40,535 nt of DNA, taken from contig JADYYS010000074.1 in NCBI GenBank assembly GCA_020853525.1, positions 1-40,535 of the forward strand, given 5' to 3'. Position 1 is the stretch's first letter; each line of letters starts with the position of its first letter. This document shows positions 1 through 40,535 of this stretch, piece by piece. The translations under genes were made by a program, and so were the position numbers. This stretch comes from Ardenticatenales bacterium (GTDB lineage Bacteria > Chloroflexota > Anaerolineae > Epilineales > Epilineaceae). A model generated the notes under the pieces. The model saw only the letters and a program-made list of their open reading frames with translations, searched no databases and was not told where the DNA came from.

Positions 1-163
1 CCTTCGGCCATTGCGCCCGCCTTCGCGGGCGCTTCGGACTTCTGGGTGCCCGCGAAGGCGGGCACCATGGCGGCCCGCCAGGGACGCCTGCAGCCGGCCA
101 GCTTCAGCTGCCGGTGGATTGCGACGCGCCGTCTCCGCAGATCGTCACGTGACGGTCTACCAG
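1..163. repeat. MITE-like repeat, copy 1 (cut by window edge)
   Basis: Non-coding stretch almost identical, apart from a handful of substitutions and one indel, to 15069-15232 in the same orientation. It holds two perfect 8-bp hairpins in tandem: GCGCCCGC/GCGGGCGC (about 13-32) and GTGCCCGC/GCGGGCAC (about 46-65). The right end, CGTGACGGTCTACC, matches the terminal inverted repeat of copy 2. The left half lies outside the window. Its right edge is about 40 bases from the stop codon of the helicase gene. Confidence 0.8.
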
Positions 164-203
164 ACCCGCATCCGCCAACGCCGAAGGCGCGCCGGGAGGC
201 GTG

Positions 204-2927
204 TCAGGCCGCCGGCCCCGTTCCCCCACCTCCCAGCACGCCCAGCACCGCCCGCGCATGCCGCTTCGCTTCCCCGCCCGGCTCGCCCGGACCGACGCAG
301 CTCGGGCAGCCCCAGGTGCAGCGGCAGCCCTCGACGAGGTCCGTGCACAGCGCGATCAGCTCCGCATGGCGGCGCCACAGCACCTCGCCGAAGCCGACGC
401 CGCCGCCGGCCTGCTCGTAGACGACGACCGTCGGCCGCTTGGACCACGGGGCGTGGGCCGTCGTCGTGACCCCGAGGTCGGCGGCATCGCACATGAGGAG
501 CAGCGGGGCGATGTGGCCGAGCGCGTAGCCGACGCCGCTGAGCGCGCCGTGCAGCCCGAGCGCACGCTCGGCCAGGCGGTGGCAGGCGGGGCAGAGCGTG
601 ATCAGGTTGTCGAGGTCGTTCGCCAGGCGGTAGTTCTCGTTGCTGCCCTTTAGCCAGCCGAAGAGGCGGAACGGGCGCAGGTGGTGGACATCGTGTGTCC
701 GGCCGGGCCGCGGGGCGGCGCCGCACAGCCGGCAGCGGTGGCCGTCACGGGCCAGTGCGGCGACCCGTTGGACGGGCCAGTTCGGGCCGCGATCGCCCGA
801 GGGGTCGAAGTCCCAGCGCCCGATCGCGCGCAAGCGCTCGACGCATGCCTCGTCGAGCGTGAACCAGTAGCCGCCCGCCACGTGTGCGCTTTCCGGCAGG
901 TCGATCGTCCCCCAGCCGATGGTCTCGTTCGTCGAGAAGCGCAGCTCGCGGTAGCTCGTCGGCTTGGAGCGGACCTCCAACTCGCCGTAGCCCACCCGGC
1001 ACGGACCTTCGTCCCGCTCGGCGGCCGTCAGGATCGGCTCGACGTCGACGCGGGCTGAACCGCGGGTGTACGTGGCCCCGTCCGCCGGCACGACGAATGC
1101 GCGTCCGGCCTCCCAGTCCAGCGCCTCGACCCGCCACGGCGTGCCGTCGTGCAGGTAGACGGCGCCGGTGTGGACGACGAGCGGCGCACGGGATCGGTCG
1201 ATCGTGCCGAGGATGTCGGGGCGGGCCGGCAGCGCACCATCGTCGGCGGCGTCGACCGCATCGGCCGCCGGGGCGGCGGCCCCTTGGCGCGCGATGTCGA
1301 GGCCGTCGCGCGCAGGGCTCTGCCGAACGATCGCGACGACGTCGCTCGCGGCTCCGCGCAGGTTCACGCCCTCCGCCGGGTAGCGATCGGCCAGCCAGTA
1401 CCACGTGCCGCCGCGCGCCGAGAGGCTGCCGTCGGCCTCGAGAACCGCCAGGAGATCGCCCACGGCCACGCCGCCGGTCGCGCCGGGCGGCGCCCCGAAC
1501 GGACGTGCGGCCTCCTCGGCACCGAACGGCAGCTCGAACGCCGCACACCGGACGTGCTCGAGCACGATCCGCAGGTTGTCCGGGTCGAGGCGCGCTTCCT
1601 CCGGTGAGCGGTCGAAGAGATAGTCGGGGTGGCGGACGATGAACTGGTCAAGCGGCGACCCGCCGGCGATGAGCACCGCCACGGCCGTGCCGGTCCGCCG
1701 CCCGACGCGCCCGGCTTGCTGCCGCGCGCTGGCGATCGATCCGGGGTAGCCCATCATCACGCAGGCGTCGAGCTCGCCGATGTCGATCCCGAGCTCGAGC
1801 GCGTTCGTGGCCACCACGCCGCGCAGCCGGCCGTCGCGCAGGTCGGCCTCGATCGCCCGGCGCTCCGTGGCCGTGTAGCCGCCGCGGTAGCCGCGCACGG
1901 TCGGACCCCCGCCGCCGCCGAGCAGCCGGACGAGGAGCTCGGCCGTCTGCCGTGCCCGGGCGAAGACGATCGTCTGGACGCCGCCGGCGAGGAAGTGGCG
2001 GGCGACGGGCTCGGCCTCGGCCACGACGCCGCGGCGCAGGTTCAGCGCGGCATCCACGATGGGCGGGTTGTAGCACGCGAACAGCCGCCGGCCGTTCGGT
2101 GCGCCGTCGTCGTCGATGAGCGACGGCGCGCCGCCGGCGAGGGCCTCGGCGAGCTCGGCCGGGTTGGCGATCGTCGCCGACAGGAGGACAAAGCGCGGGG
2201 CGGCGCCGTGAAAGGCCGCGACGCGGCGCAGGCGCCGGAGCACGTTGGCCACGTGGCTGCCGAACACCCCGCGGTAGACGTGGATCTCGTCGATGACGAC
2301 ATAACGGAGGCCGGCCAGGAACGACGACCACGAGGTGTGGTGCGGCAGCAGGCCGGTGTGGAGCATGTCCGGGTTCGTCAGGACGATCCGCGCGCCGGCG
2401 CGGATGCGACCGCGCATCGCCTGTGGCGTGTCGCCGTCGTACGTTGCCGGCGCCAGCACGACCCGCGGCGGGACGGCGCCGGCGTCGCCCGCATCCAGGG
2501 CAGCGGCATCGAGCGCGTCCTGCCAGCCGTGCAGCGCCGCCAGCTGGTCCTGGGCCAGCGCCTTCGTCGGGAACAGGCAGAGCGCGCGGGCGCCGGGATC
2601 GCGGACGAGGGCGTCCAGGATCGGAGCGGTGAAGCAGAGGCTCTTGCCGGATGCGGTGCCGGTGGCCACCGCCACCGGGCTCTCACCGGGCGCCAGCGCG
2701 GCGGCGATGGCGGCGGCTTGATGACGATACGGTCGGTCGATCCCGCGGCGGGCGGCGGCCTGGGCGACGACGGGCGCCAGCGCGGGCGGCCACGGCGCGT
2801 GCTCGGCCGGCCGCGCGGCCACGTCGCGCACGGCCACGAGGTTGGGGGCGAAGCGCGGGTTGCCGACGAACGAGCGCCAGAGATCGTCGACCGGCACGAC
2901 GAAGCGGGGGGGTGGGGGCTTGGACAC
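204..2927 (-). CDS. mrfA: MrfA/YprA-type DEAH helicase with internal HNH module and DUF1998 Cys cluster
   Basis: A 907-residue superfamily 2 helicase. Visible motifs are Walker A ATGTASGKS (88-96), FPTKALAQDQ (119-128), DEIH (213-216), LLSATIANP (248-256) and the motif V/VI block around 371-411 ending QQAGRVGRR. The C-terminus has the four-Cys cluster CRCTWGCPSC (868-877) that binds iron or zinc in the MrfA (YprA) family, which unwinds DNA 3' to 5' in mitomycin repair. Between core and Cys cluster, residues 718-790 form an HNH-type zinc module: CRLC, a VHH pair at 747-749, N774, and LCPACH. This module is unusual for the family. The start is GTG, 7 bases after an extended -10 (TGCTACGAT), so the mRNA is probably leaderless. 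The partner exonuclease candidate lies at 13643-15004. The helicase call is firm; the exact repair role is inferred. Confidence 0.9.
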   Translation of the reverse strand: MSKPPPPRFVVPVDDLWRSFVGNPRFAPNLVAVRDVAARPAEHAPWPPALAPVVAQAAARRGIDRPYRHQAAAIAAALAPGESPVAVATGTASGKSLCFTAPILDALVRDPGARALCLFPTKALAQDQLAALHGWQDALDAAALDAGDAGAVPPRVVLAPATYDGDTPQAMRGRIRAGARIVLTNPDMLHTGLLPHHTSWSSFLAGLRYVVIDEIHVYRGVFGSHVANVLRRLRRVAAFHGAAPRFVLLSATIANPAELAEALAGGAPSLIDDDGAPNGRRLFACYNPPIVDAALNLRRGVVAEAEPVARHFLAGGVQTIVFARARQTAELLVRLLGGGGGPTVRGYRGGYTATERRAIEADLRDGRLRGVVATNALELGIDIGELDACVMMGYPGSIASARQQAGRVGRRTGTAVAVLIAGGSPLDQFIVRHPDYLFDRSPEEARLDPDNLRIVLEHVRCAAFELPFGAEEAARPFGAPPGATGGVAVGDLLAVLEADGSLSARGGTWYWLADRYPAEGVNLRGAASDVVAIVRQSPARDGLDIARQGAAAPAADAVDAADDGALPARPDILGTIDRSRAPLVVHTGAVYLHDGTPWRVEALDWEAGRAFVVPADGATYTRGSARVDVEPILTAAERDEGPCRVGYGELEVRSKPTSYRELRFSTNETIGWGTIDLPESAHVAGGYWFTLDEACVERLRAIGRWDFDPSGDRGPNWPVQRVAALARDGHRCRLCGAAPRPGRTHDVHHLRPFRLFGWLKGSNENYRLANDLDNLITLCPACHRLAERALGLHGALSGVGYALGHIAPLLLMCDAADLGVTTTAHAPWSKRPTVVVYEQAGGGVGFGEVLWRRHAELIALCTDLVEGCRCTWGCPSCVGPGEPGGEAKRHARAVLGVLGGGGTGPAA

Positions 2928-2934
2928 GGGGGCG

Positions 2935-2943
2935 ATCGTAGCA
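2935..2943 (-). promoter_or_regulatory. Extended -10 of the helicase gene
   Basis: Reads TGCTACGAT on the minus strand, with 7 bases between the hexamer and the GTG start. This places the transcription start at or next to the start codon and implies a leaderless message. The same TGC-TA-nn-AT layout precedes several other genes in the window. Confidence 0.55.
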
Positions 2944-3043
2944 CTGAAACGGTGTCGCCGGAACGAAGCGGGCGGCGGGTCGACCCTGTCGGGTGACCCG
3001 CCGCCCGTGGGTGGCGGAGAGCGTGGCTGGACGTTGGCGAGGA

Positions 3044-3069
3044 GGGCGACGCGTTCGCGTTGCCCCTAC
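3044..3069. repeat. Palindromic repeat ending GCCCCTAC
   Basis: An inverted repeat of about 9-10 bp, GGGCGACGCG / CGCGTTGCCC with one G-T wobble, followed by CTAC. It begins 11-14 bases past the stop of vWA protein 1. A sister copy sits at the same place after vWA protein 2 (9823-9848). It could act as a terminator hairpin but lacks a T run. Confidence 0.6.
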
Positions 3070-3079
3070 GGGAGGGCGG

Positions 3080-5029
3080 CTACGGCCAGGGCTGGCTCCA
3101 GTCGTGCCGCTCCTTGGGGCACGTGAAGACCGAGGCGATCTCGCTGTAGATCGCGGCCATGCGGTCGGCGCGCGGCTCGATGTAGGCCATGCTCGGGTTC
3201 GTGGCGCACGCCGCGAGCAGCTCGGGGTAGACCAGGTCGATGATGTCGTCACCGGTCGAGCGGCCGAAGCCGATCGTGTAGACGCTGGCACCCATGTCCT
3301 TGGCGACCTGGGCCGCCTTGATGACGGTGTCCTCGACGCGGCCGGTCTCGGGATCGGCCGGGACACGGTTGGGCAGACCGTCGGTCAGCATGACGAGCAC
3401 GGCCATGTTCTCGGTGGTGCGCAAGCCGCTCTGCAGCGCCTCGGCGCCCTTGAGGAACGCCAGGTCGAGGCGCGTGCCTTCCTTCTGGCGCAGGTCGAGG
3501 GTGTCGAGTGCCGTCGTGATCGCCGCGGCGTCGTTCGTCATCTCGAGCTGGACCCAGGCGTCGTTGTTGAAGCCGACGATCGAGGCGTGATCGCTCTTGC
3601 CCTCCTCGTTGGCCGTGAGGTCCAGCCGCCCGACGAAGGCCTTTGCGGCGTCGATCACGGTGGCCTTCTTCTGCGCACCGTCCACGCTCTGGCGGTTCAT
3701 GCTGGTGGACATGTCGATGACGAGGACGACGTCGGCGTGGCGCTCGAGGTTCTTGCAGGCCGGCTCGCGCAGCGATACCGGGAGGTAGATCGGCTGCGGC
3801 TCACGCGTCGGCGTCGCCGTCGGCGGGAGATCGGTGGGCGTCGGTGTCGGCGGCGGCTCGGGCGTCGTCGTCGGTGACGGCTCGGGCGTGTCGGACGGCA
3901 TCGGCGTCTCGGTGGGCCGGATGCACGGTCCGGTGACGGTGATCACCTTCTGGGCCATCACGACCTTGGCCTTGATGCCGTCCATGTCCGTGATCTGCAT
4001 CTCGCCGTCCACCGGCCAGACGCCGGTCTGCAGCGGCTTGAGCTTGAACGTCACGGTCTGCGGCTGCCGGGCCTCGGGGTTTCGCCACTCCCACTTCAAC
4101 GTCATCGTCGTCCCGGACGTGCCGATGACCTCCGACGGCGCCGGGTTGATCGAACCGGCCTCGACCTCGAGGCCCGGCGGGATCAGCTGCGAGAGGCCGA
4201 ATGTCCGGACGCCGACGTCCTTCTCGAGGCTGCGCGTCTGGCCGCTCATCGCGCTGGCCAGCTTGCGCGTGTCGGGAACCTCGGCATACCAAGTGGACTT
4301 GGAGGGCATCTTGCGCGTCGTGCGGCAGTAGTCGCCCGTGTTGGACTCCGGGCAGCCGACGAACAGCGGGACGCGGTCGCCCTTGATCAGCTGCGCCGCT
4401 TCGAGCATCTTCTGCTCGTCCTGGGGGAACGCGCTCTTCGTCGAGGCGAAGAACACAACCGCCTCACACGGCGTCGGCAGTCCCTGGCGCTCGACGTCCT
4501 GGCGCGAGTCGCGCAGGATCGAGAGCGCTTCGCGCGCCGCGCCGACGAAGTCGCCGTGCGGGTCGTGCCCGAGCACGGGCTGGTTGAGCGGGCCGCGGGC
4601 GCGCGAGACCTGCTCCGTCAGCCGCAACCGCGTGACCACCTGCCGGCTGTCGTAGTGGACGACGGCCACGCGCACGGTCATGCTGCGGATCGTGTCCAGG
4701 TGCTGCAGCACGCCGATCGCGGCATCGTTCTGCCAGTCGGCGTGGAACGCCTCCGAGACCTCGACGAAGACAACGTTCAGGCCGCCGGGACAGCTCGAGC
4801 ACGCGGGCGCGGCGTCGACGATGATCTCGGACTGCTCGCACAGGAGCATCGTGTCCGTGACGACGGCGCCCTTCATCTCGCCCTTGCAGCTGCTGATCCG
4901 GTTGCGCTGCGCCAATTCGGACGCCGCAACCGGCGCCGATCGACCCTGTGGCACGAGCCACATGGCTGCCGCCATCAGCACGGCGCCGAGCGCGACCGCG
5001 GCGATGGCCCGATGGGAACGATTCAGCAT
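3080..5029 (-). CDS. Secreted vWA-domain protein 1 with Pro/Thr linker
   Basis: 649 residues. It has an N-terminal signal peptide (about 1-35; hydrophobic AAVALGAVLMAAAMW). A first half resembles a vWA fold but has no MIDAS motif. A Pro/Thr-rich linker (about 366-413) and the short motif IYLPV follow. A C-terminal vWA domain carries an intact MIDAS, DMSTS (about 437), and LTDGLPNR. Such domains bind metal and mediate protein contacts, here outside the cell. A Cys just before the domain (PACKNLE) and one at its end (FTCPKE) could form a disulfide. The ATG at 5029 was chosen over upstream starts because AGGGGGAGG lies about 8 bases before it and a signal peptide begins there. The C-terminal half is paralogous to that of vWA protein 2. 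Ligand unknown. Confidence 0.85.
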   Translation of the reverse strand: MLNRSHRAIAAVALGAVLMAAAMWLVPQGRSAPVAASELAQRNRISSCKGEMKGAVVTDTMLLCEQSEIIVDAAPACSSCPGGLNVVFVEVSEAFHADWQNDAAIGVLQHLDTIRSMTVRVAVVHYDSRQVVTRLRLTEQVSRARGPLNQPVLGHDPHGDFVGAAREALSILRDSRQDVERQGLPTPCEAVVFFASTKSAFPQDEQKMLEAAQLIKGDRVPLFVGCPESNTGDYCRTTRKMPSKSTWYAEVPDTRKLASAMSGQTRSLEKDVGVRTFGLSQLIPPGLEVEAGSINPAPSEVIGTSGTTMTLKWEWRNPEARQPQTVTFKLKPLQTGVWPVDGEMQITDMDGIKAKVVMAQKVITVTGPCIRPTETPMPSDTPEPSPTTTPEPPPTPTPTDLPPTATPTREPQPIYLPVSLREPACKNLERHADVVLVIDMSTSMNRQSVDGAQKKATVIDAAKAFVGRLDLTANEEGKSDHASIVGFNNDAWVQLEMTNDAAAITTALDTLDLRQKEGTRLDLAFLKGAEALQSGLRTTENMAVLVMLTDGLPNRVPADPETGRVEDTVIKAAQVAKDMGASVYTIGFGRSTGDDIIDLVYPELLAACATNPSMAYIEPRADRMAAIYSEIASVFTCPKERHDWSQPWP

Positions 5030-5224
5030 GTTCTGGCCTCCCCCTCTTTGGGCGCTGCATGGGCGCGACCGGCATCGCCCAAATCGCGCAGCGCCCGGTT
5101 CCGCATCGGCGACCCCCGTCGATGCTGCCGGCACTTCGATCCTGCCGCCGCGACACGTCGCGACGGCCCCCTCACCGCATGAGCAGCGGATGAGACCGTG
5201 ATGAAGATGGACTGAGCCGCCCGG

Positions 5225-5252
5225 ATTATGCCCCTCTGGCGTCGGTGTGCAA
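5225..5252 (-). promoter_or_regulatory. Sigma70-type promoter of vWA protein 1
   Basis: On the minus strand, -35 TTGCAC (5247-5252), a 16-base spacer and -10 CATAAT (5225-5230). The start site would be near 5218, giving a leader of about 190 bases (5030-5218). I saw no recognisable riboswitch in that leader. Confidence 0.5.
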
Positions 5253-5261
5253 GTGGCACTC

Positions 5262-5657
5262 TCAGAAGAGCGCCACCGGCGCCGCACCGAGCAGCGCCCT
5301 TCGAGCCGCGGCGGTGCGCCGGTCGGGGCACACGACGCCGACGAGCCACCCGCGCCCCTCCGCCACCCGCCCCGCCATGTCGCCCGCGTGCGTCGCCGGC
5401 ACGCCGCGGGCGTGCAGCGTCTCGGCGATGGCCGCCGCGAGGTCGTCGGCGGGATCGGCGGCCAGGCGCGCGGCGCGCAGCGCGATCTCGGCGGCCAGAT
5501 CGCCGTGCCGGTGCGCGGTATCGCCGGCCGACGGTGACGCGCCGGTCTGAGTGGAGAACGCATCGATGTCGGCATCGGCAAAGCCGGCGGCGGCGAGCGC
5601 GCGGCGCGCCGCGGACGCGGGAAGGGGAGCGTCGAAGAGCGCGGTCAGCTGGCGCAT
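5262..5657 (-). CDS. Small hypothetical protein, 131 residues
   Basis: I do not recognise this gene with confidence. The opening LTALFDAP and AAGFADADIDAFS resemble the first beta-alpha unit of small stress proteins of the YflT/DUF1269 kind, whose role is unsettled. The rest is Ala-rich with a GWLVGVVCPD strand near 105. No signal peptide or membrane segment is visible. The ATG at 5657 has GAGG about 9 bases upstream. The gene is divergent from the rlmI-type gene. Open frame continues far upstream only as an antisense shadow of that gene, so the ATG at 5657 is the sensible start. Confidence 0.6.
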   Translation of the reverse strand: MRQLTALFDAPLPASAARRALAAAGFADADIDAFSTQTGASPSAGDTAHRHGDLAAEIALRAARLAADPADDLAAAIAETLHARGVPATHAGDMAGRVAEGRGWLVGVVCPDRRTAAARRALLGAAPVALF

Positions 5658-5703
5658 CGGGGCCTCGTCACGTTCGGCGGGATCGGTGATCGGCGGTCGG
5701 ACG

Positions 5704-5712
5704 TGGTATTGT
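5704..5712 (+). promoter_or_regulatory. Extended -10 before the rRNA methyltransferase gene
   Basis: TGGTATTGT has the TGn-TAnnnT pattern. The first ATG downstream is 5721, 8 bases after the hexamer. It opens a 16-codon ORF (5721-5771) that ends 18 bases before the methyltransferase start. Confidence 0.4.
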
Positions 5713-5789
5713 GGCGGGCGATGCCGCGGTGCGCAATTGCGCGGTCGCGCCGGGCGGCGGGCTGCGCCTGACACCAGAAGGAGCGGGCG

Positions 5790-7148
5790 ATGACCTCCCT
5801 TGGCCGGACCGTGGTTGGCCGGATCGTGCTGAAGGCGGGCCGGGACAAGCCGGTCCGCAACGGCCACCCTTGGATCTTCTCGGGCGCCGTCGGCAGCGTG
5901 AGCGGGGATCCGAAGGGCGGCGACGCCGTCGACGTGTGCGACGCGGAGGGCGCGTGGCTGGCCCGCGGGCACTACAGCCCGTCGTCGCAGATCGTGGTTC
6001 GCCTGATGACGTGGGACGAGGGCGAGGATCTCGACGGTGATGCCTGGCGCTGGCGATTGACGCGCGCCGTCGCCCTGCGGGCGCGCCTTGGCCTGCTGGC
6101 CGACCCCGACGGCGCCTGCCGCCTGGTCCACGCCGAGTCCGACGGCCTGCCCGGCCTCGTCGTCGACCGCTACGGCCCGTGGCTCGTCCTCCAGGCGCTG
6201 TCCGTCGGCGCCGACGCGGCGCGCGCGCTCATCGCGCCGCTGCTCGCCGAGGCCGTGGCGGTCCACGTGCCGGTGCGCGGCGTGTACGAACGCAGCACGG
6301 ACGACGTGCGCGACAAGGAGGGGCTGGCGCCCGCCGCCGGCCCGCTGTGGGGCGAGCCGCCGCCGCCGTCCGTCACGGTGCGTGAGCGGGGCGCCATGGA
6401 TCCGATCGACTTCGACGTTGACATCCTCGCCGGCCACAAGACGGGCGCCTACCTCGACCAGGCGGCGAACCGCCGCACGGTGGCCGGCTGGTGCGGCGGC
6501 GCCGACGTCCTGAACGCGTTCAGCTACACGGGCGGCTTCGCGCTGCATGCCCTGGCGGCGGGCGCGCGCCACGTGGTCAACGTGGACAGCTCCGGGCCGG
6601 CTCTGGCGCAGGCCGCTGCGGCGGCGACGCGGGCCGGCTGGGTCGTGGCCGACGGGCGGGCGGATGCCGAAGACGCGGACGCGGACGCGCCTGCCGGCGC
6701 GGATGCGGCGATGGGCGCGGGGCGGATGACGAACGTCGAGACGAACGTCTTCGGCTACCTGCGCGCCTGCCGCGCGGCCGGCCGGACGTTCGACGTCGTC
6801 ATCCTCGACCCCCCCAAGTTCGTCCACCACGCCGGGCAGGTGGACAAGGCGGCGCGGGCCTACAAGGACCTCATGTACGTCGCGCTGCAGATCCTGCGGC
6901 CGGAAGGGATTCTGGCGACGTTCTCGTGCAGCGGGCTCTTGACGACCGACCTGTTCGGCAAGATCGCCTTCGGTGCCGCGGTGGACGCCGGGCGCGACGT
7001 TCAGATCCTGGAGCGGCTGGGCCAGCCGGCGGACCATCCGGTGCGGTTGGCGTTTCCGGAGGGGGCGTATTTGAAGGGGTTGGTGTGCCGGGTGATGCCC
7101 GGGAGGGGGGAGGGTGACGGCCGCCGGCCGCCCGCACACATGATATAA
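5790..7148 (+). CDS. rlmI: RlmI-type 23S rRNA (cytosine-C5) methyltransferase
   Basis: 452 residues of the COG1092 family. An N-terminal PUA-like RNA-binding domain (VLKAGRDKPVRNGHPWIFSGA, about 11-31) precedes a central strand domain and a Rossmann SAM-binding domain. Motifs are GHKTGAYLDQ, NAFSYTGGFALHALAAGA (SAM loop), DPPKF (motif IV) and TFSCSG, whose Cys is the likely catalytic one. Family members such as E. coli RlmI make m5C in 23S rRNA, but the exact target here is inferred. The protein is longer than usual (about 400), partly from an acidic Ala/Asp insert near 290-315. AAGGAG lies 6-7 bases before the ATG. Its stop overlaps the -10 of ftsK. Confidence 0.88.
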   Translation: MTSLGRTVVGRIVLKAGRDKPVRNGHPWIFSGAVGSVSGDPKGGDAVDVCDAEGAWLARGHYSPSSQIVVRLMTWDEGEDLDGDAWRWRLTRAVALRARLGLLADPDGACRLVHAESDGLPGLVVDRYGPWLVLQALSVGADAARALIAPLLAEAVAVHVPVRGVYERSTDDVRDKEGLAPAAGPLWGEPPPPSVTVRERGAMDPIDFDVDILAGHKTGAYLDQAANRRTVAGWCGGADVLNAFSYTGGFALHALAAGARHVVNVDSSGPALAQAAAAATRAGWVVADGRADAEDADADAPAGADAAMGAGRMTNVETNVFGYLRACRAAGRTFDVVILDPPKFVHHAGQVDKAARAYKDLMYVALQILRPEGILATFSCSGLLTTDLFGKIAFGAAVDAGRDVQILERLGQPADHPVRLAFPEGAYLKGLVCRVMPGRGEGDGRRPPAHMI

Positions 7149-7149
7149 T
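7141..7149 (+). promoter_or_regulatory. Extended -10 of ftsK
   Basis: TGATATAAT is a perfect TATAAT hexamer (7144-7149) with an extended TG. It overlaps the stop codon of the upstream methyltransferase gene. The start site would be near 7156, leaving a leader of about 49 bases that contains GGAGA before the GTG. Confidence 0.6.
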
Positions 7150-7204
7150 CCCCGAACGCCTGTTCACACGGCATCGCGATCCCGCACGCCGAACCGGAGA
7201 CGCC

Positions 7205-9772
7205 GTGGCCGCCCGCAAACCCGCCGCACGCAACACAGCGCCGCGCACCGCCGCTCCCCGCGGCGGTCGCGCATCCGCACGCGCTGCCGCGCCGGGGCTC
7301 CCGCGCCTTTCACCGGCGCGCCGGCGGGAGGTCGTCGGGTCGCTGCTCGTGATCGTCGGCGTCGTCACGCTGGTCATGCTGATCAGTCCGGTCGACGCCG
7401 TCGGCGCCGTCGGGGCGGCGTGGCTGCGGGCGCTGCACCGGGCGTTCGGCTGGGGCTACATCGCTTTCCCGTGGCTCGTCGGCGCGCTGGGCGCGTGGCT
7501 CGTGTTGGATGCCGTCGACGGCACGGCCGACGTGCGCTGGAGCCGGCCGATCGCCGGCGCCGTCACGTTCGTCCTGGCGCTGGCCGCCGTCCACCTCCTC
7601 GTGACCGTCACGTCCCCCCGCGCCGACCTGTCGAGCGACCTCGCCGTGCTGAAGCAGGTGGCCGTCGAGGGCCGCGGCGGCGGCTGGGTGGGCTGGGCGT
7701 TCGGCTACGGCCTGGCGCGCAACCTCGGCGCCGTCGCCGGCCTGGCGGCGCTCGTCGTCGCGCTCGTCTTCAGCGTCAGCGTGGCGCTCGGCCACACCGT
7801 ACGCCGGACGTTGGACGCGATCGGCGGCTGGCTGCTCGCCGGGGCGCGCTTCGTCGCCCCCGTCTTCCTGCCGCTGTCTGCGCTGCTGCCGTCCGGACTT
7901 CGCCGACGGTGGCGGGCGCGGATGCGGTCGTTCGACGCCGCGTCGGACGAGGACGGGCTCTGGGACGCGGACGCGGACCGGTTCGATCCGCTGGGCGGTG
8001 GGGCGGCGATGCCGGCAGCCGGAGCGGTGCCGGCGTTGCGGGCGGACGTCGAGGCCGGCATCGATCCCGCCGCCGACGTCGACGCCGTGCGCGCCCCGAT
8101 TCCGGGCGAGACGGCCGTGGACCGCGCCGGACCGGCGCCCGATGTCGCGCCCGGCCCTGGCATGGCGCGGGCGGCCACCAAGCCGGAATGGATCCTGCCC
8201 CGGATTCCCGACATCTTCGACGAGGTCGTCGACGGCGGCGCGGCGATGCCGGACGATGCCGAGGCGCAGGCGCACACGATCGAGCAGACGCTGGCCGACT
8301 TCGGGATCCCGGTGAAGGTCGTGCAAATCAACCGCGGGCCGCGGATCACGCAGTTCGGCCTGGAGCCGGGCGTGATCGAGCGCAAGGGCGAGCGGATCCG
8401 GGTGAAGGTGAGCCGTATCGTGGCGCTGCAGAACGATCTGGCGCTGGCCCTCGCCGCCGCGCCGATCCGGGTGCAGGCGCCCGTGCCGGGAAGGCCGTAC
8501 GTCGGCATCGAGGTGCCGAACAAGGCCGAGGACGTCGTCAGCTTGCGCTCGATCATCGAGAGCGACGCGTTCAAGAAGGTGGCGGAGAAGGGCGCGCTGC
8601 CGATCGGCCTTGGCCGGGACATCAGCGGCAAGCCGGTGGCGGCCGATCTGGCGAAGATGCCGCACCTCCTGATCGCCGGCGCGACGGGCGCGGGCAAGAG
8701 CGTGGCGATCAACACGCTGATCTGCTCCCTCCTCATGACGCACACGCCCGAGACGCTCAAGCTCGTCCTCGTCGATCCCAAGCGCGTCGAGCTTGTCGGC
8801 TACCGCGGCCTGCCGCACCTGGCGGCGCCGGTCGTCGTCGAGGTCGAGCGCGTCGTCGGCGTGCTGCAGTGGGCGGTGCGGGAGATGGAGCGGCGCTACA
8901 AGGCGTTCGCCGAGGCGGGGGCGCGGAACATCGAGACCTGGAACCAGATGGAAGCGGCGGCCGGGCGGCCGACGCTGCCGTACCTCGTTATCGTCATCGA
9001 CGAGCTGGCCGACCTGATGATGGTTGCCCCCGAGGAGGCCGAGCGCCTGATCACGCGCCTGGCGCAGCTCGCCCGCGCCACCGGCATGCACCTCGTCCTG
9101 GCCACCCAACGCCCGAGCGTCGACGTCGTCACGGGCCTGATCAAGGCGAACTTCCCGGCCCGCATCGCCTTCGCCGTCTCGAGCAGCATCGATTCGCGCG
9201 TGATCCTCGACAGTGTCGGCGCCGACAAGCTCCTCGGTCGCGGCGACATGCTCTACATGGCCGCCGACTCGAGCAAGCTCCAGCGGATCCAGGGGTGTTA
9301 CTTGAGCGACGCCGAGATCGAGCGCCTCGGCCAGCACTGGAAGTACGCCGCCCGCCCGCCCGCCGCCAGCGGCGAGCCCCTACCCGACATGAGCCTCACC
9401 CTCGGCATCCCGGACCCGCTCATCCAGCCCGAACTCTGGGACGAGATGCTGAAGGCCGGCACGAGCGGCATGGGCGGCGACGGCGTCGGCGGCGAGGCGC
9501 GCGACGAGCTCTGGGCCGAGGCCGTCGCGCTTATCAGCCAGCACCGCACAGCCAGCACGAGCTTCCTACAACGCAAGCTGCGGATCGGCTACTCGCGCGC
9601 GGCACGGCTGTTGGATGATCTCGAGGCGGCGGGGCATGTGGGGCCGTCGCAGGGGAGTTCGGGGCGGGAGGTGCATATCGTGGCGGAAGCCGACGCAGGC
9701 GACGGCGCGGGCGCCGGCCACGACGGTGGGAGCGACGACGACGGTTGGCGGATCGACCCCCACGCGTCGTGA
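7205..9772 (+). CDS. ftsK: FtsK/SpoIIIE DNA translocase
   Basis: 855 residues. About four N-terminal membrane segments lie within residues 35-225. A linker with acidic and Ala/Pro-rich stretches follows (about 235-330). The alpha/beta motor has Walker A GATGAGKS (about 492-499) and Walker B VIVIDELADL (about 597-606). The C-terminal gamma winged helix begins near 766 and contains STSFLQRKLRIGYSRAARL. This protein pumps chromosomal DNA through the closing septum, and gamma reads KOPS/SRS-type polarity sequences. The GTG start has GGAGA 4-5 bases upstream. All key parts are present, so it should be functional. It converges on vWA protein 2, with a palindrome between them. Confidence 0.97.
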   Translation: MAARKPAARNTAPRTAAPRGGRASARAAAPGLPRLSPARRREVVGSLLVIVGVVTLVMLISPVDAVGAVGAAWLRALHRAFGWGYIAFPWLVGALGAWLVLDAVDGTADVRWSRPIAGAVTFVLALAAVHLLVTVTSPRADLSSDLAVLKQVAVEGRGGGWVGWAFGYGLARNLGAVAGLAALVVALVFSVSVALGHTVRRTLDAIGGWLLAGARFVAPVFLPLSALLPSGLRRRWRARMRSFDAASDEDGLWDADADRFDPLGGGAAMPAAGAVPALRADVEAGIDPAADVDAVRAPIPGETAVDRAGPAPDVAPGPGMARAATKPEWILPRIPDIFDEVVDGGAAMPDDAEAQAHTIEQTLADFGIPVKVVQINRGPRITQFGLEPGVIERKGERIRVKVSRIVALQNDLALALAAAPIRVQAPVPGRPYVGIEVPNKAEDVVSLRSIIESDAFKKVAEKGALPIGLGRDISGKPVAADLAKMPHLLIAGATGAGKSVAINTLICSLLMTHTPETLKLVLVDPKRVELVGYRGLPHLAAPVVVEVERVVGVLQWAVREMERRYKAFAEAGARNIETWNQMEAAAGRPTLPYLVIVIDELADLMMVAPEEAERLITRLAQLARATGMHLVLATQRPSVDVVTGLIKANFPARIAFAVSSSIDSRVILDSVGADKLLGRGDMLYMAADSSKLQRIQGCYLSDAEIERLGQHWKYAARPPAASGEPLPDMSLTLGIPDPLIQPELWDEMLKAGTSGMGGDGVGGEARDELWAEAVALISQHRTASTSFLQRKLRIGYSRAARLLDDLEAAGHVGPSQGSSGREVHIVAEADAGDGAGAGHDGGSDDDGWRIDPHAS

Positions 9773-9822
9773 TCCGTGCACCAGGTGCCGGGGTGCCGGA
9801 CCTTGACCCGTCGCGGCGTCAA

Positions 9823-9848
9823 GGGCGATGCGTTTGCATCGCCCCTAC
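9823..9848. repeat. Palindromic repeat / likely bidirectional terminator
   Basis: A perfect 9-bp inverted repeat GGGCGATGC / GCATCGCCC with a GTTT loop, followed by CTAC. It fills the 72-base gap between convergent ftsK and vWA protein 2. The TAG stop of the vWA gene lies inside the terminal CCTAC. It is the same family as 3044-3069. Confidence 0.7.
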
Positions 9849-12757
9849 TCCCGCCGCCCCCGGCACACCACCTGCCCCGCGATCGCCTGGTAGATCGCGT
9901 TCAGATCATCTCCCGACGTTGACTCGTAGAAGTCCGTCGGCTGGCTGGCGATCCGCCGCAGCAGGTCGCGGAAGATCTCGTCGTTCCGGCCAACGCCAAT
10001 GGTGAAGACGTAGGCGCCGTCGCGCTTGATCCCGTCCGACGCGCGGATCGCCTCCTCGGGCGTCGAGCGGTTCGGGAGGCCGTCGGACAGGAGTACGACG
10101 ACGGGCTGGTTCTCGATCTTGCGCCGCGTCGGGTGCAGGAGCTCGAGGTTGGCGACCTCGAGGCCGGCGTTGATCCGCGTCCCCTCGACCATCTGGATCC
10201 GGTCGATCGCGGCGTTCAGCTGCGCCCTGTCGTTCGTCAGCGGCTGCTCCAGCTTGGCCGTGTCGTTGAACCAGACGACCGCCGCCTGGTCGTGCCGGCC
10301 GATCAGGTCGTCACCCAACTGCAGCTGGTCGAGGAATACCTTGGCGGCCCGCTTGGCCGCCGCCAGCTTCTGGACGCCGGCGTCCGTGCGGTCCCGCATG
10401 GACGTGCTGGCGTCGATCACCAGGATGACGTCCGCGTACAGCTTGAAGCACCGGTCGTTGTAGAGGATCGTCATGTAGATCTTGTAACCGTCCGGCGTCG
10501 GCGTCAGCGTCGGCGGCAGGACGACGGTCGGCGGCGTCGGCGTGACGGACGGTGCCGTGGTTGTCGTCGTGCGTGTCGGCGTGGATGACGGCGTCGGCGT
10601 CACGCTCGGTGTCACGCGGACGTCCTGCGTGGCGCTCGATGTGGCTGTCGGGGTGCGCGTCGGTGTCGGCGCGGTGGGGGTCGGCGTCTCGGTCGGCGGG
10701 GGTGGGTAGAGCGTCGGCGTGCCGGTCGGCGGCGCGGTTGCGGTCGGCGTCGCGCTGGCGGTCGGCGTGGACGATGGCGTCGGGCTGGGCGTGCCGGGGG
10801 CGACGACGACGACGTACGGAATCGGGAACGGGCCGGACTGCGGCTTCGAGAGGCCGTCCGTGCCGGTGTGCGTGGCCACGACGTTCGTCGGCCACGTGCC
10901 GACCTCCTGCGGCTGGAGCCAGTAGGACATCGTGATGCCGCTGAACGGCACGTCCGTGAACGTCCATGTCAGCGTCCGGGCCACGGGATCCCACGTCGCC
11001 GGCGGCACGGCGCCCGTTGCCTCCATGTACGTCATGTTGTCCGGCACGACGTCGATGATCGTCGTTTCCTTCAGCAGCACGGATGCCGTGATCTGCTCGG
11101 CCAGCTCGCGGTAGACCTTGAGCAGCTCCGTGCCGTCTTTCGCGAAGCGGTACAAGCCGGGGTCGGTGGCGCACAGCCGGAGCAGATCGGGATCGGCGTC
11201 GTCGCCGAAGCCGATCGCGAACATCGTGATGTCGTCGAAACGGACGCGGTCGGCGGCCTCGACGGTGCGCATGCGCGAGTTGTTGAACGGGACGCCGTCC
11301 GTCATGAGGACGATGATCGACTTGACGCCCGGCTGGCCCCAGCGCGGCGACACCTTCAACGCCGTCCGGCCGTAGTCGATCCCCGCCGCGATGTTCGTGC
11401 CGCCCTCGGCTTGCAGTCCCATCACCTTGCCGAGGATCAGCGCCTTGTCCTGCGTCATCGGCGTCTCGATCTGCGCCGTCGACTCGAAGCTCACGAGCGA
11501 CACCTGATCGCGCGTCAGGTTCAGGTTGTTCACAAAGGCCGCCACGGCCTCCCGCATCTGCTGGATCTTCTCGCCCTGCATGGAGTCCGAGTGGTCGACG
11601 ACGAGGGCGATGTCGATCCGCTCGCCCGCCGTCGGGCAGCCGCCGCCGAGTGTCAGCGTCACGTGCGTCTGCTCGCCCAGCTGCAGGAACGTCGGCGCCG
11701 CGCCCTTGTTCACGACGATCTGACAGCGCAGCCCCTCGTCCGGCGCCAGCCCGGCGTTCGGGTCGATGTCGGCCCCCGGCGCGTACACCCGCACCTTGTT
11801 GGCGGCCCGGTCGGCGACGTACACCTTGCCGTTCGCATCGACCGTCAGGTCCGTCACCGGGTAGGGCTCGAGCGTCGGCTCGAGGTCGATGGCATCGAGC
11901 ACGCCCAGGATGTCGCCGTTGGCGTCCACGCGGTGGATCCAGCGCCGGCGGGACAGGACGAAGATCGAGCCGTCCGGCCCGACGGCCATCCGCTCGGCGG
12001 CCACGGGCAGCGGAATCGTGCTGTCCGGCGCCGTCGGCGGGTTCAGGGCGCCGTTCTTGTAGACCTCGACCTGGCGGAGCGTCCGGTTCAGCGCGTAGCG
12101 CTTGCCGAGGATGAACTGCAGATCCCAGTAGACGTGCTCCAGGAAGCGGTACTGATAGTCCAGCTTGGCCTCGCTGCCCTGCTCCATGTACCACTGCTCG
12201 CGCATGAGCTCGACGTCCCACGGCACGACGATCCGCCGCTGGTCCGCGTTCCATGCGATGTTCGACAGGTAGGCCAGCCGCTCGCCGGCCAGCGCGTGCG
12301 GGATCCCGTCGATCTGCCGCGTCCAGCGCAGCCCTTCGGCCGAGAACTTGAAGACGTACTTGTCCCGCAGCCCGTACACGTTGCCGATGTCGTCCACGGC
12401 GATCTCGCGCGCCGCGTTCGCCCAGAACTGCGCCTCGACCGTGCCGTCGGGCGCCACCGCCTTCACGCCGTTCTCGTCCAATACGTAGATCCGCCCGTTC
12501 GGCCCGAGCGTCACCCGCGACGGCCGTGCGAACCCGCGCCACGTGGCCACCAGGTCGTAGCCGATCGGCTGCTGCAGCGCGGAGGCCGCACCCGCCGCGC
12601 CGTGGGCGCCTTTCGCGTCGGTCACGTCGCGCCCTGGACTCGATGCCCGCGCGGTCGCACCCGCCGCCAACAGGACGATGGCCAACGTGATCATCGGCGC
12701 GACCGCGCCGCGCCGCGAAACGAGCGAGGTCAGCCGGATGGGGGTTCGGGCTGCCAT
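9845..12757 (-). CDS. Secreted double-vWA protein 2 with NHL-like propeller
   Basis: 970 residues. A signal peptide (MITLAIVLLAAGATARA) opens the chain. Repeats of the type RIYVLDENGVKAVAPDG and KVYVADRAANKVRVYAPG suggest an NHL-like beta-propeller (about 60-355). A first vWA domain follows with MIDAS DHSDS (near 386) and LMTDGVP. A domain of beta strands comes next, then a Pro/Thr/Ser linker of about 110 residues (near 652-760). The second vWA domain has MIDAS DASTS (near 780) and LLSDGLPNR. The propeller plus adhesive modules suggest a cell-surface binding or sensing protein; the ligand is unknown. The ATG at 12757 was preferred because AAGGA lies 7 bases upstream; two in-frame starts upstream lack an SD. 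Cysteines before (NDRCFKL) and after (VVCRGR) the last domain mirror vWA protein 1. Confidence 0.87.
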   Translation of the reverse strand: MAARTPIRLTSLVSRRGAVAPMITLAIVLLAAGATARASSPGRDVTDAKGAHGAAGAASALQQPIGYDLVATWRGFARPSRVTLGPNGRIYVLDENGVKAVAPDGTVEAQFWANAAREIAVDDIGNVYGLRDKYVFKFSAEGLRWTRQIDGIPHALAGERLAYLSNIAWNADQRRIVVPWDVELMREQWYMEQGSEAKLDYQYRFLEHVYWDLQFILGKRYALNRTLRQVEVYKNGALNPPTAPDSTIPLPVAAERMAVGPDGSIFVLSRRRWIHRVDANGDILGVLDAIDLEPTLEPYPVTDLTVDANGKVYVADRAANKVRVYAPGADIDPNAGLAPDEGLRCQIVVNKGAAPTFLQLGEQTHVTLTLGGGCPTAGERIDIALVVDHSDSMQGEKIQQMREAVAAFVNNLNLTRDQVSLVSFESTAQIETPMTQDKALILGKVMGLQAEGGTNIAAGIDYGRTALKVSPRWGQPGVKSIIVLMTDGVPFNNSRMRTVEAADRVRFDDITMFAIGFGDDADPDLLRLCATDPGLYRFAKDGTELLKVYRELAEQITASVLLKETTIIDVVPDNMTYMEATGAVPPATWDPVARTLTWTFTDVPFSGITMSYWLQPQEVGTWPTNVVATHTGTDGLSKPQSGPFPIPYVVVVAPGTPSPTPSSTPTASATPTATAPPTGTPTLYPPPPTETPTPTAPTPTRTPTATSSATQDVRVTPSVTPTPSSTPTRTTTTTAPSVTPTPPTVVLPPTLTPTPDGYKIYMTILYNDRCFKLYADVILVIDASTSMRDRTDAGVQKLAAAKRAAKVFLDQLQLGDDLIGRHDQAAVVWFNDTAKLEQPLTNDRAQLNAAIDRIQMVEGTRINAGLEVANLELLHPTRRKIENQPVVVLLSDGLPNRSTPEEAIRASDGIKRDGAYVFTIGVGRNDEIFRDLLRRIASQPTDFYESTSGDDLNAIYQAIAGQVVCRGRRE

Positions 12758-12815
12758 GAAGCGTCCTTTCATGGTGCGGGCCGAAAGTGCCTGCGCCGCA
12801 CGGGGTGCCGTTTGC

Positions 12816-12851
12816 ATTAACTCCCCAGTGTATTAACTCCCCAGGTACCTG
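12816..12851. repeat. Tandem 16-bp repeat plus 10-bp palindrome
   Basis: ATTAACTCCCCAG occurs at 12816-12828 and 12832-12844. The second copy runs into the perfect palindrome CAGGTACCTG (12842-12851). It lies in the 206-base divergent gap between vWA protein 2 and comEA, 59-94 bases upstream of the vWA start, where an operator or a repeat remnant would fit. I saw no convincing sigma70 promoter elsewhere in this gap. Confidence 0.55.
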
Positions 12852-12963
12852 TGCCGATACGCGCGATCTGCACAAGCGGCGCAGCACGACGCGTCGCACG
12901 CCTGTCGCCGACGTGTCGCGATCGCCCTTCGCACGGCCCTTCCGGGCGGGTACGCTCGGGCCG

Positions 12964-13578
12964 ATGAACCACCTCCGCGACCTCGCCACCATCGTCCTCG
13001 TCAACCTCGCCGCTCTCGGTCTGATCATCCACCGCCTGCGGGACCCGCGCGCCACCGCCGTCCGCGTCGAGCCGGCGCCGGCCGTGACGCCTGCGCCGTC
13101 GCCGACGCCGCCGACGCTCGTCGTCCACGTCGCAGGCGCCGTCCGCCGTCCGTCCGTCGTGCGGTTGCGCGAAGGGGCGCGCATCGCCGATGCGGTCGGC
13201 GCGGCCGGCGGGGTGACGGCCGAAGCGTCGCCGGCGTTGAACCTGGCGGCGCCGCTCGTCGACGGGGCGCTGGTGTACGTGCTGCGCGCGGGAGAAGCGC
13301 TGCCGCCGCCGGGAGCGGTCGTCGGCGGCGCGGCGGTCGGCGACGGTGCATCGGCGTTACCGGGCGGCCAACCGCCGGCCGCCGGCCCGATCGACATCAA
13401 CCGGGCCACCGCCGCCGACCTCGACGCGCTGCCCGGCGTCGGTCCGGCGCTGGCGGCGCGGATCGTCGCGTGGCGCGCGGCGAACGGGCCGTTTCGGGCG
13501 GTGGATGATCTGCTGGGTGTGGCGGGGATCGGGGAGCGGACGTTGGAGCGGCTGCGGGAGGGTGTAGTGGTGCGGTGA
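12964..13578 (+). CDS. comEA: ComEA-like DNA-binding competence protein
   Basis: 204 residues. One N-terminal membrane anchor (IVLVNLAALGLIIH, about 10-23), a short Pro/Thr linker, an SLBB-type domain (LVVHVAGAVRRPSVV through LVYVLRAGE) and a C-terminal double helix-hairpin-helix (IDINRATAADLDALPGVG ... GVAGIGERTLERL). ComEA binds incoming double-stranded DNA on the outer face of the membrane and passes it to ComEC. No comEC or comF is present in this window, so other uptake genes must lie elsewhere. The ATG at 12964 places the membrane segment at the terminus, but only a weak SD precedes it; longer in-frame starts are less convincing. Confidence 0.88.
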   Translation: MNHLRDLATIVLVNLAALGLIIHRLRDPRATAVRVEPAPAVTPAPSPTPPTLVVHVAGAVRRPSVVRLREGARIADAVGAAGGVTAEASPALNLAAPLVDGALVYVLRAGEALPPPGAVVGGAAVGDGASALPGGQPPAAGPIDINRATAADLDALPGVGPALAARIVAWRAANGPFRAVDDLLGVAGIGERTLERLREGVVVR

Positions 13579-13627
13579 CGTGAGGGGGGTGGGGCCCGTA
13601 GGCGGTACGAACCCCACTTAGCGCCGA

Positions 13628-13636
13628 TGCTATGAT
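13628..13636 (+). promoter_or_regulatory. Extended -10 of the MrfB-like gene
   Basis: TGCTATGAT, with 6 bases between the hexamer and the ATG at 13643. This implies transcription starting at the start codon. No SD is visible, in keeping with a leaderless message. Confidence 0.6.
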
Positions 13637-13642
13637 CCCGTC

Positions 13643-15004
13643 ATGTCTCCCGGCTCCACCCCCGACCCCGCCCTCGTCGCTCGTCTGGCCCGCCTCGGCG
13701 TGCAGCTCGGCGCCGCCGGGATCGTGGCGCCGGCGCGTCCGTCCGAGGTCGTCGTCGACGGCCGTGGCGACGACGGATCGACGTTGCCGTCGACAGCGGC
13801 GCGGCCCGGATCGCCCGCCGTCCTGCCGATCGAGGAGGCCGTGCCCGGCCTGGAGCACGCGACCGAGCACGGCGCGTGCTGGGTCAGCACGCTGCGCCGC
13901 GCCGCGGACGATGCGCACGGCGGCGAGTTGCTCGGCGCGGTGCATGATGTCGACGCTGCCGCACTGGCCGAGCTGGCCGGCGACGCGCGGCTGGCCGACC
14001 TCGATCTGGCGAACGCCGCATTCCTGGACACCGAGACGACGGGGCTCATGGGCGGCACGGGCACGTACGCCTTCCTGATCGGCGTCGGCCGGTTTCACGA
14101 CGGCGTGTTCCAGCTGCGCCAGTTCTTCATGCGCCACCCGGCCGAGGAGCGCGCCCAGCTCGAGGCCGTCGCCGAGTGGCTGGACGACACGTCGGGCCTC
14201 GTCACGTTCAACGGCCGCACGTTCGACGTGCCGCTGTTGCGCACGCGCTTCCGGCTCCATCGCCGCGCCGCGCCCGACGGCCTCGACGCCCGCCCGCACC
14301 TCGACCTCCTGCCGATCACCCGCCGACTGTGGCGCCGTCGTCTGCCCAGCTGCTCGCTCCAGTCCCTCGAGCGCCACATCCTGGACCTGGAGCGGGCGGA
14401 CGACGTGCCGGGCTGGCTGATCCCGGAGCGCTACTTCCGCTACCAGCACGACGGCGACGCCCGCCCGCTCGTCGGGATCTTCCACCACAACGCCCTCGAC
14501 ATCCTGACGATGGTCAGCCTGGCGACACGCGTTTCGCGGAGCTGGACCCATCCCGACCACGCCGTCGCCCACGGCGTGGACTGGCTCAGCCTGGCGCGCG
14601 CATGCGAGGCGGCCGGTGCGGGGCCGCGGGCGCAGGCCGCCTACGAGGCCGCGCTCGTCCGGACGCTGCCGCCGGATCTGCGGGACGAAGCGTGCATGCG
14701 CCTGGCCGACATGCACAAGCGCGCCGGCGACTGGGCGGCGGCCCTGGCCGTGTGGTCCGAACTGGCGGCGACGTCGATGCGGCTCTTTCCGTACGAGGAG
14801 CAGGCGAAGTACTGGGAGCACCGGGCATCCCCGCCGGACCTTGGACGGGCGCTGGCGTTGACCGAGGCGGCGGCGGAGCGACTGGCGGGCGGCGAGCTGC
14901 GGCCGCGGAGGGGGCGGGCGCGCGCGGGTGCCGAACTGGCGCGGCGGGTGGAGCGGCTCCGGCGAAGGGTGGGGCGGGCGGGCGCGATCGGCCCCGCGAC
15001 CTAG
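13643..15004 (+). CDS. mrfB: MrfB/YprB-type DEDDh exonuclease with TPR tail
   Basis: 453 residues. The central ribonuclease H-like exonuclease has FLDTETTGL (first DxE, about 130-138), VTFNGRTFDVPLL (second Asp, about 188-200) and HNALDIL (His and last Asp, near 283-289), so the DEDDh set looks complete. The C-terminal 130 residues form TPR-like helices (ARACEAAGAGPRAQAAYEAAL; ACMRLADMHKRAGDWAAAL). In B. subtilis, MrfB (YprB) is the exonuclease partner of the MrfA helicase, and a matching helicase lies at 204-2927. The residues before about 120 are variable and of no clear fold. The stop codon directly abuts a MITE-like repeat. Confidence 0.85.
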   Translation: MSPGSTPDPALVARLARLGVQLGAAGIVAPARPSEVVVDGRGDDGSTLPSTAARPGSPAVLPIEEAVPGLEHATEHGACWVSTLRRAADDAHGGELLGAVHDVDAAALAELAGDARLADLDLANAAFLDTETTGLMGGTGTYAFLIGVGRFHDGVFQLRQFFMRHPAEERAQLEAVAEWLDDTSGLVTFNGRTFDVPLLRTRFRLHRRAAPDGLDARPHLDLLPITRRLWRRRLPSCSLQSLERHILDLERADDVPGWLIPERYFRYQHDGDARPLVGIFHHNALDILTMVSLATRVSRSWTHPDHAVAHGVDWLSLARACEAAGAGPRAQAAYEAALVRTLPPDLRDEACMRLADMHKRAGDWAAALAVWSELAATSMRLFPYEEQAKYWEHRASPPDLGRALALTEAAAERLAGGELRPRRGRARAGAELARRVERLRRRVGRAGAIGPAT

Positions 15005-15229
15005 TACACCGTCACGATTCGCATTGCGGATGACGAAGCGCCGGCGGCTGAAGCCGGCCGGCTGAGGGCCTTCGGCCATGGCGCCCGCCTTCGCGGGCGC
15101 TTCGGACTTCTGGGTGCCCGCGCAGGCGGGCACCATGGCGGCCCGCCAGGGACGCCTGCAGCCGGCCAGCTTTAGCTGCCGGTGGATTGCGACTCGCCGT
15201 CATCCGCAGATCGTCGCGTGACGGTCTAC
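15004..15229. mobile_element. MITE-like element, copy 2
   Basis: A non-coding element of about 225 bp with imperfect terminal inverted repeats. The left end reads GTACACCGTCACG and the right end, reverse-complemented, GTAGACCGTCACG. Inside, TGCGGATGACG and a CCGGC-GCT-AA-GC-GGCCGG block also occur in inverted orientation near both ends. Two 8-bp hairpins occupy the centre. TA dinucleotides at 15005-15006 and 15227-15228 would fit insertion at a TA target, as with IS630/Tc1-type elements, but this is inference. It starts within the stop of the MrfB-like gene. The right 164 bases match 1-163. Confidence 0.7.
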
Positions 15230-15280
15230 CAGGGCCGTCCACGCCGCGCATCCCGTCCGAACACACGCCGAGGGGCAATC

Positions 15281-15446
15281 ACGCCATCCCACCGGGTAGG
15301 GGCAGGTCCCCGTGCCTGCCCTCCCTCAACCACCACCCCGATCCGCCTTCCCAATGGCCGCACGTGGTCCATCCGGGAAGGCGTGTCGGGGCGTGGGTTG
15401 AGGGAGGGCAGGCACGGGGACCTGCCCCTACCCGGTGGGATGGCGT
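15281..15446. repeat. Long inverted repeat (arms about 70 bp)
   Basis: The arms run from ACGCCATCCC at 15281 inward to CGCCTTCCC (15344-15352), and from GGGAAGGCG (15375-15383) outward to GGGATGGCGT at 15446. They match with only a few mismatches, around a loop of 22 bases. The arms carry GGTAGGGGCAGG / CCTGCCCCTACC, the same GCCCCTAC edge as the short palindromes at 3044 and 9823. It lies upstream of the peptidase-like gene and carries no credible ORF. The remaining 190 bases up to that gene hold only small palindromes (CATGCG-TT-CGCATG at 15503-15516, and a decayed GGGGCGAT-type copy near 15532-15565). Confidence 0.85.
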
Positions 15447-15636
15447 TGTTGTGGCCGGACGTGCGTTCGTGACGATGTGGGTTATCGGGGCGTGGAATAC
15501 GGCATGCGTTCGCATGACACGGGCGTTGCAGGGGCGATTCGCCAAATCGACGCGGGTGGCCTACCGTGCTACGCGGTCCACTCCCCCCCCCCTCGGACCC
15601 GCCGCCGCGCCCCGCGGCGCACCCAAGGAGCCGCCC

Positions 15637-18600
15637 GTGCACTCCGCCCGCCCCACGCTGCTCCCGGCATCGTCCCCCCGTCCGATCCGGCTCCACCCCA
15701 CCCTTGCTGCCCTCGTCGCGCTCGCCTTCGCCGTCATCGCCGGCGCCCCGCCCGGCGCGCCAACCGTCGTCGCCGCGCCCAGCGACGTGCCCGTTCCATT
15801 CGCCGCGGACAACGTCGAGCACTGGGCGGTCGGCGTCGGGCTCGTCTACTGGGCCCACAACTGCTTCGCCGATGAGTTCAACCCGTTCGCCGCCTTGAAG
15901 CGCCAGCCCGTGACCGGCGGGCAGCAGCGCACGCTCCAGGACATCAACGACGGTGCGCGCTGCAACACCTTCCACGGCCTGCTCTCGGCCGACGACGGTC
16001 TTTACTACTACGACGCCAGCCAGCAGCACATCGCGCGCATGCCGCTCGGCGAGCCGTTCACGCCGGTCCCGGTACGGGCGCTCACCGCCGGCCAGGAGCC
16101 GTACGCGGGACGGGCGCTCGTCGCCGCAGGCGGCTTCCTCTACTGGGCGCACGCGGGCAACAAGATCTTCCGGGCGCCGATGGACGGCACCGGCGCCATC
16201 GAGACCGTCGCCGACACGACCGCGCTGCCGACGGACCTGATGGTCGTCGGCAACTACGTCTACTGGACGGACGCCACGGGCGTCTGGACGATCAACGTCA
16301 CGTGCGGCGCGCTGCCGTGCAACGGCGACCGCCAACAGTTTGCGCCGTTCGGCGCGAACACGCAGGGCCACGGCCTGCTCTACCAATCGCTCGGCGGCGT
16401 GCGGGGCAACTACCGCGTCTACTGGGTGGAGCGCGTGGCCAGCGGCGCGAACAATACGTACACGATCCGCTTCCGCAGCTGCAATCAGCTCACGATCTGC
16501 ACGCTGGACGACCCGCTCACGTTCTACGGGGCCACCGTGAATTGGTCCATCGGCCAGCTCGTCGCCGCCGCCGGCAACGTCTACTGGACCGAGCTCGACA
16601 ACACGACCGTGAACAATCCGAACGGCGACGTGAAGCGCCGCGCGTACAACGCCGCCGCCGGCACGGGCGCCGATACGATCGCGACGGCGCAGGCAAAGGT
16701 CGACGGCCGAATCTTCGTCGCCGGCGACGCGCTCTACTTCGCCCGCCGCGGCGTCGGCATCTACACCCTCTCGCTGAACGCGGCGCCGATCGTCCGCGAT
16801 CTGAAGGCGGACGGCCTCGAGGTGACGCAGGGCATCCAGGACCTCGGCAACGCCGTGCCGCTCGTGGCCGGGAAAGCGACGTACGTCCGCGCGTACGGCC
16901 TCCAGCTGTCGGGTCCGAGCACGCCCAACGTCGAGGCGCAGCTCGTCGGCAGCAAGGGCGGCGCGCCGCTGCCCGGATCGCCCCTCCAGCCGATGAACGG
17001 CGTCCGGGCGCTCGCCACGGGCGGGGGCTATGACCGCGCGCGGCTCAGCGACGGCTGGGTCTTCCTGCTGCCGGCCAACTGGATCACGCCTGGCGCGGTC
17101 ACCCTTACGTTCGAGGTGGATGGGCGGCGCATCCACTCGGACCCCGACCGCGCGAACAACGAGGCCGTCGCGTCCGTGGTGTTCCTCGACCGGCCGCCGG
17201 TGTGCGTGATGACGGTGCCGGTGCGGACGAACACCGCGCTGCCCCGGACCACCGACCCCAACTTCCGGACGATGGTCGACCACTTCCACCGCCGCTGGCC
17301 GATCCCCGACGTCTGGGTGTACCGCGACACGAGCCCGGTCGAGGAGCTCGAGGTCTGCTGGTACGGACCGGTGCCGTATCCGTGCCTTGGCCCGTACGAG
17401 CTCGACGACGGCTGGGGCCTCACGAACGGCATCCCCGACCGCGACAAGGTGATCGTCTCGCTCTGGACCCGGGCGCTTCTGTCCTTCAACCCGGACGCCT
17501 GCGACACGATCGGCGCGCCCGTCCACTTCATGGGCATGGTCCATCCGGATGCTCCGAACGGCGGCTCGTCCGGCTACGCCAGCACGGTGAGCAACCAGTC
17601 CTGGGTCCAGCTGCCGGCGCACGCCCCGCTCGGCCCGAACTGGGACGCCCTGCGCGAGGGCAGCACGATGGCCCAGGAGCTGGCGCACAACTACGGTCGC
17701 AAGCACATCAACTGCGGCAATCCGGAGGACGTGGACAACGACTACAAGTACCCGCCGTGCCAGATCGGCAACGTCGGCCCGGCCAGTCACTACGGCTTCG
17801 ACACGCGCACGCAGCGCCCGATCCGCCCGAACGAGACGGCCGACTTCATGACGTACGCCGACCGCAGTTGGGTCAGCGACTACACGTGGCGCGCGCTGAT
17901 CAGCGAACTCGGGTCGGTGTTCGCGGCGGCCCTGTCTCCGCTGACCACCCTGTCACCTCTGCCACCTCTGTCACCTCAGTCGCACCTGACGCTCCAGTCG
18001 CCCCAGGCCGATCCGGCGACGACGACGCAGGCGCCCGACGCCGAGTCCGTGTTCGTCACCGGCGTCGTCGACACGGCCAACGTCCGCGGCAAGATCACGA
18101 CGCTGCTCATGCTGCCGACCGGCTCGATGCCGTTGGCCACCCGCCTGTCCATCGGCCGGCACGCGACCGGTGGCGGGGTGATCGGCACGGGTGGCAGGAA
18201 TGGCGCGATCGGCGCGAACGGCGTCGGCAGCGCGTCCCAGGTGCCGGCGTTCCGGCTGCGCTTCCTGGACACCGGCGGCACGGTGCTCGTCGATCGGCCG
18301 CTGACGCCGAACCCGCTCGACGACCACTCCCCCGACGGCGCCGCGGCCCTGTTTGCCGATCAGTTCGCCAGGCCCGTCGCTCTGGTGGCCGCCGTCCAGC
18401 TCTGGTCCGGTACGACGCTGCTGGACACCATCGTGCCGAGCGGCGCTGCGCCCATCGTGTCGCTGACGAAGCCTGCCGCCGGCGTGGTCATGTCCAGCAG
18501 CATGACGATCGAATGGTCGGCCCTCGACCCGGACGCGGACGACCGGCTGCGCTTTGTGGTGCAGTACAGCCCGGACGGCGGCGTGCGATGGAAGACGCTG

Positions 18601-20427
18601 GCCGTCGACGTGCCGCCGCTGCGCGGTGCAGCCGGTGTCGGCGGCGACGTTCAGGGCCGTCTCACGTTGGCCGACCTTGGCACGCTGCCCGGCAGCGCCG
18701 CGCCGAACGGGAGCATGATCCGCGTCCTGGCCAGTGACGGCTTCAACACCGGCGTCGCGACGTCGCCGGGCTTTACCGTGCCCAACCGCCCGCCCGAGGT
18801 GGTCGTCAGCTCACCGGAAGCCGGCGAGACGCTTGCGGCGGGCGTCGATGTCGTGCTCATCGGTAGCGGCTTGGACGCCGAGGACGGCGGCCTGTCCGAT
18901 GATGCGCTGAGCTGGCGCGTGGACGGGCGATCGGTCGGCGCCGGCCGCACGATCGCCGTCGCCGGGCTGGCGCCGGGTGCGCGCGTGGCCACGCTCTCCG
19001 GCGACGATGCGAGCGGTCACACGGCCGCCGCCGACGTCGCCTTCTCCATCGCGCCGCTGGCCGTTCCGCTCGGAGCGCCCGTCGGCGCGCGGCCCGTGCT
19101 GGACGGCCTGTGCGACGACGCGGTGTACGCCGGCGGGGCCAGCCTCCAGCTGGCGCCGTATGCCGACGGCAGCCGCGGCGCCGTCCGCGTGCTGCGCTCC
19201 GGCGATCACCTCTGGGCCTGCTTCCACGGCCTCGTGCGCGGCGCCGCCGACGTCGGCTCCCAGGTGGAGGTCCTGGTGGACGCGAACCACAGCCGGGACG
19301 CGCTGGCGCAGGCCACGGACTTCCTCTTCGCCGCGGCCGAGGACGGCAGCGTGCTCAGCCGGGTGGGCGATGGGTCGGGCGGCTTCGCGCCGCCCGGTCC
19401 GCGCGGCGTGGCGGCGCAGCTGGGCGCGTCGGCGGTGGGATGGTCGGTCGAGATGCGCCTGGACAAGGCGCGGTTCGGCGGATGGGAGCACCTGGCGGGG
19501 CTCGCGTTCGGCCACACCGTTGCCGCCCCCGTCGGCGGCCCCGGCGGCGCGCACCGCTGGCCGCAGACGGCCGAGCGCGGCAAGCCGTCCACCTGGGCGA
19601 CGACGAGCCTCGGCGACCTGCCTGCGGTCCACTGGCTGACCCCGTCGTCGGCGACGGTCGGCGGCGCGCCGTTCGCGCTCGGTGTCGCAGGCACGGGCTT
19701 CATCAGCGGCACGCTGGTCCTCTGGAACGGCGCACCGCTCGCGACGACGTTCGGCGGCACGGATCATCTGACGGCAACGGTAACCGCCGCGCAACTTGCG
19801 AGCGCGGGCATCGTGCAGGTGACGGTACGCGTTCCGGCGCCGGGAGCGATGGTGTCCAATTCGTTGCCGTTCGTCGTGCATGGGCGGCTGCCCGTGATCA
19901 CCCGCCTCGCCCCGACGAGCGTCGCGGCCGGCGGCGGGGCGTTCACGCTCGTGGTGCACGGCACGGACTTCGCGTCGGACGCCCAGGTGCTCTGGGACGG
20001 CGCGCCGCTGGCCACGCTGCGCTTGAGCGGCACCGAGCTGAGCGTTCCCGTACAGGCGTCGCTGATCGTCGACGGGCGGACGGTGGGGATCGCGGTGCGC
20101 AACCCGTCGCCGGTGGCGCGCGTGTCGAACACGGTGCGGCTGGAAGTTGTGGCGCCGACGGCGGTGGCGCCGAGCGCGACGGCGGTGGCGAGTGCGACGG
20201 CCACGGCGTCGCAGACTGCGACGGCAGTCGCGACGGGAACGGGGACGGCGGTCGCGACCGGAACGGCGGAGGCCACCGCGACGGCGGGCGCGACGGCCAC
20301 CGCGACGGCGGGCGCGACGGCGGGCGCGACGGCGACACCGCCGCCGACGGCGACAGCGCGGGCGACGGAGGGGCCGGGCGGGGACGGGGGCAAGGCCTAT
20401 CTGCCGTGGGCGAATCGGCAGCGCTGA
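15637..20427 (+). CDS. Large secreted metzincin-like protein with CBM9-like and IPT-like domains
   Basis: 1596 residues from a GTG preceded by AAGGAG at 6 bases; a signal peptide follows (LAALVALAFAVIAGAPPGA). Residues 65-390 hold propeller-like repeats (VYWAHN, FLYWAHAGNKIFRAP, VYWTDATGVW). A domain starting VTQGIQDLG follows, then a metzincin-like region with QELAHNYGRKH (680-690) and a Met-turn ADFMTY (M738). The family motif is HExxHxxGxxH, so the first zinc-binding His is Gln here and catalysis is doubtful. Downstream are Ig-like strands, a CBM9-like domain (about 1145-1320), two IPT/TIG-like domains (about 1331-1503) and an Ala/Thr linker ending in AYLPWANRQR. The architecture suggests a surface-attached glycan or protein binder. 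Domain names rest on visible patterns only. Confidence 0.82.
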   Translation: MHSARPTLLPASSPRPIRLHPTLAALVALAFAVIAGAPPGAPTVVAAPSDVPVPFAADNVEHWAVGVGLVYWAHNCFADEFNPFAALKRQPVTGGQQRTLQDINDGARCNTFHGLLSADDGLYYYDASQQHIARMPLGEPFTPVPVRALTAGQEPYAGRALVAAGGFLYWAHAGNKIFRAPMDGTGAIETVADTTALPTDLMVVGNYVYWTDATGVWTINVTCGALPCNGDRQQFAPFGANTQGHGLLYQSLGGVRGNYRVYWVERVASGANNTYTIRFRSCNQLTICTLDDPLTFYGATVNWSIGQLVAAAGNVYWTELDNTTVNNPNGDVKRRAYNAAAGTGADTIATAQAKVDGRIFVAGDALYFARRGVGIYTLSLNAAPIVRDLKADGLEVTQGIQDLGNAVPLVAGKATYVRAYGLQLSGPSTPNVEAQLVGSKGGAPLPGSPLQPMNGVRALATGGGYDRARLSDGWVFLLPANWITPGAVTLTFEVDGRRIHSDPDRANNEAVASVVFLDRPPVCVMTVPVRTNTALPRTTDPNFRTMVDHFHRRWPIPDVWVYRDTSPVEELEVCWYGPVPYPCLGPYELDDGWGLTNGIPDRDKVIVSLWTRALLSFNPDACDTIGAPVHFMGMVHPDAPNGGSSGYASTVSNQSWVQLPAHAPLGPNWDALREGSTMAQELAHNYGRKHINCGNPEDVDNDYKYPPCQIGNVGPASHYGFDTRTQRPIRPNETADFMTYADRSWVSDYTWRALISELGSVFAAALSPLTTLSPLPPLSPQSHLTLQSPQADPATTTQAPDAESVFVTGVVDTANVRGKITTLLMLPTGSMPLATRLSIGRHATGGGVIGTGGRNGAIGANGVGSASQVPAFRLRFLDTGGTVLVDRPLTPNPLDDHSPDGAAALFADQFARPVALVAAVQLWSGTTLLDTIVPSGAAPIVSLTKPAAGVVMSSSMTIEWSALDPDADDRLRFVVQYSPDGGVRWKTLAVDVPPLRGAAGVGGDVQGRLTLADLGTLPGSAAPNGSMIRVLASDGFNTGVATSPGFTVPNRPPEVVVSSPEAGETLAAGVDVVLIGSGLDAEDGGLSDDALSWRVDGRSVGAGRTIAVAGLAPGARVATLSGDDASGHTAAADVAFSIAPLAVPLGAPVGARPVLDGLCDDAVYAGGASLQLAPYADGSRGAVRVLRSGDHLWACFHGLVRGAADVGSQVEVLVDANHSRDALAQATDFLFAAAEDGSVLSRVGDGSGGFAPPGPRGVAAQLGASAVGWSVEMRLDKARFGGWEHLAGLAFGHTVAAPVGGPGGAHRWPQTAERGKPSTWATTSLGDLPAVHWLTPSSATVGGAPFALGVAGTGFISGTLVLWNGAPLATTFGGTDHLTATVTAAQLASAGIVQVTVRVPAPGAMVSNSLPFVVHGRLPVITRLAPTSVAAGGGAFTLVVHGTDFASDAQVLWDGAPLATLRLSGTELSVPVQASLIVDGRTVGIAVRNPSPVARVSNTVRLEVVAPTAVAPSATAVASATATASQTATAVATGTGTAVATGTAEATATAGATATATAGATAGATATPPPTATARATEGPGGDGGKAYLPWANRQR

Positions 20428-20773
20428 GCTCGGGAGGCTTCCGGGCACGGCGCCGGGGGCCGTTCTCCAGCCGGTTTCGGTCATGTTCGGCCGGCCAGCT
20501 TTGGCCAAGCGCAGTATGTCCATCCGCTGCGTCAACATCGATGGCGGCTGGGTATCTATTGATGGTCGAAGGCGGGGGTTGTCGTATTGGCGTTGTGACA
20601 AACCGGAGCGGCGTGATCACACGGCCTGATCATGCCGGATTCGCAAAAGGCCGCCTCCAATGAAGATCGAACCCCACCAAGCCACCATTCAGAGTCGTGC
20701 CAGGCGATGCGCAATTCGTCTCGATGCTGTTGCAAAGGTGTCTCATCGCGCCAGTGCTTCGCCTGAAGAACCA
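20428..20773. other. Intergenic region with no gene seen
   Basis: About 350 bases, somewhat less GC-rich than the surroundings, between the peptidase-like gene and the inverted repeat. No ORF here has plausible starts, SD or a recognisable product. No tRNA-like fold or T-run terminator was found. Confidence 0.5.
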
Positions 20774-20835
20774 GTGGTTCAGCGCCAGATCACTGTGATC
20801 TAGGGCCAAATCACAGTGATCTGGCGCTGAACCAC
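20774..20835. repeat. Perfect 26-bp inverted repeat with 10-base loop
   Basis: Left arm 20774-20799 and right arm 20810-20835 are exact reverse complements; the loop is CTAGGGCCAA. Each arm also contains an 11-base near-palindrome, ATCACTGTGAT or ATCACAGTGAT, so there are four ATCAC half-sites. No T run follows on either side, so a simple intrinsic terminator is unlikely. It sits between the 3' end of the peptidase-like gene and the 3' end of the DUF1501 operon. Confidence 0.9.
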
Positions 20836-20994
20836 AGTGGATCGTCCCACCATCCACCGTGGAATCGACAGCGCGCCACCGTGACTGCCCCGACAGGCAC
20901 CGATGTGTCCGGCGGCGCGCCTCGTTCGCGAGCCGACGACGCTTGGCCAGCCCTCGGTGGGTTCGTGCCTGACATTCCCCCATGCGGCGGGTAC

Positions 20995-21026
20995 GAAAAC
21001 AGGGGGCACCCGAAGGTGCCCCCTGT
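20995..21026 (-). terminator. Intrinsic terminator of the DUF1800-DUF1501 operon
   Basis: A perfect 12-bp stem, ACAGGGGGCACC / GGTGCCCCCTGT, with a CGAA tetraloop, followed on the minus strand by TTTT. It lies 66 bases past the DUF1501 stop. Confidence 0.85.
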
Positions 21027-21091
21027 CTGTGTGCGGCGATCGGCAGCCGTGCGCCCCGTCGTTACATCCGATGCGCCCGGCCGACGATCCC

Positions 21092-22534
21092 TTATCCCTT
21101 GTACCCCACCGGCAAGTACACCGTATTCTTCGCCGGCACCGGCACCACATCCGTCGGCTGCGGCACCGCAGTCGGCACCGCCGTCGGCTCCACCGGCACC
21201 GCCGTCGGCGGATCCACCACCGTGCCCAGCGGCGTGGCGACGCCGATGAAGTTGAACGTGTGGCCCGGGAAGACCTCGGTCACCGCTTCGTTGCCGCAGC
21301 GCTTCTGGAGCACCTCGGCCAGGACGTCGCGGTACTCCGTCGTGCCGGCCAGGTCGCCGCGGTCCAGTTTGTCCTCGGCCAGCGTCGGCCAGTCGGCGTG
21401 CACCTTGCCGCCGTTGATCCCGCGGCCCATGAGGTACATCACGTTGCCGTGGCCGTGGTCCGTGCCGTAGCCGCCGTTCTCGAAGGCGCGGCGGCCGAAC
21501 TCGCTCATCAGGACGATCGTCACGCCCTGCTTGTCCTTCTCGCGGGCATCGAAGTTGTCCTGCAGGTCGGTCATGAAGGCCGTCACGCCCTGCGCCAGCT
21601 GGAGCATGTTGTTCGCCATGCCGCCCTGCGCCGTCGCGCCCGGCGTCACCTGGTTGGCATGCGTGTCCCAGCCGCCGACGTCGATGCACGCCACCTCGAG
21701 GCCGACGTCCGCCTTCACCAGCTGCGCGATCTGCATCATGCCCTGGTGGAAGCCGTTCTGACCGTAGCGGGCGCCGTTCGACGGCATGTACGTCCCGCTG
21801 CCGATCTTGGTGGAGAGCATGTCCAGCGCCGCGAACGTCGACTGGCCCTGCTCGTCCAGCCAGCCCTCGCCGCTGTAGAGCTGCGCCAGCTGCTGCTGGA
21901 AGCGCGCCACCTCGCGCGTGTCGCCCTGGAGGTGGAAGTCGGCGATGCTCTGCAGCGTCACCGCCGGCACCGGGCCGCGCAGCGCCGCCTGCAGCATCGT
22001 GCCCATGCCCACCGCGCGGAACGGCGAGTTGTTCTGGCTGCGCATGCTCGTCAGATGGCGCCCGAGCCAGCCGGTGTTCAGCTTCTTCTCACCCGGCGTG
22101 CCGCGCTCCATGAAGTCCTGCGCGTCGAAGTGGCTGCGCGTCGCGTCGTCCATGCCGACGGCGTGGACGATGCCGAGCAGGCCGTTGTCGTAGTGCTCTT
22201 TCCAGCGGCCCTGACCGGACAGCGCCAGCGCCGGGTGCATCCCGAAGTTGCCGTCCAGGTTCACCGAGCGCAGGTTGCTGGGCGTGTTCGAATCGTCGGG
22301 TGCCGGGATGTGGACCGTCGGGCGCATCTCGCGGTACCGACCGAAGTCCTGCAGCGGCACCACCATGTTCAGGCCGTCGTAGCCGCCGCGGGCGAAGATG
22401 ACCACCAGGACGTCGCCCTTGGCCGGCGTCTGGGTGTTGCGGAAGACCAGCCGCGGCATCCACTCCGGCCACGCGGCGGTGCCGGCGGCCAGGAGGGATC
22501 CTCGCTGGAGAAACGTGCGTCGCGAAAAGCTCAT
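21092..22534 (-). CDS. DUF1501 family Tat-exported protein
   Basis: 480 residues. A twin-arginine signal (SRRTFLQRGSLLAAG) opens the chain. The body has features of the DUF1501 family, a sulfatase/alkaline-phosphatase-like fold: VVIFARGGYDGLNMV, VGGWDTHANQ, MSEFGRRAFEN and GTDHGHGNVMYLMG. The chemical role of the family is unknown. DUF1501 proteins are usually made with a DUF1800 partner, and here the partner's stop is only 10 bases upstream, overlapping the SD GGGAGG. The chain ends in a Pro/Thr/Val linker (VEPTAVPTAVPQPTDVVP) and VYLPVGYKG, the linker-YLP ending seen on other exported proteins in the window. Export in the folded state suggests cofactor or metal loading inside the cell. Confidence 0.9.
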   Translation of the reverse strand: MSFSRRTFLQRGSLLAAGTAAWPEWMPRLVFRNTQTPAKGDVLVVIFARGGYDGLNMVVPLQDFGRYREMRPTVHIPAPDDSNTPSNLRSVNLDGNFGMHPALALSGQGRWKEHYDNGLLGIVHAVGMDDATRSHFDAQDFMERGTPGEKKLNTGWLGRHLTSMRSQNNSPFRAVGMGTMLQAALRGPVPAVTLQSIADFHLQGDTREVARFQQQLAQLYSGEGWLDEQGQSTFAALDMLSTKIGSGTYMPSNGARYGQNGFHQGMMQIAQLVKADVGLEVACIDVGGWDTHANQVTPGATAQGGMANNMLQLAQGVTAFMTDLQDNFDAREKDKQGVTIVLMSEFGRRAFENGGYGTDHGHGNVMYLMGRGINGGKVHADWPTLAEDKLDRGDLAGTTEYRDVLAEVLQKRCGNEAVTEVFPGHTFNFIGVATPLGTVVDPPTAVPVEPTAVPTAVPQPTDVVPVPAKNTVYLPVGYKG

Positions 22535-22544
22535 CGTGACCTCC

Positions 22545-24149
22545 CTAGCGCCACTGGAAGTACGGGCTGTCGAAGATCATGGCCACCGCATACGGCAGCC
22601 GATTGGCCACGCCGCTGAACGGCGTGCCGTCCGTCCCGCCGTTCGTCAGGTACCCGACGATCTGCTGTCGATCCTCGGCCAGGAGCGCGCGGTGCAGCAG
22701 CCGCTCCGTCCAGTAGTCGACGGCCTCGCCGGCCGTGGCGAACGACGTCTGCACGCCCTCGGCCGTCAACGGCGTCCAGTTGTCCACCATCCGCGCGCCC
22801 ATGCCGCTGCCCGCGCCGACGCCGCACATCGCCAGGCCGACGTTCCAGCGCATGAGCATGACGCCGGATGCCGCCCAGGCCGTCTTCACGTCGGGATAGC
22901 CGTCCGGCGTCGCCCAGTAGAACGGCAGGTGGCCCATGCGCCCGAGGGCGTAGTTGATCCGGTTGAAGACCGGTGCGTTCTGCCCGATCGTGAACTTGTC
23001 CATCGGCAGGCCCGAGACGCGCAGCATCCGGACGATGAGGTCCGTCGGGCGCGACAGCCGGCCGCCGAAGTTGTTGAACGAGCTGCCGAACTCGCGCGAG
23101 GTGAACAGCGCGCTCAGCGTGTCGCGGATGTCGCCGTCCGACCGCTCGAACGCGCTGGCCACGCGCTCGACGAGCTGCGGCGCGTCCGTCAGCGGATTGT
23201 CGCACACGAAGCGCCGCGCCAGCTTGAGGGCGATGTAGCGCGGCGTCGCGTCGTGGGCGCACAGCAGATCGATGACGATGCGCCCGTCATCGTCGCCGAG
23301 CGATGCCGCGATCTGCTCGCCGAACACCGTCTTCGTGCTGTTGTCGTGCGTGTCCGGGTTGAACATGAAGTTGCCGCGCGTCGGGGCGTTCGCCCGGTTG
23401 TCGATCGTCCAGCCCGTGAAGCACTTGGCGACCTGCTTGATGTCCTCTTCGGAGTACGGGTAGCCGTTGACCGCGGCGCCCGTCGTGTGGAGCTCCATGA
23501 TCTCGCGGGCGTAGTTCTCGTTCGGCTGGCGCTTCGTGCTCACCGCGTTGTCGAGGTAGTCCAGCATCGCCGGGCTCTGGGCGTCGGCCGTCAGGAGATC
23601 CTTGAACTTGCCGAGCGCATGCTTCCGAATGACGGTGCGGTCCTCGACGGACTTGAAGTACCGAACGTTGTTCGTCTCCATGCTGACGTTGAAGTGATCG
23701 CTCCAGAACTCGGCCATCACCTCGTGCAGCATCCGCGGGCTGTAGACCATCCGGAAGATCGTCGCCTGCATGAGCTCGCGCACGCCCTGCCCGCGCTCGT
23801 CCAGATCGAGGAACTGCTTGTTCGACCAGTTGAGCGTCGGCAGGCGGTTGAGCAGCAGCTCCTCGACCTCCGAGTTGTCGATGTTCTCGTAGTCCAGCTG
23901 CTCCTCGAGCCACTTCATGCCGCCGATCTGGCGCGCGTGCTCGAGCTGCCCCGGCCGCGGGCCGAAGGCGGCGCGCGTGAGGAGCAGCGTCTCGAGATCG
24001 GGCGCCGGCATTTCGGCGCTCGTCTTGGCCCTCCAACGGCGCGCCGGCCGGGTGGCGGCCTCCACCTCGGGCGCCAACGCGGCACCGGTGGCCGCGGCGG
24101 CTGCCGCGGCGCCGCCGACGCGGAGGAACTGACGCCGGTCCAGTTTCAT
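22545..24149 (-). CDS. DUF1800 family Tat-exported protein
   Basis: 534 residues. A twin-arginine signal (DRRQFLRVGGAAAAAAATG) is followed by a typical DUF1800 body: LLTRAAFGPRPGQ, an EFWSDHFNV core, NENYAREIMELHT, YSEEDIKQVAKCFTGW and LYYDSPYF-like wording at the end. The biochemical function of the family is unknown. It is the first gene of the pair with DUF1501, and the two proteins probably act together outside the membrane. AAGGAG lies 7 bases before the ATG. The 252-base gap upstream, to the sigma factor gene, holds a 12-bp palindrome CTCGATATCGAG (24181-24192) but no promoter I can defend. Confidence 0.92.
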   Translation of the reverse strand: MKLDRRQFLRVGGAAAAAAATGAALAPEVEAATRPARRWRAKTSAEMPAPDLETLLLTRAAFGPRPGQLEHARQIGGMKWLEEQLDYENIDNSEVEELLLNRLPTLNWSNKQFLDLDERGQGVRELMQATIFRMVYSPRMLHEVMAEFWSDHFNVSMETNNVRYFKSVEDRTVIRKHALGKFKDLLTADAQSPAMLDYLDNAVSTKRQPNENYAREIMELHTTGAAVNGYPYSEEDIKQVAKCFTGWTIDNRANAPTRGNFMFNPDTHDNSTKTVFGEQIAASLGDDDGRIVIDLLCAHDATPRYIALKLARRFVCDNPLTDAPQLVERVASAFERSDGDIRDTLSALFTSREFGSSFNNFGGRLSRPTDLIVRMLRVSGLPMDKFTIGQNAPVFNRINYALGRMGHLPFYWATPDGYPDVKTAWAASGVMLMRWNVGLAMCGVGAGSGMGARMVDNWTPLTAEGVQTSFATAGEAVDYWTERLLHRALLAEDRQQIVGYLTNGGTDGTPFSGVANRLPYAVAMIFDSPYFQWR

Positions 24150-24401
24150 GGCGTTCTCCTTCCCTACGGGATCGCTGACGCTCGATATCGAGCCAGATGA
24201 AGATCACGATCGCGGCAGCGCCGCGGTACCACCTGGTGTGGAGAGCCCAACGCACCGCACGGCCGGCGAGTTAGAGCCCGACACGATGTTGTCATCGTTG
24301 CGCCGTTCGTGCACGTCACAGTGTGCCGCGAGACGGTGGGCCGCAAGCATGTTCCTTCGACGGGTCGGGGCGTTCGGCGGGTACGTGTCCGCTCGGCGGG
24401 A

Positions 24402-25607
24402 CTACCGGAGGTAGCTCAGCAAGCGCTCCTGCCGGTGCGGCTGGCGCAGCTTGAGCAGCGCCTCCTGTTCGATCTGCCGGATCCGCTCGCGCGTGAGGTT
24501 GAACTTGCGCCCGACCTCCTTGAGCGTGAGCGGCTGGCCGTTGTCCAGACCGTAGCGCAGCCGTACGATCCGTGCCTCGCGGGCCGTCAGGCAGAGCAGG
24601 ACGTCGTCGAGGTCGACCTGCATGAGGGCGAACGCCGCGGTTTCGAGCGGGTCCGGCGCATGCGTGTCCTCGATGAAGTAGCCAAGCTCGGAGTCCAGGT
24701 CGTCTCCCACCGGCTTTTCGAGGGACAGGGACCGTCGGGCGGCCTTGAGCATCTGCCGGACCTTGAGCTCGGGCACGTCCATCCGGCTCGCCAGCTCGGC
24801 CGGCGTCGGCCGCCGTCCGAGGTCCTGCTCCATCGCCTGTGCGATCGCAAAGAGCTTGCGGATCCGGTCGCTCATGTGCACCGGGACGCGGATCGTCCGC
24901 CCTTGGTTCGCGAGGGCGCGCGTGATCGACTGCCGGATCCACCACGTGGCGTACGTGCTGAACTTGTAGCCGCGGCGGTGGTCGAACTTGTCGGCCGCCT
25001 TCATCAGTCCGACGTTGCCCTCCTGGATGAGATCGAGGAACGGCACGCCCTGGCCGCGGTACTTCTTGGCCATGCTGATCACGAGCCGGCTGTTCGCCTT
25101 CACGAGGTGGTCCCAGGCCGCGCTGCCTTCCTGCCGCGCCCGCTGGAGCGCCCGTCGCCGGCCCGCGCACAGATCCGGGCAGCCGAGTTCCTCGCCGGCC
25201 CCCCTGCCGCGCTCGATGCGCTTCGCCAGGGCGACCTCTTCCTCCCGCGTGAGGAGCGGCACGGCGCCGACCTCGCGGAAGTACAGGCTGACGCTGTCGT
25301 CGTCCTCGATCCCGTCCATGCTGGCCGGTCGCGCGCTGACCAGATCGTCCAGCGTCAACTCGCCCTCGAGGTCCTCGGCCACCTCGGCGATCATCTCGTC
25401 CGACGGCAGGACCTCGTCGGCGACGACCTCGATGTCGGCTGCGTCGAGGCAGGCACGGCACCAGGACGCGATGCCGGGATCATCCTCAGCTTCGGGCAGG
25501 TGTTCGGACAGCTCGGACAGGGTGACGTAGCCTCGGCCGACGCCGAGGCGGACGAGGCCCTCCAGCGCGTCTCGCACGCTGGCATCGACATCCCCATCTG
25601 GAACCAA
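24402..25607 (-). CDS. sigA: Primary-type (RpoD/SigA-like) RNA polymerase sigma factor
   Basis: 401 residues. An acidic N-terminal stretch resembles region 1.1. Region 1.2 is SVSLYFREVGAVPLLTREEE. Region 2 includes NSRLVISMAKKYRGQG, FLDLIQEGNVGLMKA and FSTYATWWIRQSI, the core binding and -10 reading helices. Region 3 follows, and region 4 has LTAREARIVRLRYGL and LTRERIRQIEQEAL, the -35 reading helix. The set matches a housekeeping group 1 sigma, although a group 2 paralogue cannot be excluded. The start is most likely TTG at 25607, with AAGGGAG 8 bases upstream; longer in-frame starts would overlap the promoter at 25674-25703. Confidence 0.9.
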   Translation of the reverse strand: MVPDGDVDASVRDALEGLVRLGVGRGYVTLSELSEHLPEAEDDPGIASWCRACLDAADIEVVADEVLPSDEMIAEVAEDLEGELTLDDLVSARPASMDGIEDDDSVSLYFREVGAVPLLTREEEVALAKRIERGRGAGEELGCPDLCAGRRRALQRARQEGSAAWDHLVKANSRLVISMAKKYRGQGVPFLDLIQEGNVGLMKAADKFDHRRGYKFSTYATWWIRQSITRALANQGRTIRVPVHMSDRIRKLFAIAQAMEQDLGRRPTPAELASRMDVPELKVRQMLKAARRSLSLEKPVGDDLDSELGYFIEDTHAPDPLETAAFALMQVDLDDVLLCLTAREARIVRLRYGLDNGQPLTLKEVGRKFNLTRERIRQIEQEALLKLRQPHRQERLLSYLR

Positions 25608-25673
25608 TGCATCCGCTCCCTTCAGGGAGCCCGCCCGCCCTTCCGGGCAGATGGCAGGTCGCGGCGATGCGCG

Positions 25674-25703
25674 AGTATAACCCGGTGGCCGGCCGGCCGT
25701 CAA
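25674..25703 (-). promoter_or_regulatory. Sigma70 promoter of the sigma factor gene
   Basis: On the minus strand, -35 TTGACG (25698-25703), an 18-base spacer and -10 TATACT (25674-25679). The start site near 25667 gives a leader of about 60 bases. Confidence 0.75.
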
Positions 25704-25718
25704 GCGATTTTTAAGGTT

Positions 25719-25768
25719 CATGACCATATTCGGGCGGATCCATGACGTAGTGCGGGCGATCCCATGAC
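25719..25768. repeat. 22-bp tandem repeat (iteron-like) between sigma factor gene and ruvA
   Basis: CATGAC occurs at 25719, 25741 and 25763, exactly 22 bases apart. CGGGCG follows 12 bases into each of the first two units (25731 and 25753). The array starts 16 bases upstream of the sigma gene -35 and about 80 bases upstream of the ruvA -10, so it could serve either promoter. Confidence 0.75.
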
Positions 25769-25847
25769 CGACCATGGTCGAAACGATGACGATTCACGCC
25801 CACGGTACCGCCTCGAGGATTCGCGCCCGCGGCGCCGCCGATCGGGT

Positions 25848-25853
25848 TACAAT
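25848..25853 (+). promoter_or_regulatory. -10 element of ruvA
   Basis: TACAAT, 7 bases before the ATG at 25861. No SD is visible, so the transcript is probably leaderless. Confidence 0.5.
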
Positions 25854-25860
25854 CCCGCCC

Positions 25861-26469
25861 ATGATCGCCCGCCTGAGTGGCCGGATCGCCGCAGTGGAGT
25901 CCGATGCGCTCGTCGTCGACGTCGGCGGCGTCGGCTACCGCGTCTACGTTCCGCTGCCCGTCCTCGCCGCGGCGGGACAGGAAGGCGACGCGGTGGCGCT
26001 GCACACCCATCTGCACGTCCGCGAGGCCGAGCTGACGCTCTACGGCGCGCTCGATGCGGCCACGCTGGCCGCGTTCCAGCTGGTCCAGACCGTCAGCGGC
26101 ATCGGACCGCGCGTCGCGCTGGCCATGCTCTCGACGTTCGACGCAACGACGCTCCAGTCGGCGATCGCCGCCGAGGACGTCGATGCGCTCGTCGGCGTGC
26201 CGGGCGTCGGGCGCAAGATCGCGCAGCGGATCGTCCTCGAGCTGAAGGGCAAGGTGGCCGGGCTGCCGTTCGCGCCGGCCGCAGGCGGTGGTTGGGGCGA
26301 CGGGGGCTTCGGCGCCGGCGGCGCGCAGGCGGACGCGATCGCCGCGCTGACCGCGCTCGGCTACACGCCGGCGGAGGCGCGCCGGGCCGTCGCGTCCGCC
26401 GGGCTCGATGCGGAGGCCACCGTCGAGGACCACGTGCGCGCCGCGCTGCAGGCGCTGGCCCGCGGCTGA
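25861..26469 (+). CDS. ruvA: Holliday junction DNA helicase subunit RuvA
   Basis: 202 residues, the usual length. Domain I is an OB fold (MIARLSGRIAAVESDALVVD, VGYRVYVPL). Domain II has the paired helix-hairpin-helix motifs TVSGIGPRVALAML and GVPGVGRKIAQRIVLEL that hold the junction backbone. A flexible Gly-rich hinge leads to domain III (ALTALGYTPAEARRAV), which contacts RuvB. RuvA tetramers recognise four-way junctions during recombination repair. No ruvB or ruvC is adjacent. The ATG at 25861 matches the family N-terminus exactly; open frame upstream does not look coding. Confidence 0.97.
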   Translation: MIARLSGRIAAVESDALVVDVGGVGYRVYVPLPVLAAAGQEGDAVALHTHLHVREAELTLYGALDAATLAAFQLVQTVSGIGPRVALAMLSTFDATTLQSAIAAEDVDALVGVPGVGRKIAQRIVLELKGKVAGLPFAPAAGGGWGDGGFGAGGAQADAIAALTALGYTPAEARRAVASAGLDAEATVEDHVRAALQALARG

Positions 26470-26516
26470 TCCGCGGTGATCCGCGGCTGATCCGAGCACC
26501 GCGGGGGAGAGTCGCG

Positions 26517-26522
26517 TATAAT
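26517..26522 (+). promoter_or_regulatory. -10 element of the ferredoxin gene
   Basis: A perfect TATAAT with no good -35 at the usual distance. The start site would be near 26529, leaving about 30 bases of leader that include GAGAAGGA. Confidence 0.55.
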
Positions 26523-26558
26523 CCGGGCCTACCGAATCGGCACGAGAAGGATCCGGCC

Positions 26559-26858
26559 ATGGCCTATATCATCACCGAACTCTGCACGCGCGAGGGCGAC
26601 TGCGTCGAAGTCTGCCCCGTTGACTGCATCGTCCCGTCGCCCAAGGGCAACGTCGAGTACCCGCTGTTCTACATCGACCCTGACGTCTGCATCGACTGCG
26701 GCGCCTGCGTGCCGGTCTGCCCGCCCGAGGCGATCTTCCCCGAGCCCGACGTGCCGGCCGACCAGGAGCACATGACCAAGATCAACGCGGACTACTTCCT
26801 GACGGGTCCGGGGTACTGGGAGTTCGATCTCGAAGAGCAGCGCGGGATGCCGGAATAA
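26559..26858 (+). CDS. Small bacterial ferredoxin (two Fe-S cluster motifs)
   Basis: 99 residues. The first cluster motif begins CTREGDCVEVCPVDC and the second is CIDCGACVPVCP, the layout of 7Fe/8Fe bacterial ferredoxins. The spacing in the first motif (CxxxxxCxxxCP) suits a [3Fe-4S] or modified cluster, as in FdxA-type proteins; I cannot settle which. A C-terminal tail of about 35 residues rich in Asp/Glu (WEFDLEEQRGMPE) follows. It is a soluble electron carrier and its partner is not in the window. SD GAGAAGGA lies about 8 bases upstream. The gene is downstream of ruvA by 89 bases and has its own -10. Confidence 0.92.
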   Translation: MAYIITELCTREGDCVEVCPVDCIVPSPKGNVEYPLFYIDPDVCIDCGACVPVCPPEAIFPEPDVPADQEHMTKINADYFLTGPGYWEFDLEEQRGMPE

Positions 26859-26893
26859 ACGGGTCGGTTGGGACTGCCCTCGCAACCCCTCCC

Positions 26894-27104
26894 GGCGCGC
26901 GTTGCGCGCCTGTCCTCCCCAGCTGTCGCTGGAGAGGACGGTGCGTCCCTAGCGGAGGATGGAGGCCGGCGCTGCCAACGTTCGCGGAACCGAAGCTCGC
27001 GAAGTGGCCTGGGTGTTCAGGTCCTCGGCCAACACGCGGTGCCCGAACCTGGAAGCATCCTTTCTCCACCTCCGGTGGGGAAAGGTGGCAGCGCCGAAGG
27101 CGCT
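26894..27104. repeat. Chain of four hairpins in a convergent gap
   Basis: Within the 258-base gap between the ferredoxin and glycosyltransferase stops are GGCGCGC/GCGCGCC (26894-26910), an 11-bp stem with one mismatch TCCTCCCCAGC/GCTGGAGAGGA (26913-26938), CCACC/GGTGG (27066-27078) and AGCGCC/GGCGCT (27090-27104). None has a T run. The region looks like a composite intergenic repeat and may serve for termination in both directions. No gene is seen. Confidence 0.6.
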
Positions 27105-27116
27105 GACGGATAGGGG

Positions 27117-28382
27117 TCACCCGATCGCCGACTGCCACGGCATGTACGACGACCAACGCTGGTACAGATACGGCTTGTTCGTGAGGAACATGTCCGCCTG
27201 CCGGGCGATGGCCTCCTCGACCGCCGTCCACGGTTGGCCTTCCAGTTCCTGCAGGAGGGACGCCTTGCGGGCGTAGTAGAGCGGCAGGAGCGAGAGGGCC
27301 ACCTTGTCGGGATCGCCCTCGCCGCGGTTGTAGACCACGGCAAAGTCCATGACGATGCGCGCCCAGGCGTCCGGCGGGAAGCGCGGCTGGTCGCTCGTCG
27401 AGAGCTCGGCCACGACGGCCTGCTGCTCCTCGCTCAGGATCGCGCTCAGGTTGCGCCGGTAGCGCTTGAGCCCCTTCAGAAAACCGTCCCAGAGCGTCTG
27501 GCGGGTCGTGGGGATCGGTTCGGGCGGGAGCTGCGTCAGCGACCCCCACACCGGCACGCGGTAGGCGCCCTTCACGTCCGGCCAGACGCGGCGGTAGAAC
27601 GACATCAGACGGAACAGCGTGCCGGTCACCTGCATGAACTTGGGCTCGAAGCCGACCGTCGGATCCTTGTAATCGTGCGTCTTCGTGCCGAGCGGCGCCT
27701 GGTAGAGTCGCCAGCCGCTGTTGATCGCCAGCGTCACCATCCACATGTGGATCCCGAAGCGGGCGACGTCCGTCTCCCAGACGTCCTTGTCGAGGAACGT
27801 CTGCCAGGCCCGCGGCGACATCGCGATCTCGCTGCCGAGCGGCTGCCGCAGGTCGACGCCGTACAGCATCCGGGTGAACGGGTAGGCGATCATGTCGTTG
27901 ATCGTCACCTCGTGGCGGTCGCGGGTGTAGATCGGACTGACGTACTCCGCCTCGCCGGCCAGGATCGGGCCGACGAGGCGCTCGATCCAGGTCGGGTTGA
28001 TCGATCGGACGTCGGCGTCGACGACGGCGCAGGCCGAGGCGGTCAGCATGGCCGCGGCCTCCATGATCGCCCGGATCGCGCTGCCCTTGCCGGTGAGCCC
28101 CTGGTACTGCAGCGTCGACAGCGTCACCGCAGGCGGGAGCGCGACACCGCCGGCGATGGCCAGCGTGTCGTCCGTGCTCCCGCCGTCCGCCACGACGATG
28201 TGGGCGCGCTTGTCCGGGAAGTGCTCGACGACCCCCGCGGCGAGCGCGTTCAGGACGTGCGCGATCGTGCGGGTGTTCTTGTAGGTCGGCAGCCCGATGA
28301 CGATGTCGGCGTGGCCGAGGTGCTCGAACCGCCGCTTGGCGGCCCGATCCAGGGCGCTATCGATGTACAACAACTCGTTCAA
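27117..28382 (-). CDS. GT-A glycosyltransferase, mannosylglycerate-synthase (GT78) like
   Basis: 421 residues. The GT-A nucleotide-sugar domain starts with IVIGLPTYKNT, then VVADGGSTDDT and the metal-binding DAD (VVDADVR, near residue 119-121). The next blocks (RQPLGSEIAMS, GIHMWMVTLAINSGWRLYQ, LGTKTHDYK) and a helical C-terminal third of about 180 residues follow the order seen in GT78 mannosylglycerate synthase and related GT81 enzymes. The acceptor here is unknown; a compatible-solute or glycolipid role are both possible. The start is probably TTG at 28382, with GAGG-type SDs upstream; an ATG about 29 codons further upstream would span the -10 TATAAT (28424-28429). Last gene of a three-gene operon. 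Confidence 0.82.
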   Translation of the reverse strand: MNELLYIDSALDRAAKRRFEHLGHADIVIGLPTYKNTRTIAHVLNALAAGVVEHFPDKRAHIVVADGGSTDDTLAIAGGVALPPAVTLSTLQYQGLTGKGSAIRAIMEAAAMLTASACAVVDADVRSINPTWIERLVGPILAGEAEYVSPIYTRDRHEVTINDMIAYPFTRMLYGVDLRQPLGSEIAMSPRAWQTFLDKDVWETDVARFGIHMWMVTLAINSGWRLYQAPLGTKTHDYKDPTVGFEPKFMQVTGTLFRLMSFYRRVWPDVKGAYRVPVWGSLTQLPPEPIPTTRQTLWDGFLKGLKRYRRNLSAILSEEQQAVVAELSTSDQPRFPPDAWARIVMDFAVVYNRGEGDPDKVALSLLPLYYARKASLLQELEGQPWTAVEEAIARQADMFLTNKPYLYQRWSSYMPWQSAIG

Positions 28383-28423
28383 CCCGCACCTCGCTCCTCG
28401 TCCGGCGAATCGGCGCGGGATTA

Positions 28424-28429
28424 TACGGA
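28424..28429 (-). promoter_or_regulatory. Possible internal promoter (-10) for the glycosyltransferase
   Basis: A perfect TATAAT on the minus strand in the 95-base gap before the glycosyltransferase. It would start transcription near 28416, independently of the upstream operon genes. No clear -35 was seen. Confidence 0.4.
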
Positions 28430-28477
28430 GCGCGGCGACGAAGTCCTCATTGGTTGTCATAACGCCCGGATGCGACG

Positions 28478-29827
28478 TCAGCGCATCGACACCGCATCCG
28501 TCGCCACCGCCGCCGCGACCCGCCGCCCGATGTCGACGGCGAAGTTTGTGCCGCGATCCCAAGGGTACACCTGGCTCATCGACGCCAGGTAGAGCCCGGG
28601 CACCGGGGTCGCAAGGGGCGGGACGTGGGCCGAGAAGCCGCACGGCACGACGGGCTGGGCGTACGCCGCGCGCGACAGCCACGACGTTCGGACCCAGTCC
28701 GGGCGGAATGCCGGGTTGATCCGCTGCAGCGCCGGCAGCCACTGGGCCAGCAGGTCGTCGTGCGACATCGTGAAGGCGGGGTGGTCCGGGGGCAGGTAGT
28801 CGCCCATGTAGACCAGGTGATCGCCGCCGTAGTGGGCTGCATCGATGAGGTTCGTGTGCTCGACGCACGCCAGGAACGGCATCTCGCGCTTGTCGAGGTT
28901 CAGCCAGTACGTGCCGTCCGTCATGAGCTGCTGCTTGAGCGCGAGCACGAACACGACCGCCCCGAGGTGCTCGAGGTCGGCCAGGCGGCCGGCGTAGTCC
29001 GCCGGCAGGTCGGGCGCCAGCCGCGCCAGCACGTGCGGCGCCGTCGTCGCCACCACCGCGTCGAACGTCGCCTCGCCGTCGCCGGCGGCCACCGCCAGGC
29101 CGATGTCCGTTCGGCGGATGCCTCGCACCGGCGTGGACAGCCGGACGACGGCGCCGCGGCCCTCGACGGCGCGTTGCAGGGCGTCGGCGTAGGCTTGGAA
29201 GCCGCCGGCGACGTAGATCAGCTTGAAGGAGCGGGCGTGCAGGCGTGCCCAAAGCCAGCTCATCGGCACGTGCTCGTAGTGCTCGGGGCCGAACTTGCCG
29301 AGGAGCAGCGGCTCCCAGACGGCCGCGTAGGCGCGCTTGCCCATCCAGCGCCGGGCCCATGCGGCCGCGGTCACGTCTTCGAGCGAGCGCCAGTCCGGCG
29401 TGAGCTTGAGGTAGGCACCGACGGCGCCCATCCGAACGCGGTCGATGAACGGCATGCCCGGGAACGTCAGGATCGGGACGACGCCGTCCAGCGGGTAGGC
29501 CTTGCCGCGGTAGAACGAAGCCGAGACCGGGCGCAGCGTCTGCAGGCGATCGGCGAAGCCGATCTCCTCGGCCAGGCCGATGATCGCGCGATCCGTCTGG
29601 AAGAGATGATGGTAGTAGTGCTCCAGCGGCCATTCCCACGACGCGTCGCGGAAGCCCCCGGCCAGCCCGCCGGCGTGCGCGGCCCCGTCGTACACCGTCA
29701 CCGACCAGCCGTCGGCGGCCAGGTCCCACGCCGCGCTCAGCCCGGCGAATCCGGCGCCGATCACGGCGACGGAGCGGCCCGACGCCGACGCCGACGCGGG
29801 CGGAGACTGGGGCAGGGGTTGGCTCAT
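28478..29827 (-). CDS. FAD-dependent oxidoreductase (amine oxidase/protoporphyrinogen oxidase-like)
   Basis: 449 residues. An N-terminal dinucleotide-binding motif, VAVIGAGFAGLSAAWDL (about 20-36), is followed by the acidic end of strand 2 (VTVYDGAAHAGGLAGG). A C-terminal FAD-contact block reads GLYLASMSQVYPWDRGTNFAV. The family includes UDP-galactopyranose mutase-like, carotenoid and hydroxysqualene enzymes; the substrate here cannot be told from sequence. It sits between a flippase-like membrane protein (10-base gap) and a glycosyltransferase, which suggests modification of a sugar or lipid carrier rather than haem synthesis. No signal peptide is visible. The ATG at 29827 has only a weak SD, consistent with coupling to the upstream gene. 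Confidence 0.88.
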   Translation of the reverse strand: MSQPLPQSPPASASASGRSVAVIGAGFAGLSAAWDLAADGWSVTVYDGAAHAGGLAGGFRDASWEWPLEHYYHHLFQTDRAIIGLAEEIGFADRLQTLRPVSASFYRGKAYPLDGVVPILTFPGMPFIDRVRMGAVGAYLKLTPDWRSLEDVTAAAWARRWMGKRAYAAVWEPLLLGKFGPEHYEHVPMSWLWARLHARSFKLIYVAGGFQAYADALQRAVEGRGAVVRLSTPVRGIRRTDIGLAVAAGDGEATFDAVVATTAPHVLARLAPDLPADYAGRLADLEHLGAVVFVLALKQQLMTDGTYWLNLDKREMPFLACVEHTNLIDAAHYGGDHLVYMGDYLPPDHPAFTMSHDDLLAQWLPALQRINPAFRPDWVRTSWLSRAAYAQPVVPCGFSAHVPPLATPVPGLYLASMSQVYPWDRGTNFAVDIGRRVAAAVATDAVSMR

Positions 29828-29837
29828 CCGGGTCGGC

Positions 29838-31034
29838 TCATCCGGCCGCAGCGGAGCTCGTGCCCGCCCCCCGGCCGTCCGTTCCCCGGTCGCCCGAGAC
29901 GTCGCCGCCCGAGACGTCGCCGCCTGACCCGTCGCTGCCTGACCCGTCGTCGCCCACCATCGCCGCGTTCGCCTGCCGCAGGCTGACGTGCGAGCGCCAG
30001 AGGTACCACGCGCCGAGGAGCGTGATCGGGAACCAGAGCGCCACGTGCAGGACCACGGTGTAGGCCGTCGCCACGGACTGGGCGACGCCGGCGGCGGTCA
30101 GGACGGCAATGCCCGGCGCATCGAACGTCCCGATGTGACCGGGCCCGGCCGGGATCGTCGTCGCCAGGTTGACGATGCCGTTCATCAGCATGAGCGTGAT
30201 GAAGCTGACCTGCATCTCCGGGAAGGCATGCATGACGAACCAGTACTTCATCGTCTCGCACAGCCAGATGACGACGCTCGTGAGGAAGAGCATGAGCACT
30301 TCACGCCGGCCCGAGAGGCTCTCGAGGCCCTCCGTGAAGCGATCGACGACGCCCCATAGCTGGTCCGCGTGCGCCCCGTCGGCCGAGCGGCGTCGCGACA
30401 GGCCGAGGACCGCCGCGCCGAGCGTGACGAACGGGCCGGCGAGGCGCCGCAGGCGGTCCGGCCGGCCGGCGAGGAAGAGGAACGCGACGAGGGCGCCGAT
30501 GAACAGCACGGTGCAGACGACGATCAGTGGCCGATACGTCTCGAGCGCGTCCGACTCGAAGCGGACGAACGGCAGCGCGACGAACACGAACGCCAGCATC
30601 GTCAGGCCGTCGAACAGACGCTCGAGGACCACGGTGGCCAGGCTGGCGCTCATCCGGACGCCGGTCTCGCGCTTGAGGACGTAGCTGCGGAGCACCTCGC
30701 CGGCGCGGGCCGGATAGACGTTGTTGCCCATGTAGCCGATGCAGACGAACCGGAACAGCCGCCGCATCGGGACGTCGACGAGGTGGTTGAGCATCGTGTG
30801 CCAGCGCCACGTGCGCGCCCAGACGCCGACGAAGTAGACCGCCACGCCCGGCACGAGCCAGATGTAGTGCGCGTCGGCCACGTGCCGGGCGAACGCGTCG
30901 AGCTCGAGGCCGCGCACGGCGTACAGCACGAACACGGCGCTGATCGCGACGCCGACAGCCAGGCGCACGGCGCTGCCGGTGCGGCCGGCGGCACGCGGCG
31001 CGTGGGGTGGGGGAGGCGTGGGGGGGTGGGTCAT
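29838..31034 (-). CDS. LPG-synthase-TM / flippase-like integral membrane protein
   Basis: 398 residues with about eight membrane segments. The family signature is clear: NNVYPARAGEVLRSYVL and SLATVVLERLFDGLTML, and later ATTIPAGPGHIGTFDAPG. These match the UPF0104 / lysylphosphatidylglycerol synthase membrane domain. No soluble aminoacyl-transfer domain is attached, so it is unlikely to be a complete MprF; stand-alone members are thought to move lipids or glycolipids. The ATG at 31034 starts 12 bases after an extended -10 (TGCTATGAT). The C-terminal tail is a Gly/Ser/Asp repeat coded by tandem short repeats (near 29880-29945). First gene of the operon. Confidence 0.88.
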   Translation of the reverse strand: MTHPPTPPPPHAPRAAGRTGSAVRLAVGVAISAVFVLYAVRGLELDAFARHVADAHYIWLVPGVAVYFVGVWARTWRWHTMLNHLVDVPMRRLFRFVCIGYMGNNVYPARAGEVLRSYVLKRETGVRMSASLATVVLERLFDGLTMLAFVFVALPFVRFESDALETYRPLIVVCTVLFIGALVAFLFLAGRPDRLRRLAGPFVTLGAAVLGLSRRRSADGAHADQLWGVVDRFTEGLESLSGRREVLMLFLTSVVIWLCETMKYWFVMHAFPEMQVSFITLMLMNGIVNLATTIPAGPGHIGTFDAPGIAVLTAAGVAQSVATAYTVVLHVALWFPITLLGAWYLWRSHVSLRQANAAMVGDDGSGSDGSGGDVSGGDVSGDRGTDGRGAGTSSAAAG

Positions 31035-31046
31035 GAGCGGCCGGCC

Positions 31047-31055
31047 ATCATAGCA
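31047..31055 (-). promoter_or_regulatory. Extended -10 of the flippase-oxidoreductase-glycosyltransferase operon
   Basis: TGCTATGAT on the minus strand, identical to the element before the MrfB-like gene. It ends 12 bases before the ATG, leaving about 5 bases of leader. Confidence 0.55.
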
Positions 31056-31161
31056 TACGGCCTCCGTCGCCGAGGCCGCGTTAACGTCGCCGGCGGCCGC
31101 TCGGGCGGCCGCCGGGAAGGTGCTGCGGAGATGCGTGTTGTGTCTGTTTGACGCGGCGGGG

Positions 31162-31422
31162 TTACGCCACCGGCGCGCTGATCTCGCCCATGGTGACCGT
31201 CTCGCCGAGGACACGCTCCATCGTCATCGTGTGCGGGCAGTGGCCGTGGTGCTCGAACCCTTCGCAGTCGCAGGTCCAATGGCCGTGGTCGTAGCCCACC
31301 TTGTGGTCGCGGTGGTCACCGTCGACCGTGACGTTGAAGCTGTTGAAGACGATCCGCTGCTCACGCTCTTGGGCGTAGCGCATCGACTTCTCCACGTCGG
31401 CGACATAGGTGCTGGGCAGCAT
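31162..31422 (-). CDS. Small SWIM zinc-finger protein
   Basis: 86 residues. The SWIM motif CxCxnCxH is seen as CDCEGFEHHGHCPHTMTM near residues 48-65, preceded by beta strands (IVFNSFNVTVDGDH, HKVGYDHGHWTC). SWIM domains bind DNA or protein and occur alone or with SNF2 helicases and transposases; no such partner is nearby. The ATG at 31422 has AGGAG about 10 bases upstream. An in-frame N-terminal extension is possible but lies over the terminator and non-coding leader. Upstream are a strong promoter, a tiny leader ORF and an intrinsic terminator, which suggests controlled read-through. Partner and target unknown. Confidence 0.85.
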   Translation of the reverse strand: MLPSTYVADVEKSMRYAQEREQRIVFNSFNVTVDGDHRDHKVGYDHGHWTCDCEGFEHHGHCPHTMTMERVLGETVTMGEISAPVA

Positions 31423-31519
31423 GACTCGCTCTCTCCTGCTTTCTCGCGGCCGCAAGGCCAGCGGTGGGCTGGGCGCCGTTCGGGAAGGGGGACGCCCACG
31501 TGAGGATGGAAGAGGGGCG

Positions 31520-31553
31520 AAAAAAAGGGCGCCCCCACAATCGGGTGGCGCCA
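31520..31553 (-). terminator. Intrinsic terminator / possible attenuator upstream of the SWIM gene
   Basis: On the minus strand, GGCGCCACC pairs with GGGGGCGCC (8 bp, one mismatch, loop about 6-7 bases), followed closely by seven T residues (31520-31526). It lies 93 bases after the stop of the CRTAC1 paralogue. It is also only 37-70 bases after the predicted transcription start at about 31590, so it may attenuate the SWIM transcript. Confidence 0.8.
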
Positions 31554-31559
31554 CGCCAA

Positions 31560-31589
31560 TCACACCGGCGAACCAAGTGTCTCGTACAT
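31560..31589 (-). CDS. Candidate 9-residue leader peptide (MYETLGSPV)
   Basis: ATG at 31589 to TGA at 31560. The ATG is 7 bases after a TATACT -10, the same spacing as other putative leaderless genes in this window. The stop is 7 bases before the terminator stem begins. It has no run of one amino acid as in classical amino-acid attenuators. It is too short to prove by sequence alone. Confidence 0.35.
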   Translation of the reverse strand: MYETLGSPV

Positions 31590-31596
31590 GGGGGCC

Positions 31597-31624
31597 AGTA
31601 TAGCCCTCGAGCGGGGGGTGTCAA
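31597..31624 (-). promoter_or_regulatory. Strong sigma70 promoter upstream of the SWIM gene
   Basis: A consensus -35 TTGACA (31619-31624), 16-base spacer and TATACT (31597-31602) on the minus strand, the best sigma70 match found in the window. It lies in the gap after the CRTAC1 paralogue and points toward the terminator and SWIM gene. Confidence 0.8.
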
Positions 31625-31645
31625 GGACGGTTCCGGGGGCCGCCA

Positions 31646-33424
31646 TCACGGGGCGACGACCGCGCCTCCCGGCACGTAGCGCACCGGCGCCGCGCCCTGC
31701 ACCACGTGGTAGAACGTGTCCCGCTCCATGGCGTCGAGGTGCTGAAACGTGCCGTCCGGCCACGTGATCGTCACCTCGGACGCCCCGTCGTTCGGTCCGA
31801 GGCCGATGAGGACGCGCCGGTCCGATACCGAGAGGTAGCTCGAGGCGCCGCTGACCTGTCTGACGAGCGTTCGGTCCCCGACCTTGGCCTTGACCCGGGC
31901 GCAGATCGCCGAACGATTGCCGTCCGAACCTTCGAGCCACAGACTGATCCAGTGGCCGCATGCGCCGCAGACATTGCGCCCGATGGCGAGCGGACCGTTG
32001 TTGCGGGTCAGCACGACGTCGAGCGCGCCGTCGCCGTCGAGGTCGCCCACGGCCAGCCCGCGACTGACGTGCTGCTCCGTGAACGCCGGGCCTGCGGCAT
32101 CGCTGACATCGGAAAATCGGCCGGCGCCCGTGTTCTCGAACAGCAAGCTCGACTGTCCGAACGTCAGACCGGGCCGGACCGCGGCCGCATTGTCGTAGAT
32201 GTGGCCCGCCGCCGTCGCCAAGTCCTCGTCCCCGTCGCGGTCGGCATCGAAGAACACCGTGCCCCATTTCAGCCGGGGACGCGCCGCCAGGCCGATCCCG
32301 ACTGCTTCGCTGACCTCATCGAAGAGCAGGTCATCCTTTTGGCGATAGAGGCTGAGCGGCTCGGCCTGGAAGTTCGCGACGGCCAGGTCCATCCGCCCGT
32401 CCCCGTCCACATCCGCCGCATCGACGCCCATGCTGGCCTCGACGCGCCCCTCCGGGCTGAACGCCGTGCCGGAACGCGGACCGACGTCCGTGAACCGCCC
32501 CGTCCCGTCGTTCAGCCAGAGCTGGTTTGGATCGATGTCGTTCGCGACGTACGGATCGACGTCACCGTCGCCGTCGATGTCGACGAGGGCGAGCGCGAGT
32601 CCGTTGCGTGCGGCGCCGGTGATGCCCGCCGCTGCCGAGCCGTCGTGGAACTTCCCGTTGCCGTCGTTCACGAAGAGCAGGTCGTGCCTGCCCTCGTACA
32701 GCATCGGCGTGCAGTAGACCTGTTGTCCGTCCTCGTAACACGGCTGGGCGGATGCGGCATCGTACGCGAGGTAGCGAACGACGAACAGGTCGAGGTCACC
32801 GTCGCGGTCCGCGTCGAAGAATCCGGCGCTCGTCGCCCAGCCGACGTCGTCCGGCAGCCCGCTCCGGGATGTGATGTCCGCAAACGACGCGCCCGTGTTG
32901 CGCAAGAGACGCATGCCGGGCCCGTACGCCGTGAGCACGACGTCCGGCCAGCCGTCCCCATCCACGTCACCGACCGCCACACCCATGCCGTAGCCTGGGC
33001 TCGGCAGCGCCCATTCCGTCGTCGCGTCGCGGAACCGCCCCCTGCCGTCACCGATGAACAGCTTGTTCGCCGCACCGGCTGGGCGGCCGGTCGTACCGAT
33101 CGCACCGCTGTTCGCCGCGAGCAGGTCGGGTGCGCCGTCGCGGTTGAAGTCGGCGATCGCGACGCCGGAGCCCATGATCTCCGGAATGAGCTTGGCCGAG
33201 GTGTACGTCGCCACGTGCGTGAACGCCACGCCGCTCTTGTCGGCCGCGTCCGCGAAGTGCAGCCTGCCCGGCGCGACCCTTGGCAAGACGGAAGGAGGAC
33301 CGCTCTGCAGTGCCTGACGGACGCCGCAGGCAGACTGGGAGATCGTCACGACGGCGAAGGCGAGAACGCGGACGGCGAAGATCCCCGCCATCCTTGCTGG
33401 CTGTGGATGGGTCCGATCCGGCAT
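31646..33424 (-). CDS. CRTAC1-type FG-GAP / ASPIC-UnbV protein A
   Basis: 592 residues. A hydrophobic export signal ends near SACG; a lipoprotein anchor is possible but the lipobox is poor. Seven Ca-binding FG-GAP/VCBS loops can be counted, including DFNRDGAPDL, DVDGDGWPDV, DADRDGDLDL, DVDGDGRMDL and DLDGDGALDV, implying a seven-bladed integrin-like propeller. The C-terminal ASPIC/UnbV domain (about 500-580) includes SSYLSVSDRRVLIGLG. Family function in bacteria is unknown. It is a tandem paralogue of protein B (33624-35426); the last residues GAAPVRYVPGG and over 40 bases of DNA at the 3' ends are identical. ATG at 33424 has GAGG 6-7 bases upstream. It has its own putative operator array. 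Confidence 0.88.
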   Translation of the reverse strand: MPDRTHPQPARMAGIFAVRVLAFAVVTISQSACGVRQALQSGPPSVLPRVAPGRLHFADAADKSGVAFTHVATYTSAKLIPEIMGSGVAIADFNRDGAPDLLAANSGAIGTTGRPAGAANKLFIGDGRGRFRDATTEWALPSPGYGMGVAVGDVDGDGWPDVVLTAYGPGMRLLRNTGASFADITSRSGLPDDVGWATSAGFFDADRDGDLDLFVVRYLAYDAASAQPCYEDGQQVYCTPMLYEGRHDLLFVNDGNGKFHDGSAAAGITGAARNGLALALVDIDGDGDVDPYVANDIDPNQLWLNDGTGRFTDVGPRSGTAFSPEGRVEASMGVDAADVDGDGRMDLAVANFQAEPLSLYRQKDDLLFDEVSEAVGIGLAARPRLKWGTVFFDADRDGDEDLATAAGHIYDNAAAVRPGLTFGQSSLLFENTGAGRFSDVSDAAGPAFTEQHVSRGLAVGDLDGDGALDVVLTRNNGPLAIGRNVCGACGHWISLWLEGSDGNRSAICARVKAKVGDRTLVRQVSGASSYLSVSDRRVLIGLGPNDGASEVTITWPDGTFQHLDAMERDTFYHVVQGAAPVRYVPGGAVVAP

Positions 33425-33477
33425 CCAAAACCTCGCGCAACATGGGGCATCTCCGCCAGAACTGACGGCAGGACCCC

Positions 33478-33523
33478 ATGTTACTGCACAAGTTCTGCAC
33501 GAGTAAGTGCAGATCGCCTGCAC
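33478..33523 (-). promoter_or_regulatory. Helically phased CTGCAC array over a -10-like element
   Basis: CTGCAC occurs at 33484-33489, 33495-33500 and 33518-33523, and inverted (GTGCAG) at 33507-33512. The TGCA cores are 11, 12 and 11 bases apart, so all face one side of the helix. The last two form an inverted repeat AAGTGCAG/CTGCACTT (33505-33525). A minus-strand TAACAT (33478-33483) could be the -10 of CRTAC1-type protein A. This looks like an operator for a cooperative or multimeric regulator. Confidence 0.6.
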
Positions 33524-33623
33524 TTCGGTCCGATCTGCGTACGCGGGATCTCGCGCCGATCCCGCCTGACGCGCCGTGCCGCGCCGTGCATGCTGGACCC
33601 GCGTGTGAGCTCGTTGGGGGAGC

Positions 33624-35426
33624 CTACGGGGCGATCGTACCGCCCCCCGGCACGTAGCGCACCGGCGCCGCGCCCTGCACCACGTGGTAGAACGCGCCGC
33701 CGGCGACGTCACCCAGGTCCTGCTCCGTGCCGTCGGGCCAGCGGATGGCCACCAAGTCGGGACGATCCGCCGATCCGAGCCCGATGTGGACCCTTCGATC
33801 CGACACGGAGAGGTAGCTCGCCGCGCCGGTGACCTGCCGGTAGATCACGCGGTCCCCGACCACGGCCTTGATGCGCGCTCCGATCGCCGAGCGGTTGCCG
33901 CCCGCACCCTCCAGCCAGAGGCTGATCCAGCCGCCGCGTCCGGCCGAGGCGTTCCGCCCGATGCCGAGCGGCCCGTTGTTCCGGCTGAACACGACGTCCA
34001 CCGACCCGTCACCATCGAGATCGCCCGTGGCGAGGCCGCGGTTCACGTACGGCGTCGTGAAGGCGGAGCCGGCGGTGGCGCTCACGTCGCGGAAGCCGCC
34101 CTGGTCGTCGTTCTCGTAGAGCAGATTCGATTGGGCGAACGTCGTGCCCGGCCGGACGTCGGCGGCGTTGTCGAAGATGTGGCCGGCGGCCACGGCCAGA
34201 TCCTCGTCGCCGTCGTTGTCGGCGTCGAGGAAGACGGTGCCCCACTTCAGACGGCCGCGTGCCGACTGGCCGATGCCGCTGGCGTCGTTCACCTCATTGA
34301 AGAGGAGTCCGGTGCGCTGGCGCATCAGGCTGAGCGGCTCGTTCTCGAAGTACGCGACCGCCAGGTCCACCTGCCCATCGCCGTTCGGATCCCCGGCGTC
34401 GACGCCCATGCCGGCCTGGGTCCGGCCGTCCGAGCTGAGCGCGACCCCGGCCCGCAGCGCGCTGTCCGTGAAGCGGCCGGCGCCGTCGTTCAGCCAGAGG
34501 TGGTTCGGGCTGATGTCGTTCGCGACGAACGCGTCGACGTCGTTATCCGTGTCGATGTCCACCAGGGAGAGCGCGAGACCGTTGGCGGTCAGCGCGCCGA
34601 TCCCGGATTCGGCCGAGGCATCCGTGAAGGCGCCGCGGCCGTCGTTCAGGAAGAGCATGTCGGACTGCCCCTTGAAGAGCAGCGGCGTGCAGTAGACCTG
34701 GATCCCGCCCTCGAAGCACGGCTGGGCCGATGCGGCATCGTACGCCAGGTAGCGGGCCACGAAGAGGTCGAGGTCGCCGTCGAGGTCGCCGTCGAAGAAC
34801 CCGGCGCTCGATCCCCAGCCGATATCGCCCGGGATCCCGCTGCCGCCCGAAACGTCCTCGAACGCGGTCCCGGTGTTGCGCAACAGCCGCATCCCGTCGC
34901 CGTACGCCGTCAGCGCGATGTCCGTCCAGCCGTCGCCGTCGATGTCGCCCGCCGCGACGCCCATGCCGTAGCCCGCGCTCGGCAGCCGCCACTCGTCCGT
35001 CGCGTCGCGGAACGCACCCTTGCCGTCGCCGAGGTAGAGCCGGTTGGTGGCGCCTGCCGGTCGCTCCGCGGCGCCGGCCGCACCGCTGTTGATCGCGATG
35101 AGATCCGGCGCCCCGTCGCGGTTCACGTCGACGACCGCCACGCCGGAGCCCATGATCTCGGGCATGAGCTTCGCCGCCGTGTACGTGGCGACGTGCGTGA
35201 ACGCCACCCCGGACTGGGCGGTGACGTCGTCGAAACGCAGGGTCGCGGACGCCGCAGGCTCGCCGGTCGCCGTCACGTCGATCACGTCGACGGGCGACGC
35301 CGCGGGCGCGCTCGGCGCCGTGCTCGGCGCCGTGATCGACGCACATGCGGCGATCGAGGAGGACAGTGCGGCCACCAGGCCGACCATCATCGTGCGTCGT
35401 GAACAACGGCTCCGGTGGCGGTTCAT
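33624..35426 (-). CDS. CRTAC1-type FG-GAP / ASPIC-UnbV lipoprotein B
   Basis: 600 residues. A lipoprotein signal with lipobox IAAC (SSSIAACAS) leads to a Ser/Pro/Ala-rich spacer, then VAFTHVATYTAAKLMPEIMG. Seven Ca-binding loops are visible (DVNRDGAPDL, DIDGDGWTDI, DGDLDGDLDL, DIDTDNDVDA, DPNGDGQVDL, DADNDGDEDL, DLDGDGSVDV). The C-terminus is an ASPIC/UnbV domain. It is probably tethered to the outer face of the membrane as a Ca-stabilised propeller; the binding partner is unknown. Its ATG overlaps the stop of the TPR lipoprotein gene (ATGA), so translation is coupled and the two products probably work together. About 199 bases separate it from paralogue A. Confidence 0.9.
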   Translation of the reverse strand: MNRHRSRCSRRTMMVGLVAALSSSIAACASITAPSTAPSAPAASPVDVIDVTATGEPAASATLRFDDVTAQSGVAFTHVATYTAAKLMPEIMGSGVAVVDVNRDGAPDLIAINSGAAGAAERPAGATNRLYLGDGKGAFRDATDEWRLPSAGYGMGVAAGDIDGDGWTDIALTAYGDGMRLLRNTGTAFEDVSGGSGIPGDIGWGSSAGFFDGDLDGDLDLFVARYLAYDAASAQPCFEGGIQVYCTPLLFKGQSDMLFLNDGRGAFTDASAESGIGALTANGLALSLVDIDTDNDVDAFVANDISPNHLWLNDGAGRFTDSALRAGVALSSDGRTQAGMGVDAGDPNGDGQVDLAVAYFENEPLSLMRQRTGLLFNEVNDASGIGQSARGRLKWGTVFLDADNDGDEDLAVAAGHIFDNAADVRPGTTFAQSNLLYENDDQGGFRDVSATAGSAFTTPYVNRGLATGDLDGDGSVDVVFSRNNGPLGIGRNASAGRGGWISLWLEGAGGNRSAIGARIKAVVGDRVIYRQVTGAASYLSVSDRRVHIGLGSADRPDLVAIRWPDGTEQDLGDVAGGAFYHVVQGAAPVRYVPGGGTIAP

Positions 35427-36448
35427 CGTCCGAACTCCGTGTCGAGCGCCGCCTCGGGCGTACCCTGCTCCAGGGCGTCGGCGATGCCGACGGCCTTCTC
35501 GGCGTCAGGGAACCGGCCGAGCGCGATGTAGATCTCCTTGAGCGTGCGGTACATCTCGTGCTTCCGCTCCTCGGGCAGGCGCGGGATCATCGAGCGCGCC
35601 AAGCGCTCGCTCTCCTCGAAGCGGCGGGCCGCCATCGCTTCGCGCAACTCGAGCAGGCGGTCGTTGATCCAGGTCGTGTCCGCCGACCGCGCCTCTTCGG
35701 CGGCGCGCTGCGCGTCCAGCGTGGCCAGCACGGCCGCCGAGCCGGCATCGTCGCCGCTGATCGCCAGCGCGCGGCCGAGCACACCCTGCGCGAACGCATG
35801 GCGGGGGTCGATCGCCAGCACGTCCCGCAGGACCCGGACGGCGCGGTCCGACTTGCCTTCCTCCATGAACGCCTCGCCGCGCATCGTCATGATGTCGACG
35901 TTGCGCGCGGCCACGATCTCGAACCAGTGCCGGTCGATGAGCGGCAAGACCTCCGCGAACCGCTGCTGGTAGTAGAGGGACGCCGCCAGCAGGCTGAGGT
36001 AGTCGATGTTCGTCGGGTTCGCCGCCTGCAGCGGGCGGATCAGCGCCTCGCCCTCGGCGAACTGGTGCAGGTAGCGGATCCGGATCCGGGCCAGGGCGGC
36101 GGTGTTCGCTTCGGTGCGGGCCTCGGCCGGGATCGCACCGAGGAGGTTGGCTAGCGCCTGCCACTCGCCGCAGCGCTCGTAGTACGCCACCTGGGCCGTG
36201 CGCACCTCCGGGGCGCCCGGGAACCGCTCCACCAGCGTGCTGAGGTCGGCCATCGCCGCCCGGCTGCACAACGCCGGGTCGATCGAGCGCAGCGCCTCGA
36301 GCGTGGCCAGCGAAGGCACGTCGAGCGGTTCGATCGGCGTGTCCGTGCTGCCGCAGCCCGCGATCGCGGCGCCGACCAGTCCCATCCAGACAATCGCGCG
36401 ACCGCTCCGTCCAAGCGCTCGGCCGCGTCCAACCCCACTCTCCATCAC
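35423..36448 (-). CDS. TPR-repeat lipoprotein
   Basis: 341 residues. A lipoprotein signal with lipobox IAGC (GAAIAGCGS) is followed by helical repeats of TPR type: EVRTAQVAYYERCGEWQAL, NIDYLSLLAASLYYQQRF, ARNVDIMTMRGEAFMEEG and HAFAQGVLGRALAISGD. TPR arrays are protein-binding scaffolds. It is the first gene of an operon with CRTAC1-type protein B, overlapping it by 4 bases. CRTAC1 and TPR modules are linked in other bacteria, sometimes in one chain, so a complex is plausible. SD GGAGG lies about 9-10 bases before the ATG. The divergent dockerin-like gene starts 210 bases away. Confidence 0.88.
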   Translation of the reverse strand: MMESGVGRGRALGRSGRAIVWMGLVGAAIAGCGSTDTPIEPLDVPSLATLEALRSIDPALCSRAAMADLSTLVERFPGAPEVRTAQVAYYERCGEWQALANLLGAIPAEARTEANTAALARIRIRYLHQFAEGEALIRPLQAANPTNIDYLSLLAASLYYQQRFAEVLPLIDRHWFEIVAARNVDIMTMRGEAFMEEGKSDRAVRVLRDVLAIDPRHAFAQGVLGRALAISGDDAGSAAVLATLDAQRAAEEARSADTTWINDRLLELREAMAARRFEESERLARSMIPRLPEERKHEMYRTLKEIYIALGRFPDAEKAVGIADALEQGTPEAALDTEFGR

Positions 36449-36525
36449 TCTCGAGCCTCCGTCCGATCCCGGCCCTGTTCGCCGCCGACCCGCAACCCGA
36501 CGTATCTATCCTGCACCGGATGCGT

Positions 36526-36531
36526 TATAGT
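36526..36531 (+). promoter_or_regulatory. -10-like element before the dockerin-like gene
   Basis: TATAGT with no clear -35. The start site near 36538 would give a leader of about 120 bases. That leader contains a 31-codon ORF (36548-36643) whose TGA overlaps the first base of the SD AAGGAGG; this may be chance. Confidence 0.35.
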
Positions 36532-36657
36532 AGCCAGAACGGTCACGATGGCGGGCCCCCGCCCCGTCCGTGCTGCCGCGGGACGGATGGACACCACTTG
36601 CGTTTCCATTCACGCTCATACTTTGTCAAGACGAGTCACTTGAAGGAGGCAGGGATT

Positions 36658-37023
36658 ATGCGAACGACGAAGCTGCTGGCGCTGGCCGGCATTGCGCTGA
36701 TCATCGGCGTCGCGCTCGGCACGCACAGCGCGTCGGCACAGGTGCCGGGTCGCCCGATTGCGGACACCGTGGCGTGCACCACGAGCCGTTTCGACTACAA
36801 CGGCGATGCCCTCCTCGGCAAGTCGGACATGATGGAGCTCTGGCGCCGCATCCAGTCGTCCGGCTGCAACGATGCCGAGGCTGGCGGCGGCTGCGCGCAG
36901 TACGACACAAACGGCGACGGCACCGTCAACTTCGACGACGTGCAGTTCGTCTACGACTACTTCGTCACGTGCTTCCAGCCGATCCAGGTGCCGGAAGTCG
37001 CGAAGAAGCCCGGCGGGCGCTAG
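36658..37023 (+). CDS. Small secreted dockerin-like protein
   Basis: 121 residues. A Sec signal peptide (LLALAGIALIIGVALG, cleavage likely after SASA-Q) leads to two Ca-binding dockerin-like loops, DYNGDALLGKSDM and DTNGDGTVNFDDV, each followed by a helix. Four Cys lie between and around them. Dockerins bind cohesin domains in cellulosome-like complexes, but this protein has no catalytic domain attached and no cohesin was recognised in the window. It may therefore be a lone adaptor or a plain Ca-binding protein. SD AAGGAGG is 8-9 bases before the ATG at 36658, and the signal peptide fixes the start. Divergent from the TPR/CRTAC1 operon. Confidence 0.85.
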   Translation: MRTTKLLALAGIALIIGVALGTHSASAQVPGRPIADTVACTTSRFDYNGDALLGKSDMMELWRRIQSSGCNDAEAGGGCAQYDTNGDGTVNFDDVQFVYDYFVTCFQPIQVPEVAKKPGGR

Positions 37024-37088
37024 GGGTTCGCCCCGCGTTCGAGGCGCTCGCCGCCAACGAACGATAGCGAACGATATCGATAACGAAC

Positions 37089-37130
37089 GGCCACGGCCGG
37101 CCATCGCCCACGCGATGGCCGGCCGTGGCC
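37089..37130. terminator. Perfect 19-bp hairpin between convergent genes
   Basis: The arms 37089-37107 and 37112-37130 are exact inverted repeats with a 4-base CCAC loop. The hairpin lies between the ends of the dockerin-like gene and the isomerase gene. No T run flanks it, so it may act as a bidirectional barrier or mRNA-stabilising hairpin. Just before it are three short CGAACGATA-like direct repeats (37056-37088). Confidence 0.65.
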
Positions 37131-37152
37131 GCTTCATCATGGGCGATCCGCG

Positions 37153-38253
37153 TCACCTGCTCCCCGGCGCGGCCTCCCGCACCCGCCGCTTCAGCTCGTC
37201 GATCGCCGCGATCGGCGTCGGCGCTTCGCCATAGCGCTCCGCCAGCGCCAGGCTGAGCACGTCGCCGTACGCGACGAGCCACAGGGCGGCGGCCAGGCCG
37301 GGCGGATGGGGCGCGGTGATCTGGAATGCCGGGATTCCTCGCCCGCGGAGCAGCGCAAGCGTGGCGGCGGTGCCGTGGCGCTCGAGCGCGTCGGTTGCGT
37401 CAACCGACCCCGCCGATCCGCCCGCCGATCCGCCCGCCGATCCAGCCGCCGATCCAGCCGCATCCGGCTGCGCGCCGAGGAACACGGCCACCGCCTGCGC
37501 TGCCAGCCACGCCGGATGGCCGAACCCGACGACGGTGTTGTGGAACATCTCCGGCAGCGTATCCGTCACGGCGAGCGACTTGGCGTTCTCGTTGATCTGG
37601 CCCTTCCAGCGCCGCGCCACCGCCGCCAGCGCCTCGTTGGCGTAGACGAGCGGCACGCGCTCGACGAGCGCGTCGGCCAGCACGGCAGGCGACGGTGCGC
37701 TGCCGACGTCGCCGGCGAGCACCGCCTGCGCCGCCGCTGCCGCGCCCGCGTCGCAGCCGGCTTGGACCACACCGGCCGCCTCGAGCACGGCCAGCATCGC
37801 CGCGATCCCGTGGCCGAGGGCGGCGCGCGGCGGCCCGCCCGCGGGGATCTCGATCACCGCGGCGCCGGAAGCGCGCGCCTCGGCGGCCCATGCCTCGCCG
37901 GCCGTGATGACGACGATCCGCGCCCCGCGCCCGCGCGCTTTCTCCCAGGCCGACCGCGTCTCCGCCGTCGAGCCGGAATGGCTCGACGCCACGACGAGCG
38001 TCCCGGCGCCGATCCAGGCCGGCAGCTGCGGGCCACGGACGACGGCGATCGGCACCGCCGCCCGATCCGCCAGCGCGCCGACGACGATGTCGGCGGCGAT
38101 CGCCGAGCCGCCCATGCCGCACACCGCGACGGCGTGCGGCGGACGATCGAGACCGCCCGGCAGCGACCAGCCGGCCAGCCGGCGGCGCGTCGCGACGAGC
38201 TGGGCGGGCAGGGCCGCGACGAGGGCGGCCATCGGATCGGCGTCGCCCATCAT
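37153..38253 (-). CDS. Bifunctional phosphoglucose/phosphomannose isomerase-type SIS protein
   Basis: 366 residues with two SIS sugar-phosphate domains. VCGMGGSAIAADI and SHSGSTAET bind the phosphate. The C-terminal half has GQINENAKSLA, the signature of the bifunctional PGI/PMI family, with its Glu the likely catalytic base. These enzymes interconvert fructose-6-P with glucose-6-P and mannose-6-P, feeding GDP-mannose and glycan synthesis. A Gly/Ser/Ala insert (about 265-283) between domain elements is coded by 12-base tandem repeats at about 37409-37457. The first ATG (38253) overlaps the rsmI stop as ATGA; a second ATG follows at once. Translation is therefore probably coupled to rsmI. Confidence 0.88.
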   Translation of the reverse strand: MMGDADPMAALVAALPAQLVATRRRLAGWSLPGGLDRPPHAVAVCGMGGSAIAADIVVGALADRAAVPIAVVRGPQLPAWIGAGTLVVASSHSGSTAETRSAWEKARGRGARIVVITAGEAWAAEARASGAAVIEIPAGGPPRAALGHGIAAMLAVLEAAGVVQAGCDAGAAAAAQAVLAGDVGSAPSPAVLADALVERVPLVYANEALAAVARRWKGQINENAKSLAVTDTLPEMFHNTVVGFGHPAWLAAQAVAVFLGAQPDAAGSAAGSAGGSAGGSAGSVDATDALERHGTAATLALLRGRGIPAFQITAPHPPGLAAALWLVAYGDVLSLALAERYGEAPTPIAAIDELKRRVREAAPGSR

Positions 38254-39074
38254 CGATCATGCTCCCACATCTTATATACGTCGCGCACGGGCCATCCCGC
38301 CGCCGCCGCCACTTCCCGGGCGGCATTGCGCGCCCCGGAACCGGCCGCCCGCCGGCCGGCGAGCGCCGCGGCGACGTCCTCGACGGACCACAGGGGCGGC
38401 GGGCCGGGCGGCCGGCCGGCGATGACGAGCGTGAACTCGCCGCGCGGCGCGTGCTCGGTGAAGTGCGCGCGCAGATCGGCCAGCGGCCCCCGCACGATCT
38501 CCTCGTGCATCTTCGTCAGCTCACGGCAGACGACCGCCGGCCGGTCGCCGAGCGCCGCGATGAGGGCGTCGAGCGTCGCGAGCAGTCGGTGGGGCGCTTC
38601 GAACACGACGAGCGGATGGTCGACCGCCGCCACGCCCGCCAACCGGGAGCGGCGGGCCGCCGCGGTGCGCGGGACGAACCCCAGAAAGGTAAAGCTGTGG
38701 GCCGCCATGCCCGATACGGCCAGCGCGGTCGTCACGGCGGACGGCCCTGGCACGGCCAAAACGTCGTGCCCGGCGGCCACGGCCTCCGCGACGAGGTCGG
38801 CGCCGGGGTCCGACAGGCCGGGTGTTCCGGCGTCGGTCACGTAGGCGATCCGGTGCGTGTCCAGGCGGGCGACGAGGGCGGTGCGGCGGGCGGGGGAGGA
38901 GTGGGCGTGGAAGCTCTGGACCGGCGTGCGGACGTCGTAGCGTGCGAGCAGACGGCGCGTGATGCGCGTATCCTCGGCCACGATGAGGTCGACCTCGCCG
39001 AGGACGCGCAGCGCCCGGTGGCTGATGTCCTCGAGGTTGCCGATCGGCGTGGCGACGATGACGAGCTCACCCAT
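38250..39074 (-). CDS. rsmI: 16S rRNA 2'-O-methyltransferase RsmI
   Basis: 274 residues, typical for the family. Tetrapyrrole-methylase fold motifs are in order: VATPIGNLEDIS, IVAEDTR, YVTDAGTPGLSDPG, VPGPSAVTTAL and VVFEAPHRLL. RsmI makes the 2'-O-methyl of the C1402 modification (m4Cm) in the ribosomal P site, using SAM. It is the first gene of a two-gene unit with the isomerase, with a 4-base overlap. The ATG at 39074 has AGGGAAC upstream. An extended -10, TGCTACAAT (39127-39135), lies 52 bases before the start. Confidence 0.96.
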   Translation of the reverse strand: MGELVIVATPIGNLEDISHRALRVLGEVDLIVAEDTRITRRLLARYDVRTPVQSFHAHSSPARRTALVARLDTHRIAYVTDAGTPGLSDPGADLVAEAVAAGHDVLAVPGPSAVTTALAVSGMAAHSFTFLGFVPRTAAARRSRLAGVAAVDHPLVVFEAPHRLLATLDALIAALGDRPAVVCRELTKMHEEIVRGPLADLRAHFTEHAPRGEFTLVIAGRPPGPPPLWSVEDVAAALAGRRAAGSGARNAAREVAAAAGWPVRDVYKMWEHDR

Positions 39075-39126
39075 GGCCGTTCCCTTCCCGTGCCCAGGGC
39101 CGGGCCCATGCCCCCAAGGCCGGGCG

Positions 39127-39135
39127 ATTGTAGCA
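39127..39135 (-). promoter_or_regulatory. Extended -10 of rsmI
   Basis: TGCTACAAT on the minus strand. The start site near 39120 gives a leader of about 45 bases with an SD-like AGGGAA. Confidence 0.6.
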
Positions 39136-39421
39136 TGGGCCTGGGGCCCGAACCCCGGGCCTTCGGCGTCGCCCCCGCCCAGGTTCCCGCCCGGCCGCCG
39201 GGTGAGCGCGGCGCCGGAACCAGATGAAGAATCGGTGAGCGGCGCCCGTATCTTGGGCTGCGCGGGGCACGTTATAGGAGATGGTATCAGCGGGTTCTGC
39301 CCGTTGGGCCGTCACTTGTAGACGGGCTGAACTGCAAAGGCGGTTACGGAAGATGAAACGATCGACGACCGGCCGCCACGCTGAGCCCCAATCGGCTTTC
39401 GATTACCAGGAGGTTCCGTTC
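39136..39421 (+). other. Upstream region of the secreted protein gene
   Basis: About 285 bases with no separate gene. A TATAGG at about 39273-39278 could be a -10, resembling the TATAGT before the dockerin-like gene. The reading frame of the next gene stays open to an ATG at 39281, but the SD AGGAGG (39408-39413) and the signal peptide favour 39422. Confidence 0.4.
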
Positions 39422-40535
39422 ATGACCAAGACGTTATTGCGGGTGCCGCTCCTGGCCCTTCTCACTGCGGTCCTGATTGCAGGGCTCGGAGTGTGGACGG
39501 GTCAGACGGCTTCCGCGCAGGGGCCATGCGGTCCCGCCACGGTGCAGGTTCCCTACAACACCGCAGGGAACACCTACACGCGGACTGGATGCAGCGTCCA
39601 GGCCACCGTGTCGTACCAAGCCTTCGAGTTCGTGCTCGTCGGCGCGCCTGGTCAGACCGTCCACGTGGACACCTGTCTGAACAGCAACGACACCGTTCTG
39701 CAGATCTTCCAGTCGGCCGGCGGCGGCCAGGGCGCGTTCAACCCGGCCAGCCCCGGCGTGAACATGCGCGGCTGCACGGACGACAACTGCAACGGCCTCG
39801 CGTCGAGCTTCGACGTCGGCGGCCTCTCGCCCGGCTTCTACACGATCGTCGTGTCGAACTGGTCGAGCACTGCCGGTATCGCCGGCACGATGCAGGTGCG
39901 CACGCCGAACTGCGACGCGACGGCGGTCTTCGCCGAGCTTCCGGTCGCGTTCGCCGATCCGATCAACCTGCCCTGCACGGCCGGTCGCGCGAATCTGACG
40001 ATCGGCATCGAGAACCTCGGCATCGGTGACCTCCTCGACCGCCCCGGGCGGCCCGAGTTCTCGGTCACGCTCACCAGCGTTCGCGGCGGCGCCGTCGTCG
40101 TGACGAGCATCAGCTCCGGCTCCGTCGGCGCCGGCCAGGTTCCGGGCACCGCGCCGCTGGGCGGCACGGCTTCCGCCGACCTCAACATCCCGGCCGGCGG
40201 GACCGACACGATCACCCTCCAGGTTGCGTTCCCGAACGGCATCGGCTCGGTTGGCGGCTTGTTCGTCTCCCGCAGCATCTGGGACGACGTGAACAACGAC
40301 GGCATCATCGATGCCGGCGAGGTCGACACGTTCGTCGACGAGACCCCGTTGTTCTTCCCGTGCCCGCCCACGGTCTGGCCGAACGACCAGCTCGGCAAGC
40401 AGGTCCATCTCCCGATCCTGAACTTCCAGGGCCAGGACGACGTCTGCGAGAGCTGGATCGAGGTTCAGAACCTGGGTTGCCGGATCGCCAAGGCGGCCCT
40501 GGTCACCTGGGGCGAGCCGGGCTTCTGCCCGCCGC
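39422..40535 (+). CDS. Secreted Cys-rich beta-sandwich protein, 3' end outside the window
   Basis: 371 residues visible and no stop before the window edge. A Sec signal peptide (LLALLTAVLIAGLGVW, cleavage near ASA-Q) is followed by a domain resembling bacterial pre-peptidase or CARDB-like beta sandwiches: FEFVLVGAPGQTVHVDTC, NDTVLQIFQ, FYTIVVSNWSS, then NLTIGIENLGIGD. A Ca-loop-like stretch DDVNNDGIIDAGEVDTF (about 297-313) follows, and then QVHLPILNFQGQDD, which resembles the YLP motif of other exported proteins here. At least eight Cys are present, probably disulfide bonded outside the cell. AGGAGG lies 8 bases before the ATG. Function is not recognised. Confidence 0.8.
   Translation, partial: MTKTLLRVPLLALLTAVLIAGLGVWTGQTASAQGPCGPATVQVPYNTAGNTYTRTGCSVQATVSYQAFEFVLVGAPGQTVHVDTCLNSNDTVLQIFQSAGGGQGAFNPASPGVNMRGCTDDNCNGLASSFDVGGLSPGFYTIVVSNWSSTAGIAGTMQVRTPNCDATAVFAELPVAFADPINLPCTAGRANLTIGIENLGIGDLLDRPGRPEFSVTLTSVRGGAVVVTSISSGSVGAGQVPGTAPLGGTASADLNIPAGGTDTITLQVAFPNGIGSVGGLFVSRSIWDDVNNDGIIDAGEVDTFVDETPLFFPCPPTVWPNDQLGKQVHLPILNFQGQDDVCESWIEVQNLGCRIAKAALVTWGEPGFCPP

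Follow-up and report, generated by a model that had tools for sequence, protein, structure and literature searches.

What does a strong promoter achieve when an intrinsic terminator stands between it and the gene that it serves? The question is raised by the leader of a SWIM zinc-finger-type gene on the minus strand of the window, by which we mean the whole stretch of 40,535 nucleotides analyzed here; it belongs to an Anaerolineae-type genome (Chloroflexota). The leader opens with a sigma70-type promoter on the minus strand, composed of a -35 hexamer TTGACA (31619..31624) and a -10 hexamer TATACT (31597..31602) separated by a 16-nt spacer; with 11 of 12 matching positions, it outscored every other sigma70-type candidate between 25,000 and 40,535, the part that was scanned; an earlier, sequence-only reading of this DNA had ranked it first in the window. 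The seven bases GGCCCCC follow the -10 hexamer and lead to the ATG of a 9-codon upstream ORF (uORF; 31560..31589, minus strand), ATGTACGAGACACTTGGTTCGCCGGTGTGA, coding for MYETLGSPV and a stop. We infer the A of this ATG (31589, minus strand) to be the transcription start, since it is the first purine past the C run; the uORF would then likely be leaderless, its ATG lying 7 nt past the -10 hexamer, a spacing enriched among the leaders. Leaderless genes have been reported in Chloroflexi by a survey (PMC3160421). The uORF stop lies 7 nt 5' of the stem of an intrinsic terminator hairpin (GGCGCCACCCGATTGTGGGGGCGCC; 31528..31552, minus strand; -18.0 kcal/mol), in which the stem-loop GGCGCCACC-CGATTGT-GGGGGCGCC contains one A.G mismatch and a single C separates the stem from a run of seven T (31520..31526, minus strand). 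The Shine-Dalgarno sequence of SWIM, AGGAG (31433..31437, minus strand), comes next, and its ATG at 31422 stands 105 nt past the stem. The short ORF and its distance from the -10 hexamer, the stop 7 bases before a terminator with seven T, and the spacing of about 100 bases to SWIM were thus all present as the sequence-only reading had described them.

The SWIM gene (31162..31422, minus strand), which would be the first regulated gene, encodes 86 amino acids with a CxC...CxH motif. Orthologues were found in 52 of 60 relatives, in 324 of 396 genomes of the class and in 118 of 151 genomes of the phylum sample, the named relatives that carry SWIM including Anaerolineae, Ardenticatenia, Thermoflexus, Caldilineales, Dehalococcoidia and other Chloroflexota. 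Residues C51, C53, C62 and H64 were invariant in 41 orthologues, and Pfam SWIM (PF04434) matched 24 of 29 orthologues at E≤0.01, the window copy lying below the Pfam curated cut-off with 14.5 bits. A PDB sequence search with the orthologue profile gave no match, structure comparison of the AlphaFold model (pLDDT 85.8) retrieved no fold that matched convincingly (best Foldseek E 0.35, best Z 2.7), and our literature search found no paper on SWIM proteins in Chloroflexi. An alternative in-frame start, GTG at 31563, was rejected because homology begins at the ATG at 31422, which is preceded by the Shine-Dalgarno sequence.

Behind SWIM, on the same strand, a gene for a flippase-like membrane protein (LPG_synthase_TM/TIGR00374; 29838..31037, start approximate; Pfam 187 bits, NCBIfam TIGR00374) is probably the second gene of the SWIM transcript. 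A gene of this family, whose names were assigned on the window copy, lay 3' of SWIM on the same strand at 32 of 81 loci (80 relatives and the window), often within 20-200 nt. A FAD amine-oxidase-like protein (28478..29827, minus strand; Pfam Amino_oxidase 101 bits) may be encoded by the third gene and a family 2 glycosyltransferase (27117..28460, minus strand, start uncertain; Pfam Glycos_transf_2 35.7 bits) by the fourth; the third position in relatives is often held by a same-strand gene, as judged by position and strand rather than family. SWIM and the downstream genes likely share one transcript, and the neighbours of SWIM point to cell-envelope glycan or lipid chemistry. On the other side of the leader, directly upstream, the window contains two adjoining FG-GAP/UnbV-ASPIC paralogues (31649-35426, minus strand); their 3' ends have a common 69-bp stretch with 93% identity, so a recent duplication or conversion is possible.

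We then compared the leader across relatives that keep SWIM. Starting from 210 collected upstream regions, 164 were distinct and long, and 159 remained after five had been removed. Four of the five (L107, L108, L111 and L121) have a second SWIM copy directly upstream in the same frame, apparently forming a two-SWIM protein, and in the fifth (L115) the assigned promoter lay upstream of a first SWIM-like copy. A promoter matching at least 9 of 12 positions was present in 147/159 regions and one matching at least 10 of 12 in 142/159, with exact TTGACA/TATACT hexamers in 103/159; some of the regions below the threshold may be truncated or may have the gene in another context. Among the 142 strong-promoter leaders, 137 had a terminator (-8 kcal/mol or better) in the interval from promoter to SWIM, as compared to 22.9±2.3 in shuffles. 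The terminator stems vary in sequence among relatives while their pairing is maintained, and the median distances are 75 nt from the -10 hexamer to the stem and 53 nt from the stem to SWIM. A redundancy filter dropped 8 of the 137 leaders, and the remaining 129 were treated as independent even where related. In 14 of these 129, the gap between stem and SWIM was at most 30 nt (21-30), which accommodates a ribosome site only and no second promoter; SWIM must therefore be reached by readthrough. The arrangement is that of intrinsic-terminator attenuators in general, with the promoter 5', the terminator in the leader and the gene 3'.

The claim that a strong promoter directly before a terminator rarely arises by chance held once conservation was considered. 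Taken in isolation, the window terminator is only moderately unlikely by chance: over 500 dinucleotide shuffles of the window leader, a terminator scoring equally well arose in 10 and an equally stable stem in 21. The conservation among relatives lifts the promoter-terminator layout far above chance. As a background, we searched two genomes for the promoter pattern. In the genome of the window, TTGAC-N16..19-TATACT occurred 15 times, compared to 0 for the reversed control. The other 14 sites precede tRNAs, infC, ssb and other genes (names, tRNAs excepted, being read from translated starts), and among the 15 sites only that of SWIM has an ATG at +1 and, ahead of a protein gene, a strong terminator whose T run is good; the exceptions were hairpins with weak T runs, for example before infC, and one tRNA's own terminator. 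In the one-contig genome of a relative (G016), nine such promoters were found, and among the protein genes that they precede only SWIM had a strong terminator and T run in front of it, the other sites showing one -8.4 and one -12.0 hairpin with poor T runs, and a tRNA with its own terminator. At L044 (G000:C67 near 40962), a 44-nt hairpin (-28.9 kcal/mol, weak T run) lies behind the promoter of an infC-like gene and may be a distinct leader element.

A reading frame between promoter and terminator is also maintained. For each leader, the start was picked blind to the frame by a heuristic: an ATG 6-8 nt past the -10 hexamer (leaderless) or, failing this, the best ATG, GTG or TTG preceded by a Shine-Dalgarno sequence. 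By these criteria, 103 of the 129 non-redundant leaders had a start signal and 26 had none. The frame was open as far as the terminator in 98 of the 103. Early stops, defined as frames ending more than 15 nt before the stem, numbered 5/103; shuffles gave 29.1±4.0 (never fewer than 17 in 300), and the two shifted frames had 48 and 24. In 57/103 leaders the stop lay between -15 and +18 nt relative to the stem, compared to 35.6±3.8 in shuffles and to 20 and 23 in the shifted frames, a preference that holds for about half of the leaders. An ATG at the leaderless position was observed in 20/129 leaders versus 9.0±3.1 in shuffles, and 18 of these 20 leaderless frames reached the terminator versus 12.3±1.8 (0/500 shuffles). 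A leaderless start together with a stop beside the stem was present in L012 (MKVYAPTILLP), L014 (MRLKTIPAANNRIVL), L077, L087 and L117. The frame is typically 9-20 codons long, Shine-Dalgarno-led in most relatives and leaderless in some.

The peptide encoded by this frame is not conserved. Even within the family of the window, three members carry differing frames, and in seven related pairs the mismatches on codon positions 1, 2 and 3 were 21, 22 and 27, giving no clear purifying selection on the peptide in these few data. In the two other members of the family the ORF runs through the terminator instead of stopping before it; the position of the stop is therefore not fixed, and masking of the hairpin by a ribosome still fits. 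The comparison proposed by the sequence-only reading thus bore out the promoter, the terminator, the pairing of its stem and the open frame, but not the peptide sequence.

We consider it reasonably probable that the element is a transcription attenuator before a SWIM-led operon, gated by translation of the short leader ORF. RNA polymerase would start at the strong promoter, and the transcript would open with the AUG of the 9-codon ORF. If no ribosome followed closely, the terminator would fold, releasing about 70 nt of leader RNA. A ribosome reaching the uORF stop, a few nucleotides from the stem, would instead cover the 5' arm of the hairpin; the masked hairpin could not form in time and the polymerase would continue into SWIM, the readthrough probably extending to the flippase and envelope-type genes behind it. 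Masking by a ribosome is suggested by three features together: polymerase has no way from the promoter to the gene except across the terminator, the leader is unstructured and the frame is open to the stem. The sensor would be the presence and timing of a ribosome and not a particular peptide or codon, with initiation rate, polymerase speed or pausing, and growth rate as candidate natural variables. In E. coli, placing a stop codon 5 bp instead of 28 bp ahead of a terminator reduced termination from about 90% to less than 10% (PMC4824070), and inhibition of the pyrL terminator by an advancing ribosome has also been described (PMC5021804); considering also the 7-nt gap in the window, translation should raise SWIM expression. 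The ribosome would have to load by the time that 45-70 nt have been transcribed, and since ribosomes often fail to catch the polymerase within the first 100 bp (PMC4824070), a polymerase pause may be needed, although we identified none.

The same anatomy could be produced by an attenuator that is run by a protein (for example SWIM, by autoregulation) or by a small molecule binding the leader RNA, the open frame being incidental, which appears unlikely to us. The strong conservation of promoter, terminator and gene order and the 26 leaders with no evident start signal agree with such a mechanism, and SWIM-type zinc fingers are able to bind nucleic acids. However, no conservation of leader sequence was found among relatives beyond the promoter, the terminator and the open frame, leader structure was likewise not conserved apart from the terminator, and Rfam searches of the window and of the loci of 20 relatives returned nothing at gathering level (best E 5.4). 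Binding to the leader also leaves the constraint on the open frame (5 versus 29 early stops) unexplained.

Classical ribosome stalling of the trp/his, erm or whiB7 type, in which slow uORF codons would favour an antiterminator and SWIM would be switched on under amino-acid or antibiotic stress, is improbable, even if a uORF with a terminator has precedent in the whiB7 and ilvB1 leaders (PMC13236596). MYETLGSPV has no run of regulatory codons and the peptides are unconserved. When 100 leaders were folded with the terminator 3' arm removed, they were no more stable than shuffles (mean fold z 0.05±0.09) and gave no sign of an antiterminator; pairing of the upstream leader with the terminator 5' arm was weaker than in shuffles (duplex z +0.47±0.08, 100 leaders). 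Moreover, the stop here abuts or overlaps the terminator, which to our knowledge is not the case in trp-type leaders. The first interpretation offered by the sequence-only reading, an attenuator sensing translation of MYETLGSPV, is consequently retained in part: dependence on leader translation is supported by the recurrence of promoter, terminator and open frame and by the excess of leaderless ATGs, whereas sensing of this peptide itself is not supported, given its lack of conservation, the small codon-position bias of the mismatches and the missing antiterminator.

The second interpretation, a small RNA of about 70 nt that ends at the terminator and has a function of its own, SWIM being read by leakage, is weak and in our view very improbable. 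A strong promoter with a strong terminator would yield an abundant short RNA, but the leader sequence varies freely among relatives, it has no Rfam match, and SWIM begins only 21-30 nt past the terminator in some species. A terminated leader transcript would still arise as a by-product of translation-gated attenuation. Least probable of all is a fixed damper, in which an unregulated terminator trims the output of the strong promoter to a constant level: it is the simplest use of the two elements and no signal is known, but it does not predict selection for a frame open up to the terminator.

A few enterobacterial genes are known to be controlled by translation-gated attenuators that do not depend on stalling at particular codons. 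In E. coli pyrE, the upstream gene ends just before the attenuator stem and a following ribosome prevents the hairpin, and in the growth-rate attenuator of E. coli ampC, a very short leader has a ribosome start site directly before the terminator, so that ribosome loading antiterminates. The SWIM leader resembles that of ampC in its very short length and in the placement of its ribosome start site; however, ampC has only a start-stop, whereas the frames here typically have 9-20 codons and their openness is conserved through the phylum. In pyrL of E. coli pyrBI, a short leader ORF is combined with an intrinsic terminator, and a closely following ribosome prevents the hairpin (PMC5021804, PMC4824070). 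The likeness to pyrBI and pyrE lies in a translated-type frame that reaches the terminator, as predicted from sequence in 98/103 leaders with a start signal. The genes are different and the window uORF appears leaderless, unlike those systems; it also has no U-rich, UTP-sensing pause tract, without any run of three or more U, and the short frame stops at the stem whereas that of pyrBI runs well past it. The whiB7/wblC leader of Actinobacteria likewise places a uORF and an intrinsic terminator before a small cysteine-containing protein (PMC13236596) and responds to stalling within the uORF; no stalling signature or antiterminator was found here, and the protein family is unrelated. Mycobacterial leaderless polycysteine uORF attenuators, as cited in that paper, sense cysteine through Cys codons; as far as this citation describes them, they resemble the window uORF as short leaderless regulatory ORFs and differ from it in that MYETLGSPV has no Cys and the peptide is unconserved. 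The difference from trp/his-type attenuators is the lack of a regulatory-codon run and of a mutually exclusive antiterminator here.

Outside the class, the element is widespread but not universal. We took 40 upstream regions from lineages of the phylum outside the class; 15 passed a strict promoter-plus-terminator test, and many of the 40 show no clear element. Further regions from these lineages (L230, L251 and L234) have the same anatomy with a weaker promoter or with a terminator missed by the scan: in L230, MLKILIFYHLNKLRV stops exactly at the stem and SWIM follows 24 nt beyond, and in L251 the TGA of MRVICPTTNGC overlaps the first base of the stem. A literature search for transcript starts of D. 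mccartyi found no paper. Tentatively, and with our judgement leaning against it, we propose that a device unnamed so far operates across the phylum, in which a leaderless or Shine-Dalgarno-led dummy frame of free sequence would act as a pure sensor of ribosome presence: transcription and translation starts would coincide, the ratio of ribosome loading to polymerase speed would set the expression of a SWIM-led envelope-glycolipid operon, and SWIM would possibly feed back on it.

One layout is kept across the class and is met again in further lineages of the phylum, most of which is uncultured. It also suggests that a small zinc-finger gene, widespread but functionally uncharacterized, is regulated. 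Leaderless and Shine-Dalgarno-led starts at the same locus form a natural series for the distance from stop to terminator, which also bears on whether a ribosome can catch the polymerase within 70 nt.

Two recurrent motifs were noticed in these leaders. The uORFs of L014, L067, L077, L104, L126 and L017, which belong to different families, contain an AATYGNATAG or N-x-I-like motif shortly before the terminator, which could be a coding, RNA or pause element. In addition, the 5' arm of the terminator often contains CACTAG, CACTGA or CACTAA, reading His-stop in frame (L010, L013, L024, L099, L233, L234 and L237), so that the stem itself includes the stop codon of the uORF.
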